A stretch of DNA of 64,000 nucleotides from the NCBI RefSeq assembly GCF_029625215.1, contig NZ_CP121197.1:2170001-2234000 (forward strand). Direction: 5' to 3'. The DNA comes from Aurantibacillus circumpalustris (GTDB taxonomy: Bacteria; Bacteroidota; Bacteroidia; B-17B0; Aurantibacillaceae). Below, piece after piece: positions 1 through 64,000 of the stretch. Under the pieces are notes generated by a model, which was not told the DNA's origin, did no database searches, and worked only from the letters and a program-made list of their open reading frames with translations. Position 1 is the first letter of the stretch; every line of letters starts with the position of its first letter. The position numbers and the translations under genes are program-made.

Positions 1-2
1 GC

Positions 3-3000
3 GGTGTAGGTGCAAATCCTATTCTTTATGCGTATGCCGGCGGTACAGCTACACCAAGTTCTGCGGTGCAAGATGGGATTTGGAGTTGCGTTGGTGCAGA
101 TTATGTAACGATTGATGGTATTGATCTGAATGATCCAAATACATCAAATCCATCAACGATGGAGTATGGTTATGGTTTTTTTAGAGCAAGTGCAACAGAT
201 GGTTGTCAGAATAATACCATCAAAAATTGTGTAATAACTCTTAACCGGATAAATAATGTCGCAGGTTCAGGCCCTGCAACAGATGGTTCTCGAGGTATTG
301 ACGTAGTGGATGCAATTCCTTCATTACATACAACTGCTCTAACAATAACATCGGCGAGTGGAACAAACTCAAATAATAAGTTTTACACAAACACCATACA
401 AAATTGCAACATAGGTATTGCCCTGATAGGTTTTGCTGCTGCAAGTCCATTCACTCTTGCCGATACAGGAAATGATATAGGAGGAAGTTCTGTGACAACG
501 GGAAATACTATTATTAATTTTGGTGGTGGGGGCACTACAAGTCCGTCGGCAGGTGTACGTACTTTGGCTCAGTACAATATCAATGTAAGTTACAGTACGC
601 TAAATAACAATACCGGTAGTGGCGTACTGAGTGCACAGGTGTTAAGAGGTATTTATCTGAATACTGCTACGAGCGCAAATGCTACCATCAACAATAATAC
701 TATTACTGTAAATGGTGGCGGTACTACTAGTCAGCTAACGGCTATAGAAAACGTATCTGGAGCCACTGCTGCAACTAACTCTATTGTTATTACCAACAAT
801 CTTATTACAAATTGCACATATAATACCGCAACCAGTGGTGTTTTTTATGGATTATATAGTACGGCATCTGCCGCGTATCTTAGTATTTCAAATAACACAT
901 TAAGTAACAATTCGACTAATGCCACTAGTGGCAGTTATTACCCTATATACAACACCGGGGCGGTAACAACCACGGTTAATATAAATAATAATACAATTGG
1001 TCTTGGAACATTTAACGCCGGTGCTACGTCTTTAGCGCTGAGAGGTGTATATAATACGGGAGGTACAACAACTTCCACTGTAAATGTGAATTCTAATATA
1101 TTTCAGTCTGCTACTTATGTGGGCACGGGTTCTGGGGAAGCAAGTATGGTGTACAATTCAGCAACAAGAGGGCTTACTAATATGAATAATAATAATTTTA
1201 ATAACGTTGGTCTTAAAACTACTGGTACAATTTACCTGATGTACAACAGTAATGCAACTCAAAACACGAATGTAAACAACAACTTAATCACCACTGGATT
1301 TTCCAACGGAGCAACTGGCAGTACAAGTAACATGTATTTGTATTATAACTTTGGCTCGCCAACTGCTGGAACCGCTTTGTTTGATGGTAACAATTACACG
1401 AATATTACCATGGTTGGTACGGGTGTTTTTTATGGATTATATCAAGCAACAAGTACTTCACAAATCGAAATTTTCCAGAATAATCTTATTTCTAATGTAA
1501 CAGCAAGCACTTCTGTAATCAATGCACTTTACCATAACTATGGGGCTGCCACTAGTGCAATTACCAATAACACAGTTACAAACTTAAAAGGCGGTTCAGT
1601 AAATGCGATTATTATTGGAAATTCTAGTGCATCTAGTGGACTTACTGTAAACCTTAACACTGTTGGTTCATGTACCGCTTTAGCAACTACAGGACAGGCT
1701 GTAGGCATTTTTCATGTTGCAGGAGCGGCTAGTAATATTTTCAGAAATCGGGTATATGATTTAACAGGAGCAAGCACCACAAATGTGATTGGCGGGATTT
1801 ATATAAATGCTGGAGGAACACTAAGTATTTATAATAACCTGGTAGGTGATTTGAAAGCACCTTTAACCGATGGGCTTTCTATCTCAGGGTTGTATATTGG
1901 AGCTGCTACCTCAGTAAATGCGCATTTCAACACTGTTAATCTTTCAGCGTTAAGTTCGGGTGCAAATTTTGGATCAATTGCATTATATGCTTCTACTACT
2001 TCTAGTGTGAGTTTACGTAATAATATACTGGTTAATAATTCAACTTCAACTGGAACTGGTAAAACTTATGCATACATGAGAAGTTCAACGACAGAATCCA
2101 CTTATGCCACCAATTCGAATAACAACTTATTGTATGCAGGAATTCCATCTGTAAATAATTTAGTTTATTTTGATGGTACCAACGCTGTTCAAACATTAAG
2201 CGCATATAAAACCCTCATGGTAACAAGAGATGGTCTTTCTGTAACCGAAAACCCACCATTTTTAAGCACCGTGGGATCTAACGCCAACTTTTTAAATATA
2301 AATCCATCTGTTGCCACTGCTGTTGAGTCTGGGGCAACACCGGTTTCTGGCGTTACGGATGATTATGCAGGAACAACAAGAAATGTTACCACTCCCGACA
2401 TTGGTGCGAGGGAAGGCGTTTACACCATTCAAAACTGTACGACTGCAAATGGCGGAACTTTGGGTATAGCGAGTACCACAGCGTGTGCTGGTCAAACTCT
2501 GGTTGCAACGTCAACGGGTGTAAGTACCGGCCCAACTACCAGCTATTTATGGAAAGTTGGAGCAACGCCAGGTGGTCCTTATGCTCCAGTAACAGGAGGA
2601 ACAGGTTCTACTACAACTTCCTATACCAGTGCTCCGTTGCCAACCGGTGTTTATTATGTGGTGCTTGAGACCGTTTGCTCAGCCGCATCTATGACTGCGG
2701 TATCTAATGAGGGAACGCTTACTGTGAATGCCACACCAACAGTTTCGGCAACTTCTGCCACAACCCTTTTGTGTAGCGGACAAAATATTACTTTGAGTGG
2801 TTCTTCTAATATTGGAACTTCATATGTGTGGTCAGGACCAAATAATTACACCACTACTACGCAAAATCCATCTATTAACGGAGCGTTGGCAAACGCAAGT
2901 GGCAGCTACAGTTTATTTACTACAGTTAATGGTTGTACCTCTACACCAGGCGTTGTTTCTATTACTGTAAGTGCTGTGCCATCTGCCATTACTTTAAGTC

Positions 3001-4937
3001 CGGCTTCGACAACAATTTGTGCAGGTAATTCTCAAACGCTCAATGTTTTAGGCGCTTCCATCCCTTCTGTATTTAATTTTACACCGCAAACAAATCAGAA
3101 TAGCACAACAGGTTATCCGGCTCCTTACTCTGCTTATTATGGCGGACAAAAAATGCAATTTCTTGTCTTGGCAAGTGAATTAACCGCGCAGGGATTAGCA
3201 GCAGGGCCACTCACGAGTATTCAATTTCCGGTTGTGAGTTTAGGGTCTAACTGGGGAACTTCTATTTATGATAATCAAAGTTTTCAGATGAGTATGAAAG
3301 CCACTACGCTTACTTCTGTGGGTGCTACTTTTGAAACGGGATTAACCATTGTTTCGACAGCCACAAATTTTACACCTACCGTAGGTTATAACAACACGCA
3401 TACTTTCGGTACTCCATTTGCGTGGAATGGTACAAGTAATTTAATTATAGAAACAGTGTTTTCAAATAATTTTGCAGGAACCACAAGTGATGCAATTATT
3501 CAATACAACAGTGCGACCTCTTTCCAAAGTACCATGGTTTATAGAGCAGACAATCAAACTTTTTTAGCAATGGCCGCTGCAACAACAACAAATTATGCAA
3601 CAAATCTTATTCGGCCAGACTTTAAATTGTATCAAAATATTCCGGTAACATTCACTTGGACACCATCTGGCGGATTATCTGCAACTTCTGGAAGTTCTGT
3701 AAATGCAACACCTGCCTCATCGACAATATATACAGTGGTCGCTAAAAATGGATTAAATGCTGCTTGTACTAGTAGTGCAAGTGTTTCTTTAAGTATTGCT
3801 CCAATGCCAACAGTAACAATTGTGGCTTCTGCAAGTGCAGCTTGTGTTGGCAGTACAGTTAATCTAACAGCAGGTGGCGCTGACACTTATCTTTGGGATA
3901 ATAGCGCTACAACAACAGCCATTACTGTTAGCCCTGCGCTAACAACAGTGTATACAGTTACCGGTCAAACTCAATATTGTGGAAACGTAACTAAAACAAT
4001 AAGTATTATTGCGAATCCTTTACCAATAATAACGGCAGTGTCGTCTGCTACAGCTATTTGTGCCGGTCAAACGGCAACACTTACCAGTTCAGGAGCATTG
4101 AATTATTCTTGGGTTTCTGGCCCGTTAACGAACACTTATGCAGTTAGTCCTGTGTCCGCAACTAATTATACAGTTATTGGTACAGATGCTTTGGGTTGTT
4201 CTGATCAGGCTACAGTTTCTGTTGCAATAAATACAGTAGTGCCAATATCTGTGAGTCCGGTTTCTGCAACAGTTTGTGCTTTTTCTCCGGTGAGCTTCAC
4301 AGCGGCAGGCGCCAGCACTTATTCGTGGAGTTCCGGAGCTAATACTGCAACTACTGCCATCACGCCATTAACAAGTGGTTCTTATACGGTAACTGGTTTT
4401 GACGTAAACGGATGCTCGTCAAGTCAAACTATTTCTTTAACAGCAACTGCCTTGCCTACGGTTATAATTTCTCCGACCTCCCCAACTATTTGTTCTAATG
4501 AATCAATTATACTTACAGGTTCGGGAGCAATTAATTATTCATGGATGCCCGGTACTTCAACAAGTAGTACACTCATGGTTAATGCTTCTACAACATCTTC
4601 TTCCTATACAGTTGAAGGTGTAGATGCCAATAATTGTAAAAACACTATGTCTGTTACTGTAACGGTTGAGCTGTGCACTGGACTTAGTGAGAAAATTGTT
4701 TTGGCAGGAAAAGTAAGCTTATATCCTAATCCAACTACTGGCTTAATTACTGCGGACTTCGGTTTCGAAGGTTTAAAAGAAATTATCATTCTTAATTCGA
4801 TTGGTGCAATGGTCGTGAAATCTAACACTGATGAATTAACAACAAATTTCGATCTTTCAAATTATGCGAAAGGAGTTTATTTTGTTCATGTTAAAACAAA
4901 TGGAACTTCAGTGAATTATAAAATTGTAATCGAGTAA
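3..4937 (+). CDS. Giant T9SS-secreted beta-helix/PKD-repeat protein (5' end outside window)
   Basis: The frame is open to the left edge, so the start and signal peptide lie outside the window. The first ~750 visible residues are Asn/Thr/Ser-rich repeats of the right-handed beta-helix kind (recurrent NNNT, ITNN words), ending in a PDIGARE motif. Ig/PKD-like modules follow, each with a Cys near the start and a GC near the end. One of them is split by an inserted ~190-residue module (about 3060-3640). The last ~75 residues are a T9SS type A sorting domain (YPNPTTG, then GVYFVHVKTNG and KIVIE). Expected fate is outer-membrane translocation and attachment or release, possibly as an adhesin or matrix protein. 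The sorting domain is nearly identical to that of the next gene, so the two are tandem paralogues. Ligand unknown. Confidence 0.9.
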   Translation, partial: GVGANPILYAYAGGTATPSSAVQDGIWSCVGADYVTIDGIDLNDPNTSNPSTMEYGYGFFRASATDGCQNNTIKNCVITLNRINNVAGSGPATDGSRGIDVVDAIPSLHTTALTITSASGTNSNNKFYTNTIQNCNIGIALIGFAAASPFTLADTGNDIGGSSVTTGNTIINFGGGGTTSPSAGVRTLAQYNINVSYSTLNNNTGSGVLSAQVLRGIYLNTATSANATINNNTITVNGGGTTSQLTAIENVSGATAATNSIVITNNLITNCTYNTATSGVFYGLYSTASAAYLSISNNTLSNNSTNATSGSYYPIYNTGAVTTTVNINNNTIGLGTFNAGATSLALRGVYNTGGTTTSTVNVNSNIFQSATYVGTGSGEASMVYNSATRGLTNMNNNNFNNVGLKTTGTIYLMYNSNATQNTNVNNNLITTGFSNGATGSTSNMYLYYNFGSPTAGTALFDGNNYTNITMVGTGVFYGLYQATSTSQIEIFQNNLISNVTASTSVINALYHNYGAATSAITNNTVTNLKGGSVNAIIIGNSSASSGLTVNLNTVGSCTALATTGQAVGIFHVAGAASNIFRNRVYDLTGASTTNVIGGIYINAGGTLSIYNNLVGDLKAPLTDGLSISGLYIGAATSVNAHFNTVNLSALSSGANFGSIALYASTTSSVSLRNNILVNNSTSTGTGKTYAYMRSSTTESTYATNSNNNLLYAGIPSVNNLVYFDGTNAVQTLSAYKTLMVTRDGLSVTENPPFLSTVGSNANFLNINPSVATAVESGATPVSGVTDDYAGTTRNVTTPDIGAREGVYTIQNCTTANGGTLGIASTTACAGQTLVATSTGVSTGPTTSYLWKVGATPGGPYAPVTGGTGSTTTSYTSAPLPTGVYYVVLETVCSAASMTAVSNEGTLTVNATPTVSATSATTLLCSGQNITLSGSSNIGTSYVWSGPNNYTTTTQNPSINGALANASGSYSLFTTVNGCTSTPGVVSITVSAVPSAITLSPASTTICAGNSQTLNVLGASIPSVFNFTPQTNQNSTTGYPAPYSAYYGGQKMQFLVLASELTAQGLAAGPLTSIQFPVVSLGSNWGTSIYDNQSFQMSMKATTLTSVGATFETGLTIVSTATNFTPTVGYNNTHTFGTPFAWNGTSNLIIETVFSNNFAGTTSDAIIQYNSATSFQSTMVYRADNQTFLAMAAATTTNYATNLIRPDFKLYQNIPVTFTWTPSGGLSATSGSSVNATPASSTIYTVVAKNGLNAACTSSASVSLSIAPMPTVTIVASASAACVGSTVNLTAGGADTYLWDNSATTTAITVSPALTTVYTVTGQTQYCGNVTKTISIIANPLPIITAVSSATAICAGQTATLTSSGALNYSWVSGPLTNTYAVSPVSATNYTVIGTDALGCSDQATVSVAINTVVPISVSPVSATVCAFSPVSFTAAGASTYSWSSGANTATTAITPLTSGSYTVTGFDVNGCSSSQTISLTATALPTVIISPTSPTICSNESIILTGSGAINYSWMPGTSTSSTLMVNASTTSSSYTVEGVDANNCKNTMSVTVTVELCTGLSEKIVLAGKVSLYPNPTTGLITADFGFEGLKEIIILNSIGAMVVKSNTDELTTNFDLSNYAKGVYFVHVKTNGTSVNYKIVIE

Positions 4938-4957
4938 GTTGTATAGTTACAATAATT

Positions 4958-4989
4958 AAGGCTACCTCCATTTGAGGTAGCCTTTTTTT
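4958..4989 (+). terminator. Rho-independent terminator after first giant protein
   Basis: An 11-bp perfect stem (AAGGCTACCTC at 4958-4968 with GAGGTAGCCTT at 4974-4984), a 5-nt loop and a T run, starting 20 nt after the stop codon. Confidence 0.9.
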
Positions 4990-5208
4990 GCGTTGAAGAA
5001 ATCATAACTCAAGAATGTGAATACCAAAATAGTGTTGGTCAATACAAAAAAAACTATTGCTTTTATTTTTTTGAAAAAGTTTGGTTTCTATGTTAAATAA
5101 TCAGATTTAGCAAACGTTAATTTGAATAATTTTTCAATGGTAGGTAATGAACCCAATCTCTTACTCAAGTGTAATTTTTATCCAGAAGCTTAATTTTTTT
5201 TCTAAGCC

Positions 5209-5247
5209 TATTCTAACATAGCTCTAAGGTTATTCTAACATAGCTCT
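5209..5247. repeat. 17-bp direct repeat, two copies, 22-bp period
   Basis: TATTCTAACATAGCTCT occurs at 5209-5225 and again at 5231-5247 without mismatch. The copies are two helical turns apart and end 13 bp upstream of the TAnnTTTG element at 5261. This is the geometry of a tandem activator or repressor site, but no regulator is identified. Confidence 0.75.
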
Positions 5248-5260
5248 GAGTTTAATAATT

Positions 5261-5268
5261 TACTTTTG
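5261..5268 (+). promoter_or_regulatory. Candidate -7 promoter element (TACTTTTG)
   Basis: Exact match to the Bacteroidota TAnnTTTG consensus. No clear -33 TTG is seen. If used, it gives a leader of about 210 nt before the start at 5489. Confidence 0.4.
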
Positions 5269-5460
5269 CTTCAAGTGATGTTGTATTTAGACTACAGTGA
5301 ACTGAAATAGGTGAAGCTGATAACAATAATCCACCCTTACAAAAAACAATAAATTCTTTCTGACAATTTTTATGTGTTCTTCGGTAAAAAAAAGGATATC
5401 AATTGAGTATGAATATTAAAATAAGAAAAATTAAAACTAATTACTTTCAAACTACTATAA

Positions 5461-5485
5461 ACACACACGCACACACACACACACA
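5461..5485 (+). repeat. CA-dinucleotide tract at the start codon
   Basis: Twelve AC units with one interruption (G at 5469) run to within 4 nt of the ATG at 5489. Such tracts are prone to slippage. Here it occupies the ribosome-binding region rather than the coding frame, so length changes could tune translation. Confidence 0.9.
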
Positions 5486-5488
5486 ATT

Positions 5489-8400
5489 ATGAAAAAACAC
5501 GCACAAAACAAAAGGGTAATAAGTATACTGTTTTTGTTAATTTATTTATTGACTTCTCAGCAACTCATCTCACAAAATGTTGTTGTATCAGGAGCGCTAG
5601 TAGGAAATGGATCGTATCCTGATCTTAATTCTGCATTTGTAGCCATAAATGGTGGTGTGCAAACTGCCGCTAACATAAACGTGAGTATAATAGCTAATAC
5701 AACCGAGACTGCATCTGCTATTCTTAATGCCGGAGCATGGAACACATTATCCATTTCACCTTCGGGGGGAGCAACTAGAAATATTACAGGTTCTTTGGCA
5801 TTACCCCTAATTGATTTGAATGATGCGGATAAAGTAATTATTAATGGTTTAAACACGGGTGGTAACGCCCTGGTAATTTCTAATACGAATGCTGGAAACG
5901 CGTTAACGACAACAATTCGTTTAATGAATGGGGCTACTAACAATACCATAACAAATTGTTCGGTTTTAGGTTCATCAACGCTTGCCACTTTAGGAACTAT
6001 TTCATTTTCAACATCGTCCTCTGTTGGTAATAGTAATAACATCATTTCAAATTGTGATATAGGACCTGCTGGAGCTAATTTACCAACTAATGCAATTTTC
6101 TCATTGGGTAGTGCTACTTTTGATAATTCAAACAACACAATTCAAAATTGTAGAATTTATGATTTCTTCAGTGCATCAATTGCTACAAGGGGGATTTTAA
6201 TTTCAACAAATAATACTAATTGGATAATTACTGGAAACCGTATTTTTCAAACAGGTTTAAGAACCTATACAACAGCTAACACACATGGAGGGATACAAAT
6301 TACCTCAGGGAGCGCATACGTAATCACGAATAATATAATTGGGTATTCTTCTGCCACCGCTTCTGGAACTTATTCTATGACGGGGACGATTGCAAGTTTA
6401 TTCATTGGAATTAATTTTGCAGTTGGTACGACTACTGCAACCTCTGTGCAGGGCAATACTATAACGGCCATCTATTTAACCACATCAGGTAGTACCTCTA
6501 CAGGTAGTGGTGTACTCTGTGGAATAAATGTAACCGGAGGGAATGTTAACATAGGGAATACTTCTTCCAATTTAATTGGAGGAACCTCTGGTGTTGATTT
6601 AATCTTTTCAAATCAAACTACAACAGGTGGATTGGTGGTAGGAATAAACTCTTCGAGTACAGGAACTGTAAATATATCGGGAAATTATATAGGCGGCTTA
6701 ACATCTACTGGAACAACTGCAGCCGTTACAGGTGGGGTAACAGGTATTAACATTTCTGGCGTTGCAACAGGTTTATCCATTAATACGAACACCATCGGAA
6801 ACCCAACACCAGACAACATGAGATGCGGAACTACAGCCTTAACAACTGGCGCATCCGCGGGATCGGGAATTAACATTGTTTCAACATTAACTGCTACAAA
6901 TATTGCGGTTACCAATAACCTTATTCGAAATATCTCATCATGGGGTGCAAGCACTGGTTGTTATGTAAGAGGTATTTGGGGTTCTTTAACCAGTAGCGCG
7001 GGAATTTTTTCGGTCTTAAATAATACGATCACCAACTTAACCTCCAACAACTTGAATGTTACTGTTGGTACTGGTCAAATTGGAACCTGCGGTATTATTA
7101 TGGCAACAGGTACATCATGTACAGTTTCAGGAAACTATATCTCTAACATTGCCAATACAGGAACTGCAACTACAAATGTTATTGTTGCAGCACTTGCTAT
7201 TGCAAATGGTTTTAGCACGGTTGTTAGTTATAACAGAATATGGAATATCACAAACATAAGTCCTGGTACTACTCTCACAGGGCCACCTGTAGCTTGTGGA
7301 GCATTTATTCGTTCGGGGACTAATGGACTTACGTTTCATAATAATTTTATTTCCTTAGGTAACGGTCAGAGTTCAAACACAAGCTTTATTGGTATTTGGG
7401 GACAGCATGGTTCTACACCTGATCCTACAGTTCAAGTTTATTATAACACAATAAATATTGAAGGAACTGTAACGTCAGGTGCATTACCAAGTTTTGGAGT
7501 TGTACGTACCGATTTTTCTACAGCTGCCAAAACGGCGCCATATGATGTGCGAAATAATATTATTACAAATACACGTAGTGGAGGAACTGGAGGGCACTAT
7601 GCCATTGCTAATAATTATGGGGGTACAGCAAGCGCGACCGGCTGGCCAGCGAATACTTCAAATTATAACGTGCTAAATGCAAATCCTGCTACTGTCGGTT
7701 ACTGGACTACTGATCAAACTTTTTCTGCTTGGAAAACAGCTTCAGCTGGTGATGCTTTTAGTTATTCAGGAATTACAGTAAATTATGTGAACTCCGCGAG
7801 TGATTTACATTTAAATATGGGGATTACACCTACCTCAATAGAATCACACGCTCAACCAATTGTAGGAATAACAAATGATATAGATAACCAAACACGCCCG
7901 GGACCAGTTGGTTCTGTTAACGGTGGCGGATATGCTCCAGACATAGGCGCTGATGAAATTGATGGAAAGTTATTAGACATGGAGGCTCCAGTAATTACCT
8001 ATACAGCTCTTGTTGGTACCTGCACCACAGGAGACAGAACTATTTCAGTTAACATAACAGATGCTAGCGGTGTAGCTACAACAGGGTCACTTGCTCCAAG
8101 GATATATTATAAGAAAAATTCAGGGAGCTACATTTCTAATTTAGGTATTTTGGCTACAGGAACAGGTATTTTAGGAACCTGGAGTTTCACGCTCAGCTCT
8201 TCTGCGCTTGGAGGCGTTTCTTTAGGTGATAATATTTCATATTTCTTTATCGCGCAGGATCTCTCGCCAGCATTGAACGTAGGTTTTACCCCTTCAGTTG
8301 GCTTGGTAGCGGCAAATGTTAACGCGGTCACCACCCCACCAACTACCCCTAGCTTTTACTTAGTGTCAGCACTTAATGGCACTTACACAGTTGGTTCGTC

Positions 8401-11400
8401 AAGTACTTATACTTCATTAACTGCTGCGGCTTTTTCTTATAACAACTCTTGTCTTGCAGGACCTGTAACATACATGCTCACCGATCCTCTATACTCTACT
8501 GCTGAAACATTTCCAATAATTTTTTCAAATAATACATATGCAAACTCTACCAATTCCTTATTGATAAGACCTTCAACCGGAGTAAGTCCAGTTATAACTG
8601 GCGCGAACTCGTCAATTATTGCCCTGTTAGGTGCTGACTACATAAAAATAGATGGCAGTAATAATGGAAGTAGCAGCAAAAATTTAACTGTTGAAAATAC
8701 TACAACCACTTTGAGTACAGTTTTTTTTATTGGCAATAGTAGTTTAACAGATGCCGCTTCTAATATTACGTTAAACAACTGTATAATTACAGGTAGTATA
8801 GGGGCTACAACAACTGGTGGCGTTATTATCGGAAGTGGAATTTCTTTAGGTGCAGCTTCCGATATCCCTAATAACAATATGACCGTTGTTGGAAATATAT
8901 TTAAGAAAACGCAAAATGCAGTTTTTGCAATTGGAAATGCTACTTCTCCTGATATGAATTGGAATATTTCTTCTAATTTATGCGGCTCTTCAATAACTGC
9001 CGACAAACTTGGATTTAGGGGTATTGCAGTGCAGAACGCCCAATTGTTTACTGTAAATTCAAACACTATTGCTGGGATTGCGGGTTCAGTAACTGCTCAA
9101 GCAATGGCCGGACTTTTAATTGGTGCAGCGGCAAGCAATGGCACTGTGTCTCATAATATTATAAGAAGTGTAAATAATTATAACAATACCACCACAACAG
9201 GTGCAAGTGGAATTGCCCTGTCTTCTTCTATTTTAAACAATAACTTGAATGTGTACAATAATATGATTTCTGATATTACTGGTTATGGAAATACCACTCT
9301 ATTAATAACTAGCAATGGTAATGGTATAGTTGTGACAGCCGGAGGTGGATATAAAATTTATCATAATTCCGTTTGGTTAAATACAGAACAAGGAAATGCA
9401 GCGCTTACGTCAGTGCCAGCTGCAATTTTGATCACCACGGGTGTTACAGCAATCGGGGCTATTGATCTGCGAAATAATATTTTTGTAAATACACAAACAA
9501 CAACTACAAATCGTTACTCAATTTACAGTGCCCAAACGAGCAATGCTATTTTTTCTAATATCGATAATAATATTTATTCAACAACAGGACCAAATATCGG
9601 ATTTATAACCTCTGCAAGAGCAAACTTGGCGGCAATCCAAACAGGTTTTGGAAGCAATCTTAACTCTTCAACTGTTACCCCAATATTTACATCGACTACC
9701 GACTTGCACGTGTTGCCGACCAGTAACAACGCGATTGATGATTTGGGAACGCCATTGGGTATAACCTTTGATATTGATAATCAAAGCAGGAGCAATACTC
9801 TCCCTGATATTGGTGCTGATGAGTTTACAGGTACTGGTTGTGTTGGTGTAACAGCGCAATCACTATCGACAACATCTTACACATTATGCAGCAATACCCA
9901 ATCTGTTTCTCTTATGGGCGCAGGAGGAAGTTCGGGAAGCGGAATTGTTCAGGCATGGAAAGTTTCTTCTACTGCTGGTGGCCCATATACAAATGTAAGT
10001 TCAGGTACCGGATTTTCAACACCTAATTTTAATACTGGTACATTAACTGCTGGCGGTGGAACAAATTATTATGTGCTTACAACTACTTGTACTACAGCTT
10101 CTCTGAGCACCGTATCAAATGAAGCAACTGTAACTATTAATGCAACACCAAATACAAGTATAACTTCTACGCATACGTTGGCATGCCAAAATAATTCGGT
10201 AATTTTAACGGCAAATGGAACAGCATCTTACTTATGGAGTACAAGTGCCACAACTTCTACCATACAAGCTGTTCCCACTGCAAGTGCGGTTTATTCGTTT
10301 ACAGGAACTGCCGCAAATGGATGTACTAATGTTGCTTCTTTTACATTACTTTATTCAACCAATCCTGTAGTTATTGCATCGTCACCGTCAACATTAATAT
10401 GTTTAGGAAATCAAGCTACATTAACAGCGTCCGGCGCTAATAGTTATACTTGGACGGATGGCGTGACTAGTCTTAACGGAGCTACTGTTACTCCATCACC
10501 AACTATTCTAACAACTTATAGTGTTATTGGAACAAACACAAGCGGTTGTGTTAGTGCAAGTGTAAACAGAACTATTAATGTTAATAGTGTAACGTTATCA
10601 GTTGCTGGAAATACGACTATATGTCCTGGACAAACTTCAAGTCTTACGGCTTCAGGTGGATTAACATATACATGGAGTACAGGGGATAATACAGCTAATG
10701 TAATAACTAGTCCAGTTTCAAACACAGTTTTAACTCTTTCGGGTACAAATAGTTTGGGTTGTTCTGCAGCTATTACGCAGTCTATTAACGTGGGTAATAT
10801 TAGCATTTCCATTTCCGGACCAACAGCAGTTTGTTCAGGTCAGGCTGTTACTTTTACTGCAACAGGTGGTTTAACTTATACTTGGAATACGAGTGTAAAT
10901 ACAACAACTCTTTCAGATTCACCGACAGTTGCTACCACCTATAGTGTAATTGGTGCCTCTGGTTCTTGCTCTAATACTGCATCTAAAACTATACTGGTAA
11001 ATGCAAAACCTACAATTGCAATCACAGGAACTAATTCAACATGCAGTGGTGTAACAATAACCTTAACAGCTACAGGTGGAAATACATATCTTTGGAGCAC
11101 TTCTTCTACCGCTACCAACATAACAATAGCACCCACTGTAAATACAAATTATACTGTTACTGGAACGAATACTTTAGGATGCTCATCGAGTGCCTCAATT
11201 GCCGTTACGTCTAATTCTCTGCCAGTTATAGCTATAGCCCAATCTTCAACAGGAGTGTGTTATTCAACAAGTGTAACTTTCACAGGTTCAGGCGCAAATA
11301 CTTACACCTGGGTAGGTGGACCTATAAATTCAATTTATTCAATTACACCAACACTCACAACTACCTATACTTTAAATGGCACGAGTAGTTCAGGATGCGC

Positions 11401-12997
11401 GGCTTCTAAAACAGTTGCAGTTACGGTTTATTCACTTCCTGTAATTGCTGTTACGCCGTCTTCAGCAACGGTTTGTTTATTGTCTACTACTGGTTTCACA
11501 GCGAGTGGCGCTGCAACATATATTTGGAGTGGAAATTCAACAAACGCCATTGTTTCATATACTCCTTCTGCTAATGCTTCATATACTGTTATTGGAACAA
11601 GTAGCCAAGGTTGCGTTGCAAGCGGCACGGTTAGTATTGTTACAAATACTTTACCTGTTATTACTATTTCACCTGCTTCAGCTACTGTTTGCGCTCTCAG
11701 TCCTGCAAGCTTTACGGCATCAGGTGCATCTACGTATATGTGGAATAATTCCGTTTCAGGATCAGTATTCCTATCGAGTTCTATAAATGGAATTACAAAT
11801 ACCGTGGTTGGCCAATCAAGTCAGGGTTGTTCTTCCAGCATGACTGTTGGAGTGGTTAATCTGCCATTACCAACAATAGCCATTACACCATCTTTTGTAA
11901 CTTTATGTAGTTTATCAAGTGGCATATTTACTGTTTCGGGCGCAACAAGTTATACATGGGAGAATGCATCTAATGCTACAACGGTTGCCATTACACCTAC
12001 TGTTGCACTTTCTTATTCAGTGTCGGGTACTGGTGCAAACGGATGTATAAATGATGCCTCGGCAATTGTTCTTACAAATCCTTTACCAACTCTTGCAGTT
12101 GTGCCAGCGTCTGCTACCGTTTGTCCGAACGTTAGCGCAAACTTTAGTGCATCTGGAGCTCTTTCATATACATGGAGTAATGGAATCATAACTTCTAGTG
12201 CGATAATTACACCTTCTGCTACTTCTGTATATACTGTTACTGGTACTGACGCAAATGGTTGTAATGGAACTCAAACTATATCTCTAGTTACCAAAGCTGC
12301 ACCAGTTATATTAATAAGTCCTTCTTCAACATCGCTTTGTTTGGGTGGAGCTATGAACTTTACCGCAAGCGGAGCAAATACATATACGTGGAACGACGGA
12401 AGTAATTTATCTTTGATCTATGTTTCACCTACTGTAACTACTTTATATACAGTGAGTGGTAAAAACAGCTTAGGTTGTTCGTCAAGTTCAACTGTAAATT
12501 TGCATATATGGCAATTACCAACCGTTAGTATTTCATTAAGCTCTTCCACAATTTGTGCTAAAGAAAGCGTAACCTTAACAGCTTCTGGAGCAAATACCTA
12601 TACATGGTTGCCGTCTAATTTCAGTAGTCCAACACTTACAAACAATCCAAGTAATACACTTGTTTATATTGCTCACGGTACAGATGTTAACGGTTGCGCA
12701 AACTCAAGTTCTGTTACTGTTTTTGTAGACAAGTGTACTGGGCTTAAAGCAAACTCGCTTGTAGAAAACAAGATTCGTATTTATCCAAATCCATCAACAG
12801 GCCTATTTACAACTGATTTTGGTTATGAAGGATTAAAAGAAATTAGAATCCTGAATTCAATTGGTGCCATGGTTATGAAATCTATAACCGAAGAATTATC
12901 TGCAAGTATTGATCTTTCTGATTATACTAAAGGAGTTTATTTTGTGAATATCAAAACAAATGGAACTACAGCAAATTATAAAATTGTGATTCAATAG
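5489..12997 (+). CDS. Giant T9SS-secreted beta-helix/PKD-repeat protein, 2502 aa
   Basis: Begins with a signal peptide (basic start, hydrophobic LFLLIYLLTS, cleavage near LISQ). Residues ~40-800 and ~1000-1430 are Asn/Thr/Gly-rich beta-helix-type repeats, each closed by a PDIGADE motif. About twelve Ig/PKD-like modules of ~80 residues follow, with the pattern Cys, (F/L)TASGA, TY-W, GT, GC and then LP. The last ~75 residues are a T9SS type A sorting domain (YPNPSTG, then GVYFVNIKTNG). It is the complete paralogue of the preceding partial gene. Likely role is a surface or secreted adhesin or matrix protein; no enzymatic motif is seen. The module array should be prone to expansion and contraction. 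Confidence 0.92.
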   Translation: MKKHAQNKRVISILFLLIYLLTSQQLISQNVVVSGALVGNGSYPDLNSAFVAINGGVQTAANINVSIIANTTETASAILNAGAWNTLSISPSGGATRNITGSLALPLIDLNDADKVIINGLNTGGNALVISNTNAGNALTTTIRLMNGATNNTITNCSVLGSSTLATLGTISFSTSSSVGNSNNIISNCDIGPAGANLPTNAIFSLGSATFDNSNNTIQNCRIYDFFSASIATRGILISTNNTNWIITGNRIFQTGLRTYTTANTHGGIQITSGSAYVITNNIIGYSSATASGTYSMTGTIASLFIGINFAVGTTTATSVQGNTITAIYLTTSGSTSTGSGVLCGINVTGGNVNIGNTSSNLIGGTSGVDLIFSNQTTTGGLVVGINSSSTGTVNISGNYIGGLTSTGTTAAVTGGVTGINISGVATGLSINTNTIGNPTPDNMRCGTTALTTGASAGSGINIVSTLTATNIAVTNNLIRNISSWGASTGCYVRGIWGSLTSSAGIFSVLNNTITNLTSNNLNVTVGTGQIGTCGIIMATGTSCTVSGNYISNIANTGTATTNVIVAALAIANGFSTVVSYNRIWNITNISPGTTLTGPPVACGAFIRSGTNGLTFHNNFISLGNGQSSNTSFIGIWGQHGSTPDPTVQVYYNTINIEGTVTSGALPSFGVVRTDFSTAAKTAPYDVRNNIITNTRSGGTGGHYAIANNYGGTASATGWPANTSNYNVLNANPATVGYWTTDQTFSAWKTASAGDAFSYSGITVNYVNSASDLHLNMGITPTSIESHAQPIVGITNDIDNQTRPGPVGSVNGGGYAPDIGADEIDGKLLDMEAPVITYTALVGTCTTGDRTISVNITDASGVATTGSLAPRIYYKKNSGSYISNLGILATGTGILGTWSFTLSSSALGGVSLGDNISYFFIAQDLSPALNVGFTPSVGLVAANVNAVTTPPTTPSFYLVSALNGTYTVGSSSTYTSLTAAAFSYNNSCLAGPVTYMLTDPLYSTAETFPIIFSNNTYANSTNSLLIRPSTGVSPVITGANSSIIALLGADYIKIDGSNNGSSSKNLTVENTTTTLSTVFFIGNSSLTDAASNITLNNCIITGSIGATTTGGVIIGSGISLGAASDIPNNNMTVVGNIFKKTQNAVFAIGNATSPDMNWNISSNLCGSSITADKLGFRGIAVQNAQLFTVNSNTIAGIAGSVTAQAMAGLLIGAAASNGTVSHNIIRSVNNYNNTTTTGASGIALSSSILNNNLNVYNNMISDITGYGNTTLLITSNGNGIVVTAGGGYKIYHNSVWLNTEQGNAALTSVPAAILITTGVTAIGAIDLRNNIFVNTQTTTTNRYSIYSAQTSNAIFSNIDNNIYSTTGPNIGFITSARANLAAIQTGFGSNLNSSTVTPIFTSTTDLHVLPTSNNAIDDLGTPLGITFDIDNQSRSNTLPDIGADEFTGTGCVGVTAQSLSTTSYTLCSNTQSVSLMGAGGSSGSGIVQAWKVSSTAGGPYTNVSSGTGFSTPNFNTGTLTAGGGTNYYVLTTTCTTASLSTVSNEATVTINATPNTSITSTHTLACQNNSVILTANGTASYLWSTSATTSTIQAVPTASAVYSFTGTAANGCTNVASFTLLYSTNPVVIASSPSTLICLGNQATLTASGANSYTWTDGVTSLNGATVTPSPTILTTYSVIGTNTSGCVSASVNRTINVNSVTLSVAGNTTICPGQTSSLTASGGLTYTWSTGDNTANVITSPVSNTVLTLSGTNSLGCSAAITQSINVGNISISISGPTAVCSGQAVTFTATGGLTYTWNTSVNTTTLSDSPTVATTYSVIGASGSCSNTASKTILVNAKPTIAITGTNSTCSGVTITLTATGGNTYLWSTSSTATNITIAPTVNTNYTVTGTNTLGCSSSASIAVTSNSLPVIAIAQSSTGVCYSTSVTFTGSGANTYTWVGGPINSIYSITPTLTTTYTLNGTSSSGCAASKTVAVTVYSLPVIAVTPSSATVCLLSTTGFTASGAATYIWSGNSTNAIVSYTPSANASYTVIGTSSQGCVASGTVSIVTNTLPVITISPASATVCALSPASFTASGASTYMWNNSVSGSVFLSSSINGITNTVVGQSSQGCSSSMTVGVVNLPLPTIAITPSFVTLCSLSSGIFTVSGATSYTWENASNATTVAITPTVALSYSVSGTGANGCINDASAIVLTNPLPTLAVVPASATVCPNVSANFSASGALSYTWSNGIITSSAIITPSATSVYTVTGTDANGCNGTQTISLVTKAAPVILISPSSTSLCLGGAMNFTASGANTYTWNDGSNLSLIYVSPTVTTLYTVSGKNSLGCSSSSTVNLHIWQLPTVSISLSSSTICAKESVTLTASGANTYTWLPSNFSSPTLTNNPSNTLVYIAHGTDVNGCANSSSVTVFVDKCTGLKANSLVENKIRIYPNPSTGLFTTDFGYEGLKEIRILNSIGAMVMKSITEELSASIDLSDYTKGVYFVNIKTNGTTANYKIVIQ

Positions 12998-13014
12998 ATT
13001 GTTCTTTTTAATAG

Positions 13015-13044
13015 AAAGGCCGTCCACTTCGGATGGCCTTTTTT
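13015..13044 (+). terminator. Rho-independent terminator
   Basis: Stem AAAGGCCGTCC / GGATGGCCTTT (one G-U pair), loop ACTTC, then a T run; 17 nt after the stop codon. Confidence 0.9.
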
Positions 13045-13081
13045 GTTTTCTAATTCTTCCTAAAAAAATTATCTTTATGCA

Positions 13082-14452
13082 ATGCTCAGTAACCCTTATT
13101 TAAAAACCTTATTAGATTTGAATGTCGAAGAGGCGGACAGTCTTTTTATTATCTACGCTGAGCAACCTACAAAAAGATTTAGCTATACATGCGGTTTTAT
13201 TTTTAATCATTTTTTAAAATCAAATTATAAAATAACTTCTGATGTTTTAGAATTTAAAACATCAAAACATTTTAAGATAAATTATTCTCATCAAAAAATA
13301 GAAGGTGCATTTCAATTAATCCCGCAGGGTTTACTAAATGAAATAGCCATTACTCCAATAAAGCCAATCCCTTCTTTTAAAAATGAAATGATTTATTTTT
13401 ATGAAAACAATATCGAAAACGTTTTTTCTTACGATGTTTTTTCTGCGGTGTTTTATTTTATTTCACGTTACGAAGAATGGCAGGATTTTAAACCGGATGT
13501 ACATGGACGTTTTGAAGCCGATGCTTCATTGCTTTTTCAAAATAAATTTCATTTAAAACCTGTAGTGGATAGTTGGATAACCGAGCTAACGGAAAGTTTG
13601 AAAGATTTTTATCCCACACTTAATTTACCCGCAAAGACATTTAAAATAATTAGTACCATAGATGTAGATAATTTATATGCTTATCGTGCGAAAGGATTAA
13701 TTAGGACAATTGGCGCAGGTATAAAGGATATGTTAAAATTGGATTTCAAAAATTTGAAAGAAAGAATTTTAGTTATATCCGGAAGAAAAAAAGATCCTTT
13801 TGATATCTATGAGGATGTTTCTAATTTTTGTTTTGAAAGTAAAATACCGCTTATTTATTTTTTTCTTTTCAGAACAGGCACCAAATATGACAGAACGGTG
13901 AACCCAGAAACATCTTGTTACCAATCTGTTTTTCAAAGTTTGAAAAAGAATTACGCTTTAATTGGTTTACATCCATCGTATCATTCATCGGTGAATAAAG
14001 ATTTATTGATTTCTGAAAAAAACAAACTCACCGAGAAAGTTGAAGAAAAGATAACACTTTCACGCCAACATTATTTACGATTTAATATTCGCACAACACC
14101 TAAACAATTGATCGAAAATGGTTTTGATACTGATTTTACTATGGGTTTTGCATCAAGTCCCGGTTTTCGCGCGGGTACTTCTCACCCTTTTTATTATTAT
14201 GATTTTGAAGTTGAACAAAGTAACTCTAAGCTTTTATTTGTGCCATTTTGTATGATGGACGGTGTTTACACAGTATACAAAAACACTTCTGCGGAAGCAG
14301 CATACACAGAAATGCTAACAATAGCGAAAGAAATTAAAAAAGTAAAGGGGTTGTTTATTTCCGTGTTTCACGAACGCACGTTTTTTGACCACTTATACAA
14401 GGGATATGGTACTTTATATAAAAATCTGCACCTTAAACTAAAAGAACTTTAA
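13082..14452 (+). CDS. Polysaccharide deacetylase-like protein (DUF7033-type N-terminus), 456 aa
   Basis: No signal peptide. Residues ~1-180 resemble the N-terminal domain found before Bacteroidota polysaccharide deacetylase domains (FYFISRYEEW motif). From ~195 there is a NodB-like fold: STIDVDN at the position of the family's metal-binding Asp motif, then IGLHPSYHSS, RQHYLRF and a GFASSPGFRAGTSHPF block. The family removes acyl groups from cell-surface polysaccharides, but the substrate is unknown here. The ATG at 13082 is 4 nt after a near-consensus -7 box (TATCTTTA, 13070-13077), so the leader would be very short. The gene stands alone between a terminator and the next lipoprotein gene. 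Confidence 0.75.
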   Translation: MLSNPYLKTLLDLNVEEADSLFIIYAEQPTKRFSYTCGFIFNHFLKSNYKITSDVLEFKTSKHFKINYSHQKIEGAFQLIPQGLLNEIAITPIKPIPSFKNEMIYFYENNIENVFSYDVFSAVFYFISRYEEWQDFKPDVHGRFEADASLLFQNKFHLKPVVDSWITELTESLKDFYPTLNLPAKTFKIISTIDVDNLYAYRAKGLIRTIGAGIKDMLKLDFKNLKERILVISGRKKDPFDIYEDVSNFCFESKIPLIYFFLFRTGTKYDRTVNPETSCYQSVFQSLKKNYALIGLHPSYHSSVNKDLLISEKNKLTEKVEEKITLSRQHYLRFNIRTTPKQLIENGFDTDFTMGFASSPGFRAGTSHPFYYYDFEVEQSNSKLLFVPFCMMDGVYTVYKNTSAEAAYTEMLTIAKEIKKVKGLFISVFHERTFFDHLYKGYGTLYKNLHLKLKEL

Positions 14453-14469
14453 TACTTCATAAATAGCAT

Positions 14470-14477
14470 TATCTTTG
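14470..14477 (+). promoter_or_regulatory. Candidate -7 promoter element (TATCTTTG)
   Basis: Exact TAnnTTTG match ending 10 nt before the ATG at 14488, implying a leader of only a few nucleotides. Confidence 0.5.
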
Positions 14478-14487
14478 ACGAGCAATT

Positions 14488-15549
14488 ATGAGACTACTAA
14501 AAATTAGCTTTCTTATCGGTTTTTTAGCGTTGACGTTTTACGGATGTAAAAACGACCTTAAATTGAACGCACCTTATAAAGAATATCCAAGTATTTACGC
14601 TGTGTTAAATCCCAATGAAGAAGTTCAGATGATACGAGTTAATAAAGTATTTTTAAGTGAAACCGATGCGAATGACGTTGCAAAGATTGCGGACTCAGTA
14701 AATTATCAACCAAATGAAATTACGGTTTCGTTAAATCACTCAACTAAGCCCGAAGTTCCTATAGTTTTTGGTGAGTCGATGGTAACTACGCAAGATGGAG
14801 CATTTAGCACAAGTCAGCGGGTTTACGTAAGCCCAAAAGATTTTAAGCTCGAAATATCTGGCACATATACACTTACAGTAAAAAATAACAACACAGGAAA
14901 TATTTTCACTGCTACAACTACCGCAATTGGGCAAATTTCTCAATCACAGACTTCAAGTTTATTTAGTCCGCCATTCTACCCATACGCAGACACTATACCT
15001 CCAGCTTATTATATTGATTATTCAAAGACAAATCAAAAATACAACATCCGTTTTACTCCAAATGAAGGAACCATTTATAAAGTTACCGTACGGTTCCATT
15101 TTTATGATTCGCTTTATAATACCTCTCGTGTGAATCGATTTGTTGATTTTCCATCACTTAATATGAAAAAAATGGCAAATCAAGACATTCAATTTCCTTT
15201 TACGGGCGCTGATGTATACTCAGGGTTAGGTTTGGCTTTATCTAAACTGAAATTAGACAAGGATATTGAAGGGAGAAAGATGTATAAAATAGAGTATATC
15301 ATTAATAGTACAACTCAAGAATATCAAGATTATTTACAATATTCTTTACCCTCTTTGAGCATAAATCAGAATAAACCTCTTTATTCTAATTTTAAGGACG
15401 GAAATGCGCTCGGTATTTTCACATTTCGTACCACTTTTACTTTGTCGAAAAATCCATCAACAGTATATGTCAATAGTTTTTCAAGCAATTCAAATACTTG
15501 TAATTACAAATTTTACGATTCGCAGCTTAATCTAATAGGTTGCAATTAA
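14488..15549 (+). CDS. Lipoprotein of unknown function, 353 aa
   Basis: Lipoprotein signal peptide with lipobox LTFYGC near residue 20, so probably lipid-anchored in the envelope. The rest is predicted beta-rich, with phrases such as PSIYAVLNPNEE and MIRVNKVFL, loosely reminiscent of DUF4249-type Bacteroidota lipoproteins. I cannot confirm that family. No catalytic motif is visible. It has its own -7 element and is followed by the dnaK upstream region, so it may be monocistronic. Confidence 0.75.
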   Translation: MRLLKISFLIGFLALTFYGCKNDLKLNAPYKEYPSIYAVLNPNEEVQMIRVNKVFLSETDANDVAKIADSVNYQPNEITVSLNHSTKPEVPIVFGESMVTTQDGAFSTSQRVYVSPKDFKLEISGTYTLTVKNNNTGNIFTATTTAIGQISQSQTSSLFSPPFYPYADTIPPAYYIDYSKTNQKYNIRFTPNEGTIYKVTVRFHFYDSLYNTSRVNRFVDFPSLNMKKMANQDIQFPFTGADVYSGLGLALSKLKLDKDIEGRKMYKIEYIINSTTQEYQDYLQYSLPSLSINQNKPLYSNFKDGNALGIFTFRTTFTLSKNPSTVYVNSFSSNSNTCNYKFYDSQLNLIGCN

Positions 15550-15612
15550 CCTGACATTTAATTAGTTAAATTGCGATTTCGAGTCAAATTAACCCTGTTT
15601 TCCAGTGCAAAA

Positions 15613-15627
15613 ATGACAGTCTGTCAT
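15613..15627. promoter_or_regulatory. 15-bp palindrome upstream of dnaK
   Basis: ATGACAG-T-CTGTCAT is a perfect 7-bp inverted repeat around one central base, 83 bp before the dnaK start. No T run follows, so it looks like a dimeric regulator site, not a terminator. Binding protein unknown. Confidence 0.55.
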
Positions 15628-15709
15628 AATTTTATTTAATAGTCCTTTTGGCATATTTATTGAGTATTGCTTTGTAGAAATTAATAAGTAATATAAAATA
15701 CAAAATAAA

Positions 15710-17620
15710 ATGGGAAAAATAATAGGAATAGATTTGGGAACCACAAATAGCTGCGTTTCAGTTATGGAAGGTAACGAACCTGTGGTTATTGCCAACAACG
15801 AAGGAAAACGCACCACACCTTCGGTAGTTGCTTTTGTTGAAGGTGGAGAACGTAAAGTAGGTGATCCGGCAAAACGTCAAGCAATCACAAATCCTAAAAA
15901 AACGGTTTATTCAATTAAGCGTTTTATGGGACATACGTATGATGAAGTGAGCGGTGAAGTAAGTCGCGTACCTTATTCAGTAGTTAAAGGAGATAATAAT
16001 ACCCCGCGTGTTCAGATTGATGACCGCAAATATACACCTCAAGAGGTTTCTGCAATCATTTTGCAAAAAATGAAAAAGACAGCTGAAGATTATTTAGGTA
16101 TGGAAGTTACAGAAGCTGTTATTACAGTTCCTGCGTACTTTAACGATGCTCAACGTCAGGCTACAAAAGAAGCTGGTGAAATTGCTGGATTAAAAGTAAA
16201 ACGTATTATTAACGAACCAACAGCTGCTGCCCTTGCTTATGGTATGGACAAAAAGAATCACGACATGAAAATTGTTGTATTTGACTGTGGTGGTGGTACA
16301 CATGACGTTTCTGTTTTAGAATTAGGTGATGGCGTGTTTGAAGTAAAATCAACAGATGGTGATACTCACTTAGGTGGTGATGATTTTGATCAGGTAATCA
16401 TTGATTGGTTAGCAGATGAATTTCAAAAAGAAGAAGGTTTAGATCTTCGTAAAGATGCTATGGCATTGCAACGTTTGAAAGAAGGTGCTGAAAAAGCAAA
16501 AGTGGAGTTATCAAGTTCAACAAGTACTGAGATTAATTTACCTTATATCATGCCGGTTAACGGTATGCCAAAACACTTAGTTAAAACTTTAACGCGTGCA
16601 AAATTTGAGCAATTAGCTGATAGTTTAATTCAACGTACCATTGCTCCTTGTAAATCTGCTCTTAAAAATGCAGGATTAGAAGCAAAAGATATCAATGAAG
16701 TAATTTTAGTGGGGGGTTCTACTCGTATCCCTGCTATTCAAGCTGCGGTTGAGAAGTTTTTTGGAAAAGCTCCTAACAAAAGTGTTAATCCTGATGAGGT
16801 AGTTGCTTTAGGTGCAGCTATTCAAGGTGGTGTATTAACTGGTGAAGTAAAAGATGTATTATTATTAGATGTTACTCCATTGTCTCTTGGTATTGAAACT
16901 ATGGGTGGTGTGTTCACTAAATTAATTGAGTCGAATACAACTATTCCAACAAAAAAATCGCAAGATTTTAGTACTGCTGCCGATAACCAACCTTCTGTAC
17001 AGATTGTTGTTTACCAAGGTGAGCGTCCAATGGCAAAAGATAACCGTAAGTTAGGTGAATTTAATTTAGATGGTATTCCACCAGCACAACGCGGTGTTCC
17101 GCAAATTGAAGTAACCTTAGATATTGATGCTAACGGGATTTTAAACGTAAGTGCAAAAGATAAAGCAACCGGTAAGTCTCACAACATTCGTATTGAAGCG
17201 AAGAGTGGATTGAGTCAGGAAGAAATCGATCGCATGAAACGTGAAGCAGAAGTAAATGCAGACGCAGATAAAAAAGCAAAAGAAGAAGTTGAAAAATTAA
17301 ACGAGGCAGATACAAGCATCTTTCAATCAGAAAAACAATTGAAAGAATACGGAGATAAAATCCCTGCTGAGAAAAAAACAACTATTGAAGCTGCTTTAGC
17401 TGAATTAAAAACTGCTCATGGTGCTAAAGATGTTGCGAAAATAACTACTTCTCTAGAAGCGTTAAACGCAGCATGGTCTGCGGCTAGCGAAGATATGTAC
17501 AAAGCACAACAAGCAAATCCTGAAGCAGGAGCGAATCCTGATCAAAATGCAGGTGGTGCTAAAGCAGAAGGTGGTAACACCGAAAATGTAACCGATGTTG
17601 ACTTTGAAGAAGTGAAGTAA
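15710..17620 (+). CDS. dnaK: Chaperone protein DnaK (Hsp70), 636 aa
   Basis: Cytosolic ATP-dependent chaperone that binds exposed hydrophobic segments with DnaJ and GrpE. It has the N-terminal phosphate loop [48 protein letters not shown], the substrate-binding beta domain from ~385 and a helical lid. It ends in the conserved acidic DVDFEEVK tail. Length is normal for the family. grpE and dnaJ are not adjacent. A perfect palindrome lies upstream and a strong terminator follows, so it is probably transcribed alone. Confidence 0.99.
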
Positions 17621-17640
17621 TTCAATAATAGTATAAATTA

Positions 17641-17676
17641 AAAATCCCCTTTAACGAAAGTTGAAGGGGATTTTTT
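17641..17676 (+). terminator. dnaK terminator with GAAA tetraloop
   Basis: A 15-bp stem (17641-17655 with 17660-17674, one G-U pair) capped by the GNRA tetraloop GAAA and followed by T residues. Almost the same sequence recurs at 21385-21420. Confidence 0.95.
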
Positions 17677-17810
17677 ATGAAGCGGAATAATTAAACACTA
17701 CCACTTGTAAACTTAAAACGTCATTTTGTCCTCGACTTATTTTATTCCTACCTGATCGGCTTATTATTGTACCAAAGTAAATTCAATAATTCACTTTAAT
17801 AATAAAAATC

Positions 17811-19778
17811 ATGAAAAGAATATTTAGTTATTTGTTAGCTGTTGCCTTCTCTTTTAACAGCCAAAAAGCGGTTGCTCAAGTCGTAATAGATCTTAGTACA
17901 GGTATTGATAACGCAGGTCAGCCAAAAGTACCAGGATCTTACGACAATAAGTGGTACGTGAGCCCGCCAATACTACCTCAAACTATTTTTATTCCATGGG
18001 CACTCTCCCTTCCTCCGATCCCTTCAACATTTCAAAATGTGTTTGTTACTTCAGGTATCCTTGAATATAACCTTTGTCATGCAAGTCCAATTACATGCCC
18101 TATAAACTCAGGGTCAAGGTTTATATCTCCTAACATAAACCCTTCGACTGGAAATGCTATTGGAACCATTTCTGGAGATTTTTTGTACAAGATGACATTT
18201 AACTATACTCCTTGCCAGGCTAGTTCCGATCACTGCACGACAGCTAACCAGATCATTAAGTCTGCCATTTTTAACTTTAGATTAGTAAGATCTTCGGTTA
18301 TTTGGGGTTTAATAATTAATGGTCATTTTCATGGTGACATGGGGGTGTTTAGTGCTCCTTATAACTACGGTGTATCTTCCAGATATAATACTTCTTTTTC
18401 CATACCAACTAGTGAGATCAACCAAGGATTAAACACTATTTATATTTGGGCTATGACAGCTGACTGTACTGGTAATGTTGACGCACGATCTGGGACGTCG
18501 GGCATAGAAATCGAAGGTAATTTAACCCTATTCTACTATGGACTTACGGACAATAATGGTAATGAGAAAAACGAATTTTGTATTGAAGAAGATGTTTTTT
18601 TTGAAGGCTCAAATGTTTCGGGCAGCAATTTTATATTTGATTTATATTATGATGATGGTACTGTGAATAATCATTTGGCACAAAAAATCTCGAACAAAAA
18701 GCCATATTGGCTTAATATAACTGAGGAGTTTAGCAGCTTAATACCAGCTAATTTTTTCGCATTAAACACTACTGGTACATACAAAATAAAGCTAACAACT
18801 GAAGATCCATGCGACCCAACAAAAACAATTCAAACAACTAAGGAGTTTAAATATAAATGTTGCAGTAATAGTGCAGACGCTTCTTTTAAGCTATACCTTG
18901 ATGTAGATTCGAAGTTACATATGAATAGTAACGCTAGAGGCACTCACGACTGGAAAGTTTACAGTACGCCCAATGCAAATACAGGCCCTTATACCCTTAC
19001 TAATGAAATAAATGATGTTTCTTCGTTTATTATGGATGTTCCGCCCGAAAGTGAAATGTGTTATTATGTAACACACAAAGTAATAAATGACTGTGGGGAA
19101 TCTTGTGTGAGTCAAAGTAGCTGCAAACTATCCTGCGAAACCGGTGATTGTATCTTAGGAGTACCTTATGCTTTAAATTATAATTCATATAGTAACGAAT
19201 TAACTTGGTCGCCAGTTACGGGTGCTATTAAATACATTGTAGAAGTAACTGAAAATGGTTGCTGTGGCTCACCAGAAGAGCCTTTATCCACATCTCAGTT
19301 TCATAGTTTTATTGTTCAAAATAATGAAATTCCTTATGTGATTAATCTTTCTAATCTTGGAGGTAATGGTGATTTACATCCTATTGCGTCTTGTTATCTA
19401 ATAAAAGTATATGCCGTGTGTGCCGACGGAACAAGATCACGCCCGAGTACAATTTGTGTTGGAGGAGAGGCTGGTAATAGAATGCAGCAACCTGTGGGGC
19501 TCAGTTTGATTGATGCGGAAGGCCCCGGTGTTACATTGTATCCTAATCCTACTCAGGGAAAAGTATCGATTGATGTAAGTGTTATGGAAGATGTAGAGTT
19601 TGGCGTAACTGTTTTCGACAGAATGGGGCGTATGGTGAAAACGTTTAACAACATAAAAACAAACGAAAGGAGATCAAGTTTAAACTGGAGTACAGAAAAT
19701 CTGAATAAGGGAATATATCTGGTTAGAATTGTCACGGCGGATAATAAAATCACTAACAAAAAACTAATAGTAGAATAA
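17811..19778 (+). CDS. T9SS-secreted protein of unknown function, 655 aa
   Basis: Signal peptide (MKRIFSYLLAVAFSFN, cleavage near AVAQ). Residues ~24-250 form a domain opening with VIDLSTGIDN and ending near SGIEIEGNLTLF, of a carbohydrate-binding-like beta-sandwich appearance. A Cys-rich central part follows (YKCCSNSADASF, THKVINDCGESCVSQSSC), then a fibronectin-III-like segment (LTWSPVTGAIKYIVEV). The last ~75 residues are a T9SS type A sorting domain (LYPNPTQG to KLIVE). The next gene is a paralogue lacking the sorting domain. Function not recognised. Confidence 0.85.
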   Translation: MKRIFSYLLAVAFSFNSQKAVAQVVIDLSTGIDNAGQPKVPGSYDNKWYVSPPILPQTIFIPWALSLPPIPSTFQNVFVTSGILEYNLCHASPITCPINSGSRFISPNINPSTGNAIGTISGDFLYKMTFNYTPCQASSDHCTTANQIIKSAIFNFRLVRSSVIWGLIINGHFHGDMGVFSAPYNYGVSSRYNTSFSIPTSEINQGLNTIYIWAMTADCTGNVDARSGTSGIEIEGNLTLFYYGLTDNNGNEKNEFCIEEDVFFEGSNVSGSNFIFDLYYDDGTVNNHLAQKISNKKPYWLNITEEFSSLIPANFFALNTTGTYKIKLTTEDPCDPTKTIQTTKEFKYKCCSNSADASFKLYLDVDSKLHMNSNARGTHDWKVYSTPNANTGPYTLTNEINDVSSFIMDVPPESEMCYYVTHKVINDCGESCVSQSSCKLSCETGDCILGVPYALNYNSYSNELTWSPVTGAIKYIVEVTENGCCGSPEEPLSTSQFHSFIVQNNEIPYVINLSNLGGNGDLHPIASCYLIKVYAVCADGTRSRPSTICVGGEAGNRMQQPVGLSLIDAEGPGVTLYPNPTQGKVSIDVSVMEDVEFGVTVFDRMGRMVKTFNNIKTNERRSSLNWSTENLNKGIYLVRIVTADNKITNKKLIVE

Positions 19779-19808
19779 AACAGTTTAAAAAATCTAAAAT
19801 TAGAAATC

Positions 19809-21356
19809 ATGAAAAAAAGATTAATCTATGTTGTATTAGCTGCTTTAGTATTTTTGAGTACAAAGTTTTTAGCCCAAACTTACGTTATTGATTTAAGAAC
19901 AGGGATTGATGATGGTACCCAGACTCAAATACCTATGGGATCTTTTGATGACACCTGGGAGGTTTCACCAGCCAATAGTCCCGGCGCACACCCAGCAACT
20001 TGTATTTACCAAAAGGTAAAGATAGGAAACGGAACCTATTTAAATGGTGGTAGTGTAACGGCGTATCCCGGTTTATGTCATAATAGTGGTTGGCTCTCAC
20101 CTTATTTAGATCCAGGAGGGGGTGGTTTTGATGTTTCGCAAACCCCACAGGGTGTTTATTATTATTGTACGACTTTTAACCTTTTTTCATGCGACGTACA
20201 ACAAACAGTTTTAAAAATTACTTGTTCGCAGGCGCGATACGGTTTAGTTAGTATTTGGATTAATAACACAGTTGTTCATAGTCTTAGCGTACCGTATCCG
20301 AATACATTCGGAAATTTAAATTTGATTATAAATACTGGTGGCTTGCTGACACAAGGTCAGAATACTATTTACATTAGGGTTTGGGATAACAATTATGATT
20401 CTCAAACTTCAGGCTTGCAGATCGAAGGTGATCTTACTATTAATACATGTGCCCACGCAGACATTTATTTAAACGATAAGGACGGCAACAAAAAAGATGT
20501 GTTTTGTATCGATGAGGATGTGTTTGTGAATGCTTGGGGTTCTATTCCGGGTAATTATAAATTAGAATTACAAAAAGAGACTGGTGGAATTTACAGTCAG
20601 GAAGCCATTACAAACGATATAATTGGCACTCCAAATGGTGTAAGTATAAAAAAAATATTTGAAAATCAATTGTTTTATGTCTTTCAACCAGGGGTTAACT
20701 ATAGAGTAAACGTAATAGTAAACGGACAATGCGGTACTTTTAATGTTTTTAAAGATTTTTCTTTTACTTGTTGTAATAATAGTCCTAATGCTTCTTTTTC
20801 TTTAAATCAAACGGGCTCTTCATTAATTGGCCAAAGCTTAACAAGTGGTACTCATGCTTGGAGTATTTATAAAACAGACCCTCTTACACAGGTTGTAAGT
20901 TCTGATGGGTTTACTATTTTTGGCGATCAAAATAATTTCAGTTATGATCTTGAGGGACCTTGTTACTATGTCTCGCATACGGTAACAAATGACTGTGGTA
21001 CTTCATGCGTAGGACAGCGTTTTTGTAATTTTAATTGTGAAGATAAAGTGTGCAATTTAGAGGCTCCTGTCGCAGATTATGATGAAGCAACGAAGGTTGT
21101 AACATGGACAGGTGTGACCGGTGCATTTGGGTATGTCGTGCAAATTATTAAAGATGGATGTACTCCAGGAGGAACTTTGTCGATATCAGATGTAACTAAT
21201 ATTGATGTTCAAAATGGCACATCGCACACTTTTAATTTATTTGGACCATATGAAGGTTCGGGTAGTCCCCCACAGAACTATTTGGTTAAGGTTTTTGCAA
21301 AATGTCCGGATGGATCATTATCAGGAGCTTCCAATTCGTTTTGTGTTTACCCTTAA
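19809..21356 (+). CDS. Secreted paralogue of the preceding protein, without sorting domain, 515 aa
   Basis: Starts 30 nt after the preceding stop codon, so probably co-transcribed. Signal peptide MKKRLIYVVLAALVFL with cleavage near FLAQ. It has the same order of blocks as its neighbour: VIDLRTGIDD, SGLQIEGDLTIN, CIDEDVF, FTCCNNSPNASF, THAWSIY, VTNDCGTSCVGQ and a VVTWTGVTGAFGYVVQI fibronectin-like part. It stops at SNSFCVYP, exactly where the neighbour continues into its sorting domain. It should therefore reach the periplasm but not use T9SS, unless it travels with its partner. Function unknown. Confidence 0.85.
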   Translation: MKKRLIYVVLAALVFLSTKFLAQTYVIDLRTGIDDGTQTQIPMGSFDDTWEVSPANSPGAHPATCIYQKVKIGNGTYLNGGSVTAYPGLCHNSGWLSPYLDPGGGGFDVSQTPQGVYYYCTTFNLFSCDVQQTVLKITCSQARYGLVSIWINNTVVHSLSVPYPNTFGNLNLIINTGGLLTQGQNTIYIRVWDNNYDSQTSGLQIEGDLTINTCAHADIYLNDKDGNKKDVFCIDEDVFVNAWGSIPGNYKLELQKETGGIYSQEAITNDIIGTPNGVSIKKIFENQLFYVFQPGVNYRVNVIVNGQCGTFNVFKDFSFTCCNNSPNASFSLNQTGSSLIGQSLTSGTHAWSIYKTDPLTQVVSSDGFTIFGDQNNFSYDLEGPCYYVSHTVTNDCGTSCVGQRFCNFNCEDKVCNLEAPVADYDEATKVVTWTGVTGAFGYVVQIIKDGCTPGGTLSISDVTNIDVQNGTSHTFNLFGPYEGSGSPPQNYLVKVFAKCPDGSLSGASNSFCVYP

Positions 21357-21384
21357 GTATTTTTAAATAATTAAGTAGCTTTTA

Positions 21385-21420
21385 AAAATCCTCTTTAACG
21401 GAAGTTGAAGGGGATTTTTT
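21385..21420 (+). terminator. Rho-independent terminator, near copy of the dnaK terminator
   Basis: A 15-bp stem with GGAA tetraloop and a long T run; differs from 17641-17676 at only two positions, including one in the loop. Confidence 0.95.
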
Positions 21421-21489
21421 TATTTGTAAAATTTAGTCAGTTCACTATTTTCAAATCAATGCGGAGAAAATAGAATGAATGCATTTTCT

Positions 21490-21497
21490 TATATTTG
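21490..21497 (+). promoter_or_regulatory. Candidate -7 promoter element (TATATTTG)
   Basis: Exact TAnnTTTG match ending 9 nt before the ATG at 21507. Transcription would start only a few nt before the start codon. Confidence 0.55.
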
Positions 21498-21506
21498 AGA
21501 TTAGTT

Positions 21507-23810
21507 ATGGAGAAAATTCACAAAGCTACAACCTTGGCAGTTTTATTTAATCTTGCAGCCATAGCTTGTCTTCTTTCGGGTTTTGTAGTTACACCTATGG
21601 TGTTGAGTTTAATTGCTTTTTTTGCGGCAATAAAAGACCTCCCAGTTTACACGAGTAAATACCAATTCATAACTATTTTGGTTTCGACATTAGTGTTGGG
21701 CTTATGCATGGATCTGCCAAATGAAAATTTTCCATTAACAACTATTTCTCTTTTATTATTAGCAGTTGTAGCAACTATGCGCATTGCCTTCTTTCGCATA
21801 TTTTCATACACCTCCTATATTTGGTTTGAACCGATAACACTTGTTTTCGCTGTTGGTTTATACATCATTTCAAATATCATGTACAATCACGATTGGAAAG
21901 GATATCTCTTTCCTTTACCGATTATTATTTTTGATTTAGTTTTCACTTGGGGAACAATTAAAGATAAAAATCAATTGCTTAAAGAAGCACGTGGTGGTTA
22001 CCGCGTTCAGCTTGGAAAGGCTGCGAATGATTTTGAATTACCTGATCAAGATGGAAATACCGTAAAGTTATCTGATTTAAAAGATAAGCGTCACATATTA
22101 CTCATTTTTGTGCGTGGGGACTGGTGTCCAGGCTGCCACATGATGTTACGCACTTACGAAAAGAATAACGAAAAATTCAAATCGAAAAATATTTTGGTTA
22201 TGGCCATTGGCCCTGATCCTGTTGGTGTAAATCGCGGAATGGTTGAGAAATTAGGATTAGATTTTAAAGTATTATCTGATGAAGGTCAACGTACAGCCAT
22301 GATTTACGGTGTGCAGTTAAAAGAGTATGATAATGCTTTTGCTGAAAAGTATGACGAAGGTATTCCTTTGCCAGCATCCTTCCTTATTGATAAAAGTGGA
22401 ATTGTTCGTTACGTTTCACGGCCAGATAAAGTAGGAGAGTTTTTAAATCCTTCGCTTATATTTCCAATTGTTGATCAACTCGATCAATATTACGTGAGGA
22501 GTAAAGTTTTAGAAGCTGAAAACGATACGGCAACTCTTGCTGAAATTAAAAGTAAAAATCTGACGGGTGTTGAAAAATCAATAGACACTTTAAAGAAAGA
22601 ACTCGACAATTATCAAAGTATTATTGAACAAGCTAACGACGCTATTCTTGTTGTCGACATTGTTGATGGAAGGATTCGTCAAAGTAATCCAAGTGCTTCT
22701 AAATTGTTGGAGTACGGTAAGGATGAGTTGGAGAGCCATACTCTATTCGATCTTCAACCAAAAGAATTCCTTGATAAGAGTTCAAAAATGGTTGCTGATG
22801 TTTGGGAGAAAGGCGGTCTTATTTATACTGACATTCCTTTTGTGACTAAATCAAATGAAATTATTCCAGTGGAATGTTCGGCAAAAGTGGCACCGTACGC
22901 TGGCAGACCAGCCATCGTAATCTACGCACGCGATATTCGTGAACGTTTAAAAATGGAGCGTGAAATTACTGCGCAGCGAAAAGAAATTGACGCCAAAAGT
23001 CAGGATATAAGAGATAGTATCGAATATTCAAAACGTATTCAAAGATCAATACTTATAGAAAAAGAAAAACTACAAGAATACGTGCCGGATTCTTTTATTT
23101 TATTTAAACCGCGCGATGTTGTGAGTGGGGATTTTTACTGGTTCGATAAATACGATATTAGAAATAGAACCGTAGCTCCAAGAGGAACACCGTATCAAGG
23201 CGACTCCCATATATTAGTTGTTGCGGCGATAGATTGCACGGGACACGGTGTGCCGGGTGCGTTTATGAGTATTATAGGGAACAATTTATTAAATCAAACG
23301 CTCGATAATACTGAAATAAGTTCACCCGCTGAGGCACTAGATTTTTTAGATAAGAATCTTAAAAAGGGTCTGAATAAAAATGCGGGAGATGTGAAGCTAA
23401 GAGACGGAATGGATATTTCATTGGTGAGTATTGATTTAAGCGACAAGGTTCTTGAGTACGCCGGCGCTAATAACCCGATTTACATTGTTCGAAATAATGA
23501 ATTAATTGTTTTAAAGGCCGATAAACAGCCGATAACAGCTTCACTCGAATCTAAAGCGAAACCCTTTACAAATCAGGTTTTTAAATTAGAAAAAAACGAT
23601 GCGATTTATTTGTTTACAGATGGTTACGCCGATCAGTTTGGTGGCGAAGATGATAAAAAATTCATGTACAAACGTTTTAAAGAAACCTTGGTAGGTGTTC
23701 AGGATAAATGTATGAATGAACAAATGAATATTCTTGAAACGACTTTTGAGAAATGGAAAGGCAGTCACGAACAAGTGGATGATGTTTTAGTTATCGGAAT
23801 AAAAATATAG
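21507..23810 (+). CDS. Membrane peroxiredoxin-PAS-PP2C (SpoIIE) fusion phosphatase, 767 aa
   Basis: Domains in order: five or so membrane segments (residues ~8-155), an AhpC/TSA peroxiredoxin-like domain (~165-325) with GDWCPGCH (Cys207 and Cys210), a PAS domain (~370-490), a coiled linker (~485-520), and a SpoIIE-type PP2C Ser/Thr phosphatase (~530-767). The phosphatase carries DVVSGDFYWF, DCTGHGVPGAFMS, RDGMDISLV, LFTDGYADQFGG and QVDDVLVIG. A redox or peroxide input controlling dephosphorylation of an anti-sigma-antagonist or similar target is the natural inference. No partner kinase or STAS gene is nearby. The start is set at the ATG; the upstream in-frame TTG overlaps the -7 element. Confidence 0.88.
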   Translation: MEKIHKATTLAVLFNLAAIACLLSGFVVTPMVLSLIAFFAAIKDLPVYTSKYQFITILVSTLVLGLCMDLPNENFPLTTISLLLLAVVATMRIAFFRIFSYTSYIWFEPITLVFAVGLYIISNIMYNHDWKGYLFPLPIIIFDLVFTWGTIKDKNQLLKEARGGYRVQLGKAANDFELPDQDGNTVKLSDLKDKRHILLIFVRGDWCPGCHMMLRTYEKNNEKFKSKNILVMAIGPDPVGVNRGMVEKLGLDFKVLSDEGQRTAMIYGVQLKEYDNAFAEKYDEGIPLPASFLIDKSGIVRYVSRPDKVGEFLNPSLIFPIVDQLDQYYVRSKVLEAENDTATLAEIKSKNLTGVEKSIDTLKKELDNYQSIIEQANDAILVVDIVDGRIRQSNPSASKLLEYGKDELESHTLFDLQPKEFLDKSSKMVADVWEKGGLIYTDIPFVTKSNEIIPVECSAKVAPYAGRPAIVIYARDIRERLKMEREITAQRKEIDAKSQDIRDSIEYSKRIQRSILIEKEKLQEYVPDSFILFKPRDVVSGDFYWFDKYDIRNRTVAPRGTPYQGDSHILVVAAIDCTGHGVPGAFMSIIGNNLLNQTLDNTEISSPAEALDFLDKNLKKGLNKNAGDVKLRDGMDISLVSIDLSDKVLEYAGANNPIYIVRNNELIVLKADKQPITASLESKAKPFTNQVFKLEKNDAIYLFTDGYADQFGGEDDKKFMYKRFKETLVGVQDKCMNEQMNILETTFEKWKGSHEQVDDVLVIGIKI

Positions 23811-23811
23811 A

Positions 23812-25158
23812 ATGAACATCCAAAAACTCCCATTTGGCAAGCAAATTCTCTATGGTTTCGGAATGATGGGTTGGAGCATTATGATCAATCTAATCAGCGT
23901 GATCTTGGTGTATTTGTATTTGCCCCCCGAAAGCAGCGGTCTACCAAAATTAATTACGCAGGTTGTTATTTTCGGTTTTTTTAATGTGATCGCTATTGTT
24001 ACCGCAAGTGGTAGGCTGGTAGATGCTATTGTAGACCCTTTTATAGCACAGTTTAGCGACCGCAGTAAAAATCCGAAAGGACGTAGAATTCCAATGATGA
24101 AATGGGCAATTGTACCTTCAATTATTTTTTGTTGTCTAATTTTTTATCCATTAAAACCCGAAGAAAGTAATTTAAACATTGTGTGGCTTGCTTTTGCACT
24201 CATTGGTTTTTATGTTTCATCAACAACATACATTATCCCTTACAATGCGTTACTTCCCGAATTGGCGCCAACAGCAGAAGACAAAGTACGCATGTCAACT
24301 TTTCAATCGCTGGGATACGTTATGGGAATTGGTATTTCTTCCAATGTTTTTAATTTGACAAATCTTTTACAAACGTCTTTTCAAATCACACAACGGATTT
24401 CGGCGCTGCAAATAAGTGTAGTTGTAATGACTTTACTAGCCGGAGTTTTAATGCTAATAACAGTTTTGGTAATTAATGAAAAAAAACATTCTGTCAGCGT
24501 TCCGAGTGCCGTTCCTTTAAAGAGCGCGCTTTTACAAACGCTTAGAAACAAAAATTTCTTGTTATTCATTGTTGCAGATTTCTCTTATTTTATCGCAGTA
24601 ACCATTATAACTTCAGGCTTAATGTATTTTGTGACAGTGCTGCTTCCTTTGCAAGAAAGTGTTGGAAATAAATTAATGATTACAATGGTATTAGTTTCTT
24701 TTATTTTTTATCCGATCGTAAATTATCTTGCAAAAAGAATTGGAAAAAAACGAATCGTAATTGTGTCGCTAGGGCTACTTTCATTAGTTTTTTTAGGAGT
24801 TTTCTTTTTAGGAAGGACAGATTTTCGGCCACTCATACAAATCTATTCGCTTATAGCATTTGCTGCAATTCCTTTAGCTTCCCTAAACATATTACCAAAT
24901 GCCATCTTAGCTGAAATCATTGCAAAAGATAGTTTAGAAACCAAAGAAAATAAAGAGGCCATCTATTTTGCGGTACGTTACTTTTTTGTGAAAATCGCTC
25001 AGACCTTTGGTATCGCTTTATTCGCAATGCTGCTTATTTACGGCAAAGATGTTGGCAATGATCTAGGAATTCGATTGAATGGTGTTTTAGGGTTTGTGTT
25101 GTGCTTTTTAGCCTCGTTGATTTTTACAAGATTTAAGGAGCCGAAGCCGTCGACTTAG
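23812..25158 (+). CDS. MFS transporter, GPH-type cation symporter family (MFS_2), 448 aa
   Basis: Twelve predicted membrane helices. The N-terminal part has the family pattern GWSIMINL then DAIVDPFIAQFSDRSKNPKGRR, the conserved cytoplasmic loop of glycoside-pentoside-hexuronide:cation symporters and related MFS_2 carriers. The ATG lies one base after the preceding stop codon, so the two genes are almost certainly translated together. Substrate unknown; pairing with a redox-sensing phosphatase gives no direct clue. Confidence 0.85.
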   Translation: MNIQKLPFGKQILYGFGMMGWSIMINLISVILVYLYLPPESSGLPKLITQVVIFGFFNVIAIVTASGRLVDAIVDPFIAQFSDRSKNPKGRRIPMMKWAIVPSIIFCCLIFYPLKPEESNLNIVWLAFALIGFYVSSTTYIIPYNALLPELAPTAEDKVRMSTFQSLGYVMGIGISSNVFNLTNLLQTSFQITQRISALQISVVVMTLLAGVLMLITVLVINEKKHSVSVPSAVPLKSALLQTLRNKNFLLFIVADFSYFIAVTIITSGLMYFVTVLLPLQESVGNKLMITMVLVSFIFYPIVNYLAKRIGKKRIVIVSLGLLSLVFLGVFFLGRTDFRPLIQIYSLIAFAAIPLASLNILPNAILAEIIAKDSLETKENKEAIYFAVRYFFVKIAQTFGIALFAMLLIYGKDVGNDLGIRLNGVLGFVLCFLASLIFTRFKEPKPST

Positions 25159-25165
25159 TAAAATT

Positions 25166-25232
25166 AACCACATAGGTACATAGGTTGCATAGAGTTGAGC
25201 AATCATATTTAAGAAATAAAGAGTACATAGAG
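25166..25232 (+). repeat. Word-like intergenic repeat (CATAGG/CATAGAG words)
   Basis: CATAGG at 25171 and 25179, CATAGAG at 25188 and 25226, embedded in AT-rich sequence beginning just after the transporter stop codon. It resembles the CACAGAG element at 33.1 and 33.8 kb in style but not in exact sequence. Confidence 0.5.
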
Positions 25233-25251
25233 TTTGAAGCTTCGCTTCAAA
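25233..25251. terminator. Hairpin between convergent genes, possible bidirectional terminator
   Basis: TTTGAAGC-TTC-GCTTCAAA is a perfect 8-bp stem between the convergent transporter and cfa genes. A T run follows only after ~12 nt, so termination is uncertain. Confidence 0.35.
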
Positions 25252-25298
25252 TGAGTATGAAATTTTTTTTGATTTAAAGCGATAAATCTGCATCCTTT

Positions 25299-25342
25299 CA
25301 ACTATAGGCTATCAACTATTGACTTTCGACTAACGACCAACG
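25299..25342 (-). repeat. Word-like repeat overlapping the 3' end of the cfa gene
   Basis: On the minus strand it reads GTTGGTCGTTAGTCGAAAG and then TCAATAGTTGATAG, a chain of near-repeats of TCG/GTTAG/ATAG words. The last codons and the TAG stop of the cfa gene (25330-25332) lie inside it. Confidence 0.45.
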
Positions 25343-26568
25343 TTATTCGGTCTGGTATAAACTAATTGCATCACATGGATGTTTCTCATAGCAAAGGCGG
25401 CTTCGCAGTATGAAAAATAATAATTCCATTTGCGAATAAAATAATCATCGAAACCTAACTTCTTAATCTCTTCAATATTTTTAGAAAATTCTTGTTGCCA
25501 GATTTTTAAAGTATGAGCGTAATCTAAACCTAAGTCTTTTAAGTCTACCAGAGTCAAATCACACACTTCGTTAATGGCTTTATTAATGGCTGTTACAGAA
25601 GGTAATAAAGAACCAGGAAAAATATGTTTTTGAATCCAGTCTACGCCATTCTTTAAATGCTCGAAACGGCTGTCGGGACATGTAATGACTTGTATGGCGA
25701 ATATGCCATCTTTTTTAAGTAAATCGCTACATTTTTTAAAATACTCGTTATAAAATTCGGCACCGACAGCTTCCAGCATTTCAATAGAAACAAGCTTGTC
25801 AAATTTCCCTTCCATCAAACGGTAATCTTTTAAAATAACAGAAACTTTATCAGATAAATTTTCTTTAATAATTCTTTCGTTAGCGAGTTTGTGCTGTTCT
25901 TCAGAGATTGTTAAGCTAGTAACTTTACAGCCATAAGTTTTTGCAATGTAAATTGCATTTCCGCCCCAACCGCTACCGATTTCAAGAACATGGTCACTCG
26001 GTTTTAAATTTAATTGTCTGCATAAACGATCGTACTTCGCTAACTGTGCTTCTTCCAAAGTCATATTTTCCTCTTTGAAGTATGCGGAGGAGTAGGTCAT
26101 TGTTGGATCAAGAAATAAGGAGAAAAAAGTATTGTTGAGGTCGTAGTGTTCTGAAATATTTTTCTTAGAACCACCAATGCTGTTTGTTTTTTTTGAGTGA
26201 TAGATTTTATTGAAAAATTTTAGAACATTTATGAAAAAATTATTGTGCAAACTTCCTGAAATACCAGGTGTGTTTTCGATATTCAAAAGAAACCATTTAA
26301 TTACGTTTTGAATGTTGGGTGTTTCCCAATCACCATCTACATATGATTCTCCAAAACCAATATCACCGTATAAAACACAACGTTTAAAGAAATTCGAATT
26401 TTTTATTTCGATTCTAGCGCAAATAGAATTTTCACCATTCCCAAATTTTAATTCTTGTCCGCTCGGCAGAATTAACTCTAACGACCCTAATTGCATTTCT
26501 GAAAAAAGTCCTAAAAGAATTCTTTCGTAGAAACCAATTTTGTCGTTTATGGCTATTATTGTTGACAT
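25330..26568 (-). CDS. cfa: Cyclopropane-fatty-acyl-phospholipid synthase family methyltransferase, 412 aa
   Basis: SAM-dependent methyltransferase acting on unsaturated acyl chains of membrane lipids. It has the N-terminal lipid-binding region with YGDIGFGESYVDGDW, then the SAM site LEIGSGWGG (195-203), SIEMLEAVG (Glu266), FPGSLLPSV and the C-terminal helices. Against the E. coli enzyme (from memory), the bicarbonate-site Cys139 is replaced by Ser161 (TYSSAYF) and His266 by Gln293, while Glu and Tyr are kept. The product may therefore differ from a cyclopropane. It is the last gene of the minus-strand lipid cluster. The C-terminal codons sit in a word-like repeat. Confidence 0.9.
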   Translation of the reverse strand: MSTIIAINDKIGFYERILLGLFSEMQLGSLELILPSGQELKFGNGENSICARIEIKNSNFFKRCVLYGDIGFGESYVDGDWETPNIQNVIKWFLLNIENTPGISGSLHNNFFINVLKFFNKIYHSKKTNSIGGSKKNISEHYDLNNTFFSLFLDPTMTYSSAYFKEENMTLEEAQLAKYDRLCRQLNLKPSDHVLEIGSGWGGNAIYIAKTYGCKVTSLTISEEQHKLANERIIKENLSDKVSVILKDYRLMEGKFDKLVSIEMLEAVGAEFYNEYFKKCSDLLKKDGIFAIQVITCPDSRFEHLKNGVDWIQKHIFPGSLLPSVTAINKAINEVCDLTLVDLKDLGLDYAHTLKIWQQEFSKNIEEIKKLGFDDYFIRKWNYYFSYCEAAFAMRNIHVMQLVYTRPNNVGR

Positions 26569-26621
26569 TCTGCTTATTACGAATTTATGTATTTAACACT
26601 GTTAATCAAATAAAGTAAATC

Positions 26622-27422
26622 CTACCTTTTTTCCTCGTATTTACGAAATACGTCTTGTTGTAGATGTGCGTTTTCTGCTTTTTTATGAAAATGTAATTTC
26701 TTTAACCAAAGGCGAAAAGCTTGCCAGTGAATTAAACCAATTATTCTTAGGGTTAGTAAAGGAAAACGAACACTATAAATAAAAAGATTATAGTTCGAGA
26801 GCTCCTTCCTAGAGCCAGTTAAAGTACTAATGAAGAAGCGCTCTTCATCTTTGTAATCATCTATTCGGATATTCAGTTTTTCAGTTGGAACAGTGAGATT
26901 AAAGTCGAAATTTGTATCGTGATCGATAAATGGGGATACGTAAAAGTACTTTGAGGTGTTAAGATGAAATCCTTTTTCATTCAGAGTTTCTTTTCCCAAG
27001 AAATATGGCTTTATCTCACCAAAAGTATTTCCAACTTCGGCAATTGCACATTCAGCTTCGTTGTTTTTACCCAAAACAAAGTAGAAGGACACAGGATTAA
27101 AGTTGTAACCTAATATGTTCAGGTTTGTTAACAGCATTATTCTTTGATTAACATATTTCACGCCATTTTGTTCAAGATACGCGATAATATGTTCTTTGGT
27201 AGATTTGTCCCTATTAGGACCGTCAATCGGCAATTGAATGTGTTCGTTATCGCGGAGTGAGAAAAAGTTAAATCCGTTTTTGCTCAGCATCCAGTGTTTT
27301 TTAACCAACGTGTCAATTTCATCAAGGTCGATATAGAACATAAATACGTTGTAGTGAAATCGGTGAGATTTCGGCTTCAAACGGTTGTGCATGACTTTAG
27401 CTCTATAGAGGCAACTGTTCAT
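26622..27422 (-). CDS. DUF1365 family protein, 266 aa
   Basis: Recognised by NSCLYRAKVMHNRLKPKSHRF at the N-terminus and NILGYNFNPVSFYF in the middle, both typical of DUF1365. Its biochemical activity is not established. It is routinely found beside a Cfa-type methyltransferase and an FAD amine-oxidase-like protein, as here, and is inferred to act in fatty-acid modification. Probably cytosolic or membrane-associated; no signal peptide. The start codon directly abuts a TGGAAAATG-word repeat. Confidence 0.9.
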   Translation of the reverse strand: MNSCLYRAKVMHNRLKPKSHRFHYNVFMFYIDLDEIDTLVKKHWMLSKNGFNFFSLRDNEHIQLPIDGPNRDKSTKEHIIAYLEQNGVKYVNQRIMLLTNLNILGYNFNPVSFYFVLGKNNEAECAIAEVGNTFGEIKPYFLGKETLNEKGFHLNTSKYFYVSPFIDHDTNFDFNLTVPTEKLNIRIDDYKDEERFFISTLTGSRKELSNYNLFIYSVRFPLLTLRIIGLIHWQAFRLWLKKLHFHKKAENAHLQQDVFRKYEEKR

Positions 27423-27423
27423 A

Positions 27424-27456
27424 GATGGAAAATGTAAAAGGGAATATGGAAAATGG
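27424..27456 (+). repeat. TGGAAAATG-family repeat, left flank of four-helix-bundle gene
   Basis: Purine-rich words GATGGAAAATG and ATATGGAAAATGG fill the gap between the DUF1365 start and the four-helix-bundle stop. Eleven bases (27446-27456) are the exact reverse complement of 27873-27883 on the other side of the gene. Confidence 0.7.
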
Positions 27457-27460
27457 TGGT

Positions 27461-27823
27461 TTATTCATTCTTGGATGATTTTTTTATTGCTGCGAAAATA
27501 TTTTTTAAATCATGAGACTCTTTAAGGAAGATTTCAAAATCCTTTTTATACTTAGGGTCTTCATATAATTCTGCCAGAACTCTCAACCAATAATGACTCT
27601 CTCTTGCTTCTTTATAACTAATGCCAATCTTATTCGTGAAATCTCTTTTAGATACAGCTCCCTGCGCCTCTTCATAATTTGCTCCTATTGAAATACTTGA
27701 TCTTCCAACCTGTAATTTTGGAATTTTATAAATGTAATCCTCAGGAAGTTTTTTTAGAAATTTCAAAGTATTTACACCGAAGTAAAATGTCCTATCTAAT
27801 AATTGTTGTGTTTTCTCGTTCAT
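27461..27823 (-). CDS. Four helix bundle protein (23S rRNA intervening-sequence S23-like), 120 aa
   Basis: Small, mostly helical and charged protein. It carries the family signature IPKLQVGRSSISIGANYEEAQ, then KIGISYKEARESHYWLRVL and a C-terminal helix with LKNIFAAI. Relatives are encoded inside intervening sequences of 23S rRNA in Leptospira and other bacteria, and are also scattered on chromosomes; their molecular function is not settled. Here the gene splits an otherwise conserved pair (FAD oxidoreductase / DUF1365) and is bracketed by inverted copies of a word-like repeat. It therefore looks like an insertion into the operon rather than an original member. Confidence 0.92.
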   Translation of the reverse strand: MNEKTQQLLDRTFYFGVNTLKFLKKLPEDYIYKIPKLQVGRSSISIGANYEEAQGAVSKRDFTNKIGISYKEARESHYWLRVLAELYEDPKYKKDFEIFLKESHDLKNIFAAIKKSSKNE

Positions 27824-27865
27824 TTGGGTCTATTTTAGGTTAAATTTAAATTTTAAAAAATAGCT

Positions 27866-27980
27866 ACATCATCCATTTTCCATTTTACCTTTTACATCAG
27901 CCATTTTGCCCATCTTCCTTTTGCAATTTTCCATTTTATTTTCACGCCCAACTTCCATCTTCCATTTTACATCTTACATT
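27866..27980 (-). repeat. TGGAAAATG-family repeat, right flank of four-helix-bundle gene
   Basis: About 115 bp built on the minus strand from degenerate words (AATGTAAGATG, TAAAATGGAAGATGG, AAAATGGAAAATGG). It is inverted relative to the left flank. It overlaps the last codons and the stop (27974-27976) of the FAD oxidoreductase gene. Confidence 0.7.
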
Positions 27981-29218
27981 CGCAGACACAATTCCACCGC
28001 GCTCTTAAAAGCGTCTTCATGAAAGCCGTAATTAAAATAGCTTCCACAAAAATAAAGTGGTCCGTTTTGGTTCAACAAAGGTAGTTTCTTTTGTGCATTA
28101 ATAGCAGGTAAATCAAATAGTGGGTGTTCGTAGTCAATTTCTCTTATAAGTTTATTTTTAGCAATACTATTTGGAAAGGCATTAATCGAAACAAAATAAT
28201 TTTTCTTTTTACTTACTCCTTGTAAGTTATTCATCCAATAAATAGTTGTCGGCAAAAGTTCTCTGTCAATCTCCTCGATTCGGTAATTCCAGCTACTCCA
28301 TGTTTTTTTATTTTTTGGCATCACTGATTCATCCGTATGCACTGTTGCAATATTTTTCTGGTATTTAAACGGACTTAAGAGACGTTTTTCATCAGCACTT
28401 GGTTCTGTCAAGATTTTTAAAGCTTGATCGGCATGACAAGCGAAAATCACCTTATCAAATTCTTTTTGTGTTCCATCTTTTAAAATAACGATCGCTTTTT
28501 TATCTTTTTTTGAGACGCTCACAACAGCATTATTGATCTGAATTTCATCTTTAAAAGGTTTGATTAGAATTTCTTTATACGATTCGCTCCCTTTTTCTAA
28601 AGTGTACCATTGGTGTTGCGTGTTTAAGCCTAAAAAGCCGTGGTTCTTAAAAAATCGAATGAGTGTTAAGGCAGGAAAGTCCAGCATCTTGTCCATCGGT
28701 GTACTCCAAACTGCAGAACTCATTGGCACTAAGTATTTCCAAAGCATCTCTTCACTAAATTTAAATTCCTTAATGAATTCTCTTAATGAATGATTTTCGT
28801 ACCGCTTGTCTTCAAGTATTTCTAAACTTATTTTATTAAATCTAGAAATTTCCATTAACATTTTAATGTATGAAATGTTGAAGATATTCTTGCGTTGTGC
28901 AAACAAACCGTTTATTCCCGAACTGCAGTATTCTAGTCCGGTAGGTTTGTACTGAACGCTAAAGGACATGTCTGTTTTTTTAATCGACGCTTTTATTTCA
29001 TCAAATAATTTTACGAGATTGGGATAGGTTTCAAAATTAAAAACCATAAAACCAGTATCCATAAACACATCTTTTCCATCTTCGTCAACGGCAACTGTAT
29101 TTGTGTGTCCTCCTATATAATCGTTCTGTTCAAAAATACTGAGTTCGTATTTTTTATGCAGGAAATGTGCGCAACCCATTCCTGCAATTCCTGTTCCTAT
29201 GATTGCTAACTTCTCCAT
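27974..29218 (-). CDS. FAD-dependent amine-oxidase-like oxidoreductase (COG2907 type), 414 aa
   Basis: Rossmann FAD-binding start LAIIGTGIAGMGCAHFL with GxGxxG at residues 8-13. It continues with YIGGHTNTV, the second nucleotide-contact motif FACHADQALKIL and a C-terminal FCGSYFNYGFHEDAF FAD motif. Cytosolic. Its start overlaps the stop of the upstream esterase gene by one base (TAATG), so translation is coupled. In other bacteria the DUF1365-Cfa-COG2907 trio is implicated in fatty-acid methylation and oxidation. The exact reaction here is inferred, not known. The repeat supplies its stop codon. Confidence 0.88.
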   Translation of the reverse strand: MEKLAIIGTGIAGMGCAHFLHKKYELSIFEQNDYIGGHTNTVAVDEDGKDVFMDTGFMVFNFETYPNLVKLFDEIKASIKKTDMSFSVQYKPTGLEYCSSGINGLFAQRKNIFNISYIKMLMEISRFNKISLEILEDKRYENHSLREFIKEFKFSEEMLWKYLVPMSSAVWSTPMDKMLDFPALTLIRFFKNHGFLGLNTQHQWYTLEKGSESYKEILIKPFKDEIQINNAVVSVSKKDKKAIVILKDGTQKEFDKVIFACHADQALKILTEPSADEKRLLSPFKYQKNIATVHTDESVMPKNKKTWSSWNYRIEEIDRELLPTTIYWMNNLQGVSKKKNYFVSINAFPNSIAKNKLIREIDYEHPLFDLPAINAQKKLPLLNQNGPLYFCGSYFNYGFHEDAFKSAVELCLRM

Positions 29219-30351
29219 TAATTTCTGGTCACTGAGTAAATAAATCGTTCTATACTAAAAGTTGTAATTTGGCCGCTGGGACCGTTAATAGTGTAATCGC
29301 AACCATGCGATGCCCACGGCAAGTTTAAAAAATAATGAGGCACTTTTTTTTCTTCTAGTTTTTTATCCAAATGAACGCTGTGAAAATAAGAAACCAGTGC
29401 GTCATGTGGCCCATGAATGAGTAGAGTAGGGGGTGAGTTCTCTTCCGCAAATTCAAAAGCACTTGCTTCATGATATTTTTGAGGAACGTCGTCAATTAAA
29501 CCGCCGAAATAATCCCTGAAAATTTGTTCAGTATTTAAGACTAATTTATTTGACCTAAATCTTGCACCCCAAACCATATCTGCTGGTCCGTAAAACGAAA
29601 CAACTCCTTTGATGTTTTGATTATTAAATGTGTAGGCTGCAACCAAAGCTATTTGTGCACCCGCTGATCTTCCCAATAAAACAAAATTAGTGGTATCAAT
29701 TTTTAAGTCCTCAGAATTATTTATTAAAAAGGCTAAAGCATCTTTTGTGTCCTCAACCTGTGAAGGTGATTTAAATTCAGGCGCCTTACGATAATTAATA
29801 GAGGCGACATGATAGCCTTTTTGCGACAAATAGTAGTTAAGGTCAGGTAACTGTTTGCTGTCGCCAGACGACCAGGATCCGCCATGAATGACTATTATGC
29901 AGGGATGCTTACCTTCTAATAAAGATGGATAAAAATCAATTTCGAGATTTTCATCTTCTGTTTTTTTATACACTAAAATTTGAGGTTCTGTTTTTTGAAA
30001 CCCTATTCCGGTAAGTAGTTTCAATAGTGAAAAAGGTTGTTTAAGGAAATCGTTTTTCTTTTGAAATGGAAAGTTTTTAGCAAGATCTTCTTCCAGATTT
30101 TTACCACGGCTATGAACTTCAAAAATCGGCAAACAATAAAATACAAGACTTATACTTGAAATAAAAATCACCACAATTTTATAATAATCGGCGTAAAAAC
30201 AAGATATTATGAATAAAGAAGTAATTGTTATAGGAATGTATGGAAACTCAATAGTTACAATTGATACTTTCCACAAAAAGTTTGTTGGTGCTTTAAAAAA
30301 AACCAAAAGAGAAATGAGAAATAAAAGTAATGCAATGACCAATCGCCACAT
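29218..30351 (-). CDS. Membrane-anchored alpha/beta hydrolase (esterase/lipase, HSL/BD-FAE-like), 377 aa
   Basis: About three N-terminal membrane helices (residues ~1-85) precede an alpha/beta-hydrolase domain. It has the oxyanion motif VIHGGSWSSGD, the nucleophile elbow GRSAG, the acid residue in HGPHDALV and the catalytic His in WASHGCDY. It probably hydrolyses a carboxyl ester at the membrane. It lies inside the lipid-modification cluster, one base from the next start on one side and one base after the methyltransferase on the other, so a lipid or acyl ester is the likely substrate. This enzyme is not a usual member of DUF1365 clusters that I know. Confidence 0.88.
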   Translation of the reverse strand: MWRLVIALLLFLISLLVFFKAPTNFLWKVSIVTIEFPYIPITITSLFIISCFYADYYKIVVIFISSISLVFYCLPIFEVHSRGKNLEEDLAKNFPFQKKNDFLKQPFSLLKLLTGIGFQKTEPQILVYKKTEDENLEIDFYPSLLEGKHPCIIVIHGGSWSSGDSKQLPDLNYYLSQKGYHVASINYRKAPEFKSPSQVEDTKDALAFLINNSEDLKIDTTNFVLLGRSAGAQIALVAAYTFNNQNIKGVVSFYGPADMVWGARFRSNKLVLNTEQIFRDYFGGLIDDVPQKYHEASAFEFAEENSPPTLLIHGPHDALVSYFHSVHLDKKLEEKKVPHYFLNLPWASHGCDYTINGPSGQITTFSIERFIYSVTRN

Positions 30352-30352
30352 A

Positions 30353-31381
30353 TTAATTTTTATTGAAAAGGTAGTGACTTACAATCCATTCTTCGCCATT
30401 ATTATAACCCCACAATTCGGCGCAAGCCATGTAAAATATACGCCAATAAACCCACCATTTAAGAGCATCTTTTTTGCCGTAAGTAATTTCAAAAATGGTC
30501 ATAATTTCTTTTTTATGCTTATCCATATTTTTCAACCAAGCCTCAGATGTTTTGCTGTAGTGCATGCCACTCACACGCCAATGTTTTTCTATACTTAAAT
30601 TTTCGTTAAAGTAAAGTAAAAGGTCATCACTAGGCATTATACCGCCCGTAAAAAAGTACTTGCTCATCCAATCTGTTTCATCTAACACTTCAAATTTGTA
30701 AGCTAGTTCTTTATGGGTGAAAATATGAACAAATAATTTCCCTTGCGGTTTTAGGGCATTAGCAACAAGTAACATGAGTTTTTTGTAATTGCGCATGTGC
30801 TCAAACATTTCAACCGAAACAACACGATCGTATGTATGTTCTGGTTTAAAATCATTCATGTTAACTGTGATTACAGTTAAGTTTGTAATCCCTCTTTGTG
30901 TTGCCTGATTGTCAATGTATGTTTTTTGCGTTTTCGAATTTGAAACAACTGTAATCCTACTTTTAGAATATCTGGCCGCCATAAATAGTGATAAAGAACC
31001 CCAACCACAACCAAGCTCTAGTACATCTTGACCATCTTGCAGCTCAGCACGCTCGCAAGTCAGTTCCAGCATGTCTTTTTCCGAGGTGTCAATAGTTGAG
31101 ACGCCTTCTTTCCAGTATCCACTACTGTATTTTAAATGTTTTCCGAGACAATGCTGATAGAATTCAGTCGGAACTTCGTAATGTTGTTCATTAGCCTCTT
31201 GTGTATTAATAGCAATAGGAGAACTTTTTAGTTCTTCAATTAATTGCATTAAATGTTTCTGATTGTTTTCTGGACTTCCTTTGTCCTCGTCTTTCAGGCG
31301 TTGTTTCAATAATTTTCTAATTCCAATGCGAATGAAAACATCCGGAATTTTATTTTTTTCTAAGAATGTATTATACCACAT
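30353..31381 (-). CDS. Second cyclopropane-synthase-like SAM methyltransferase, 342 aa
   Basis: SAM site VLELGCGWGS (121-129), SVEMFEHMRNY, LFVHIFTHK, FFTGGIMPS and a C-terminal YMACAELWGY segment. It lacks the full N-terminal domain of classical Cfa and resembles the coclaurine N-methyltransferase-like branch of the family. Ser87 (KYSSGYW) stands where E. coli Cfa has Cys139; the Glu-His and later His are kept. It follows DUF1295 in the same operon. Whether it methylates a lipid acyl chain or an amine cannot be told from sequence. Confidence 0.88.
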   Translation of the reverse strand: MWYNTFLEKNKIPDVFIRIGIRKLLKQRLKDEDKGSPENNQKHLMQLIEELKSSPIAINTQEANEQHYEVPTEFYQHCLGKHLKYSSGYWKEGVSTIDTSEKDMLELTCERAELQDGQDVLELGCGWGSLSLFMAARYSKSRITVVSNSKTQKTYIDNQATQRGITNLTVITVNMNDFKPEHTYDRVVSVEMFEHMRNYKKLMLLVANALKPQGKLFVHIFTHKELAYKFEVLDETDWMSKYFFTGGIMPSDDLLLYFNENLSIEKHWRVSGMHYSKTSEAWLKNMDKHKKEIMTIFEITYGKKDALKWWVYWRIFYMACAELWGYNNGEEWIVSHYLFNKN

Positions 31382-31392
31382 ACCTATTTTTT

Positions 31393-31480
31393 AATGGAAA
31401 ATGTAAGATGGTAGATGGAAAATGTAATTACTCTTTTTCATTGCTAGTTCACCTCTTTCATTTTCCCGTTTACATTTTAC
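31393..31480. repeat. TGGAAAATG-family repeat forming an imperfect hairpin
   Basis: Left arm words ATGGAAAATGTAAGATGG and GATGGAAAATG (31393-31428). The right arm has the complementary CATTTTCCC and TTTACATTTTAC (31457-31480). Arms match at about 18 of 25 positions. It fills the gap between two operon genes and includes the DUF1295 stop codon. Confidence 0.65.
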
Positions 31481-32256
31481 TTTTTTTTGAACCACGGAAC
31501 AAAAACACTTGTTGTCTTTTGATACTTTTTATAAGCTTCTCCTTTGCTTCGAATAGCTTGTTCTTCTGTCATAGGAATGCCGGTTACTTTAAAAATTAAA
31601 TAGCCAATAGAAATGGGGCAAATAACCGCTAACCAACCATAAGGACTTGGTAAGGCAAAAATCAAAACTGAAATCCATATTGAAAATTGAAAAAAGTAAT
31701 TCGGATGTCTTGAATAATTCCACAAACCGTATTGGCAGACTTTTCCTTTGTTTTCAGCTTGTTTTTTAAAGTGCTGCAATTGCCAGTCTGAAACACCTTC
31801 ACCAATAATGCAAAGAAACCAAAGTACGGCACCAATGTATTCGATTGTGGTAATTTCTGGAGATGTATTAAGAGCGATAATAAAAAACGGAATCGATAAC
31901 ATGACATTTGAAAATGCCTGCATTTGAAAAAAGAAAAAGAATTTTGTCTTGTTCCATTCTTCCCTTAATTTTTTATAACGGCCTTCTTCAACATCTAAAT
32001 GCGATCCAACTCTAATTGACAAGTAAATTCCAAGTCGAATGCTCCATAAAGCTGCTAGTGCACAAACAAGATTTTTTCTTTCGGAAAAACCATCAGCTAG
32101 CAACCAAATGATAATAGCGATTACCAAAAAATTGGTGGACCAAAAAATATCTACAATGCCATTATTTTTAATTTTTAAGGCCCAAAGCCAAATAAGGATC
32201 ATGATAATGGCCACTATTGCCCATGAAATTAAAGGTATTGATAAATATTGGCTCAT
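31477..32256 (-). CDS. DUF1295 membrane protein (steroid 5-alpha-reductase-like), 259 aa
   Basis: Seven or so membrane helices. The C-terminal motif GLWNYSRHPNYFFQFSIW and later EEQAIRSKGEAYKKYQ are typical of the DUF1295/isoprenylcysteine-methyltransferase-like superfamily, whose characterised members are membrane reductases or methyltransferases using NADPH or SAM. It is the first gene of the minus-strand lipid cluster. A reductase role in forming a saturated or methyl-branched chain is plausible by context but not shown. Confidence 0.88.
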   Translation of the reverse strand: MSQYLSIPLISWAIVAIIMILIWLWALKIKNNGIVDIFWSTNFLVIAIIIWLLADGFSERKNLVCALAALWSIRLGIYLSIRVGSHLDVEEGRYKKLREEWNKTKFFFFFQMQAFSNVMLSIPFFIIALNTSPEITTIEYIGAVLWFLCIIGEGVSDWQLQHFKKQAENKGKVCQYGLWNYSRHPNYFFQFSIWISVLIFALPSPYGWLAVICPISIGYLIFKVTGIPMTEEQAIRSKGEAYKKYQKTTSVFVPWFKKK

Positions 32257-32364
32257 GTTTAAACGATAAGTTAAGTAGCTATAACAATTCTAAGAAGAAT
32301 TAGTTCACGCGGTACACTTAAACTTACGAATAAAATCTTGAAATAGTTTTAAAAGAGAATAAAT

Positions 32365-33093
32365 CTATTTCTCTCCCGAATAAATTGCCGCAATACCAAA
32401 ACTAACAAGTTCAAAAGAGGTGTTCTTGTATTTAAGACTGTTTAGAATTTCTATGAATTTTTCATTATGAGGAAAAGCCTTTACACTTTCTGTCAAATAG
32501 GTGTAAGCTCTTGTATCTTTTGAAAATATTTTGCCAATAAATGGCGTTACTTTAGAAAAATAGAAATTGTAAAATCCTTTAATGAATGCGTTGCGGGGAT
32601 AAGAAAATTCGAGCACAACTAATTGCCCGCCTGGTTTCAGCATTCTATGTAAATTACTCAAACCTGCATTTAAATTCTGGAAATTACGAACTCCAAATCC
32701 AACAACAATCGCATCAAAACTATTGTCCGGAAAAAATATAGTTTCAGCATTACCGTTTTTTAAAGAAATTATAGAATCCAATTTCAGAACTTTTAATTTC
32801 TCTCTACCATACTTCATCATCCCGTCACTGATATCAATTCCAATAATGGATTCTGGATTTAATTTCGCGCATTCAATGGCAAAATCTCCAGTGCCTGTAG
32901 CAACATCTAATATTTTTTTTGGTTGTTTATCTTTTAAAAGTTTAACACATCTTTTTCTCCAGCCTCTGTGTATGCCTAAAGAAAGAATGCTATTTAAAAG
33001 GTCGTAACGTTTGGCGATGTTATCGAACATCAGCGCTACTTGTTCTTTTTTTTCGTCTTGTGTATTGTATGGTGTAACTGAATCATGCTTCAT
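32365..33093 (-). CDS. ubiE: Demethylmenaquinone methyltransferase UbiE/MenG, 242 aa
   Basis: Cytosolic or membrane-peripheral SAM methyltransferase for the last step of menaquinone synthesis. Family signatures: MFDNIAKRYDLLNSILSLG near residue 23, SAM site ILDVATGTGDFAIE, FGVRNFQNL and VVLEFSYPRN. Length is typical. It is separated from the lipid cluster by ~110 bp and preceded by the 36-bp CACAGAG element, the left-hand copy of which begins right at its start codon. Confidence 0.95.
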   Translation of the reverse strand: MKHDSVTPYNTQDEKKEQVALMFDNIAKRYDLLNSILSLGIHRGWRKRCVKLLKDKQPKKILDVATGTGDFAIECAKLNPESIIGIDISDGMMKYGREKLKVLKLDSIISLKNGNAETIFFPDNSFDAIVVGFGVRNFQNLNAGLSNLHRMLKPGGQLVVLEFSYPRNAFIKGFYNFYFSKVTPFIGKIFSKDTRAYTYLTESVKAFPHNEKFIEILNSLKYKNTSFELVSFGIAAIYSGEK

Positions 33094-33132
33094 TTTAACA
33101 CAGAGTTTGAGAGTAAATGAGGAGCACAGAGA
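33093..33132 (+). repeat. 36-bp CACAGAG element, left copy
   Basis: Unit 33097-33132: AACACAGAG, N4, AGAG, then an A/G-rich stretch with GAGG, ending CACAGAGA. The outer 13 bp (33093-33105) are the exact reverse complement of 33825-33837. Confidence 0.75.
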
Positions 33133-33246
33133 CTTCTCTTGATGATACGATAATAAGAAAATTATTAAAATTAGATTTCATTAGTTAATTCGAGACTAGG
33201 TCATATTAATTTACAAAAAACATTAAAGAAAATTTTACAGAATCGT

Positions 33247-33648
33247 TTAATTATTAAGGTCTCCATTAATTCTTCTTCTAATTCCGTCTTTTAGCAATTC
33301 GACGTTAAAGTTAATAAGTAAACCTAGTTTTTTGTTTGAAAGCTTTAAATATGTCATTAATTGAGCTTCATGTATAGGTTGAAGATCTTCAATGGATTTA
33401 ATTTCTAGTATTAACACATTGTTGACTAATATGTCAAGTATAAAATCTTTATCTAATTTTTCTTTTCTAAAATAAACTGGAAGCTTAACTTGATGTTTTA
33501 CGTCTAACCCTTCTTCACGCAATAATTTTATGAGGCATATTTCGTATACTGATTCAAGAAGACCGGGTCCAAGCTCTTTATGTACTTCTATTGCACACTT
33601 AATTACTAGTTTTGTCAGCTCATTATATTCGACTTCTGTGTATTTCAT
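33247..33648 (-). CDS. GxxExxY protein (PD-(D/E)xK nuclease-like fold), 133 aa
   Basis: Signature GPGLLESVYE near residue 27, then FRKEKLDKDFILDILVNNVLILEIKS and LMTYLKLSNKKLGLLINF. These match the GxxExxY family: a short protein with acidic and Lys residues (DFILD, LEIKS) arranged as in restriction-endonuclease-like folds. No activity has been established that I know. It stands alone in a 770-bp gap between ubiE and the heptokinase gene, bracketed by one upright and two inverted copies of a 36-bp repeat. Confidence 0.92.
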   Translation of the reverse strand: MKYTEVEYNELTKLVIKCAIEVHKELGPGLLESVYEICLIKLLREEGLDVKHQVKLPVYFRKEKLDKDFILDILVNNVLILEIKSIEDLQPIHEAQLMTYLKLSNKKLGLLINFNVELLKDGIRRRINGDLNN

Positions 33649-33720
33649 TCTAATAAGTAATACCTTAGAGTTGGATTATAAAACACTTTTTCATTCTTAG
33701 TTTAGTTAAAATTAAGATTT

Positions 33721-33756
33721 TCTCAATGAACATTTTAATCTCTGTTTCTCAGCGTT
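33721..33756 (-). repeat. 36-bp CACAGAG element, middle copy (inverted)
   Basis: On the minus strand: AACGCTGAG, N4, AGAG, ATTAA, ending CATTGAGA; same 36-bp length and block layout as the other two copies, more diverged. Confidence 0.65.
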
Positions 33757-33797
33757 CAATTTGAAAGGTAAATCCTACTAGTTGGTAGTATTATTTT

Positions 33798-33837
33798 TCT
33801 CTGTGAACCTCTTAATCTCTTTTTCTCTGTGTTAAAA
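33798..33837 (-). repeat. 36-bp CACAGAG element, right copy (inverted)
   Basis: Unit 33798-33833, on the minus strand AACACAGAG, N4, AGAG, then GAGG and CACAGAGA. It matches the left copy at 26 of 36 positions with no gaps. Confidence 0.75.
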
Positions 33838-33865
33838 AAGGATGCTAACTGTTCTTATATGCACG

Positions 33866-34882
33866 TTATTTTACGAATTCCAACTTCAAAGCCTCTTCCA
33901 ATAACTGCTCTTTATTAACCGGTACAACACCGATTTGTTCGCAGACAAGTCCACCTGAAAGATTAGAAATAGCGGCTGTTAAAATATCGTTACAATCTAG
34001 AGCTCTGCATAAGGAGGCAACGCTAATAACGGTATCGCCGGCTCCACTCACATCAGCAATACTTCTAATATGCGCAGGTAAATGTTCTTTTACTTTTCTT
34101 GAATTAGTAATCACACCTTTTTCTGCAAGGGTAAGTAAAACGGTTTCTACTTTTTGTTTTACACGAAAACTACTTACGGCTCTTTGTAACTCGTTAATGT
34201 TATCACCAGAAATATCGAGCTTCACACCTTCACGTAGTTCTTTTAAATTTGGTTTGAATAAACTTACACCTTTATAGGAATTAAAGTTCTTCTTCTTAGG
34301 ATCTACGCAGGTAGGAATCCCTTTACTTTTAGTGAGTTCTACAACTTTAGAAATTAGTTTCGGGGTAATTAATCCTTTATTATAATCTTCGAAAATAATC
34401 ACATCGATTTTGTCATGACTAATAATATAAGAAATCAATGTAATGAGTTGTTGTGTTTCATGTGCAGTAATATCTTCTTCCTCTTCTTCGTCTACACGCA
34501 GTAATTGTGTGTTATTGCCGATTACCCTTGTTTTTACAGTTGTAACACGGTCGCGACTTTTTAAAATTCCTTTTTGACTGAGTTTTTGGTTTTTAAGAAG
34601 ATCCATAAACGCCTGACCTTCATAATCAACACCAATTACAGAACACAAAATTGGATTTGCACCAAGCGCTTGAATGTTTAACGCAACATTTGCAGCACCG
34701 CCAAGCCTTCTTTCTTTTTTAGCCACAGCAACAATAGGCACGGGTGCCTCTGGTGAAATTCTACTTACTTTTCCCCACAAATAACTATCAATCATAACGT
34801 CTCCAATAATGAGTACGTTTAAGTTATTGAAGGATTTAAAAATATCGCGGATGCGGTCTTTTTTAATTGAAAATCTTTTCAT
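33866..34882 (-). CDS. rfaE1: D-glycero-beta-D-manno-heptose-7-phosphate kinase (RfaE1/HldE N-domain type), 338 aa
   Basis: PfkB-family sugar kinase for ADP-heptose synthesis, used in lipopolysaccharide core. Motifs: VMIDSYLWGKVSRISPEAPV near residue 28, RLGGAANVALNIQALG, FEDYNKGLI, CVDPKKKNF and the C-terminal ADVSGAGDTVIS with the catalytic Asp. The length covers only the kinase half; the cytidylyl/adenylyltransferase (RfaE2) domain is absent and must be elsewhere if the pathway is complete. Start lies 12 bp after the aminotransferase stop, so the two are co-transcribed. Confidence 0.92.
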   Translation of the reverse strand: MKRFSIKKDRIRDIFKSFNNLNVLIIGDVMIDSYLWGKVSRISPEAPVPIVAVAKKERRLGGAANVALNIQALGANPILCSVIGVDYEGQAFMDLLKNQKLSQKGILKSRDRVTTVKTRVIGNNTQLLRVDEEEEEDITAHETQQLITLISYIISHDKIDVIIFEDYNKGLITPKLISKVVELTKSKGIPTCVDPKKKNFNSYKGVSLFKPNLKELREGVKLDISGDNINELQRAVSSFRVKQKVETVLLTLAEKGVITNSRKVKEHLPAHIRSIADVSGAGDTVISVASLCRALDCNDILTAAISNLSGGLVCEQIGVVPVNKEQLLEEALKLEFVK

Positions 34883-34894
34883 TCTAATTGTAAA

Positions 34895-36091
34895 TTATTG
34901 AAGTTTGGCAAGAGCCTCCTTCATTCGTCTTAAAGCTTCTATTAATTTTTCTTCGCTGGTAGCGTATGAAAATCTTACGTACCTATCTTCACCAAAGGCA
35001 GCTCCTGGAACAAGAGCGAGATGACCTTCGTCAAGCAAAAATATAGTAAGATCAGTACCATTGTTTATCACATGGTCTTTGTATTTTTTTCCAAAATAGT
35101 ACGATACTTCAGGATAGACGTAAAACGCACCTTGCGGTGTATTGGTTTTTAATCCTGGAATATCCTTCATTAGTTTAAGAACCAAATCCCTGCGTTTTAA
35201 AAATGCATTACGCATTGGCTCTATGTAAGTGGGATAATCCAATTCCATTGCCTTGTGCATTGCTTTTTGAGTAATGCTACTTGTAGCCGATGTAAATTGA
35301 CCTTGAATTTTATCGCAAGCTTGTGCAATCCATTTTGGTGCAGCCATTATTCCACCGCGCCAACCGGTCATTGCAAATCCTTTTGAAACGCCGTTAATTG
35401 TTATAATTCTGTCTTTAATAAAATCAAATTGCGCAAAACTTTGGTGTCCACCAATGAAATTAATATGCTCATAAATTTCATCACTGATAATATATAATTC
35501 TGGGTATTTGACAACAACTTCCGCCAATGCTTTTAGTTCTTGCTTGGTATACACACTGCCTGTTGGATTGCAGGGTGTACTCAACATAATAACTTTTGTT
35601 TTCGGCGTAATGGCTTTTTCTAACTGTTGTGCAGATATTTTAAAATCAGATTCAATAGTTGTATCCACAATAACAGGATTACCTTCCGCTAGTTTTAATA
35701 TTTCGAGGTAGCTCACCCAAAACGGTGCAGGAATAATAACTTCATCACCTGGGTTTACCAAACACAACACAGCATTTGCAATACTTTGTTTTGCGCCAGT
35801 AGAGACAACAATTTCATCAGCTGTATAATCTAAACCGTTATCACGTTTAAACTTCATGCAAATAGCTTCGCGTAATTCAACATATCCTGAAACATGTGTA
35901 TAGTAGCTGAAATTATCGTCAATGGCTTTTTTAGCAGCGTCTTTAATGATTTGCGGTGTAGCAAAATCTGGCTCTCCCAAACTTAAACTGATGATGTCAA
36001 TTCCCTGTGCTTTTAGTTCACGGCTTTTTCTCGCCATAGCAATTGTTTGTGACTCGGAGATTCGGTTTACTCTATCTGAAAGCTTTCCCAT
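34895..36091 (-). CDS. Class I/II pyridoxal-phosphate aminotransferase (aspartate aminotransferase type), 398 aa
   Basis: Cytosolic transaminase of the prokaryotic aspartate aminotransferase (AspB-like) subgroup. It shows LSLGEPDFATP, VVSTGAKQSIANAVL, STPCNPTGSVY, ISDEIYEHI, the PLP-Lys in NGVSKGFAMTGWRGG and the arginine in VRFSYATSEE. The start is set at ATG 36091 (MGKLSDRVNRISESQT), which matches the family N-terminus. The in-frame start 33 nt earlier adds a non-conserved leader and would overlap the promoter's downstream region. Confidence 0.93.
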   Translation of the reverse strand: MGKLSDRVNRISESQTIAMARKSRELKAQGIDIISLSLGEPDFATPQIIKDAAKKAIDDNFSYYTHVSGYVELREAICMKFKRDNGLDYTADEIVVSTGAKQSIANAVLCLVNPGDEVIIPAPFWVSYLEILKLAEGNPVIVDTTIESDFKISAQQLEKAITPKTKVIMLSTPCNPTGSVYTKQELKALAEVVVKYPELYIISDEIYEHINFIGGHQSFAQFDFIKDRIITINGVSKGFAMTGWRGGIMAAPKWIAQACDKIQGQFTSATSSITQKAMHKAMELDYPTYIEPMRNAFLKRRDLVLKLMKDIPGLKTNTPQGAFYVYPEVSYYFGKKYKDHVINNGTDLTIFLLDEGHLALVPGAAFGEDRYVRFSYATSEEKLIEALRRMKEALAKLQ

Positions 36092-36109
36092 AGAAAAATT
36101 TGTAATTAA

Positions 36110-36117
36110 CAAATCTA
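36110..36117 (-). promoter_or_regulatory. Candidate -7 promoter element (TAGATTTG, minus strand)
   Basis: Exact TAnnTTTG match on the minus strand, 18 nt before the ATG at 36091. It supports the shorter start and a promoter for the aminotransferase-rfaE1 pair. Confidence 0.5.
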
Positions 36118-36181
36118 ATAACAATTATTGAAAATGAATGATTTAAATCCAAAGATTTGAAGTGATTTAAATAGTGTTAAT

Positions 36182-36676
36182 TTAAACTTTTTTGCCCAAT
36201 ATGAGAAGGTCGCGCATAGTACCATCCAAATTTGCAATACCTGGTAAATGAGCCCATTTTTCGAAACCAAAGGAATAAAAGAGTTTTAAACTTGTATCGT
36301 TATGACCAAATATAAAACCGAGTAAAGAATGAATGTTTAGCTCGGGAGCTACGTCAATCGCCATTTGTAAACAAATTTTACCAAGCCCTTTTCCGCGGAA
36401 TTTATCTTCCAAATAAATACTTATTTCTATTGCGCCTTGGTAAGCAGGTCTTCCATAAAAGGAATTAAAACTCATCCAACCTGCATATTCCTCATTACAC
36501 GAAACGATCCATAAAGGTCTTTTGTCTTGTGAATGTGAATCAAACCACTCTTGTCTACTTTGAACGCTAATTTCTTCAGTGTCCGCTGTTACAACGCGCG
36601 AAGGGATCGTAGAATTATAGGTCTCTACAATTTTAGCAAGATCTTCGTGTTTTGCATATCTAAAATCTATTGTCAA
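36182..36676 (-). CDS. GNAT-family N-acetyltransferase, 164 aa
   Basis: Single acetyl-CoA-dependent N-acetyltransferase domain. It shows GWMSFNSFYGRPAYQGAIEIS, the acetyl-CoA loop FRGKGLGK and GFIFGHNDTSLKLFYSFGF, close to phosphinothricin-acetyltransferase-like enzymes. Substrate unknown. Twelve bp downstream of hflX and on the same strand, so probably the second gene of that transcript. Confidence 0.88.
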   Translation of the reverse strand: MTIDFRYAKHEDLAKIVETYNSTIPSRVVTADTEEISVQSRQEWFDSHSQDKRPLWIVSCNEEYAGWMSFNSFYGRPAYQGAIEISIYLEDKFRGKGLGKICLQMAIDVAPELNIHSLLGFIFGHNDTSLKLFYSFGFEKWAHLPGIANLDGTMRDLLILGKKV

Positions 36677-36688
36677 TGCCGAAGTGTT

Positions 36689-37888
36689 TTAATAAAGAAG
36701 GTTATTGTACGGATAACGTTTTAAATGCAGTTCCTTAACCATTTCGTAAACGGTTTTTTTAAATTCATCAAGTCCTTCTTTTGATTGCGCGCTAATGAAT
36801 AAGCAAGGGTTATTCAAACTCTTCATCCAGGTGTTTTTAATTTCTTCGAGCGTTAAATTATCGCGGGTAGATGGCGTTAAATCGTCTTCGTCTTTGTGCG
36901 TGTATGTGAAAGCATCAATTTTATTAAATACTAAAATGGTTGGTTTGTCTCCTGCTCCAATTTCTAATAAAGTTTGTTTTACAACGTTAATATGCTCTTC
37001 AAAATTTTTATGCGAAATATCTACCACATGAATAAGTACATCTGCTTCGCGGACTTCATCCAACGTTGATTTAAAACTTTCAACTAATTGTGTGGGAAGT
37101 TTTCTAATAAATCCTACAGTATCACTTAAAAGAAAAAATACATTATCTAAAGTGACTTTTCTTACAGTTGTATCCAGCGTAGCGAATAATTTATTTTCAG
37201 CAAACACATTACTCTTGCTCAGCAGATTCATAATTGTGCTTTTCCCTACATTGGTATAACCAACAAGTGCCACGCGAATTAACTCGCCACGGTTTTTACG
37301 TTGTGTGGCCATTTGTTTGTCAATGTCACGCAACCTTTCTTTCATCAAAGCGATTTTGTCACGCACAATCCTTCTGTCAGTCTCAATTTCTTTTTCACCA
37401 GCGCCACCGCGTGTTCCGGTGCCACCACGCTGACGTTCTAAGTGTGTCCACATACCCGTTAATCGAGGAAGCATATATTGGTATTGTGCTAATTGCACTT
37501 GCGTTTTAGCATGCGCTGTTTGTGCTCGCTGCTCAAATATTTCAAGAATAAGCGTGGTGCGATCCAGTATTTTTTTCCCTAATTCTTTTTCGAGATTTCG
37601 TTGCTGTGAAGGTGATAATTCGTCATCAAAAATCACCACATCAATGGCATTCTCAAGAACAAAGTTTTTTATTTCTTCTAATTTACCTTTTCCAATAAAG
37701 GTCGCTTTATCAGGCTTTTCTAATTTTTGAGTGTAGGTCTTTATTGTTTTAAGGCCATAGGTCTCTGCGAGAAAAGCAAGTTCGTCAAGGTATTCTTTCG
37801 AAAGTCCGTCGTCCTGCATTTTATTAATTACTCCAATTAGAATGCAGCAGTGAGAGGGTATGGCGGTTGAGATTGGTTCAGGCTTCAA
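36689..37888 (-). CDS. hflX: GTPase HflX, 399 aa
   Basis: Ribosome-splitting GTPase acting on stalled 50S/70S particles under stress. It has the N-terminal HflX domain with ATFIGKGKLEEIK and FDDELSPSQQRNLEK, the Gly-rich linker RQRGGTGTRGGAGEKEIE, and G-domain motifs GYTNVGKST (G1), DTVGFIRKLP (G3) and NKID (G4). Normal length. Co-transcribed with the GNAT gene downstream. The region before its start contains a TGGAAAATG-family hairpin. Confidence 0.96.
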   Translation of the reverse strand: MKPEPISTAIPSHCCILIGVINKMQDDGLSKEYLDELAFLAETYGLKTIKTYTQKLEKPDKATFIGKGKLEEIKNFVLENAIDVVIFDDELSPSQQRNLEKELGKKILDRTTLILEIFEQRAQTAHAKTQVQLAQYQYMLPRLTGMWTHLERQRGGTGTRGGAGEKEIETDRRIVRDKIALMKERLRDIDKQMATQRKNRGELIRVALVGYTNVGKSTIMNLLSKSNVFAENKLFATLDTTVRKVTLDNVFFLLSDTVGFIRKLPTQLVESFKSTLDEVREADVLIHVVDISHKNFEEHINVVKQTLLEIGAGDKPTILVFNKIDAFTYTHKDEDDLTPSTRDNLTLEEIKNTWMKSLNNPCLFISAQSKEGLDEFKKTVYEMVKELHLKRYPYNNLLY

Positions 37889-37895
37889 TTTTATA

Positions 37896-37975
37896 ATATG
37901 TAAGATGGAAAATGTAAAATGGAAGATGTCCGGATAACATTTTCCGTTTTCTATCTACCATTTTCCATTCGTATT
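37896..37975. repeat. TGGAAAATG-family repeat forming a hairpin centred on TCCGGA
   Basis: Left arm words GTAAGATGGAAAATGTAAAATGG and right arm ACATTTTCC, ACCATTTTCCATTC, with TCCGGA (37929-37934) at the centre. It fills the gap between the cytochrome gene's stop and the hflX start. Confidence 0.65.
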
Positions 37976-38460
37976 TAATGACCTTTAATAGTAGTTTGAA
38001 CGTATTCAGTAATAGCGTTTGCTTGTTCTTCGTCTACTTGCGCAGCAGGCATCAAACCTTTTCCGTGTAAAATAATTTCTTTTATTTCTTCTAGTGTCAT
38101 AGAGCTTGTACCTAAATCCTTTGCGCCACTCAAACCTAATTTTCCGTCACTTCCGTGGCAAACAACGCAATTCATTTTATATAAAGATTCACCATCGTTT
38201 GATGCAACAGCTTCCATGCCTTCCTTTGGAATAGCTTTTTTCTTGTGGTAAGATTCTGCCAAACCAAAACTCCCAGTAATCATTAATAAACTTAAAGCAG
38301 CTAAAATTTTATTTGATTTTTTGAATCCAATAACAGCAATTGGTATAGACCCAAGAACTAAAGCAATTTTTATATAAAATAGGTAATCGTATTTACCGCC
38401 AAAAGGCAACTGCGTCATTAAAACAATTCCTGTTACAAGAAACAAAACACTCACAATCAT
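37975..38460 (-). CDS. Membrane-anchored c-type cytochrome, open part downstream of an in-frame stop, 161 aa
   Basis: Three membrane helices (residues ~1-20, ~28-45, ~50-68) precede a mono-haem cytochrome c domain. The haem motif is CVVCH and the axial Met is probably in GKGLMPAAQ. The domain should lie in the periplasm and pass electrons. The first Met here is unlikely to be the native start: immediately upstream, in the same frame, a further helix (from ATG 38598) is separated by one TAA codon. Family members begin with that extra helix. Either the gene is broken, it is restarted at the Met 7 codons after the stop, or the TAA is a sequence error. Confidence 0.8.
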   Translation of the reverse strand: MIVSVLFLVTGIVLMTQLPFGGKYDYLFYIKIALVLGSIPIAVIGFKKSNKILAALSLLMITGSFGLAESYHKKKAIPKEGMEAVASNDGESLYKMNCVVCHGSDGKLGLSGAKDLGTSSMTLEEIKEIILHGKGLMPAAQVDEEQANAITEYVQTTIKGH

Positions 38461-38478
38461 TTCTGTGATTTTTATCTT

Positions 38479-38598
38479 TTATGTAAACTTTGCAAGCAGT
38501 TCATTTTTGTTGCTTAACAACAAAATTGTTTTTATCACGTAAATCAATAAAAACAACGTAACTACTAAATAGTGGGTGTGTAATATTCCTTTAAACAT
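38479..38598 (-). pseudogene. Detached N-terminal segment of the membrane cytochrome gene
   Basis: ATG 38598 starts MFKGILHTHYLVVTLFLLIY and continues to NELLAKFT, then TAA (38479-38481). The codons after the stop read KIKITEM and run into the cytochrome frame without a shift. The HTHYLVV helix is what I expect at the start of this SirB-like membrane plus cytochrome family. Confidence 0.7.
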
Positions 38599-38882
38599 AT
38601 TTTGAATTTTAACGGTAAAAATAGCAATATATACAGAGAATAAAAACCCTCGGTTAGACACGGGTTAATTCGAACCGCAGCGAAAAGCTTACTTGAGCGC
38701 AATCGTGAATAGTCAAACTGAACGTAACTTGTTCCAGGGCCGCCTTAGGAGTTGAGGCCATACCTTGCCAATGACAAAGTATTTCCAGTATTTAGATGAA
38801 AATTATTAACGAATTCAGGACTGAATTTGTAAACGGTTGAAAATCTTTCAATTAAGATGTAATCCTATTGATATTTTGGCAT

Positions 38883-38890
38883 TAAATTTG
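38883..38890 (+). promoter_or_regulatory. Candidate -7 promoter element (TAAATTTG)
   Basis: Exact TAnnTTTG match, 33 nt before the ATG at 38924. It also argues that the in-frame upstream ATG at 38837 is not the start. Confidence 0.5.
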
Positions 38891-38923
38891 TTGCATAGAG
38901 TCATACTAAAAATCCTAATACCC

Positions 38924-40156
38924 ATGAAAAAAGTAATCGCAATTTTCGTTTTTTTCACAGGGACGCATTCTGTCGTTTCTCAAACAGTTGTTTCGTCTTG
39001 CTCAGCTTCTGATAGTGTAAAGGTATTGTACATTGACGATGCAGATAGACTCGCGCTGAAAAAAATTTATCAGCAAAACTTAACGGATACCAACAGCATT
39101 GTAATACCTCAGGCGCATACGGATACTATTTTAAAAGCACTAATTGCTGTTTATAATGCGACAACGCTGCCCGCTAGAAATGCCGTTGTCTCTCTGTACA
39201 ATATTCATACATTTCCTAATCCAATCATGAATAGATTATATGTTGCCGCAGATTCGACTTTGCCTTGGATGCAGCAATTAAAAGCCGGTAATATTCCTAC
39301 AGGCAATACACAAGCTGATGGTTTAATTTCCACGTACAGTCTTACAATACAAAACTACTCTAGTTACTCAAGTTGGTTTTCATATCACGTTGTAACTTTT
39401 AAATCAGATAGCAACTATAATACTGCCCCTCTGACCGATTTGTTTGAAAACATTTCAGGTGTAGTTTTTTCGGAGACAGGTAGTGTTGTTGGTGACGGAA
39501 ACGACATTTCAGCTGTAATCTATCCTAACCATGTAGAACTGACTTATTCTCTAGGTTGGGGTGATTGTCCTGCGGGTTGCATAAATAGGCATTTTTGGAA
39601 ATTCAATGTTTATTATGATTGTTCTGTAGAGTATGTAGGAGAGTATGGGCCACCGTTACCACCTGTACCACCCAAAATATTTGTTTCTGGTTCAATTTGC
39701 ACTAATGCTACTTTAACTGTAAACATTTTGGGTGCCAATTCGTATTCATTAAACAATCAGTCAGTATCTAATTCACAATTCACTCTTAGTTCTCCAACGG
39801 CCACTTCTTATGTGATTTTAGCTTCAAATGGTACTTATTCCACTTCGCAATCTATTTCAATTGTTGATTGTGGTGCTATAACTGCCGTCATAAACGAAAA
39901 TAAATCACACTCAAACATTTCAATTTATCCTAACCCAGTAAATGAAATCTTAACTATTGAATTTCCAGACAGCTATGGGCATATAAATGGAAAAACTGAA
40001 ATGAAAATAGTTGATTGTCTTGGAAAAATAATAATCAACGAGGAATTTAGAGCAAAAATGAAAAATGATGCCACACAAATAAACATTAGTGCATTGCCCA
40101 GCGGCGTTTATTATATAAAAGTCGGAAATGAAACAAGAAAGTTTGTGAAGGAGTGA
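38924..40156 (+). CDS. T9SS-secreted protein of unknown function, 410 aa
   Basis: Signal peptide MKKVIAIFVFFTG with cleavage near VVSQ. A ~250-residue unrecognised domain (DADRLALKKIYQQN, GWGDCPAGCINRHFWKFNVYYDC) is followed by a Pro linker and a short Ig-like segment. A T9SS type A sorting domain closes it (IYPNPVNE to VGNETRKFVKE). It is monocistronic with its own promoter element. The function of the central domain is unknown; its paired Cys residues suggest disulfides in the secreted form. Confidence 0.85.
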   Translation: MKKVIAIFVFFTGTHSVVSQTVVSSCSASDSVKVLYIDDADRLALKKIYQQNLTDTNSIVIPQAHTDTILKALIAVYNATTLPARNAVVSLYNIHTFPNPIMNRLYVAADSTLPWMQQLKAGNIPTGNTQADGLISTYSLTIQNYSSYSSWFSYHVVTFKSDSNYNTAPLTDLFENISGVVFSETGSVVGDGNDISAVIYPNHVELTYSLGWGDCPAGCINRHFWKFNVYYDCSVEYVGEYGPPLPPVPPKIFVSGSICTNATLTVNILGANSYSLNNQSVSNSQFTLSSPTATSYVILASNGTYSTSQSISIVDCGAITAVINENKSHSNISIYPNPVNEILTIEFPDSYGHINGKTEMKIVDCLGKIIINEEFRAKMKNDATQINISALPSGVYYIKVGNETRKFVKE

Positions 40157-40235
40157 AGTTACATCTCGCCGTTTTCTTCCGTCTCTGTATAGCCAATGGC
40201 GTTTTAAGTAAGTCCAAGTAGAAATTGAATTGTTT

Positions 40236-40266
40236 CCCGCTAGTATGGATTAATTGACTAGCAGGG
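40236..40266. other. Hairpin in the intergenic region before the amidohydrolase genes
   Basis: GCTAGT (40239-40244) pairs with ACTAGC (40257-40262), with CCC and GGG outside. An 8-bp direct repeat CAATCGAG lies at 40301 and 40322. The remaining ~230 bp between 40157 and 40451 holds nothing I recognise except the promoter at its right end. Confidence 0.4.
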
Positions 40267-40436
40267 TCCGCGAGTCAATTTGCATAAAAATATAACCTCG
40301 CAATCGAGAATTGTATAATAACAATCGAGCAATGGCAATGGAGGCGAAAAATTCCTTTTCTAGAACTGATAATAAGCCGCCGCGCATTTACCACGATAAA
40401 AACCCTTTCCCAATTAGTTATTTCGGCAAATCTCAT

Positions 40437-40444
40437 TAAATTTG
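40437..40444 (+). promoter_or_regulatory. Candidate -7 promoter element (TAAATTTG)
   Basis: Exact TAnnTTTG match ending 7 nt before the ATG at 40452, implying an almost leaderless mRNA. Confidence 0.55.
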
Positions 40445-40451
40445 GTGGTTT

Positions 40452-43400
40452 ATGAATAAATCGGTTTTATACCTTATACTTTTCGTCGCTCTCCAATGTA
40501 ATTTGAAAGCACAGAGTACTTTTCCAACTAACGGAGCGCCTTTTAATTCACATACAATTTATGCGTTTGTAAACGCAAATATTTATGTGGACTATGAAAC
40601 TCTTCTAACTAAAGGTACTTTATTGATTCAGGATGGTAAAGTTTTAGGTGCAGGTGAAAAAATTGAAATCCCGAAAAATGCCACTGTTATCGATTTGAAT
40701 GAAAAATTTATTTACCCTTCGTTTATAGATTTATATGGCGATTACGGACTTCCCCCAATAAAGAAAGAAAAAAGACAACCGGGCCCGCATATGGAGAGTT
40801 CTGAAAAAGGAGCGTTTGGCTGGAATGAGAGTATCCGTTCAAATATAGATTCCTATAAATTATTTGTACACAATACTGAAAAAGCAAACGAATTAAAAAA
40901 ACTGGGTTTTGGTTCAGTACTTTCTTGTTCTAAAGATGGCATTGTAAGAGGAAGTGCTATGCTTGTTAACCTGAATTCTGAAAATGAAAATAAAAGTATT
41001 ATCATAGATAAAGCTGCTGGATTATATTCCTTCAATAAAGGAACTTCACTACAAGATTATCCAAATTCTTTAACGGGCGCAATTGCATTATTGCGTCAAA
41101 CGTATCTGGACGCCGCATGGTATGCGTTGAATAAAAACAAAACAGAGTATAACATTACTTTAGATGAGTTTAATAAATTACAAACCTTGCCATCAGTGTT
41201 TGAAGGGAATGATAAATTTAATGACCTGCGTGCTTCCAAAGTCGGAAAAGAATTCAATGTAAAATACATTGTAAAAGGCGGAGGAAACGAATACCAACGG
41301 ATAAGTGACATCAAAAGCACTTCGTTGAATTATATTATCCCTGTCAACTTTCCCGAAGCTTACGATGTGGAAGATCCTTACGAAGCACAGGGCATTTCTC
41401 TGGCAGAATTAAAACATTGGGAATTGGCTCCCAGTAACCCTTCAGCTTTAGAAAAAAATAATATTACCTTTTGTTTCACTACTTCTGATTTAAAAGATAA
41501 AAAAGTATTCCTCAAAAACATTCGCAAAGCGATTCAATATGGATTGACTGAAAAAACAGCACTCAAAGCCTTAACAGCTAATCCGGCTCAATTTATAAAC
41601 GCCTCTGATAAAATTGGCGCACTTAAAAAAGGATACTTCGCTAATTTTTTTATCAGCACAAAATCAATATTTGACGAAGAGGCTTCTATCATTCAGCATT
41701 GGGTGGTAGGCGAGCCAAATTTGTATGAAGAAATTAATACGCCTGATTTAAGAGGAAATTATATTCTAAGTGTTTCGGAAAGAACCTACAGTCTCAAACT
41801 TTCAGGAGAACAATCGAAACCCAAAGCAGTAGTTTTAATTGATACGACTAAAAAGAGGGTTACCTATGATTTTGAAGATAATTTTTTAATGCTCAGTTTT
41901 CAAATCGATTCAATAAATAATTTTAGAGGAACTGCTTCTTATAATAAAGAAACAAAAGGTTTTGATGGCAATGCACAACTATCAAATGGTAGTTGGAAAA
42001 AATTTCAAATTAATTTTATTTCGGCCGATACTTCCAAAAAGAAACCAAAATCAGAGCCTTCCGCTTTAAATCTTGGAAAGGTTATTTATCCTTTTACGAC
42101 ATATGGAGAAGAACTTCCCGAAGAAAGTACCCTCTTTAAAGAGTCATGGAATAAATTTAAAAACCGTTATTCGGCTATCTTAATAAAAAACGCAACGGTA
42201 TGGACTAACAACGGCGATACGGTTTTGCAGGATTACGACGTGTATGTGGTGGACGGAAAAATAGTGCGCATTGCTCCCAATATTGACGCCCCTAAACTGG
42301 CCTATGCAAAAGTTATTGATGCAAAAGGAAAGCACCTTACGCCAGGAATCATTGATGAACACAGTCATATCGCTTTAACTGCCGGAGTAAATGAAGGTAC
42401 TCAAGCAAGCAGTGCAGAAGTGCGGATGGGTGATGTAATTAATCCAGAAGATATTAATATTTACCGCCAACTTTCAGGTGGTGTCACAACTGCTCAGTTG
42501 TTGCATGGCTCGGCTAATCCAATTGGTGGTCAAAGTGTATTAATTAAGTTGCGCTGGGGCCATAACGCCGAAGACATGAAATATGAAAAGGCTGATCCAT
42601 TTATAAAATTTGCTTTGGGTGAAAATGTAAAACAAAGTAATTGGGGCGATTTAAATAAAGTACGTTTTCCTCAATCGCGCATGGGTGTGGAACAAGTATA
42701 TGTTGATTTTTTCACACGCGCGAAAGAGTACGATAAAGAGCAGCAACTTTCTGCTAAAGGAATAAATACAAGTTCTTTCAGACGAGATCTGGAATTAGAA
42801 GCATTGGCAGAAATTTTAAATATGAAGAGATTTATTACTTGTCACAGTTATGTACAAAGTGAAATAAATATGCTCATGCATGTGGCAGATAGTTTTGGTT
42901 TTAAAGTAAATACCTTTACACATATTCTTGAAGGGTATAAAGTTGCCGATAAAATGAAAGTGCATGGAGCAAACGCTTCTACATTCTCCGATTGGTGGGC
43001 TTATAAAAATGAAGTGATGGAAGCAATTCCATATAACGCAGCTGTACTTACAAAAGTTGGAGTGAATACTGCGATTAATAGTGATGATGCAGAAATGGCG
43101 CGACGTCTTAATCAAGAAGCTGCAAAGTGTATTAAGTATGGTGGACTTTCAGAAACAGAAGCATTAAAGCTCGTTACGCTTAATCCTGCAAAAATGTTAC
43201 ACATTGATAATAAAGTTGGACGTATTAAAGTAGGCATGGTTGCAGATTTGGTGTTATGGACAGACAATCCTTTAAGCGTTTATGCAAAAGCAGATAAGAC
43301 AATTATTGATGGTCAAATTTATTTTGACAGAGATGAAGATGTGAAGCTGCAGGAAAAAATTAAAAATGAAAGATCTCGCATCATCACAAAATTACTTTTA

Positions 43401-43508
43401 GAAAAAAGCAAAGGAACTAAAGTAGTGAAACCAACACATGAGAACCAACGCTTGTATCATTGCAATACAATTGAAGGCGTTTCAGAAGAAGAAACTGGTT
43501 TAAGATAG
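40452..43508 (+). CDS. Secreted double-module amidohydrolase (imidazolonepropionase-like), 1018 aa
   Basis: Signal peptide MNKSVLYLILFVALQCNLKAQ, so periplasmic or exported. Two amidohydrolase modules lie in tandem. The first (~30-420) has lost the metal-binding HxH: the equivalent position reads YPSFIDLYGDYG. The second (~575-990) keeps it: TPGIIDEHSHIAL, then ITCHSYVQ, FTHILEG and the Asp in AINSDDAEMARR, which together would bind one or two metal ions. It ends with the usual composite beta domain (ADLVLWTDNPLS). Substrate unknown; likely a cyclic or peptide-like amide. It precedes a single-module homologue by 7 bp. Confidence 0.9.
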   Translation: MNKSVLYLILFVALQCNLKAQSTFPTNGAPFNSHTIYAFVNANIYVDYETLLTKGTLLIQDGKVLGAGEKIEIPKNATVIDLNEKFIYPSFIDLYGDYGLPPIKKEKRQPGPHMESSEKGAFGWNESIRSNIDSYKLFVHNTEKANELKKLGFGSVLSCSKDGIVRGSAMLVNLNSENENKSIIIDKAAGLYSFNKGTSLQDYPNSLTGAIALLRQTYLDAAWYALNKNKTEYNITLDEFNKLQTLPSVFEGNDKFNDLRASKVGKEFNVKYIVKGGGNEYQRISDIKSTSLNYIIPVNFPEAYDVEDPYEAQGISLAELKHWELAPSNPSALEKNNITFCFTTSDLKDKKVFLKNIRKAIQYGLTEKTALKALTANPAQFINASDKIGALKKGYFANFFISTKSIFDEEASIIQHWVVGEPNLYEEINTPDLRGNYILSVSERTYSLKLSGEQSKPKAVVLIDTTKKRVTYDFEDNFLMLSFQIDSINNFRGTASYNKETKGFDGNAQLSNGSWKKFQINFISADTSKKKPKSEPSALNLGKVIYPFTTYGEELPEESTLFKESWNKFKNRYSAILIKNATVWTNNGDTVLQDYDVYVVDGKIVRIAPNIDAPKLAYAKVIDAKGKHLTPGIIDEHSHIALTAGVNEGTQASSAEVRMGDVINPEDINIYRQLSGGVTTAQLLHGSANPIGGQSVLIKLRWGHNAEDMKYEKADPFIKFALGENVKQSNWGDLNKVRFPQSRMGVEQVYVDFFTRAKEYDKEQQLSAKGINTSSFRRDLELEALAEILNMKRFITCHSYVQSEINMLMHVADSFGFKVNTFTHILEGYKVADKMKVHGANASTFSDWWAYKNEVMEAIPYNAAVLTKVGVNTAINSDDAEMARRLNQEAAKCIKYGGLSETEALKLVTLNPAKMLHIDNKVGRIKVGMVADLVLWTDNPLSVYAKADKTIIDGQIYFDRDEDVKLQEKIKNERSRIITKLLLEKSKGTKVVKPTHENQRLYHCNTIEGVSEEETGLR

Positions 43509-43515
43509 AAACAAA

Positions 43516-44805
43516 ATGAAAAAATTAAACATACTTGCGGTTTTACTTTTGATCGGCACTTATTATTCGGCACAAAAAACGTATAACCACATTGCACTAT
43601 TAAATGCCACGGCACATATTGGCAATGGAAAAATTATCGAGGGAAGTCTTATTGTAATCAATAAAGATAAAATTGAAACCGTTTCCCAAACCAAAGGCTT
43701 AAAGTTAGATTACAAATCGTTTGACACTGTTATTGATCTCGCCGGAAAACACATTTATCCAGCTTTAATTAATACGAACAATGTACTTGGTTTGCATGAC
43801 GCAGAGGCAGTGAGAGCAACTATCGATTTCCATGAAGTAGGTACTCTAAACCCACACATTCGATCTTTGATCGCTTACAACACCGATAATCTTATTATTC
43901 CAACCGTTAAAACAAATGGCGTTTTGTACACACAAGCAACACCAAGAAGCGGTTTAATTAGTGGTTCTTCTTCTATTTTAGCTTTAGAAGGTTGGAACTG
44001 GGAAGATGCTGTATTAAAAGCCGATGACGGTATCCATCTTAATTTTCCAAAAGCGGTTGTCAATAAATGGTCTGAAGATGATGGCCTTTCTAAAGCGCAA
44101 AATAAAAAGTATACCGAGGAAATGAATCTTCTAACCAAGTTTTTTGAAGATGCCATTGCTTATTGTAAAACGACTGACAACAAGGAAAAAAATCTTCGCT
44201 TTGAAGCCATGAGAAACGTTTTAAATGGAACTGCAAATCTTTACATCCACAGTGATCACGCAAAAGATATTTTAAAGGCCTTACAATTCGTACAAAAACT
44301 TGCAATCAAAAAGCCTGTTATTGTTGGTGGAAAAGAGAGCTACCGCATCACCGCTGAACTTAAGAAATATAAAGTTCCTGTAATGCTTAACCGAGTGAAC
44401 GACTTACCAGATTATACAGATGACAACGTAGATATCATCTACAGTTTACCATATCTTTTACAAAAAGACAGTGTCATATTCTGTCTTCAATTAGAAGGTG
44501 ATATGGAAGCAATGCAAAGCAGAAATTTGCCTTTTAATGCTGGTGAATCTGTTGCATATGGTTTAACAAAAGAACAAGCACTTTCATCCATTACGCTGAA
44601 TGCCGCCATTATTTTAGGCGTAGATAAATTAATTGGATCATTAGAAGAAGGTAAGTTGGCTTCACTTGTAATAAGTGAAGGTGATTTATTAGATATTAGA
44701 ACAAATAACATTTTTCTTGCTTATATATCTGGTAAGAAAGTAGACCTTTACAACAAACAAACCGAACTTTATAATAAATACAAAAACAAATACGGAATCA
44801 AATAA
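43516..44805 (+). CDS. Secreted amidohydrolase-like protein lacking metal ligands, 429 aa
   Basis: Signal peptide MKKLNILAVLLLIGTYYSAQ. Amidohydrolase-fold sequence with the composite beta domain at both ends (HIALLNATAHIGNGKIIEG and SLEEGKLASLVISEGD). Where active enzymes have HxH it reads YPALINTNNVLGL, and the other metal-binding His and Asp residues are not recognisable. It is probably catalytically dead or a subunit, resembling the inactive first module of the neighbour. It is the second gene of a tight operon with the preceding amidohydrolase and pdxA (2-bp gap). Confidence 0.87.
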   Translation: MKKLNILAVLLLIGTYYSAQKTYNHIALLNATAHIGNGKIIEGSLIVINKDKIETVSQTKGLKLDYKSFDTVIDLAGKHIYPALINTNNVLGLHDAEAVRATIDFHEVGTLNPHIRSLIAYNTDNLIIPTVKTNGVLYTQATPRSGLISGSSSILALEGWNWEDAVLKADDGIHLNFPKAVVNKWSEDDGLSKAQNKKYTEEMNLLTKFFEDAIAYCKTTDNKEKNLRFEAMRNVLNGTANLYIHSDHAKDILKALQFVQKLAIKKPVIVGGKESYRITAELKKYKVPVMLNRVNDLPDYTDDNVDIIYSLPYLLQKDSVIFCLQLEGDMEAMQSRNLPFNAGESVAYGLTKEQALSSITLNAAIILGVDKLIGSLEEGKLASLVISEGDLLDIRTNNIFLAYISGKKVDLYNKQTELYNKYKNKYGIK

Positions 44806-44807
44806 TT

Positions 44808-45860
44808 ATGAGTGATAATAAAATAATTGTAGGAATCTCACAGGGCGATATTAATGGAATAGGCTTAGAAGTAGTTCTTAAAACATTAATGGAACCGGGT
44901 ATTTCAGAAGTTTGCACTCCTGTTCTTTTTAGTTCGCAAAAAACAGTATCCTATTACCGCAAAGTCTTAGGTCTGGAGGAATTTAGCTTTAACCCAATGC
45001 GTGAATTTGGTCAGTTAAATAGTAAAAAACCAAATGTATTTGTGTGTTACGAGGAAGAAGTAATTGTAGAAATGGGTAAGTCAAGCGATACTGGAGGTAA
45101 ATATGCTTACGTGTCTCTTGAAAAAGCGACTCAAGCTCTTTTGGATGGAAACATTGATGTTTTGGTTACTGCGCCTATTAATAAAAGTAATATTCAAAGC
45201 GAGCATTTTAAATTCGTGGGCCATACAGAATATTTAGGTGATAAATTAGGAGGTGAACCATTAATGATTTTGTGTTCTGAAAATGGACTGCGTGTAGCAC
45301 TTGTTACCGGGCATCTTCCATTGAAGGATGTAGCACCTAGAATCACAATTGATACCGTTTCAAAAAAAATTAAACAACTGCACGAATCTTTGGTGAAAGA
45401 TTTTGGTATAAGTAAACCAAAAATTGCGGTTTTAGGTTTAAACCCACATGCTGGTGATGCTGGAACAATCGGTAATGAGGATATGGAAATCATTAAGCCT
45501 GCTATTGAGAGCACCAAAGTACATGGATTGGTTTATGGTCCGTACGCTGCAGATGGGTTTTTTGGTAACGAAACCTACAAACAATTTGATGGTGTTTTAG
45601 CCATGTATCACGATCAAGGTTTAATACCCTTTAAATCAATTGCGTTCAATAATGGAGTAAACTTTACAGCAGGTTTAAATGCTATACGTACTAGTCCTGA
45701 TCATGGCACTGCATATGACATTGCAGGGAAAAATTTAGCGAATGAACAGTCTTTTAAAATGGCAATTTATGCCGCAATCGATATTTATAAAAAGCGAAAA
45801 CTGTATTCCGAAATCTCGGGCAATCCCTTACCATTTGGTCACATAAAAAAGGAGCGCTAA
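44808..45860 (+). CDS. pdxA: 4-hydroxythreonine-4-phosphate dehydrogenase PdxA, 350 aa
   Basis: NAD-dependent enzyme of the DXP-dependent pyridoxal-phosphate pathway. Metal-binding His residues are visible in KFVGHTEYLGD, GLNPHAGDAG and MYHDQGLIPFK, with TAPINKSNIQ and RTSPDHGTAYDIAG as further signatures. Length is standard. The ATG lies 2 bp after the amidohydrolase stop, so it is translated in the same operon. That is an unusual partnership with no obvious metabolic link. Its last codons and stop form part of the terminator hairpin. Confidence 0.97.
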   Translation: MSDNKIIVGISQGDINGIGLEVVLKTLMEPGISEVCTPVLFSSQKTVSYYRKVLGLEEFSFNPMREFGQLNSKKPNVFVCYEEEVIVEMGKSSDTGGKYAYVSLEKATQALLDGNIDVLVTAPINKSNIQSEHFKFVGHTEYLGDKLGGEPLMILCSENGLRVALVTGHLPLKDVAPRITIDTVSKKIKQLHESLVKDFGISKPKIAVLGLNPHAGDAGTIGNEDMEIIKPAIESTKVHGLVYGPYAADGFFGNETYKQFDGVLAMYHDQGLIPFKSIAFNNGVNFTAGLNAIRTSPDHGTAYDIAGKNLANEQSFKMAIYAAIDIYKKRKLYSEISGNPLPFGHIKKER

Positions 45861-45874
45861 CGGCGCTTTTTTTT
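45845..45874 (+). terminator. Terminator overlapping the pdxA stop codon
   Basis: AGCGC (45853-45857) pairs with GCGCT (45863-45867), extended by A/T and G-U pairs. The loop TAACG contains the TAA stop (45858-45860) and a T run follows. Confidence 0.85.
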
Positions 45875-45966
45875 ATGTTTTTTTTTGTAATTAAGTTTAA
45901 ACATTTCTTAGTATAAGCTTAACAAATTTTAACTAGACTAAAATCGTCTCAATCTCGCACCATTGA

Positions 45967-45974
45967 TATCTTTG
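45967..45974 (+). promoter_or_regulatory. Candidate -7 promoter element of the moxR-bat operon (TATCTTTG)
   Basis: Exact TAnnTTTG match 36 nt before the ATG at 46011, in the only sizeable gap ahead of the Bat genes. Confidence 0.6.
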
Positions 45975-46010
45975 ACACTCAAATTGCTACACACAAATAA
46001 GTAAACTATT

Positions 46011-47000
46011 ATGGTTGACATTAAAGAAATTAACGAACGCATTCAGCGCGAAAGTGCATTTGTAGAAATGCTTACTGTTGAAATGGATAAAGTTATCATA
46101 GGACAAAAATCTATGGTAGAACGCCTTTTGATTGGTTTGCTTAGTAATGGTCATATCTTGTTGGAAGGGGTTCCGGGTCTGGCGAAAACTTTAGCTATTA
46201 ATACACTCGCTAAGTGTGTTGATGCGCAATTTAGCCGTATTCAATTTACACCCGATTTGTTACCAGCCGACGTTATTGGTACTCAAATTTATAGCCAGAA
46301 GCAAGAAACGTTTTCAATTCGTAAAGGGCCTATTTTCGCAAATTTTGTTTTGGCGGATGAGATCAATCGTGCTCCGGCAAAAGTGCAGTCTGCTTTACTA
46401 GAAGCGATGCAAGAAAAGCAAGTAACTATTGGTGATCAAACATTCAAATTACCGAATCCATTTTTAGTATTAGCAACACAAAATCCAATAGAGCAGGAGG
46501 GAACCTATCCATTACCTGAAGCGCAAATGGATCGTTTTATGTTGAAAATTGTAATTGGTTATCCGAATAAAGAAGAGGAAAGAAAAATTATTACATCAAA
46601 TATTCAACCGTCTGGAATGCCACAAGCAAACAGCATTTTAACAACTGATGCGATCGTTAAAGCGAGAGCCGTTGTGAAAGATGTTTACATGGATGAAAAA
46701 ATTGAAAAGTACATTGTAGATATTGTTTTTGCTTCACGTTATCCAAAAGAATACAAACTTCAAAAATTTGAAGGTTTAATTTCTTATGGTGGTTCTCCGC
46801 GTGCAAGTATTAACTTGGCATTGGCTGCAAAAGCATATGCATTTATTAAGCGTCGTGGTTATGTAATACCTGAAGACGTGCGCGCTGTTTGTGTTGACGT
46901 TATGCGTCACCGTGTCGGTTTAACGTATGAAGCGGAAGCAGAAAACATTACTTCTGAACATATCGTAACTGAAATTCTAAACACTGTTGAAGTTCCATAA
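46011..47000 (+). CDS. moxR: MoxR family AAA+ ATPase, 329 aa
   Basis: Cytosolic AAA+ ATPase, thought to act as a chaperone for VWA-domain partners. Walker A is LLEGVPGLAKT, Walker B is FVLADEINRAP, sensor 1 is VLATQNPIEQEGTYPLPEAQMDRF, and a helical lid follows. First gene of the operon moxR-DUF58-batD-like-batA-batB-batC-batD-batE, the standard Bacteroidota Bat order. The 86-bp gap after it is filled by a word-like repeat. Confidence 0.97.
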   Translation: MVDIKEINERIQRESAFVEMLTVEMDKVIIGQKSMVERLLIGLLSNGHILLEGVPGLAKTLAINTLAKCVDAQFSRIQFTPDLLPADVIGTQIYSQKQETFSIRKGPIFANFVLADEINRAPAKVQSALLEAMQEKQVTIGDQTFKLPNPFLVLATQNPIEQEGTYPLPEAQMDRFMLKIVIGYPNKEEERKIITSNIQPSGMPQANSILTTDAIVKARAVVKDVYMDEKIEKYIVDIVFASRYPKEYKLQKFEGLISYGGSPRASINLALAAKAYAFIKRRGYVIPEDVRAVCVDVMRHRVGLTYEAEAENITSEHIVTEILNTVEVP

Positions 47001-47085
47001 GGATCTAAGATTTTAGAAGTAAGAAGTTAGAAATTTATTTTCTCACTCCAAATCTTAGATCTTAAATCAAATATCTTAAATCAAA
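47001..47085 (+). repeat. Word-like repeat with 11-bp inverted ends in the moxR-DUF58 gap
   Basis: GATCTAAGATT (47002-47012) is the exact reverse complement of AATCTTAGATC (47051-47061). ATCTTAAATCAAA is directly repeated at 47059 and 47073. The element runs from the moxR stop codon to the base before the next start region. Confidence 0.65.
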
Positions 47086-47086
47086 A

Positions 47087-47953
47087 ATGGAAACAGCCGA
47101 TCTTTTAAAAAAAGTACGTAAAATCGAGATCAAAACCCGGGGATTAAGTAGTCATATTTTTTCCGGAGAATATCACAGTGCCTTCAAAGGACGTGGTATG
47201 GCTTTTTCAGAAGTCCGAGAATACACACCCGGAGACGATATTCGTTCTATTGATTGGAATGTAACAGCCAGATTTAATACTCCGTTTGTAAAAGTTTTTG
47301 AAGAAGAACGTGAACTGAGTGTTGTTCTATTAGTAGACGTTAGCGCCAGTGGTGGTTTCGGAACGAATAAACAACTTAAACAAGATCTTATAACTGAATT
47401 ATGCGCCGTTGTTGCGTTTTCAGCTTCTCAAAACAACGATAAAATTGGTGTGATTTTTTTTAGTGATAAAATAGAAAAGTTTATCCCACCCAAAAAAGGA
47501 AAAAAACATGTACTAAGAATTATTCGTGAGCTCATAGAGTTTAAGCCTGAAAATAGACAAACGAATATTGAATTAGCTTTAAAATATTTATCAAGCATTA
47601 TTAAAAAAAGAAGCATCGTTTTTTTAATCAGTGATTTTTTAACAGAGAATAATTACAAAGACGCGCTTAAGATTGCTAATAAAAAGCATGACATTGTTGC
47701 CTTAAGAATTGTTGATAAGGCGGAAGTGGAACTTCCAGAAGTTGGTTTGATAAAATTAAAAGATAACGAAAGTGGTAAAATCACTTGGGTAAATACGAGT
47801 GATAAATTTTTTAGAAAACAGTTCGCTGTTAATCACTTAAAGTTTGAAGCTGAAATAAAAGATACGTTTAACAGAAGTGGTATCGATGCTACAAAAATAT
47901 TCACGCACGAAAATTATGTTAAACCATTAATGAATCTATTTAAAAATCGATAA
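47087..47953 (+). CDS. DUF58 domain protein, 288 aa
   Basis: Soluble protein with the DUF58 core RGMAFSEVREYTPGDDIRSIDWNVTAR near residues 36-63 and a VWA-like fold after it (VVLLVDVSASGGFG with DxSxS at the metal site). It is the usual second gene of Bat operons and a presumed MoxR partner. No signal peptide, so cytoplasmic. Separated from the next gene by ~20 bp. Confidence 0.95.
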   Translation: METADLLKKVRKIEIKTRGLSSHIFSGEYHSAFKGRGMAFSEVREYTPGDDIRSIDWNVTARFNTPFVKVFEEERELSVVLLVDVSASGGFGTNKQLKQDLITELCAVVAFSASQNNDKIGVIFFSDKIEKFIPPKKGKKHVLRIIRELIEFKPENRQTNIELALKYLSSIIKKRSIVFLISDFLTENNYKDALKIANKKHDIVALRIVDKAEVELPEVGLIKLKDNESGKITWVNTSDKFFRKQFAVNHLKFEAEIKDTFNRSGIDATKIFTHENYVKPLMNLFKNR

Positions 47954-47975
47954 AATAAATTTCAATCCTACAGTT

Positions 47976-49556
47976 TTGAACTCAGTTAAGAAAATAATAG
48001 CCTTTTTCCTTTTTGTAATTGCCTTAAATGGTTATTCGCAACAAGTGCGTTTAGATGCGGTTCTTGACACAACTAAAATCAGAATTGGCGAGCAGGCAAA
48101 AGTTGACATATACGTTACCTATAGCTCGAAAGAAAAGGATATTAAAATTCAATGGCCGAGTATTGGTGACACTATCACTGGAAAAATTGAAGTGATTGCT
48201 GTAAGTCCAATCGACACAACTTTACCGGATAAAACAAATTCCACCAAAATTTTTCAGCATCAGCAAATTATCGTAAGCGTTTACGATAGCGGTTTTTATG
48301 CCATGCCTGGTTTTGAATTTATTATTAATGATGATACAGCACATCCAATTTACACGAACCCTTTGTTTCTGGAAGTGCACACCGTTCCAACTGATACAAG
48401 CGCGACAAAACTCAAAGACATTAAACCTCCTTTCGGAGAAGAGTTCAATTGGAAGTGGTATCTCAATTACGTTTATTTCGGTGCAGGGATTCTTGTTTTA
48501 ATTATTATAGTAATACTCGTAACACTTTATTACGCTCGTAAAAATAAACAGGTAAATCTGGAGCCAGAAAAACCAAAAATTCCGCCACATTTAACAGCAT
48601 TAGCCTCTTTAGAAAAAATAAAAAGAGATTTAGTTTGGAAAGACGGAAAGGTAAAAGAGTATTATTCGTCCATTTCAGAAACTATTCGTACTTATATTGA
48701 AGATCGTTATAACGTAAATGCGCTTGAAAGTACAACAGACGAAATTATGATGGCCTTCAGATCGCAGGTAATTGATAGAGACAGTAAAGATAAATTACAG
48801 CAATTATTAATGCTGAGTGACTTGGTGAAATTTGCTAAAATGTTTCCGATTGATGATGAACATAACTTCACACTTCAAAATGCATTTGATTTTGTGAATG
48901 GAACTAAACGTGAAGAGGAAATGCATGAAGGGGCTGAGATTTTGCTCGATAACATCGAAGCAACCAACGAAAATACGGTTGAAAATAATAATGAGAAATT
49001 ATCAGCGCAAAAAGAAACTGGCGCCGTACAGGCTAATCCATACGTGCCGGGTTATGTTAGTGAGCCAAAGCAAAATGAAGTTTACCTAGATGAAAAGACG
49101 AAGATTCCAGAAGAAACCAGTTCTGGTAAGAAAAAAAATAAGACCGTAATTATCGTTGTCTTGTCATCTTTATTTACAATTGGATTAATCTTCACTGTAA
49201 ATAAACTATTTTTCTCATCAACAAGTGATAATCCTTTGGAAGCATTGGTAAGCAACATTAACAGAATATGTCCTGTTATGTTGGACACCGAAAATCGTTT
49301 AAACAAGGTGACCTTAATAGAAGAAAAAACGGTTCAATTTGACTTAGCACTCGTTAACATATCTTCAGATCAATTCGATCCTAATATGCTTAAAGCGCGT
49401 ATAGAACCTATGGTTGTGAAGGAAGCAAAGACCAATGCACAAATGGAAGAGTTTAGAACCAATCAAGCTGTATTGAAATATAATTATAGCGATAAGAATG
49501 GAAATTTTCTTTTTACAATCGAAGTTAAACCAGATGATTACAATACGTACTATTAG
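47976..49556 (+). CDS. BatD-like/DUF4381-type membrane protein with extra C-terminal periplasmic domain, 526 aa
   Basis: Signal peptide (KKIIAFFLFVIALNGYSQ), a periplasmic beta domain (~25-155), a membrane helix (~165-187) and a cytosolic helical domain (LASLEKIKRDLVWKDGKVKEYYSSISE), as in the small protein usually between DUF58 and BatA. Then comes an unexpected acidic linker, a second membrane helix (~388-408) and a ~100-residue periplasmic domain (INRICPVMLDTENRLN to VKPDDYNTYY). The start is a TTG, since no ATG lies near. Its TAG stop overlaps the GTG start of batA. Confidence 0.8.
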   Translation: MNSVKKIIAFFLFVIALNGYSQQVRLDAVLDTTKIRIGEQAKVDIYVTYSSKEKDIKIQWPSIGDTITGKIEVIAVSPIDTTLPDKTNSTKIFQHQQIIVSVYDSGFYAMPGFEFIINDDTAHPIYTNPLFLEVHTVPTDTSATKLKDIKPPFGEEFNWKWYLNYVYFGAGILVLIIIVILVTLYYARKNKQVNLEPEKPKIPPHLTALASLEKIKRDLVWKDGKVKEYYSSISETIRTYIEDRYNVNALESTTDEIMMAFRSQVIDRDSKDKLQQLLMLSDLVKFAKMFPIDDEHNFTLQNAFDFVNGTKREEEMHEGAEILLDNIEATNENTVENNNEKLSAQKETGAVQANPYVPGYVSEPKQNEVYLDEKTKIPEETSSGKKKNKTVIIVVLSSLFTIGLIFTVNKLFFSSTSDNPLEALVSNINRICPVMLDTENRLNKVTLIEEKTVQFDLALVNISSDQFDPNMLKARIEPMVVKEAKTNAQMEEFRTNQAVLKYNYSDKNGNFLFTIEVKPDDYNTYY

Positions 49557-50566
49557 TGATAAATTATTTTAGCGACATACAATTTGCAGAGAAGCATTGG
49601 TTTTGGTTAATGCTGTTATTGCCCTTAATGGTTATCTGGTACATTTGGCGCCTTAAAAAACATGAGGGTGAATTTAATTATTCGTCTTTTGTTTTACTAA
49701 AAGCTATTCCTGTTTCTTCTAAAGCCAAGTCTCGTCACGTTTTACTTATTCTTAAGTTAGCGTCCTTTGCTTTATTAATCACAGCATTGGCCCGTCCGCA
49801 ATCTCGCAGCAGTTGGAAGGATACTAAAACAGAAGGTATTGATATCGTAATGAGCCTCGATGTTTCATTATCCATGCTGGCAAAAGATTTTAAACCCAAC
49901 CGTATGGAGGTTGCTAAGGAAGTGATGGTTGACTTTATCAACGCACGTCCAAATGATCGGATTGGTCTTGTTATTTTTGGTGGTGAAGTGTTTACACAAT
50001 GCCCTTTAACAAATGATCACAAGGTTCTAAAAAACATGTTCCCTCAAATTAAAGCTGGAATTCTTGATCAAGGTACCGCCATTGGTCTTGGTTTAGCAGG
50101 AGCCGTTGCGCGTATTAAAGAAAGCAAAGCCAAGAGTAAAGTTATTATCATGGTTAGTGATGGAGTTAATAATGTAGGTGAAATTTCGCCGCTTACAGCA
50201 GGGGAATTGGCAAAGACTTATGGTATACGTGTTTATTGTATCGGTGTTGGTTCTAAAGGTAAGGCCTTGCAACCTGTAGCTATGTATGCACAAGGTCAAT
50301 ACGAATACGATTACGTGGATGTTGAAATTGATGAGAAGATAATGACAGATATTTCTGATATGACAGGAGGTAAATACTTTAGAGCAACAAATAAAGAAAG
50401 CCTAAAAAATATTTATCTAGAAATTGATAAAATGGAAAAAACGATAACCAGCGAAAAAAGTTTTAGTAACAAAGCTGAACATTTTCTTCCTTTTGTATTA
50501 TTAGCATCCATTTTGTTGTTGTTAGAGTTCGTATTGCGTTTTACTTTATTCAGATCTATACCTTAA
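49556..50566 (+). CDS. batA: Aerotolerance protein BatA (VWA domain), 336 aa
   Basis: Membrane protein with two N-terminal helices, a VWA domain containing the MIDAS motif DVSLS (near residue 101) and TAIGLGLAGAVARIK, and a C-terminal helix. GTG start overlapping the preceding TAG stop; its TAA overlaps the ATG of batB, showing translational coupling. Role: envelope complex linked to aerobic and oxidative stress tolerance, inferred from Bacteroides work. Confidence 0.93.
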   Translation: MINYFSDIQFAEKHWFWLMLLLPLMVIWYIWRLKKHEGEFNYSSFVLLKAIPVSSKAKSRHVLLILKLASFALLITALARPQSRSSWKDTKTEGIDIVMSLDVSLSMLAKDFKPNRMEVAKEVMVDFINARPNDRIGLVIFGGEVFTQCPLTNDHKVLKNMFPQIKAGILDQGTAIGLGLAGAVARIKESKAKSKVIIMVSDGVNNVGEISPLTAGELAKTYGIRVYCIGVGSKGKALQPVAMYAQGQYEYDYVDVEIDEKIMTDISDMTGGKYFRATNKESLKNIYLEIDKMEKTITSEKSFSNKAEHFLPFVLLASILLLLEFVLRFTLFRSIP

Positions 50567-51606
50567 TGTTTAAATTCGAACATACCGTTTATTTTTATGC
50601 GTTTGCAGCTTTGCCAGTGATGCTATTACTCGTTTTATGGTACTTTGCCTCACGTCGTCAGAAATTAAAACGCATTGGTGATAGCGAGTTAGTAGCACAA
50701 TTAATTCCTTATTCAAGTAAACGAAAAAGAATTATCAAGGTTATTTTATTTTTATTAGCCTTTAGTTCTGTTATTCTCGCTCTCTGTAATCTGCAAACCG
50801 GTAGTAAACTAACTGAAGTGAAACGTGAAGGTGCTGATATCATCGTTTGTTTGGACGTAAGTAATAGTATGTTAGCTCAAGATCTTAGTCCCAACCGATT
50901 AGCAAGGGCTAAATACGCCCTCGAAAAAATGATCGACATGTTAGAGGGTGACCGTTTAGGGCTTGTTATTTTTGCAGGCGAAGCTTACGTGCAACTTCCA
51001 ATAACGACAGACTATAATGCAGCCAAAATGTTTTTGGAGTCAATTGGACCAGGCATGGTTCCTGTTCAAGGAACGAAGATTGCAGAAGCAATTAAAAAAG
51101 CATCTGAATCGTTTAGTACCGACGAGGGTAAAAACAGAGCAATCATCTTAATAACCGATGGCGAAAATCATGAGTCCGCAGCGATTGAAGCTGCTGAAGA
51201 AGCTGCGAAAAATGATATTATGATTAATACAATTGGTATTGGTTCTCAAAATGGTGTTCCGATTCCTTTGGTTGAGAATGGAGTAGTAAAAGGTTATCGA
51301 AAAGATAAAGAGGGACAAACTATCATAACTAAATTAAACGCTGATCTTCTTAAAACAATCGCAAGCAAAGCTAATGGTGTGTTTGTTCAGGCAAGTCAGG
51401 CCGATATTGGTTTAGATGCTGTGTTAGATAAAATTGCTCAGTTAGACAAAGCACAACTTGAAAGTAAAATGTACTCTGATTATGAAGATCAATTTCAATG
51501 GTTTGTCGCTATCGCTCTTGTTCTATTTTTAATTGAATTTTTAATAAGTGAGAGGGTAAGTGAATGGTTTAAAAAAATTAATTTATTTGGAAATGCAGTT
51601 AAGTAA
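50566..51606 (+). CDS. batB: Aerotolerance protein BatB (VWA domain), 346 aa
   Basis: Same architecture as BatA: N-terminal helices, VWA domain with MIDAS motif DVSNS (near residue 99), GTKIAEAIKKASE and ITDGENHESAA, then a final membrane helix. Start overlaps the batA stop by one base. The 3' end overlaps the start of batC. Confidence 0.95.
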   Translation: MFKFEHTVYFYAFAALPVMLLLVLWYFASRRQKLKRIGDSELVAQLIPYSSKRKRIIKVILFLLAFSSVILALCNLQTGSKLTEVKREGADIIVCLDVSNSMLAQDLSPNRLARAKYALEKMIDMLEGDRLGLVIFAGEAYVQLPITTDYNAAKMFLESIGPGMVPVQGTKIAEAIKKASESFSTDEGKNRAIILITDGENHESAAIEAAEEAAKNDIMINTIGIGSQNGVPIPLVENGVVKGYRKDKEGQTIITKLNADLLKTIASKANGVFVQASQADIGLDAVLDKIAQLDKAQLESKMYSDYEDQFQWFVAIALVLFLIEFLISERVSEWFKKINLFGNAVK

Positions 51607-52321
51607 ATTATATAAAGAGTCAGTAGCTTGTTTGCTCTTAGCTTCGAGTGTGTGTGCCGCGCAAAAAGACGCAGAATACTTGTACGAAGGAAATAAATTA
51701 TACAACTCAGGTAAGGTGCCCGAATCAACTACTAAGTATTCACGAGCGCTTGAGTTAAATCCAAATAATAGAAAAGCGAATTTTAATTTGGGAAATTCTC
51801 TTTATAAAAATGCCATGGAGGTGAAGAGCGGTGCCATGGTACTTCCAGAGAGTAATACAATGAAGCCAGACTCTTTAGCCGGATTGATATTTGATAAGGC
51901 TTCTCAAAACTTTGCAGTGGTTGCCAATTCTGTTTCCGATAAAGATACACTACACCAGGCATGGCACAATATTGGGAATTGCTATCTTCAAAAAAAAGAC
52001 TACCAACAAGCTGTTGATGCTTATAAAAAATCTTTAAAATTTAACCCTAAAGATGAAGAGACACGTTATAATCTTGCTTATGCTTTAAAAAATCTCCCGA
52101 AACAAAAAGGTGGCGGTGGCGGTGGTCAAGGTAAACCGCAGCAAAGTAAAGGCGAAAATAAAGAGGATAAAGGTAAACCACAGCAACAACAAAGTCAGAT
52201 GAGTAAAGATCAGGCGGAACAGTTATTAAAAGCTCTGATGGATTCCGAGAAAAAATTACAGGATAAAAGAAAGCAAAAACAAGAAGACGCTGCAAATAGC
52301 GCTAACGATAAAGATTGGTAA
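51593..52321 (+). CDS. batC: TPR protein BatC, 242 aa
   Basis: Signal peptide MQLSKLYKESVACLLLASSVCAAQ, so exported. Two to three tetratricopeptide repeats (AEYLYEGNKLYNSG, NPNNRKANFNLGNSLYK, HNIGNCYLQKKDYQQAVDAYKKSL) are followed by a Gly/Gln/Lys-rich tail (KGGGGGGQGKPQQ) and a charged coiled segment. I chose ATG 51593, inside the end of batB, because it gives a clean signal peptide. The GTG 33 nt earlier does not improve it. Confidence 0.88.
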   Translation: MQLSKLYKESVACLLLASSVCAAQKDAEYLYEGNKLYNSGKVPESTTKYSRALELNPNNRKANFNLGNSLYKNAMEVKSGAMVLPESNTMKPDSLAGLIFDKASQNFAVVANSVSDKDTLHQAWHNIGNCYLQKKDYQQAVDAYKKSLKFNPKDEETRYNLAYALKNLPKQKGGGGGGQGKPQQSKGENKEDKGKPQQQQSQMSKDQAEQLLKALMDSEKKLQDKRKQKQEDAANSANDKDW

Positions 52322-52419
52322 GAGTTGTAGATCGATTAAAATTATTAGCGAACTATTGTATACGTTAAAATAAATTAATAAAAATTCAACTCCTAAATAA
52401 TGGGGTAACTTGCATAGCA

Positions 52420-54201
52420 ATGAACAAGGTTAAATTTTGGATAGTGTTCTTATTTTCTTCGGTCTTGTTATTTCAATATAACAAAGCTCAGAGTTTTTAT
52501 GGACAAGTAAGTTCAAAAAAAGTTCAGGTTGGAACGCCGTTTGATTTTCAAATAGTAATTACTGTAAACGCAAGTAATTATATACCGCCTGCCTTTAAGG
52601 ATTTTGAAGTAGCTGCGGGACCATATCAAAGCAATAGTTCGCAAAACATAAATGGAGTTGTAAGCCAACAAATTATACTATCTTATGGCTTGGTTGCAAA
52701 AAGAGAAGGTAAATTAACTATAGAACCAGCAAGTATTGTTTCAGGGGGACAAAAATTGGAAAGTCAGTCAATTACAATTGAAGCAGTAAAAAGTGCAGCA
52801 GCGGCAAATGCTCCTGATCCAAAATCGAATTCAAAAATAGATGGCGGTGATTTGTTTATAAAAACAGGTCTTAGCACAAAGAAATGTTACATTGGTGAGC
52901 AGGTAACCATCATACAAAAGGTTTATTGTCGTTTGCAAATTGTCGGACTTCAAAAGTTCATTCAACCTTCCTATGACGGATTTTATTCTCAGGCACAGGA
53001 GTCTACAAGTAAAGGAATTGTAAGCGTTGAAAATGTAGATGGTGTAAATTACAACACTTATGAGTTATACCGTACTGAAGCTATTGCAAATAAATCGGGA
53101 AAAATAACTCTGCCTTCGATTGAACAAGGGCTGGTTATTCGAAAACAGACCAGCTCAAAACCAAGAAATATTTTCGAACAATTTTTTGGAGCAAATGGTT
53201 ATGAAGATATAAATGTAAACGCATATAGTAAGCCTGTTACCATTGAGGTTTTGCCACTTCCAGAAGAAGGTAAACCAGAAAATTTTAATGGGGCGGTTGG
53301 TGTATTTCAATGCAAAATTCAGGTTACGCGGAATGAGTTAAAAGCTAACGAAGCTTTTAATTTGAAGATGACGATTACAGGCAAAGGAAATTTAAAGTTA
53401 GTTGGTGCGCCTAATCTAGAACTTCCGGAAGGATTTGAAACTTACGCACCTAAAATTTCCGAGGGGGTCAATTCTAAAACGTTTGATTACCTTGTAATTC
53501 CTCGTAATGAAGGGGAGTTTCAGCTTAAAGGACTTGATTTTAGTTATTTTAGCTTAGATACAAAAAGATATGTGACAGTTCCTTCAGGAGAAATTCTAAT
53601 TAAGGTACTACCACCGGACCCTAATAGTGTGGGAGCTCAAGTTTATACTTCACATAGCCAGGTAAAAGAAACAGAGAACGATGTCCGTTATATTAAGAAG
53701 GGAAATTTCGAACTTCTTAAATCAGAGAAGGAGTTTTTTAATTCGTCAACTCATATTATTTTACTCATTCTTCCTTTATTAGGATTAGTTGCAGTTTTAA
53801 TTCTCAGAGGAAAATACATTAAAAATAACAGTAATCAAGCGCTTGTGAATGAGCGTAAAGCTGCTAAACTCGCAAAAAAGCAATTAGTTAAGGTTGAAAA
53901 ACTAATGCTCGAAAATAAAAAGGATGAATTTTATACTGAAGTCCTTAATGCAATGAATAATTACTTAAGTCATAAATTATTTATTCCTGTTGCAGACTTG
54001 TCACGCGATAAGGTTAAAACAATATTGGTACACAAACTAATTAACGAAACTACAATTAATAAATTGGTGTCAACACTTGACACGAGTGAATATGCAAAAT
54101 ATGCACCAGGCGCAGTTAGTGGGGATTTACAATCTGTATACAGAGATACTGTGGACTTGATAACGGATATAGAACAACAATTAAACAAAAAAGCAGGATG
54201 A
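52420..54201 (+). CDS. batD: BatD protein, 593 aa
   Basis: Signal peptide (VKFWIVFLFSSVLLFQ, cleavage near NKAQS). Large periplasmic beta-sandwich region (~25-440) with the BatD opening FYGQVSSKKVQVGTPFDFQI, a membrane helix (~449-466) and a cytosolic helical tail. The tail ends DIEQQLNKKAG. There is a 98-bp gap from batC with a near-consensus TAACTTGC box at 52406, so a secondary promoter is possible. Its stop overlaps batE (ATGA). Confidence 0.95.
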   Translation: MNKVKFWIVFLFSSVLLFQYNKAQSFYGQVSSKKVQVGTPFDFQIVITVNASNYIPPAFKDFEVAAGPYQSNSSQNINGVVSQQIILSYGLVAKREGKLTIEPASIVSGGQKLESQSITIEAVKSAAAANAPDPKSNSKIDGGDLFIKTGLSTKKCYIGEQVTIIQKVYCRLQIVGLQKFIQPSYDGFYSQAQESTSKGIVSVENVDGVNYNTYELYRTEAIANKSGKITLPSIEQGLVIRKQTSSKPRNIFEQFFGANGYEDINVNAYSKPVTIEVLPLPEEGKPENFNGAVGVFQCKIQVTRNELKANEAFNLKMTITGKGNLKLVGAPNLELPEGFETYAPKISEGVNSKTFDYLVIPRNEGEFQLKGLDFSYFSLDTKRYVTVPSGEILIKVLPPDPNSVGAQVYTSHSQVKETENDVRYIKKGNFELLKSEKEFFNSSTHIILLILPLLGLVAVLILRGKYIKNNSNQALVNERKAAKLAKKQLVKVEKLMLENKKDEFYTEVLNAMNNYLSHKLFIPVADLSRDKVKTILVHKLINETTINKLVSTLDTSEYAKYAPGAVSGDLQSVYRDTVDLITDIEQQLNKKAG

Positions 54202-54947
54202 AAAATGTAATCTTCATAACATTAAGCATTCTTTTCTTTGCCTCGCCTGCATTTTCTAATCCTTTCTTAGAAAAAGCAGAAAAAGCTTATGACTCTAAAA
54301 GATACAAGGAAGCAATTGAGAGTTATGAGAAACTAATTCAAGAAGGCTACACGTCGTATCAACTCTATTTTAACCTAGGAAACTCTTATTACAGAAATAA
54401 TGAACTAGGCAAAGCAATTTATTATTATGAATTGGCACGAAAAATTGAACCGAACGATGAGGATGTGCGACTCAATCTGGGAATAGCAGCGGGCAAAACA
54501 ATCGATAAAATAGATGCTAAAGAAAACTTTTTCATCAGTGCTGTAAAAACAAACCTGCTATCTTCCTTTTCTACAACAACATGGGCTAAGCTTACAATTA
54601 TCGCTTTATTTTTGGCAGCGGTTCTTTTTTTCTTTTTTATTAGTTCCACTCAACTTCTTGTAAAACGAATTTCTCTTGTATTAAGTTCTGTTTTATTTAT
54701 CGGTTTTTTTATAACTTATTTTCTTGGTTCTTCTGCGGTAAACGCGAAGTATGAGAATAAGTTTGCAATCATTCTTGCAAAGGAAATTAAAATAATGAAT
54801 GAGCCAACAGCTCTCGCTAAGGTTAAATTTTCTTTACACGAAGGCACAAAAATTCGTGTGGTGGAGAATAACGGGGATTGGTTATTAATTAAACTTGATA
54901 ACGGCAACGAAGGTTGGGTAAAGATTAATGATGTCGGCATCATTTAG
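54198..54947 (+). CDS. batE: BatE protein (TPR plus SH3), 249 aa
   Basis: Signal peptide, two tetratricopeptide repeats (EKAYDSKRYKEAIESYEKLI, LYFNLGNSYYRNNELGKAIYYY), two membrane helices (~130-185) and a C-terminal bacterial SH3 domain (KFSLHEGTKIRVVENNGDW, NEGWVKINDVGII). Last gene of the operon, sharing ATGA with batD; it converges on lipA with an 18-bp gap. Confidence 0.93.
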   Translation: MKNVIFITLSILFFASPAFSNPFLEKAEKAYDSKRYKEAIESYEKLIQEGYTSYQLYFNLGNSYYRNNELGKAIYYYELARKIEPNDEDVRLNLGIAAGKTIDKIDAKENFFISAVKTNLLSSFSTTTWAKLTIIALFLAAVLFFFFISSTQLLVKRISLVLSSVLFIGFFITYFLGSSAVNAKYENKFAIILAKEIKIMNEPTALAKVKFSLHEGTKIRVVENNGDWLLIKLDNGNEGWVKINDVGII

Positions 54948-54965
54948 ACTTCGTAAAATTTTTTC

Positions 54966-55829
54966 TTAGAAGATATGTTTTTCGGCGTGGTAAGAAGATC
55001 TAACCAAAGGCCCGCTTTCTACAAAACGAAACCCTTTTCCTAACGCATACTCTCTGTACTTTTTAAAATCATCAGGATGCACAAATTTCGCTACAGGTAT
55101 ATGTTTAGGAGTTGGTTGTAAATATTGCCCAATTGTAAGAACATCACATTTAACGTTAGATAAATCATTAATGGTTTCATAAATTTCTTCTTCGGTTTCT
55201 CCTAACCCAACCATTAAACCGCATTTAGTTTTTACATCCGCTTCATCCAAACGTTTCAAAACTTCTAAACTTCGGTCATATTTTGCTTGAATTCTCACTT
55301 GAGCTGTCAAACGTCTAACTGTCTCAATGTTATGTGAAACGATATCTGGTTTTACATCAATGATTCTTTGAAGGTTTTCCCATTTTCCAGCAAAATCAGG
55401 AATTAAACACTCGAATTTTGTTTCAGGACTAATTGCTCTTATTTCTTTGATGGTTTCTGCCCATATAATTGAACCGCCATCTTTTAAATCGTCTCTATCA
55501 ACACTTGTAATAACGCAGTGCTTAACACCCATCAGTTTAACAGAGTAGGCTATACGTTTTGGTTCATCCCAGTCTGCCGGTTTTGGTTTACCTGTTGCAA
55601 CAGCACAAAAACCACAACTACGGGTACAAATGTTTCCAAGAATCATGAAGGTAGCAGTGCCAGCTCCCCAACATTCGCCCATGTTTGGACAGTTACCACT
55701 TTCGCAAATTGTGTGAAGTTTATGCTCGCTAACTATACCGCGAACTTTAACATATTCTTTACCGGTCGGTAATTTTACACGTAACCAATCAGGTTTTTTA
55801 ACTCTTTTAAGATTGTCTGTCAATTCCAT
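54966..55829 (-). CDS. lipA: Lipoyl synthase LipA, 287 aa
   Basis: Radical-SAM enzyme inserting two sulfurs into octanoyl groups of 2-oxoacid dehydrogenases and GcvH. N-terminal auxiliary cluster motif [12 protein letters not shown], radical-SAM motif CTRSCGFC and the C-terminal RSSY (VRSSYHAEK) are all present. The start is ATG 55829 ([20 protein letters not shown]), which matches the family and falls just after the stop of the upstream gene. The upstream in-frame ATG at 55856 would overlap that gene. Confidence 0.97.
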
Positions 55830-55830
55830 T

Positions 55831-56595
55831 TTAAAACCATTTTCTACCAAACACAAAGCCTACATGAAATGTAATAATGAAGTGTTCTGTTGGGTTAAAT
55901 GCCATCATAGGGATTGCTTTAGGAAAGTATTCCACCCAAATGCCTGTTTCTATCGCTCGAATTAAATTTGTATAAGGAGCGTATTCGAAACTTAAATCAA
56001 ATTTCCCGCACAGCCCAGGATAAATTTTCATTTCTGATAACCCTTTAGCGTATCCTCCGCGCCCAATTATATTTCCACTATCAGGAGGAAAACTTTCAGA
56101 ATCAAATTTAATATAATCAATTTTCTTAGGCTCTGAGTTTTTATAAATCTGTAAGTAATAGGGTTTCGCAAACGCAAACACAGGGCCGATGGAATACGAG
56201 TACCTAATTTCAACAGCTTTTATATCACCTTTTTGAAAAAGAATATTTTGTAATCCAATCCCTCCTCTTAACAAAAAGACCGTGTTTAATTTCCCATAAA
56301 CAAATCGGCGTTTATTTTCAGATTCACCTTGACTATTAACTTCTTTGGGATGGTTTAAAGTTTGAAAACCGACTTCGTAAAAACTCCTTGTTTTCGCGGT
56401 AACATGTTTACTCCGTTTTATGAGAAAACCATAACCGCGCGTATTTGCGTAAATTTTCCCACTGAAGTCTTTGCGATACAAAACATTCAATGTAGTGCCA
56501 TTCTCATTGGTACTGGGTAGATTTTGGTTTTGCGAAAACATAACATTCCCAGACAAATAAAGAAAAGAAATGCATATAAAGTGCCTCCAAAACAT
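55831..56595 (-). CDS. Outer-membrane-type protein of unknown function, 254 aa
   Basis: Signal peptide [22 protein letters not shown], then alternating beta-strand-like sequence with aromatic girdles ([33 protein letters not shown]-like strands, [14 protein letters not shown]) ending in an aromatic residue (FGRKWF), as outer-membrane barrels do. No family name recognised. Its stop is one base before the lipA start, so the two are co-transcribed, although a functional link is not obvious. Confidence 0.75.
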
Positions 56596-56600
56596 CCTAA

Positions 56601-56608
56601 CAAAAGTA
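56601..56608 (-). promoter_or_regulatory. Candidate -7 promoter element (TACTTTTG, minus strand)
   Basis: Exact TAnnTTTG match ending 5 nt before the ATG at 56595. The transcript would begin at or next to the start codon. Confidence 0.55.
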
Positions 56609-56629
56609 AAGATTTACAGGCTATTATCC

Positions 56630-56637
56630 TATTTTTG
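56630..56637 (+). promoter_or_regulatory. Candidate -7 promoter element (TATTTTTG)
   Basis: Exact TAnnTTTG match ending 16 nt before the ATG at 56654, back to back with the minus-strand element at 56601. Confidence 0.55.
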
Positions 56638-56653
56638 TGTAAAATTAACGCCT

Positions 56654-57058
56654 ATGACAAGCAAAGTAAAATACTTGGGAGAACTTAGAACAGAAGCACA
56701 TCATCTGCAGTCAGGTGAAATTATTATTACCGATGCTCCAAAAGATAACTATGGAAGAGGTGAAGCCTTTTCTCCAACCGATCTCGTAGCAACAGCATTA
56801 GCAAGTTGTATGATTTCTATTATGGGAATTGTAGCCATGAAGGAAGGTATTACTACTGTTGACGGTGCTCACGCTGAAGTAACTAAAATCATGTACCAAG
56901 AACCGAGAAGAATTGGAGAGATTCACATTAAGATTTCATTCCCAAAAAAAGAGTATTCTGACAAGGAAAAAAAAATATATGAACATGCCGCTCATACCTG
57001 TCCGGTTGCAAAAAGTTTGCATCCTGATTTAAAACAGATTATTGAATTTGTTTGGTAA
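56654..57058 (+). CDS. OsmC family protein, 134 aa
   Basis: Cytosolic OsmC/Ohr-fold protein, a class that includes thiol-dependent organic hydroperoxide reductases. The two family Cys residues are in ATALASCMISIMG and HAAHTCPVAKSL. Length typical of the YhfA/OsmC branch. ATG 56654 is chosen; the longer in-frame start at 56570 reads through the promoter region and adds unconserved sequence. Confidence 0.92.
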   Translation: MTSKVKYLGELRTEAHHLQSGEIIITDAPKDNYGRGEAFSPTDLVATALASCMISIMGIVAMKEGITTVDGAHAEVTKIMYQEPRRIGEIHIKISFPKKEYSDKEKKIYEHAAHTCPVAKSLHPDLKQIIEFVW

Positions 57059-57100
57059 AACTAAAAATTCAAAGATTCTTCTTTTGTAAAATATAAACTT

Positions 57101-58360
57101 ATGTTTAAAAATATAATTTACAGTCTAATTACAAAAGGATCTGTTGCAATAATTAATTTTATAATCCTGATTATTTCCTCACGGTATTTAGGAGTTAGTT
57201 CAAGAGGAGAAATAAGCATTTTTATATTAAATATTACTGTCATTCAAATAGTAAATGACGTATATACGGGATACAGTATTGTCCACTTTATTCCTAAATT
57301 CAATTTTATAAAAATTATTGTATATGGAGTCATTTTTACACTCATTTTATGTTCATTAAGCAATAGTTTGCTTTGGATTTTAAATAAACAGGTAAAAGGT
57401 TATGAGTGGGTGGGCTACATTTTATCTTTACTGGTTATATTAAACACATTTAATTGTGTTTTATTACTTGGGAATGAAAATATTAAAGCATATAATTTTC
57501 TTTCTTTTATACAACCGTTCTTGTTATTGTTTGGGATTGGCTTCTATTTATTCGTCCTGAAGAAATACACATTTGATGCATTCGTTTACCCGCTTTTATT
57601 TTCTTTTTCTTTTTCTTTTTTAATTTCAACTTTTTTGCAGTTTCGTTTTTTAAAGAGGAAATTTACTGTAAATAAGTACCAACTGAAACCAATTTTAGTG
57701 AATGGATTTATGTTTCAGGTCGCAACTCTTACGTTTGTTTTTGTTAATAGGTATAGTTATTATTTGTTACCTGATATTTCTAATGTAGGACTCTATTCAT
57801 CAGCTTCTTCATTGATGGAAGCTGTGCTTATAATTGTTAACGGAATTTTCCCGGTACTCCTTGCCAGAGTTTCCAATGCAGGTAATACCCCTAAAATTAT
57901 TGATCTTACGTTGGTTTTGAGTAAAGCGAGTTTCTTATTTAGCACAATGTGCGTGCTGATTTTACTCTTAATTCCCGATTCATTTTTTGTGTTTATTTTA
58001 GGAGAGGGGTTTCATGGAATAAAAAATTTAATGTTACGCTATTCTCCTGGAATTTTATTAATAAGTTTATTTGGTTCGATGAGTTATTATTTCTCAGCGA
58101 TTGGAAAACAAAAATTAGTTTTTGCTTGTTATAGTATTGGCTTTATTTCATCATTAATATTTGCCCCGTTTTTAATTTCGAGATATGGTGTTAACGGGGC
58201 AGCCCACAATGCTAACATAGCTTATTTGCTGATAGCAATAGCGGTATGCTCATCTTTTATGAGGATAACTAAGTTAAGCTCGGAGCGTTTTTTTTCATTC
58301 AGAACTGATTACAAGTATCTGAAAGATTTTATTTTTTCTAAAGAGATAGCTCACCTATAG
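57101..58360 (+). CDS. Polysaccharide flippase of the MOP superfamily (Wzx-like), 419 aa
   Basis: Twelve or so membrane helices. It starts IIYSLITKGSVAIINFIILIISSRYLGVSSRGEIS, the typical Wzx/polysaccharide-biosynthesis N-terminus, and has the Asn/Gly-rich loop RYGVNGAAHNANIAYLL late in the protein. It moves lipid-linked oligosaccharide or a similar substrate across the inner membrane. No glycosyltransferases sit beside it in this window, so the polymer is unknown. Confidence 0.88.
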   Translation: MFKNIIYSLITKGSVAIINFIILIISSRYLGVSSRGEISIFILNITVIQIVNDVYTGYSIVHFIPKFNFIKIIVYGVIFTLILCSLSNSLLWILNKQVKGYEWVGYILSLLVILNTFNCVLLLGNENIKAYNFLSFIQPFLLLFGIGFYLFVLKKYTFDAFVYPLLFSFSFSFLISTFLQFRFLKRKFTVNKYQLKPILVNGFMFQVATLTFVFVNRYSYYLLPDISNVGLYSSASSLMEAVLIIVNGIFPVLLARVSNAGNTPKIIDLTLVLSKASFLFSTMCVLILLLIPDSFFVFILGEGFHGIKNLMLRYSPGILLISLFGSMSYYFSAIGKQKLVFACYSIGFISSLIFAPFLISRYGVNGAAHNANIAYLLIAIAVCSSFMRITKLSSERFFSFRTDYKYLKDFIFSKEIAHL

Positions 58361-58385
58361 GTTAAGTAAAATTTTTAAAATTAAA

Positions 58386-58411
58386 CGCATAAAAAGGAAG
58401 TATTTTATGCG
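58386..58411 (+). terminator. Perfect hairpin after the flippase gene, probable terminator
   Basis: CGCATAAAA (58386-58394) pairs with TTTTATGCG (58403-58411) around an 8-nt loop; an AATTATTTT tail follows. Confidence 0.5.
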
Positions 58412-58474
58412 AATTATTTTCGTTAATTTGAATTCAATAAACAGTTTATTTTTATTCTAGTTAAAACACCCTTG

Positions 58475-60028
58475 ATGATAAATACACGTTTTATTCTTCT
58501 TCTTTCTTGTGGTTTTTTATGTCAATTATTTGGGTATTCGCAGTTGGACAAAGGATTAGTTTCTTCTTATTATTTTTCCGGAAATGCTAATGATGATGTC
58601 GGGCAATTGAATGGTGTTATTAGAGGCGCAAGTCTTGCCACAGATCGTTTTGGTAATGCATTCGCCGCCTATTGCTTTGATGGAAAAAACGATTATATTT
58701 CTTTAGGTACGCACACAGATCTAAAACAATTTGTAATGAGCCTTTCCCTTTGGGTTAAACTTAATGATTATAAAAGTGATCGGCAAAATTATGCCGGAAT
58801 GCCAATATTAGTTACGAAAGCACGTATTTCAGTCCAACGTTACGAAGCATATGTGCTCGCGGTTCTGGATAACGGAAGATTTTGTGGTGCCAATACCTCC
58901 ACCTTGGAAGATCAGGTAACAGCAGTTACTTATACAAAAGCAGTAGTTGATGTATGGTATCATCTCGTTTATATGTTTGACACCGATACAAGTTATTTAT
59001 ATTTAAACGGCGACTTTCAACAAAAAGTTTTCAAAGGCTTTGCAACCAATTATGCTGTTAGCGATTCTATCATGTTTGGTCATGTTGGTAACAACATGCC
59101 CGATACCTTTAAGTATAAAAATTATTCCTGGTTTAATGGCTGTATTGATGATGTAAAGTTTTACAATCGCTTACTTACGCCAAGAGAAATTAATGAACTA
59201 TATCACGAACCAAATCCAAAGTTTATTGGTGAACAACAAGCTGAGCAAACAATTAAGCTTGGAGATACAGTAATTAAGTATTGGAATTTTATTTTACTAG
59301 TTATCGTATTTATTGTTTTTGTTATCTTAATTATTCGTTGGCGTATTATTTATGTCAGAAAAAATGAGCGGATCCAGAATGAATTGCAAAGCAAATTCGC
59401 TCAACTTGAAATGAAGGCACTTAGAAGCCAGATGAACCCTCATTTTATTTTTAACGCAATAAACTCAATACAACATTATGTGCTTACAAATGAAAAGGAA
59501 TTAGCAAACAAATATTTAGTAAAATTCTCGCAGCTAATGCGTAATATTCTGGATTTAAGTAAACAAGAATTAATTACCCTTTCAAGCGAATTAGAAACTA
59601 TTAACTTGTATTTGGATATTGAATCTCTGCGTTTTAACAACGCTTTTAGTTATGAACTCAAAGTATCTCCAGATGTTTTTTTAAATGATGTGCGTTTGCC
59701 TCCATTAATCATTCAACCTTTTGTTGAGAACGCTATTTGGCATGGTTTATTGTTAAAAGAAGGCAATAAAAAATTAACTATTTCCGTTTCTAAAAAAGAA
59801 GATTATCTGGTAATTGAAATTGACGATAATGGAATAGGGAGAGAGGCTTCACGAAAATTTAGTAAACAGGAATTAAAACGAAGATCTTTTGGTATGGATA
59901 TAACTCAAGATAGGTTAAATGTTTTAGAAACAGTGTTTGGATTGGTTATTTCATTTAATTTACTCGACAAAAAAGATAACAAGGGAAGCTCACTTGGAAC
60001 AACAGTTTTTATTAATGTTAAATTATAA
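58475..60028 (+). CDS. LamG-domain sensor histidine kinase (LytS/His_kinase family), 517 aa
   Basis: Signal peptide, then a LamG/concanavalin-like periplasmic domain (~25-245: FDGKNDYISLGTH, LSLWVKLND, WYHLVYMFD, GCIDDVKFYNRLLTPREI), one membrane helix (~270-290), a coiled stretch and a His_kinase domain. The phospho-acceptor His323 is in RSQMNPHFIFNAINSIQ, and the ATP site has QPFVENAIWHGLL and EIDDNGIGREASR. It would sense a carbohydrate or other polymer outside and phosphorylate the adjacent regulator. Start is the ATG, not the TTG 3 nt earlier. Confidence 0.93.
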   Translation: MINTRFILLLSCGFLCQLFGYSQLDKGLVSSYYFSGNANDDVGQLNGVIRGASLATDRFGNAFAAYCFDGKNDYISLGTHTDLKQFVMSLSLWVKLNDYKSDRQNYAGMPILVTKARISVQRYEAYVLAVLDNGRFCGANTSTLEDQVTAVTYTKAVVDVWYHLVYMFDTDTSYLYLNGDFQQKVFKGFATNYAVSDSIMFGHVGNNMPDTFKYKNYSWFNGCIDDVKFYNRLLTPREINELYHEPNPKFIGEQQAEQTIKLGDTVIKYWNFILLVIVFIVFVILIIRWRIIYVRKNERIQNELQSKFAQLEMKALRSQMNPHFIFNAINSIQHYVLTNEKELANKYLVKFSQLMRNILDLSKQELITLSSELETINLYLDIESLRFNNAFSYELKVSPDVFLNDVRLPPLIIQPFVENAIWHGLLLKEGNKKLTISVSKKEDYLVIEIDDNGIGREASRKFSKQELKRRSFGMDITQDRLNVLETVFGLVISFNLLDKKDNKGSSLGTTVFINVKL

Positions 60029-60034
60029 TTATTT

Positions 60035-60757
60035 ATGTTAAGTGCTATTTTAGTGGATGATGAAGAAAAGTCTTTGAAAAATTTAACAATATTATTAAAT
60101 GAATATTGTAATAATGTTGAAATTATAAACACAGCCTCAAACGCTCTTCAAGCAGTAAAATTAATTCTGAGTAACAAACCCGACCTTGTTTTTTTAGATG
60201 TACAAATGCCGGGGTATAATGGATTTGATGTACTTGAGCAAATAGGGGAAGTGTCGTCAACAGTAATTTTTACAACAGCGCATAAAGAATATGCCATAAA
60301 TGCACTACGCAAAGGAGCTTTCGATTACCTTTTAAAACCAATTGATGGTGACGATTTAAAAAATTGTATTCTTAGAGCTACAGAAAAAATATCAAAAGAA
60401 AAAAATTTAGACCTTAGTCCAAATGCTAACAAGGGAATTATAGAATTATCTGTTAAAGATGGAATCATATTTATTAGGCAAGAAAAAATTGTTCGGCTTG
60501 AAGCTTCTGGAAGTTACACGGTTTTTTTTATGGACAATGATATAAAACATTTAGTTTCTAAAAGTATGAAAGAGTATGAGGCACTTCTTGACCCAACTGT
60601 TTTTTTTAGATGCCATAACTCTCATATTATTAATTTAAAAATGGTAGCTAAATTCAATAATAACAATGGATATTTTGCGGAATTAACAAATGGCTCGGTT
60701 GTTGAAATAGCAAGAAGAAGCAAGGATCTTTTTTTACAACGATTAAAAAATATTTAG
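60035..60757 (+). CDS. LytTR-family response regulator, 240 aa
   Basis: Receiver domain (~1-120) with the acidic pocket VDDEE and phospho-acceptor Asp55 (FLDVQMPGYNG), and Lys in YLLKPIDGDD. The LytTR DNA-binding domain (~140-240) shows IRQEKIVRLEASGSYTVFF, FFRCHNSHIINL and VEIARRSKDLF. Six bp after the kinase stop, so a cognate pair. Target genes not identifiable. Confidence 0.97.
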   Translation: MLSAILVDDEEKSLKNLTILLNEYCNNVEIINTASNALQAVKLILSNKPDLVFLDVQMPGYNGFDVLEQIGEVSSTVIFTTAHKEYAINALRKGAFDYLLKPIDGDDLKNCILRATEKISKEKNLDLSPNANKGIIELSVKDGIIFIRQEKIVRLEASGSYTVFFMDNDIKHLVSKSMKEYEALLDPTVFFRCHNSHIINLKMVAKFNNNNGYFAELTNGSVVEIARRSKDLFLQRLKNI

Positions 60758-60845
60758 TTCCAGCTAAACAATAGTGATATTTAAGCAAAGAGATACTTTC
60801 GGATTAATTGCACCTAATCCTTATTGAGTGCTCGGGATAGAAGAT

Positions 60846-60881
60846 GTAAGAATTTCTTACTAGAATAATGACTTGAAGTCA
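60846..60881. other. Two adjacent palindromes between convergent genes
   Basis: GTAAGAA-T-TTCTTAC (60846-60860) and TGACTT-G-AAGTCA (60869-60881) lie in the 197-bp gap. Neither has a T run, so they may be operators or bidirectional hairpins. Confidence 0.4.
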
Positions 60882-60954
60882 CTACAAACACTTCTGCGGT
60901 AAGTTTTGAGTTTTTAACTACCTGTATAGTGTTTAGCCCATAACTAGTAATGAC

Positions 60955-62625
60955 TTATCTCTTCTCTTTAATTACCTGTTTTAAGTTTAAAAGATTTAAC
61001 GGATTCGCAGTTAGGCCAGTAATGTGATGATTAACTAAACGAACTACTTCATCATAGAATAATGGAATAACAGGTGCTTCATCTATTACAATACTATCCA
61101 TTTGTCTATAGAGTTTTATTTTTTCTTTTTCGTTCTTTTCTTTTAAGACCATTTCATAAGCTCGATCAAAAGCTTCATTTTTAAAGTGAAAAAAATTGAC
61201 GCCTTGCGGTGAGAAATTTTTACTATAGAATAAACTCATGAAATTCTCCTCATCTGGATAATCTGCAAACCACGATTTTTTGAACAAAGTGTATTCGCAG
61301 TTATTCACAGCTTGACGCAATACAGATGGCATTTCTACACTAATAGTTACTTTAATGTTGTTTTCTGCTAATTGTGATTGAATAAATTCAACTTGTTCTT
61401 TATAATCGTTTGTTGCATGCAAAGAAATTTCAGGTAAACCTTTCCCATCGGGAAAACCAGCCTCAGTCAATAGTTTTTTTACCAAATCTGGCCGGTAAGT
61501 GTAGCCTTTCACCTTATCAGGATCGTAACTCTTCATGCCTTTTGGAATAAAACCCGAATTAGCAGCCGTACCAATACTATTTCTAAGAAATTTTACAAGT
61601 TTATCGCGATCAAAAGCATAATTAATTGCTTTGCGAATTGCTTTAAGTTTTAGTGGGGATTTTTTTACGACTTCTAAATTTTCATCAATAAGAACTCCAA
61701 TATAGTCTGTTTTTAGAAACGTTTCCTTTTGTAGGTAAAATTTTTTACTATAAAATTCTCTCAAACTGCCGTCTTTATTTAGAACTTCGTTTGAATTAAA
61801 AGCCTCAGCTCCGCTTAACATATCAAATTTTTCGTTTAAAAGTTCCATAAAGGCTGTTTCTCTGTCTTTAATAAAGGATACCGTCACCGCGTCTAAATAT
61901 GGTAACCGCTTTCCATTGGAATCTTTTTCAAAATAATTTTGGTTTTTTAATAATATAAGTTTGGTTCCCTCTTCCCAAATTTTAAAAATAAAAGGGCCTG
62001 TACCTACAGGATTACGCCTAAAATCAAATTTGTAATAATCTATAGCCTCGTATGGAAGTACACTAAAGTACTTCATTGTTAAAATATTAATAAAAGCGCT
62101 AAACGGTTCTTTAATATATATTTTAAGTAGAGAATCATTCACGGCAACAAAACCTTTGTAATTTGTTTTTTCACTCCGATCAACTTTATCTAATAATGAA
62201 GTCGCACTGCTAACTTTACTGTCAAACAGTCTGTTGAAACTATACACAAAGTCTTTAGCAGTAACTTTTCGTCCCTCACCATTCTCAAAACAAACATTAT
62301 TATGAAAAAAAACATCGTTGCGTAAATAAAACGTATAGCATAAACCGTCTTCACTTATGTTAAAAGAATGCGCAATACAAGGTTTTACATTTAAGCTATC
62401 ATCCATTTGGACGAGACCATTAAACAATTGGTTTACGGGTGAAATATTTTCAAAATTACTTGCAGCGGCTGGATCCAGCGACGTAATTCCGTTCATTTCA
62501 TTGTAGTTGAATATTGTTCGGGAATCGTTTCCATTATCATTTTCTCTGCAGGATATAAGAAAAAAAATAAAAATGAAAAAAGGTAGAAAGATAATTCTTA
62601 GCATATACAAAGATGGTCTTTGCAT
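60955..62625 (-). CDS. Lipoprotein extracellular solute-binding protein (SBP_bac_5, oligopeptide type), 556 aa
   Basis: Lipoprotein signal with FFIFIFFLISC as lipobox end, then the family 5 solute-binding signature region near GITSLDPAAASNFE, VQMDDSLNVKPCIAHSF, DFVYSFNRLFDSK, NPVGTGPFIFK and KAIRKAINYAFDRDKLV. It should bind peptides or similar ligands in the periplasm. The permease and ATPase genes are not in the window. M1 or M8 could be the start. Located 59 bp downstream of porV on the same strand. Confidence 0.93.
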   Translation of the reverse strand: MQRPSLYMLRIIFLPFFIFIFFLISCRENDNGNDSRTIFNYNEMNGITSLDPAAASNFENISPVNQLFNGLVQMDDSLNVKPCIAHSFNISEDGLCYTFYLRNDVFFHNNVCFENGEGRKVTAKDFVYSFNRLFDSKVSSATSLLDKVDRSEKTNYKGFVAVNDSLLKIYIKEPFSAFINILTMKYFSVLPYEAIDYYKFDFRRNPVGTGPFIFKIWEEGTKLILLKNQNYFEKDSNGKRLPYLDAVTVSFIKDRETAFMELLNEKFDMLSGAEAFNSNEVLNKDGSLREFYSKKFYLQKETFLKTDYIGVLIDENLEVVKKSPLKLKAIRKAINYAFDRDKLVKFLRNSIGTAANSGFIPKGMKSYDPDKVKGYTYRPDLVKKLLTEAGFPDGKGLPEISLHATNDYKEQVEFIQSQLAENNIKVTISVEMPSVLRQAVNNCEYTLFKKSWFADYPDEENFMSLFYSKNFSPQGVNFFHFKNEAFDRAYEMVLKEKNEKEKIKLYRQMDSIVIDEAPVIPLFYDEVVRLVNHHITGLTANPLNLLNLKQVIKEKR

Positions 62626-62647
62626 AGGCTATATGTTTGAAGTGCAC

Positions 62648-62665
62648 TGTGCAATTATGCACAGC
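62648..62665. promoter_or_regulatory. 18-bp palindrome between porV and the solute-binding protein gene
   Basis: CTGTGCA-ATTA-TGCACAG is a perfect 7-bp inverted repeat with a 4-nt centre and an overlapping GTGCAC (62643-62648). No T run, so a regulator site is more likely than a terminator. Confidence 0.5.
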
Positions 62666-62684
62666 GTTGTGTGAAGAGTTGAAA

Positions 62685-63923
62685 CTAAGGTTCTACTTTC
62701 GGAGTATCACTTGCAGTACCAGCACCATTAAAATTAAAACTTAATGTGACGCGCCAGGTTCTTTGCAAAGGATTATTTATAGTGGTAGGAATTAAATAAG
62801 AGAAATCGACGCCGATGACATTAAAATTAGCACCGATACCAACAGTAAAAAATTGGCGAGATCCTTTATTTTTAGATTCATGAAAATAACCTGCTCTTAC
62901 TGCAAATATTTTATTGTAAGAATATTCCATTCCTACACTTGTGTTTATCTCTTGCATTTCTTCCTTAAACCCACCTGGTGCATCACCGAAAGATTGAACA
63001 ATACCGGTAGGAACAGAAACGTTAGGATCTTTCCCTTCGGCAATTTCCTTTTTACCTGTCGCAGGATTTATCTCTATCTCAGTTGTTGGATTTCCAAGAG
63101 AATCAGTTCTATATTTATAAATTGGCGGGGTAGGCACAAGTAGTTTATTAAAATCAACATAGAGCCCAAACGTGTTATAGTCGTCTATTTCAACTTTAAG
63201 ACCACCACCCAAGCGTAAATTACTTGGAATAAAATTTTGATCGTTCGAATATTTAATTTTTGCACCAACATTTGTAATTGCAAGTCCAACTGTTCCAATG
63301 CAGTTTTTACCGCCAAGTTTAAACTTATCACTTTTATAAAACATACTTAAATCAACCGCAAAAGTGCTTGCAGCATTACCAGAGTTTCCATTAAAATATG
63401 CTTTACTAATACCCGAATAGATATAGCGTGTAGCTACACCAAGCGAAAAGTTTTTAGAAAGTTTTTGAGAAAAAGCAAGATCAATCGCAAACTCATTTGG
63501 TTTATAATTACCTGTGGATGTTCCGGTTGCGTCGGTAAGCTCAATATTACCTAAACTAAAATAACGAAGTGAAGCTCCAACGGTTTGTTTGTCATTTATT
63601 TTAGCATAACCAGCCAAGTAATAAACGTTAATATCGGGAACTAATAATCTAAGCCAGGGAGTAACTGTACATCCAACCCCAAATTTTTTATCCATAAAAG
63701 CAAGTTTACTTCCATTCCAATGAATAGAATTAACATCCGGGTCGGTAGCAGCTCCAACATCTCCCATTGCGCCTTGTTTACTGTCAGGACTGATCAATAA
63801 GAAGGGTACTGCAGTTGTTATTGCATTGGTTCCACCACCAAGCTGATCAGAATTAATTTTAGACTGAGCAAAACTTGTTTCAGTTACAATTAAACTTAGT
63901 GCGATTAAAAGATGTTTTTTCAT
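62685..63923 (-). CDS. porV: T9SS outer-membrane protein PorV (LptO), 412 aa
   Basis: Signal peptide MKKHLLIALSLIVTETSFAQ, then the PorV hallmark AITTAVPFLLISPDSKQGAMGDVGAATDPD and repeated amphipathic strands of a 14-strand FadL-like barrel, ending in VTLSFNFNG. PorV shuttles cargo from the T9SS translocon to the attachment complex containing PorU. Its presence agrees with the sorting-domain proteins at 3, 5489, 17811, 38924 and the paralogue cluster. Normal length for the family. Confidence 0.97.
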   Translation of the reverse strand: MKKHLLIALSLIVTETSFAQSKINSDQLGGGTNAITTAVPFLLISPDSKQGAMGDVGAATDPDVNSIHWNGSKLAFMDKKFGVGCTVTPWLRLLVPDINVYYLAGYAKINDKQTVGASLRYFSLGNIELTDATGTSTGNYKPNEFAIDLAFSQKLSKNFSLGVATRYIYSGISKAYFNGNSGNAASTFAVDLSMFYKSDKFKLGGKNCIGTVGLAITNVGAKIKYSNDQNFIPSNLRLGGGLKVEIDDYNTFGLYVDFNKLLVPTPPIYKYRTDSLGNPTTEIEINPATGKKEIAEGKDPNVSVPTGIVQSFGDAPGGFKEEMQEINTSVGMEYSYNKIFAVRAGYFHESKNKGSRQFFTVGIGANFNVIGVDFSYLIPTTINNPLQRTWRVTLSFNFNGAGTASDTPKVEP

Positions 63924-63971
63924 TAATGTGTTTTACTATAAAAGGTGCTAATTTTTCGGGCTACTAAAATA

Positions 63972-64000
63972 CTAATTTAGAATAACCAATTTTTCAATTT
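63972..64000 (-). CDS. Possible C-terminal end of an upstream gene (perhaps porU), partial
   Basis: The minus-strand frame from the right edge reads IEKLVILN and then TAG (63972-63974), which resembles the last strand of a T9SS sorting domain. porU commonly lies directly upstream of porV. Only eight residues are visible, so this is weak. Confidence 0.3.

Follow-up and report, generated by a model that had tools for sequence, protein, structure and literature searches.

In REP/RAYT (TnpA-REP) systems, a chromosomal gene lies between inverted copies of a repeat, and this repeat is dispersed as well in the form of solo palindromes and of tandem arrays. IVP, the S23p four-helix-bundle protein considered here, is presumably homologous to the DGR accessory protein Avd, and a DGR paper reportedly mentions the Pfam family PF05635. 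The closest known system to the cassettes described below is the intervening sequence (IVS) of 23S rRNA. In the excerpted text of PMC4990558, the Coxiella IVS is an element of ~430 nt with tandem GACAGAT heptamers 5' of its ORF, a solved Xanthomonas relative of IVP is a pentamer, and older papers are cited which proposed that IVSs are mobile or are remnants of transposition. Heptameric repeats are also over-represented in bacterial intergenic DNA, according to excerpts of PMC4692102, which give GGGAATC for Xanthomonas, with 70 (Xcc) and 75 (Xac) inverted pairs, and GGGGA(C/T)T for Nostoc; an excerpt of PMC4679880 adds TAACTGA for Beggiatoaceae. The terms "four helix bundle" and "23S" are absent from PMC4692102, and "23S," "S23," "four helix," and "GxxExxY" are absent from PMC4679880.

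We analysed a window of 64,000 nucleotides from Aurantibacillus circumpalustris, in which two small genes, an IVP and a GxxExxY gene, had been described in an initial annotation as each lying between inverted copies of its own repeat family. The arrays were found (Table 1), and a repeat search in direct and inverted orientation gave complementarities of 84% for an IVP arm pair (27425-27456/27873-27904) and 75% for a GxxExxY arm pair (33093-33132/33798-33837). The IVP cassette's 5' arm starts at the upstream gene's stop codon. The two hairpins of this IVP-type family that lack a gene, previously placed at 31393 and 37896, were located as well; folded as single-stranded DNA, they gave z-scores of -2.4 and -2.8, respectively. 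Both cassettes lie between protein genes and outside any rRNA gene, and no Rfam family reached its gathering threshold across the window. Beyond what the initial annotation described, each fills almost all of the space from one gene's stop codon to the next gene's start, and the same layout recurs at other copies with different repeat sequences.

Table 1. Cassette features and gene-less hairpins in the window (positions within the 64,000 nucleotides).
Feature	Position	Strand	Description
IVP cassette 3' arm	27425..27456	(-)	Heptamer units, (A/G)ATG(G/T)AA family
IVP/S23p four-helix-bundle gene, 120 aa	27461..27823	(-)	PF05635; PDB 2rld homologue
IVP cassette 5' arm	27867..27979	(-)	3 copies: 27867-27897, 27911-27941, 27949-27979
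Gene-less hairpin	31393..31482	(.)	IVP-type heptamer family; fills gap between two co-directional genes
GxxExxY cassette 3' arm	33093..33132	(-)	CACAGAG-type units
GxxExxY gene, 133 aa	33247..33648	(-)	Predicted PD-(D/E)XK nuclease fold; PF13366; D72, E82, K84 conserved
GxxExxY cassette 5' arm, inner copy	33718..33759	(-)	
GxxExxY cassette 5' arm, outer copy	33795..33837	(-)	
Second gene-less hairpin	37898..37969	(.)	IVP-type heptamer family; fills gap between two co-directional genes

A Pfam search of the two window proteins returned only PF05635 (IVP, E = 1.9e-12, above cut-off) and PF13366 (GxxExxY, E = 2.5e-41), with no HUH Y1 transposase. We know of no catalytic site or residues in IVP. 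In GxxExxY, D, ExK, and QxxxY are conserved, and D72, E82, and K84 are invariant in 41 of 41 sequences. Its structure model (pLDDT 96) is nearest to SSO0001, which we take to be Cas4 (Z 9.3, rmsd 4.4, 101 aligned), with lambda exonuclease close as well; Foldseek found nothing in the PDB for the model at E ≤ 0.001, and a sequence search of the PDB gave no match. With a modelled PD-(D/E)XK fold and the D...ExK residues in place, GxxExxY is a predicted nuclease.

The initial annotation had proposed a general class of repeat-bracketed genes, with bracketing more frequent than for random small genes, and counts among relatives bear this out. Matching arms were found for 47 of 76 IVP and 57 of 76 GxxExxY genes, as opposed to 38 of 947 other ORFs and 12 of 233 control ORFs of 80-200 aa, and the control is conservative because a few high-scoring control ORFs adjoin cassettes or solo hairpins. 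The relatives, a non-random draw of best-first matching loci plus 80 stretches hand-picked from listings, yielded 153 distinct elements, of which 76 of each family had enough flank to be counted; 29 IVP and 19 GxxExxY genes fell under the score threshold. Across distant phyla, labelled by hand from record titles, arms matched for 21 of 27 IVPs (6 under threshold) and for 54 of 77 GxxExxY genes (23 under threshold), the latter from the best 80 of at least 586 confirmed stretches after 3 with short flanks were left out. This GxxExxY sample is biased to a conserved subset because it was found with two conserved-motif patterns (LGPGLLES[VA] and [PD][VI]H[ELH][AK][QT][LIT][LM]TY). The distant IVPs came from 30 loci, one per genome, drawn from 33 matching genomes among 49 selected for carrying GxxExxY; 3 of the 30 were left out for short flanks, and L339 was further omitted from the dialect-protein and mismatch/arm-distance analyses. 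The fraction of shuffled flanks of distant genes reaching an arm score of 28 was 0.000. IVP and GxxExxY are small genes of many bacterial phyla, with GxxExxY arms reaching archaea, and they are borne as short repeat-bracketed cassettes that resemble jumping genes.

The arms are specific to the gene type, which the initial annotation had named in advance as a point on which its proposal could fail. IVP arms consist of nnnnnAG heptamers with a heptamer period, and their AG core is common to the arms beyond a column-order null (0/60). GxxExxY arms consist of CRCnnAG units from Bacteroidota to archaea; this motif is not enriched in IVP flanks (0.19 vs. 0.23 shuffled). Distant GxxExxY flanks also carry it above the shuffled level on the wrong strand (0.87 and 1.25 vs. 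0.45; best 80 of at least 586 stretches), which counts against the explanation favoured below. Sites are common to both families and arms are not, so the idea of interchangeable cargo, understood as a swapping of arms, is unsupported; by eye, both gene-enclosing inverted motif pairs among the 66 of 88 own-genome motif matches listed hold GxxExxY. An exception is a subfamily of GxxExxY found at the DUF1365 junction, whose arms are of the ATTCGTA type.

Both arms of an element share one dialect. Agreement of the nn positions between a GxxExxY gene's own arms was 0.55 vs. 0.17 permuted (0/1000; 41 elements), and 0.46 vs. 0.19 (0/1000; 57 elements) in the distant set, drawn from the best 80 of at least 586 stretches. 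Dialect also follows protein relatedness, clearly for GxxExxY (Mantel r 0.47, 0/999) and weakly for IVP (Mantel r 0.13, 0/999), where significance is confined to the Mantel r (Spearman rho 0.03, p = 0.22) and dialect tracks protein only above ~50% identity. Pairs with similar flanking DNA were removed from this test (12 IVP, 32 GxxExxY), a check applied only above 35% protein identity, and one retained IVP pair is a single locus (L109).

The window genome itself holds 13 copies, 6 GxxExxY and 7 IVP, whose own-arm scores average 32.1 vs. 20.9 for cross-pairs, the two window copies scoring 40 and 35. Exceptions are L003, which lacks a 5' arm and has its repeats 3' of the gene, and L007, L009, and L011, with scores (20, 17, and 24) within or near the cross-pair range. 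The GxxExxY stem motif has 88 matches in this genome vs. 0 for a reversed-motif control. Repeats without a gene, as anticipated in the initial annotation, were found there and in relatives. Solo repeats are present for both families, with a tie to gene presence for GxxExxY and solo copies only for IVP. The stem motif occurs 0-3 times in the 11 genomes without a GxxExxY gene and a median of 7 times in the 49 genomes with one, and correlates with GxxExxY gene count (rho 0.57; within genus 0.71; corrected for genome size 0.35). Within genus the motif is correlated with the number of IVP genes too (rho 0.43, p = 0.008), and two genomes with 7 GxxExxY genes (G041, G057) have one motif match each.

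Homologous junctions among relatives are empty (down to overlapping TAATG), IVP-filled, GxxExxY-filled, or occupied by the hairpin alone. Two of the window's junctions, compared across 19 and 30 genomes, showed empty, filled, and solo states; for the UbiE junction, 30 loci came from 40 genomes with a match. In G018 and G006, reading by eye placed IVPs at the DUF1365 junction, and degraded copies were recognised in the same way (G017, G009, G034, L369, L371). IVPs are present or absent at five sites of related cyanobacterial plasmids (~90-98% identical; junctions read by eye). At site 1, the insertion is flanked by a GTAAT duplication, and the empty plasmids are 97-98% identical. Site 2 (~90-95% identical) has a TTCTA duplication, with the right copy reading TTCTG in one of three filled plasmids and one base next to the insertion missing in pNsp_a, and site 3 (~90-95%) has an imperfect duplication, TAATG/TTATG; sites 4 and 5 (~90-93%) are too diverged for duplications to be read. 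Target duplications of ~5 bp, read at three IVP sites only, are present at two of the five sites and imperfect at a third. For GxxExxY, empty and filled states were seen between species only, and no target duplication is readable because the comparison runs across different species. No other record matched as an empty site for the Nostoc edaphicum nrd element. Phage carriage of GxxExxY was also considered and gave no match in the phage collection. Taken together, the junction states of relatives and the plasmid insertions suggest, at the level of sequence comparison, that the elements move and that both families probably spread in a common manner.

The cassettes might instead be mRNA intervening sequences, co-transcribed with the operon, in which the arms pair, RNase III excises the gene, and RNA pairing maintains complementarity. 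The layout is as in the rRNA IVS, with an S23p ORF, terminal inverted repeats, and heptamers 5' of the ORF (excerpts of PMC4990558), and the upstream gene is co-stranded for 73 of the 75 relatives' IVPs with ORF neighbours on each side, against ~80% of 707 other ORFs. However, RNA pairing does not appear to keep the arms matched, since G.U mismatches show no excess over A.C in four sets (relatives: IVP 115 vs. 109, GxxExxY 87 vs. 124; distant: IVP 36 vs. 46, GxxExxY 111 vs. 138, the last from the best 80 of at least 586), and the window IVP transcript folds without extra stability relative to shuffles (z = -0.75). On these counts and this fold, we rejected RNA-level stem maintenance as the main force. 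Same-site arms that may carry similar units in altered order (by eye), some solo hairpins between convergent genes, and one IVP antisense to its neighbours weigh against this explanation as well, and we regard it as unlikely. The initial annotation had suggested a shared propagation or RNA-processing strategy; the propagation half is likely to hold, and the RNA-processing half fares poorly on the same mismatch and folding evidence.

A retroelement explanation, in which IVP, as an Avd-related protein, would recruit a reverse transcriptase in trans and hairpin RNA would be copied to new sites, appears distinctly improbable. Short target duplications equally fit target-primed copying, and genomes with an RVT_1 match average more IVP (4.67 vs. 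3.10) and GxxExxY genes (4.39 vs. 2.29; raw counts, uncorrected for genome size). Yet RVT_1 is absent from 12 of 20 genomes holding at least 5 IVP genes, which leaves a resident reverse transcriptase unsupported as a requirement, and the G.U signature of an RNA-selected stem is absent. These could also be vertically kept accessory or regulatory genes, with hairpins acting as terminators or mRNA-stability elements and repeats spreading independently. In favour of this, arms are located at gene ends, the IVP arm at a median of 0 nt from the upstream stop (co-directional, arm score ≥ 24, gaps ≤ 350 nt), and solo motifs fall between genes, 17 of 20 regions overlapping no ORF of at least 100 aa. 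Patchy presence, relatives and plasmids in which the site is precisely empty, degraded copies, a dialect tied to the protein, and the IVP insertions already seen in plasmids make this very improbable. Chance likeness of low-complexity AT-rich flanks could account for arms that are singly weak and imperfect, as in the window, but it is refuted by the shuffled-flank, other-ORF, and reversed-motif controls, and we give it practically no credence.

We consider it probable that these cassettes represent two parallel families of small mobile DNA elements, in each of which terminal inverted arrays of ~7-nt units enclose a single gene, for IVP or for the GxxExxY nuclease. The encoded protein would recognise the array of its own element; GxxExxY, as a Cas4/RecB-like nuclease, may cut at the paired arms, and IVP may hold the arms while host enzymes make a staggered insertion. 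The stop-to-start location could be the survivor pattern of low-harm insertions, IVP elements might borrow host operon transcription, and solo hairpins might arise by internal deletion or mobilisation in trans. On a broader proposal we are slightly more doubtful than confident: that these families form an unnamed cross-domain class of minimal mobile elements in which a Cas4-like nuclease or an S23p four-helix protein reads its own evolving 7-nt dialect (CRCnnAG or nnnnnAG), with rRNA IVSs and many orphan intergenic heptamers as members or remains. Such a class would give one account of three puzzles, namely where rRNA intervening sequences come from, why heptamers are in excess in intergenic DNA, and what the widespread GxxExxY and four-helix-bundle genes do, and it predicts a protein-repeat code in which each protein favours its own dialect.

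Several known systems share parts of this organisation. The orphan repeats resemble the arms in being intergenic heptamers, with inverted pairs in Xanthomonas (excerpts of PMC4692102). GxxExxY is like Cas4, RecB, and lambda exonuclease in its nearest structures and retained motifs, but differs in its short length and in having no PDB sequence match. The presence or absence of IVP at one site in close plasmids is as in a transposable element with terminal inverted repeats. DGRs differ in that the IVP genes of the window genome have no adjacent reverse transcriptase; its one RVT_1 match (1,324,919-1,325,437) is separated by >190 kb from every one of these genes, seven in all. REP/RAYT likewise has a bracketed gene and solo repeats tied to gene presence (here for GxxExxY, with solo copies only for IVP), but the cassette proteins are predicted PD-(D/E)XK or four-helix proteins instead of an HUH Y1 transposase, and the arms are arrays of ~7-nt units in element-specific dialects. 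The IVSs in the 23S rRNA of Leptospira and Coxiella come closest, with an S23p/IVP-family ORF inside and complementary termini bracketing it, whereas IVP cassettes lie between protein genes instead of inside an rRNA gene and, as a group, the cassettes occur in multiple copies per genome in different dialects, with solo hairpins and with insertions matched by empty sites.

Inverted, imperfect repeats lie on both sides of the IVP (four-helix-bundle) gene and of the GxxExxY gene in the window, a layout that the initial annotation had ascribed to a general class of repeat-bracketed genes. We quantified it with an arm score, the best local match between a gene's upstream flank and its downstream flank read as the reverse complement. 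A threshold of 28 was reached by 47 of 76 IVP genes and 57 of 76 GxxExxY genes in relatives. By comparison, 38 of 947 other ORFs passed, and for ORFs of 80-200 aa the figure was 12 of 233. In distant genomes, 21 of 27 IVP genes did so (cross-element, 2.9%), as did 54 of 77 GxxExxY genes from the best 80 of at least 586 stretches (cross-element, 8.8%; shuffled, 0.000). GxxExxY examples come from Cyanobacteria, Chloroflexi, Proteobacteria, Planctomycetes, Verrucomicrobia and Acidobacteria, as well as from archaea, where two of three loci qualified (Methanosarcinales, Methanothrix). For IVP, a search of three archaeal genomes gave no match. Counting against the pattern, three copies in the window's own genome (L003, L007 and L009) had no arm pair scoring above cross-pairs, and roughly one-fifth to two-fifths of the genes in each set scored below threshold.

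Coordinates of cassette genes and hairpins (window positions unless a locus or genome is named; G000, the window's own genome; G030, another genome)
Feature	Position	Strand	Remarks
IVP/S23p gene	27461-27823	minus	PF05635; PDB 2rld homologue
GxxExxY gene	33247-33648	minus	PF13366
Gene-less hairpin, IVP-side repeat family	31393-31482
Gene-less hairpin, IVP-side repeat family	37898-37969
Tandem CRCnnAG hairpins	L318:1501-2157 = G000:C1:570867-571523		about 160 bp per unit
Tandem CRCnnAG hairpins	L321:1501-2023 = G000:C1:1145884-1146406		about 105 bp per unit
Similar hairpin series	G030:C1:5445282-5445503		102 bp

Two further genes deserve mention. The top inverted-flank score of all controls belonged to a 452-aa ORF adjoining an IVP element (L086:6397-7755), whose flanks are heptamer-like (TCTCGCAACTGGAAAC); this may be a case of a larger gene enclosed by arms. 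A 120-aa gene with inverted repeats on both sides (L114:8704-9066) has a product that we take to resemble a REP-associated (IS200-type) transposase.

The arm units are specific to gene type. IVP arms repeat every 7 nt: their lag-7 autocorrelation is 0.45 among relatives and 0.53 for distant phyla, over a background of about 0.28. Period 7 was present in both flanks of 52 of 104 IVP elements, period 6 in 4, period 8 in 9, and periods 5, 9, 10 and 11 in 0-3. After alignment, the IVP unit is nnnnnAG (A 0.74, G 0.78), with 1.88 bits of information versus a mean of 1.39 and a maximum of 1.46 when the column order of each unit was shuffled (0 of 60 nulls reached it). The GxxExxY unit is C(A/G)CnnAG, with short linkers between units. 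GxxExxY flanks carried 1.83 and 2.41 such units in relatives (opposite strand, 0.46 and 0.45) and 2.66 and 3.03 in the best 80 of at least 586 distant stretches (opposite strand, 0.87 and 1.25). IVP flanks had 0.19 and 0.10, and shuffled sequences 0.23-0.45. One GxxExxY subfamily, with ATTCGTA-type arms, is an exception.

The nn bases vary among elements and match between the two arms of one element, forming a dialect. Own-arm agreement was 0.55 versus 0.17 permuted in 41 elements of relatives, and 0.46 versus 0.19 in 57 elements from the best 80 of at least 586 distant stretches (0 of 1000 permutations each). Among elements without similar flanking DNA, GxxExxY arm similarity was predicted by protein similarity (Mantel r 0.47, 0 of 999; Spearman 0.35; 53 relatives). 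For 63 IVP elements, Mantel r was 0.13 (0 of 999) but Spearman only 0.03 (p 0.22), and arms were alike only at about 50% protein identity or more. One acidobacterial and one cyanobacterial IVP element, with 64% identical proteins (L350, L351), have TCAGGAG arms in common.

The window (G000:C1:2170001-2234000) belongs to a 4.6-Mb, single-contig genome with 7 IVP and 6 GxxExxY genes. Several of the other IVP genes appear by eye to lie within what we take to be core operons (e.g. suf, sdh, etf, nuo), and their repeat sequences differ. From translations, we take the host genes in the window to be an FAD amine oxidase and DUF1365 for IVP, and a sugar kinase and UbiE-like methyltransferase for GxxExxY. 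At the former junction, 6 of 19 genus genomes were empty, with flanking genes abutting or overlapping; 3 held IVP, 5 GxxExxY and 1 a degraded GxxExxY, and the rest had solo hairpins of other families (2), a short spacer (1) or unrelated DNA (1). At the latter, the genes met exactly in 6 of 30 genomes, through an overlapping TAATG, and almost did in 1 more. GxxExxY was present in 7 and a fragment of it in 2; there were also 2 solo hairpins, 10 short spacers and 2 genomes without the kinase. When elements at homologous junctions were grouped, 4 of the 17 clusters included both gene types. In one 14-kb stretch (L103, genome G057), a GxxExxY and an IVP gene lie about 1.7 kb apart, at 5896-8309 of that stretch.

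In co-directional elements (arm score at least 24, gaps up to 350 nt), IVP arms started a median of 0 nt from the upstream stop codon (within 20 nt in 36 of 39) and ended a median of 7 nt before the next start (close in 32 of 39); GxxExxY medians were 2 (within 20 nt in 25 of 32) and 12 nt (close in 20 of 32). The upstream neighbour was co-directional for 73 of 75 IVP genes, 59 of 69 GxxExxY genes and about 80% of other ORFs (n = 707). Operon bias is an IVP feature, since both neighbours were co-directional for 85% of IVP genes versus 62% of GxxExxY genes and 62% of other ORFs.

Plasmids (30 records with IVP, 8 with GxxExxY) provided closely related filled and empty sites. Site 1 is filled in Trichormus ATCC 29413 and Scytonema NIES-4073 and empty in the 97-98% identical plasmids of Microchaete NIES-3275 and Aulosira NIES-50; GTAAT flanks its IVP element on both sides. 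Site 2 is filled in Nostoc pNsp_a, pC052_D and pNPM1 and empty in pNsp_c and two others (90-95% identical). Two of the filled plasmids have TTCTA to the left and to the right of the element, and the third, pC052_D, has TTCTG on the right; pNsp_a has lost one base adjoining the insertion point. The pNPM1 element (L371:584-1148) has, by eye, a broken ORF and an extra heptamer hairpin inside. Site 3 is filled in pNsp_c and empty in six related plasmids, three with overlapping TAATG, and its element is flanked by an imperfect duplication (TAATG and TTATG). By eye, sites 4 and 5 also have both states in more diverged plasmids, the site 5 element lies about 12 codons inside the 3' end of a gene, and another locus (L369) is a deletion derivative. 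At three different host sites (1, 2 and 5), the IVPs have 79-83% identity and a common dialect, TCAG(G/A)AG. In Nostoc edaphicum plasmid pNe_5 (L362:2498-2866), an IVP gene lies between two ribonucleotide reductase genes on the opposite strand, contrary to the usual co-direction.

The repeats also occur without the gene. The own genome has 88 matches of AACCRCNNAGN{0,2}CRCNNAG (reversed-pattern control, 0), and in 17 of 20 fetched regions the motifs were free of any ORF of at least 100 aa. Of the other three, L317 has an ORF that reaches two bases into a motif, and L318 and L321 have open frames that extend across tandem hairpin arrays. Matches numbered 0-3 in 11 genomes without GxxExxY, with a median of 7 in 49 genomes with it. 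Motif and GxxExxY counts correlated at 0.57 overall and 0.71 within the genus (IVP, 0.43 within the genus, uncorrected); corrected for genome size, the values were 0.35 for GxxExxY and 0.06 for IVP. The window's IVP-type family has 25 own-genome matches (reversed control, 1) and is present in 13 of 40 genus genomes. One relative, G018 (20 contigs), has 92 stem-motif matches, mostly of the CACATAG dialect among the matches listed, which two of its GxxExxY elements (L131, L147) also have; the pattern suggests that a single dialect expanded rapidly.

Matched arms could be maintained through pairing in RNA, and G.U should therefore exceed A.C mismatches on the sense strand. No such excess emerged in any of the four sets. 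The counts were 115 versus 109 for IVP and 87 versus 124 for GxxExxY in relatives, and 36 versus 46 and 111 versus 138 (the latter from the best 80 of at least 586 stretches) in distant genomes; ratios were similar in cross-element alignments, and the fold of the window IVP transcript was unremarkable (z -0.75). Genomes with a match to the reverse transcriptase profile RVT_1 average more IVP genes (4.67 versus 3.10), but the data do not support a requirement for a resident enzyme, because 12 of 20 genomes with at least five IVP genes lack such a match.

With RNA pairing and a resident reverse transcriptase both unsupported, a reading at the DNA level is left, in which the inverted arrays would be recognised by the enclosed protein. 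We infer this recognition from correlation. The DNA-level reading would take in the short duplications at target sites as well as the solo copies and the deletion derivatives. The GxxExxY protein is predicted to be a compact nuclease: its structure model (pLDDT 96) is nearest to SSO0001 (Z 9.3), lambda exonuclease is among the first Foldseek rows, none of which matched at E 0.001 or better, and D72, E82, K84, Q96 and Y100 are invariant in 41 sequences.

Among the matches listed from a library with few subscription journals, literature titles and abstract openings gave no account of IVP or GxxExxY cassettes. Heptamers in intergenic DNA have been reported, and the gene names sought in these papers are absent from them (PMC4692102, PMC4679880). 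The Coxiella intervening sequence (IVS) of 23S rRNA has tandem GACAGAT heptamers ahead of its S23p ORF; rRNA IVSs are described there as excised by RNase III, and in older proposals as mobile or as transposition remnants (PMC4990558). What IVP elements have in common with rRNA IVSs is the protein, the size, the inverted termini and the heptamers; they are set apart by their location, their copy number, their dialects and the existence of solo forms.
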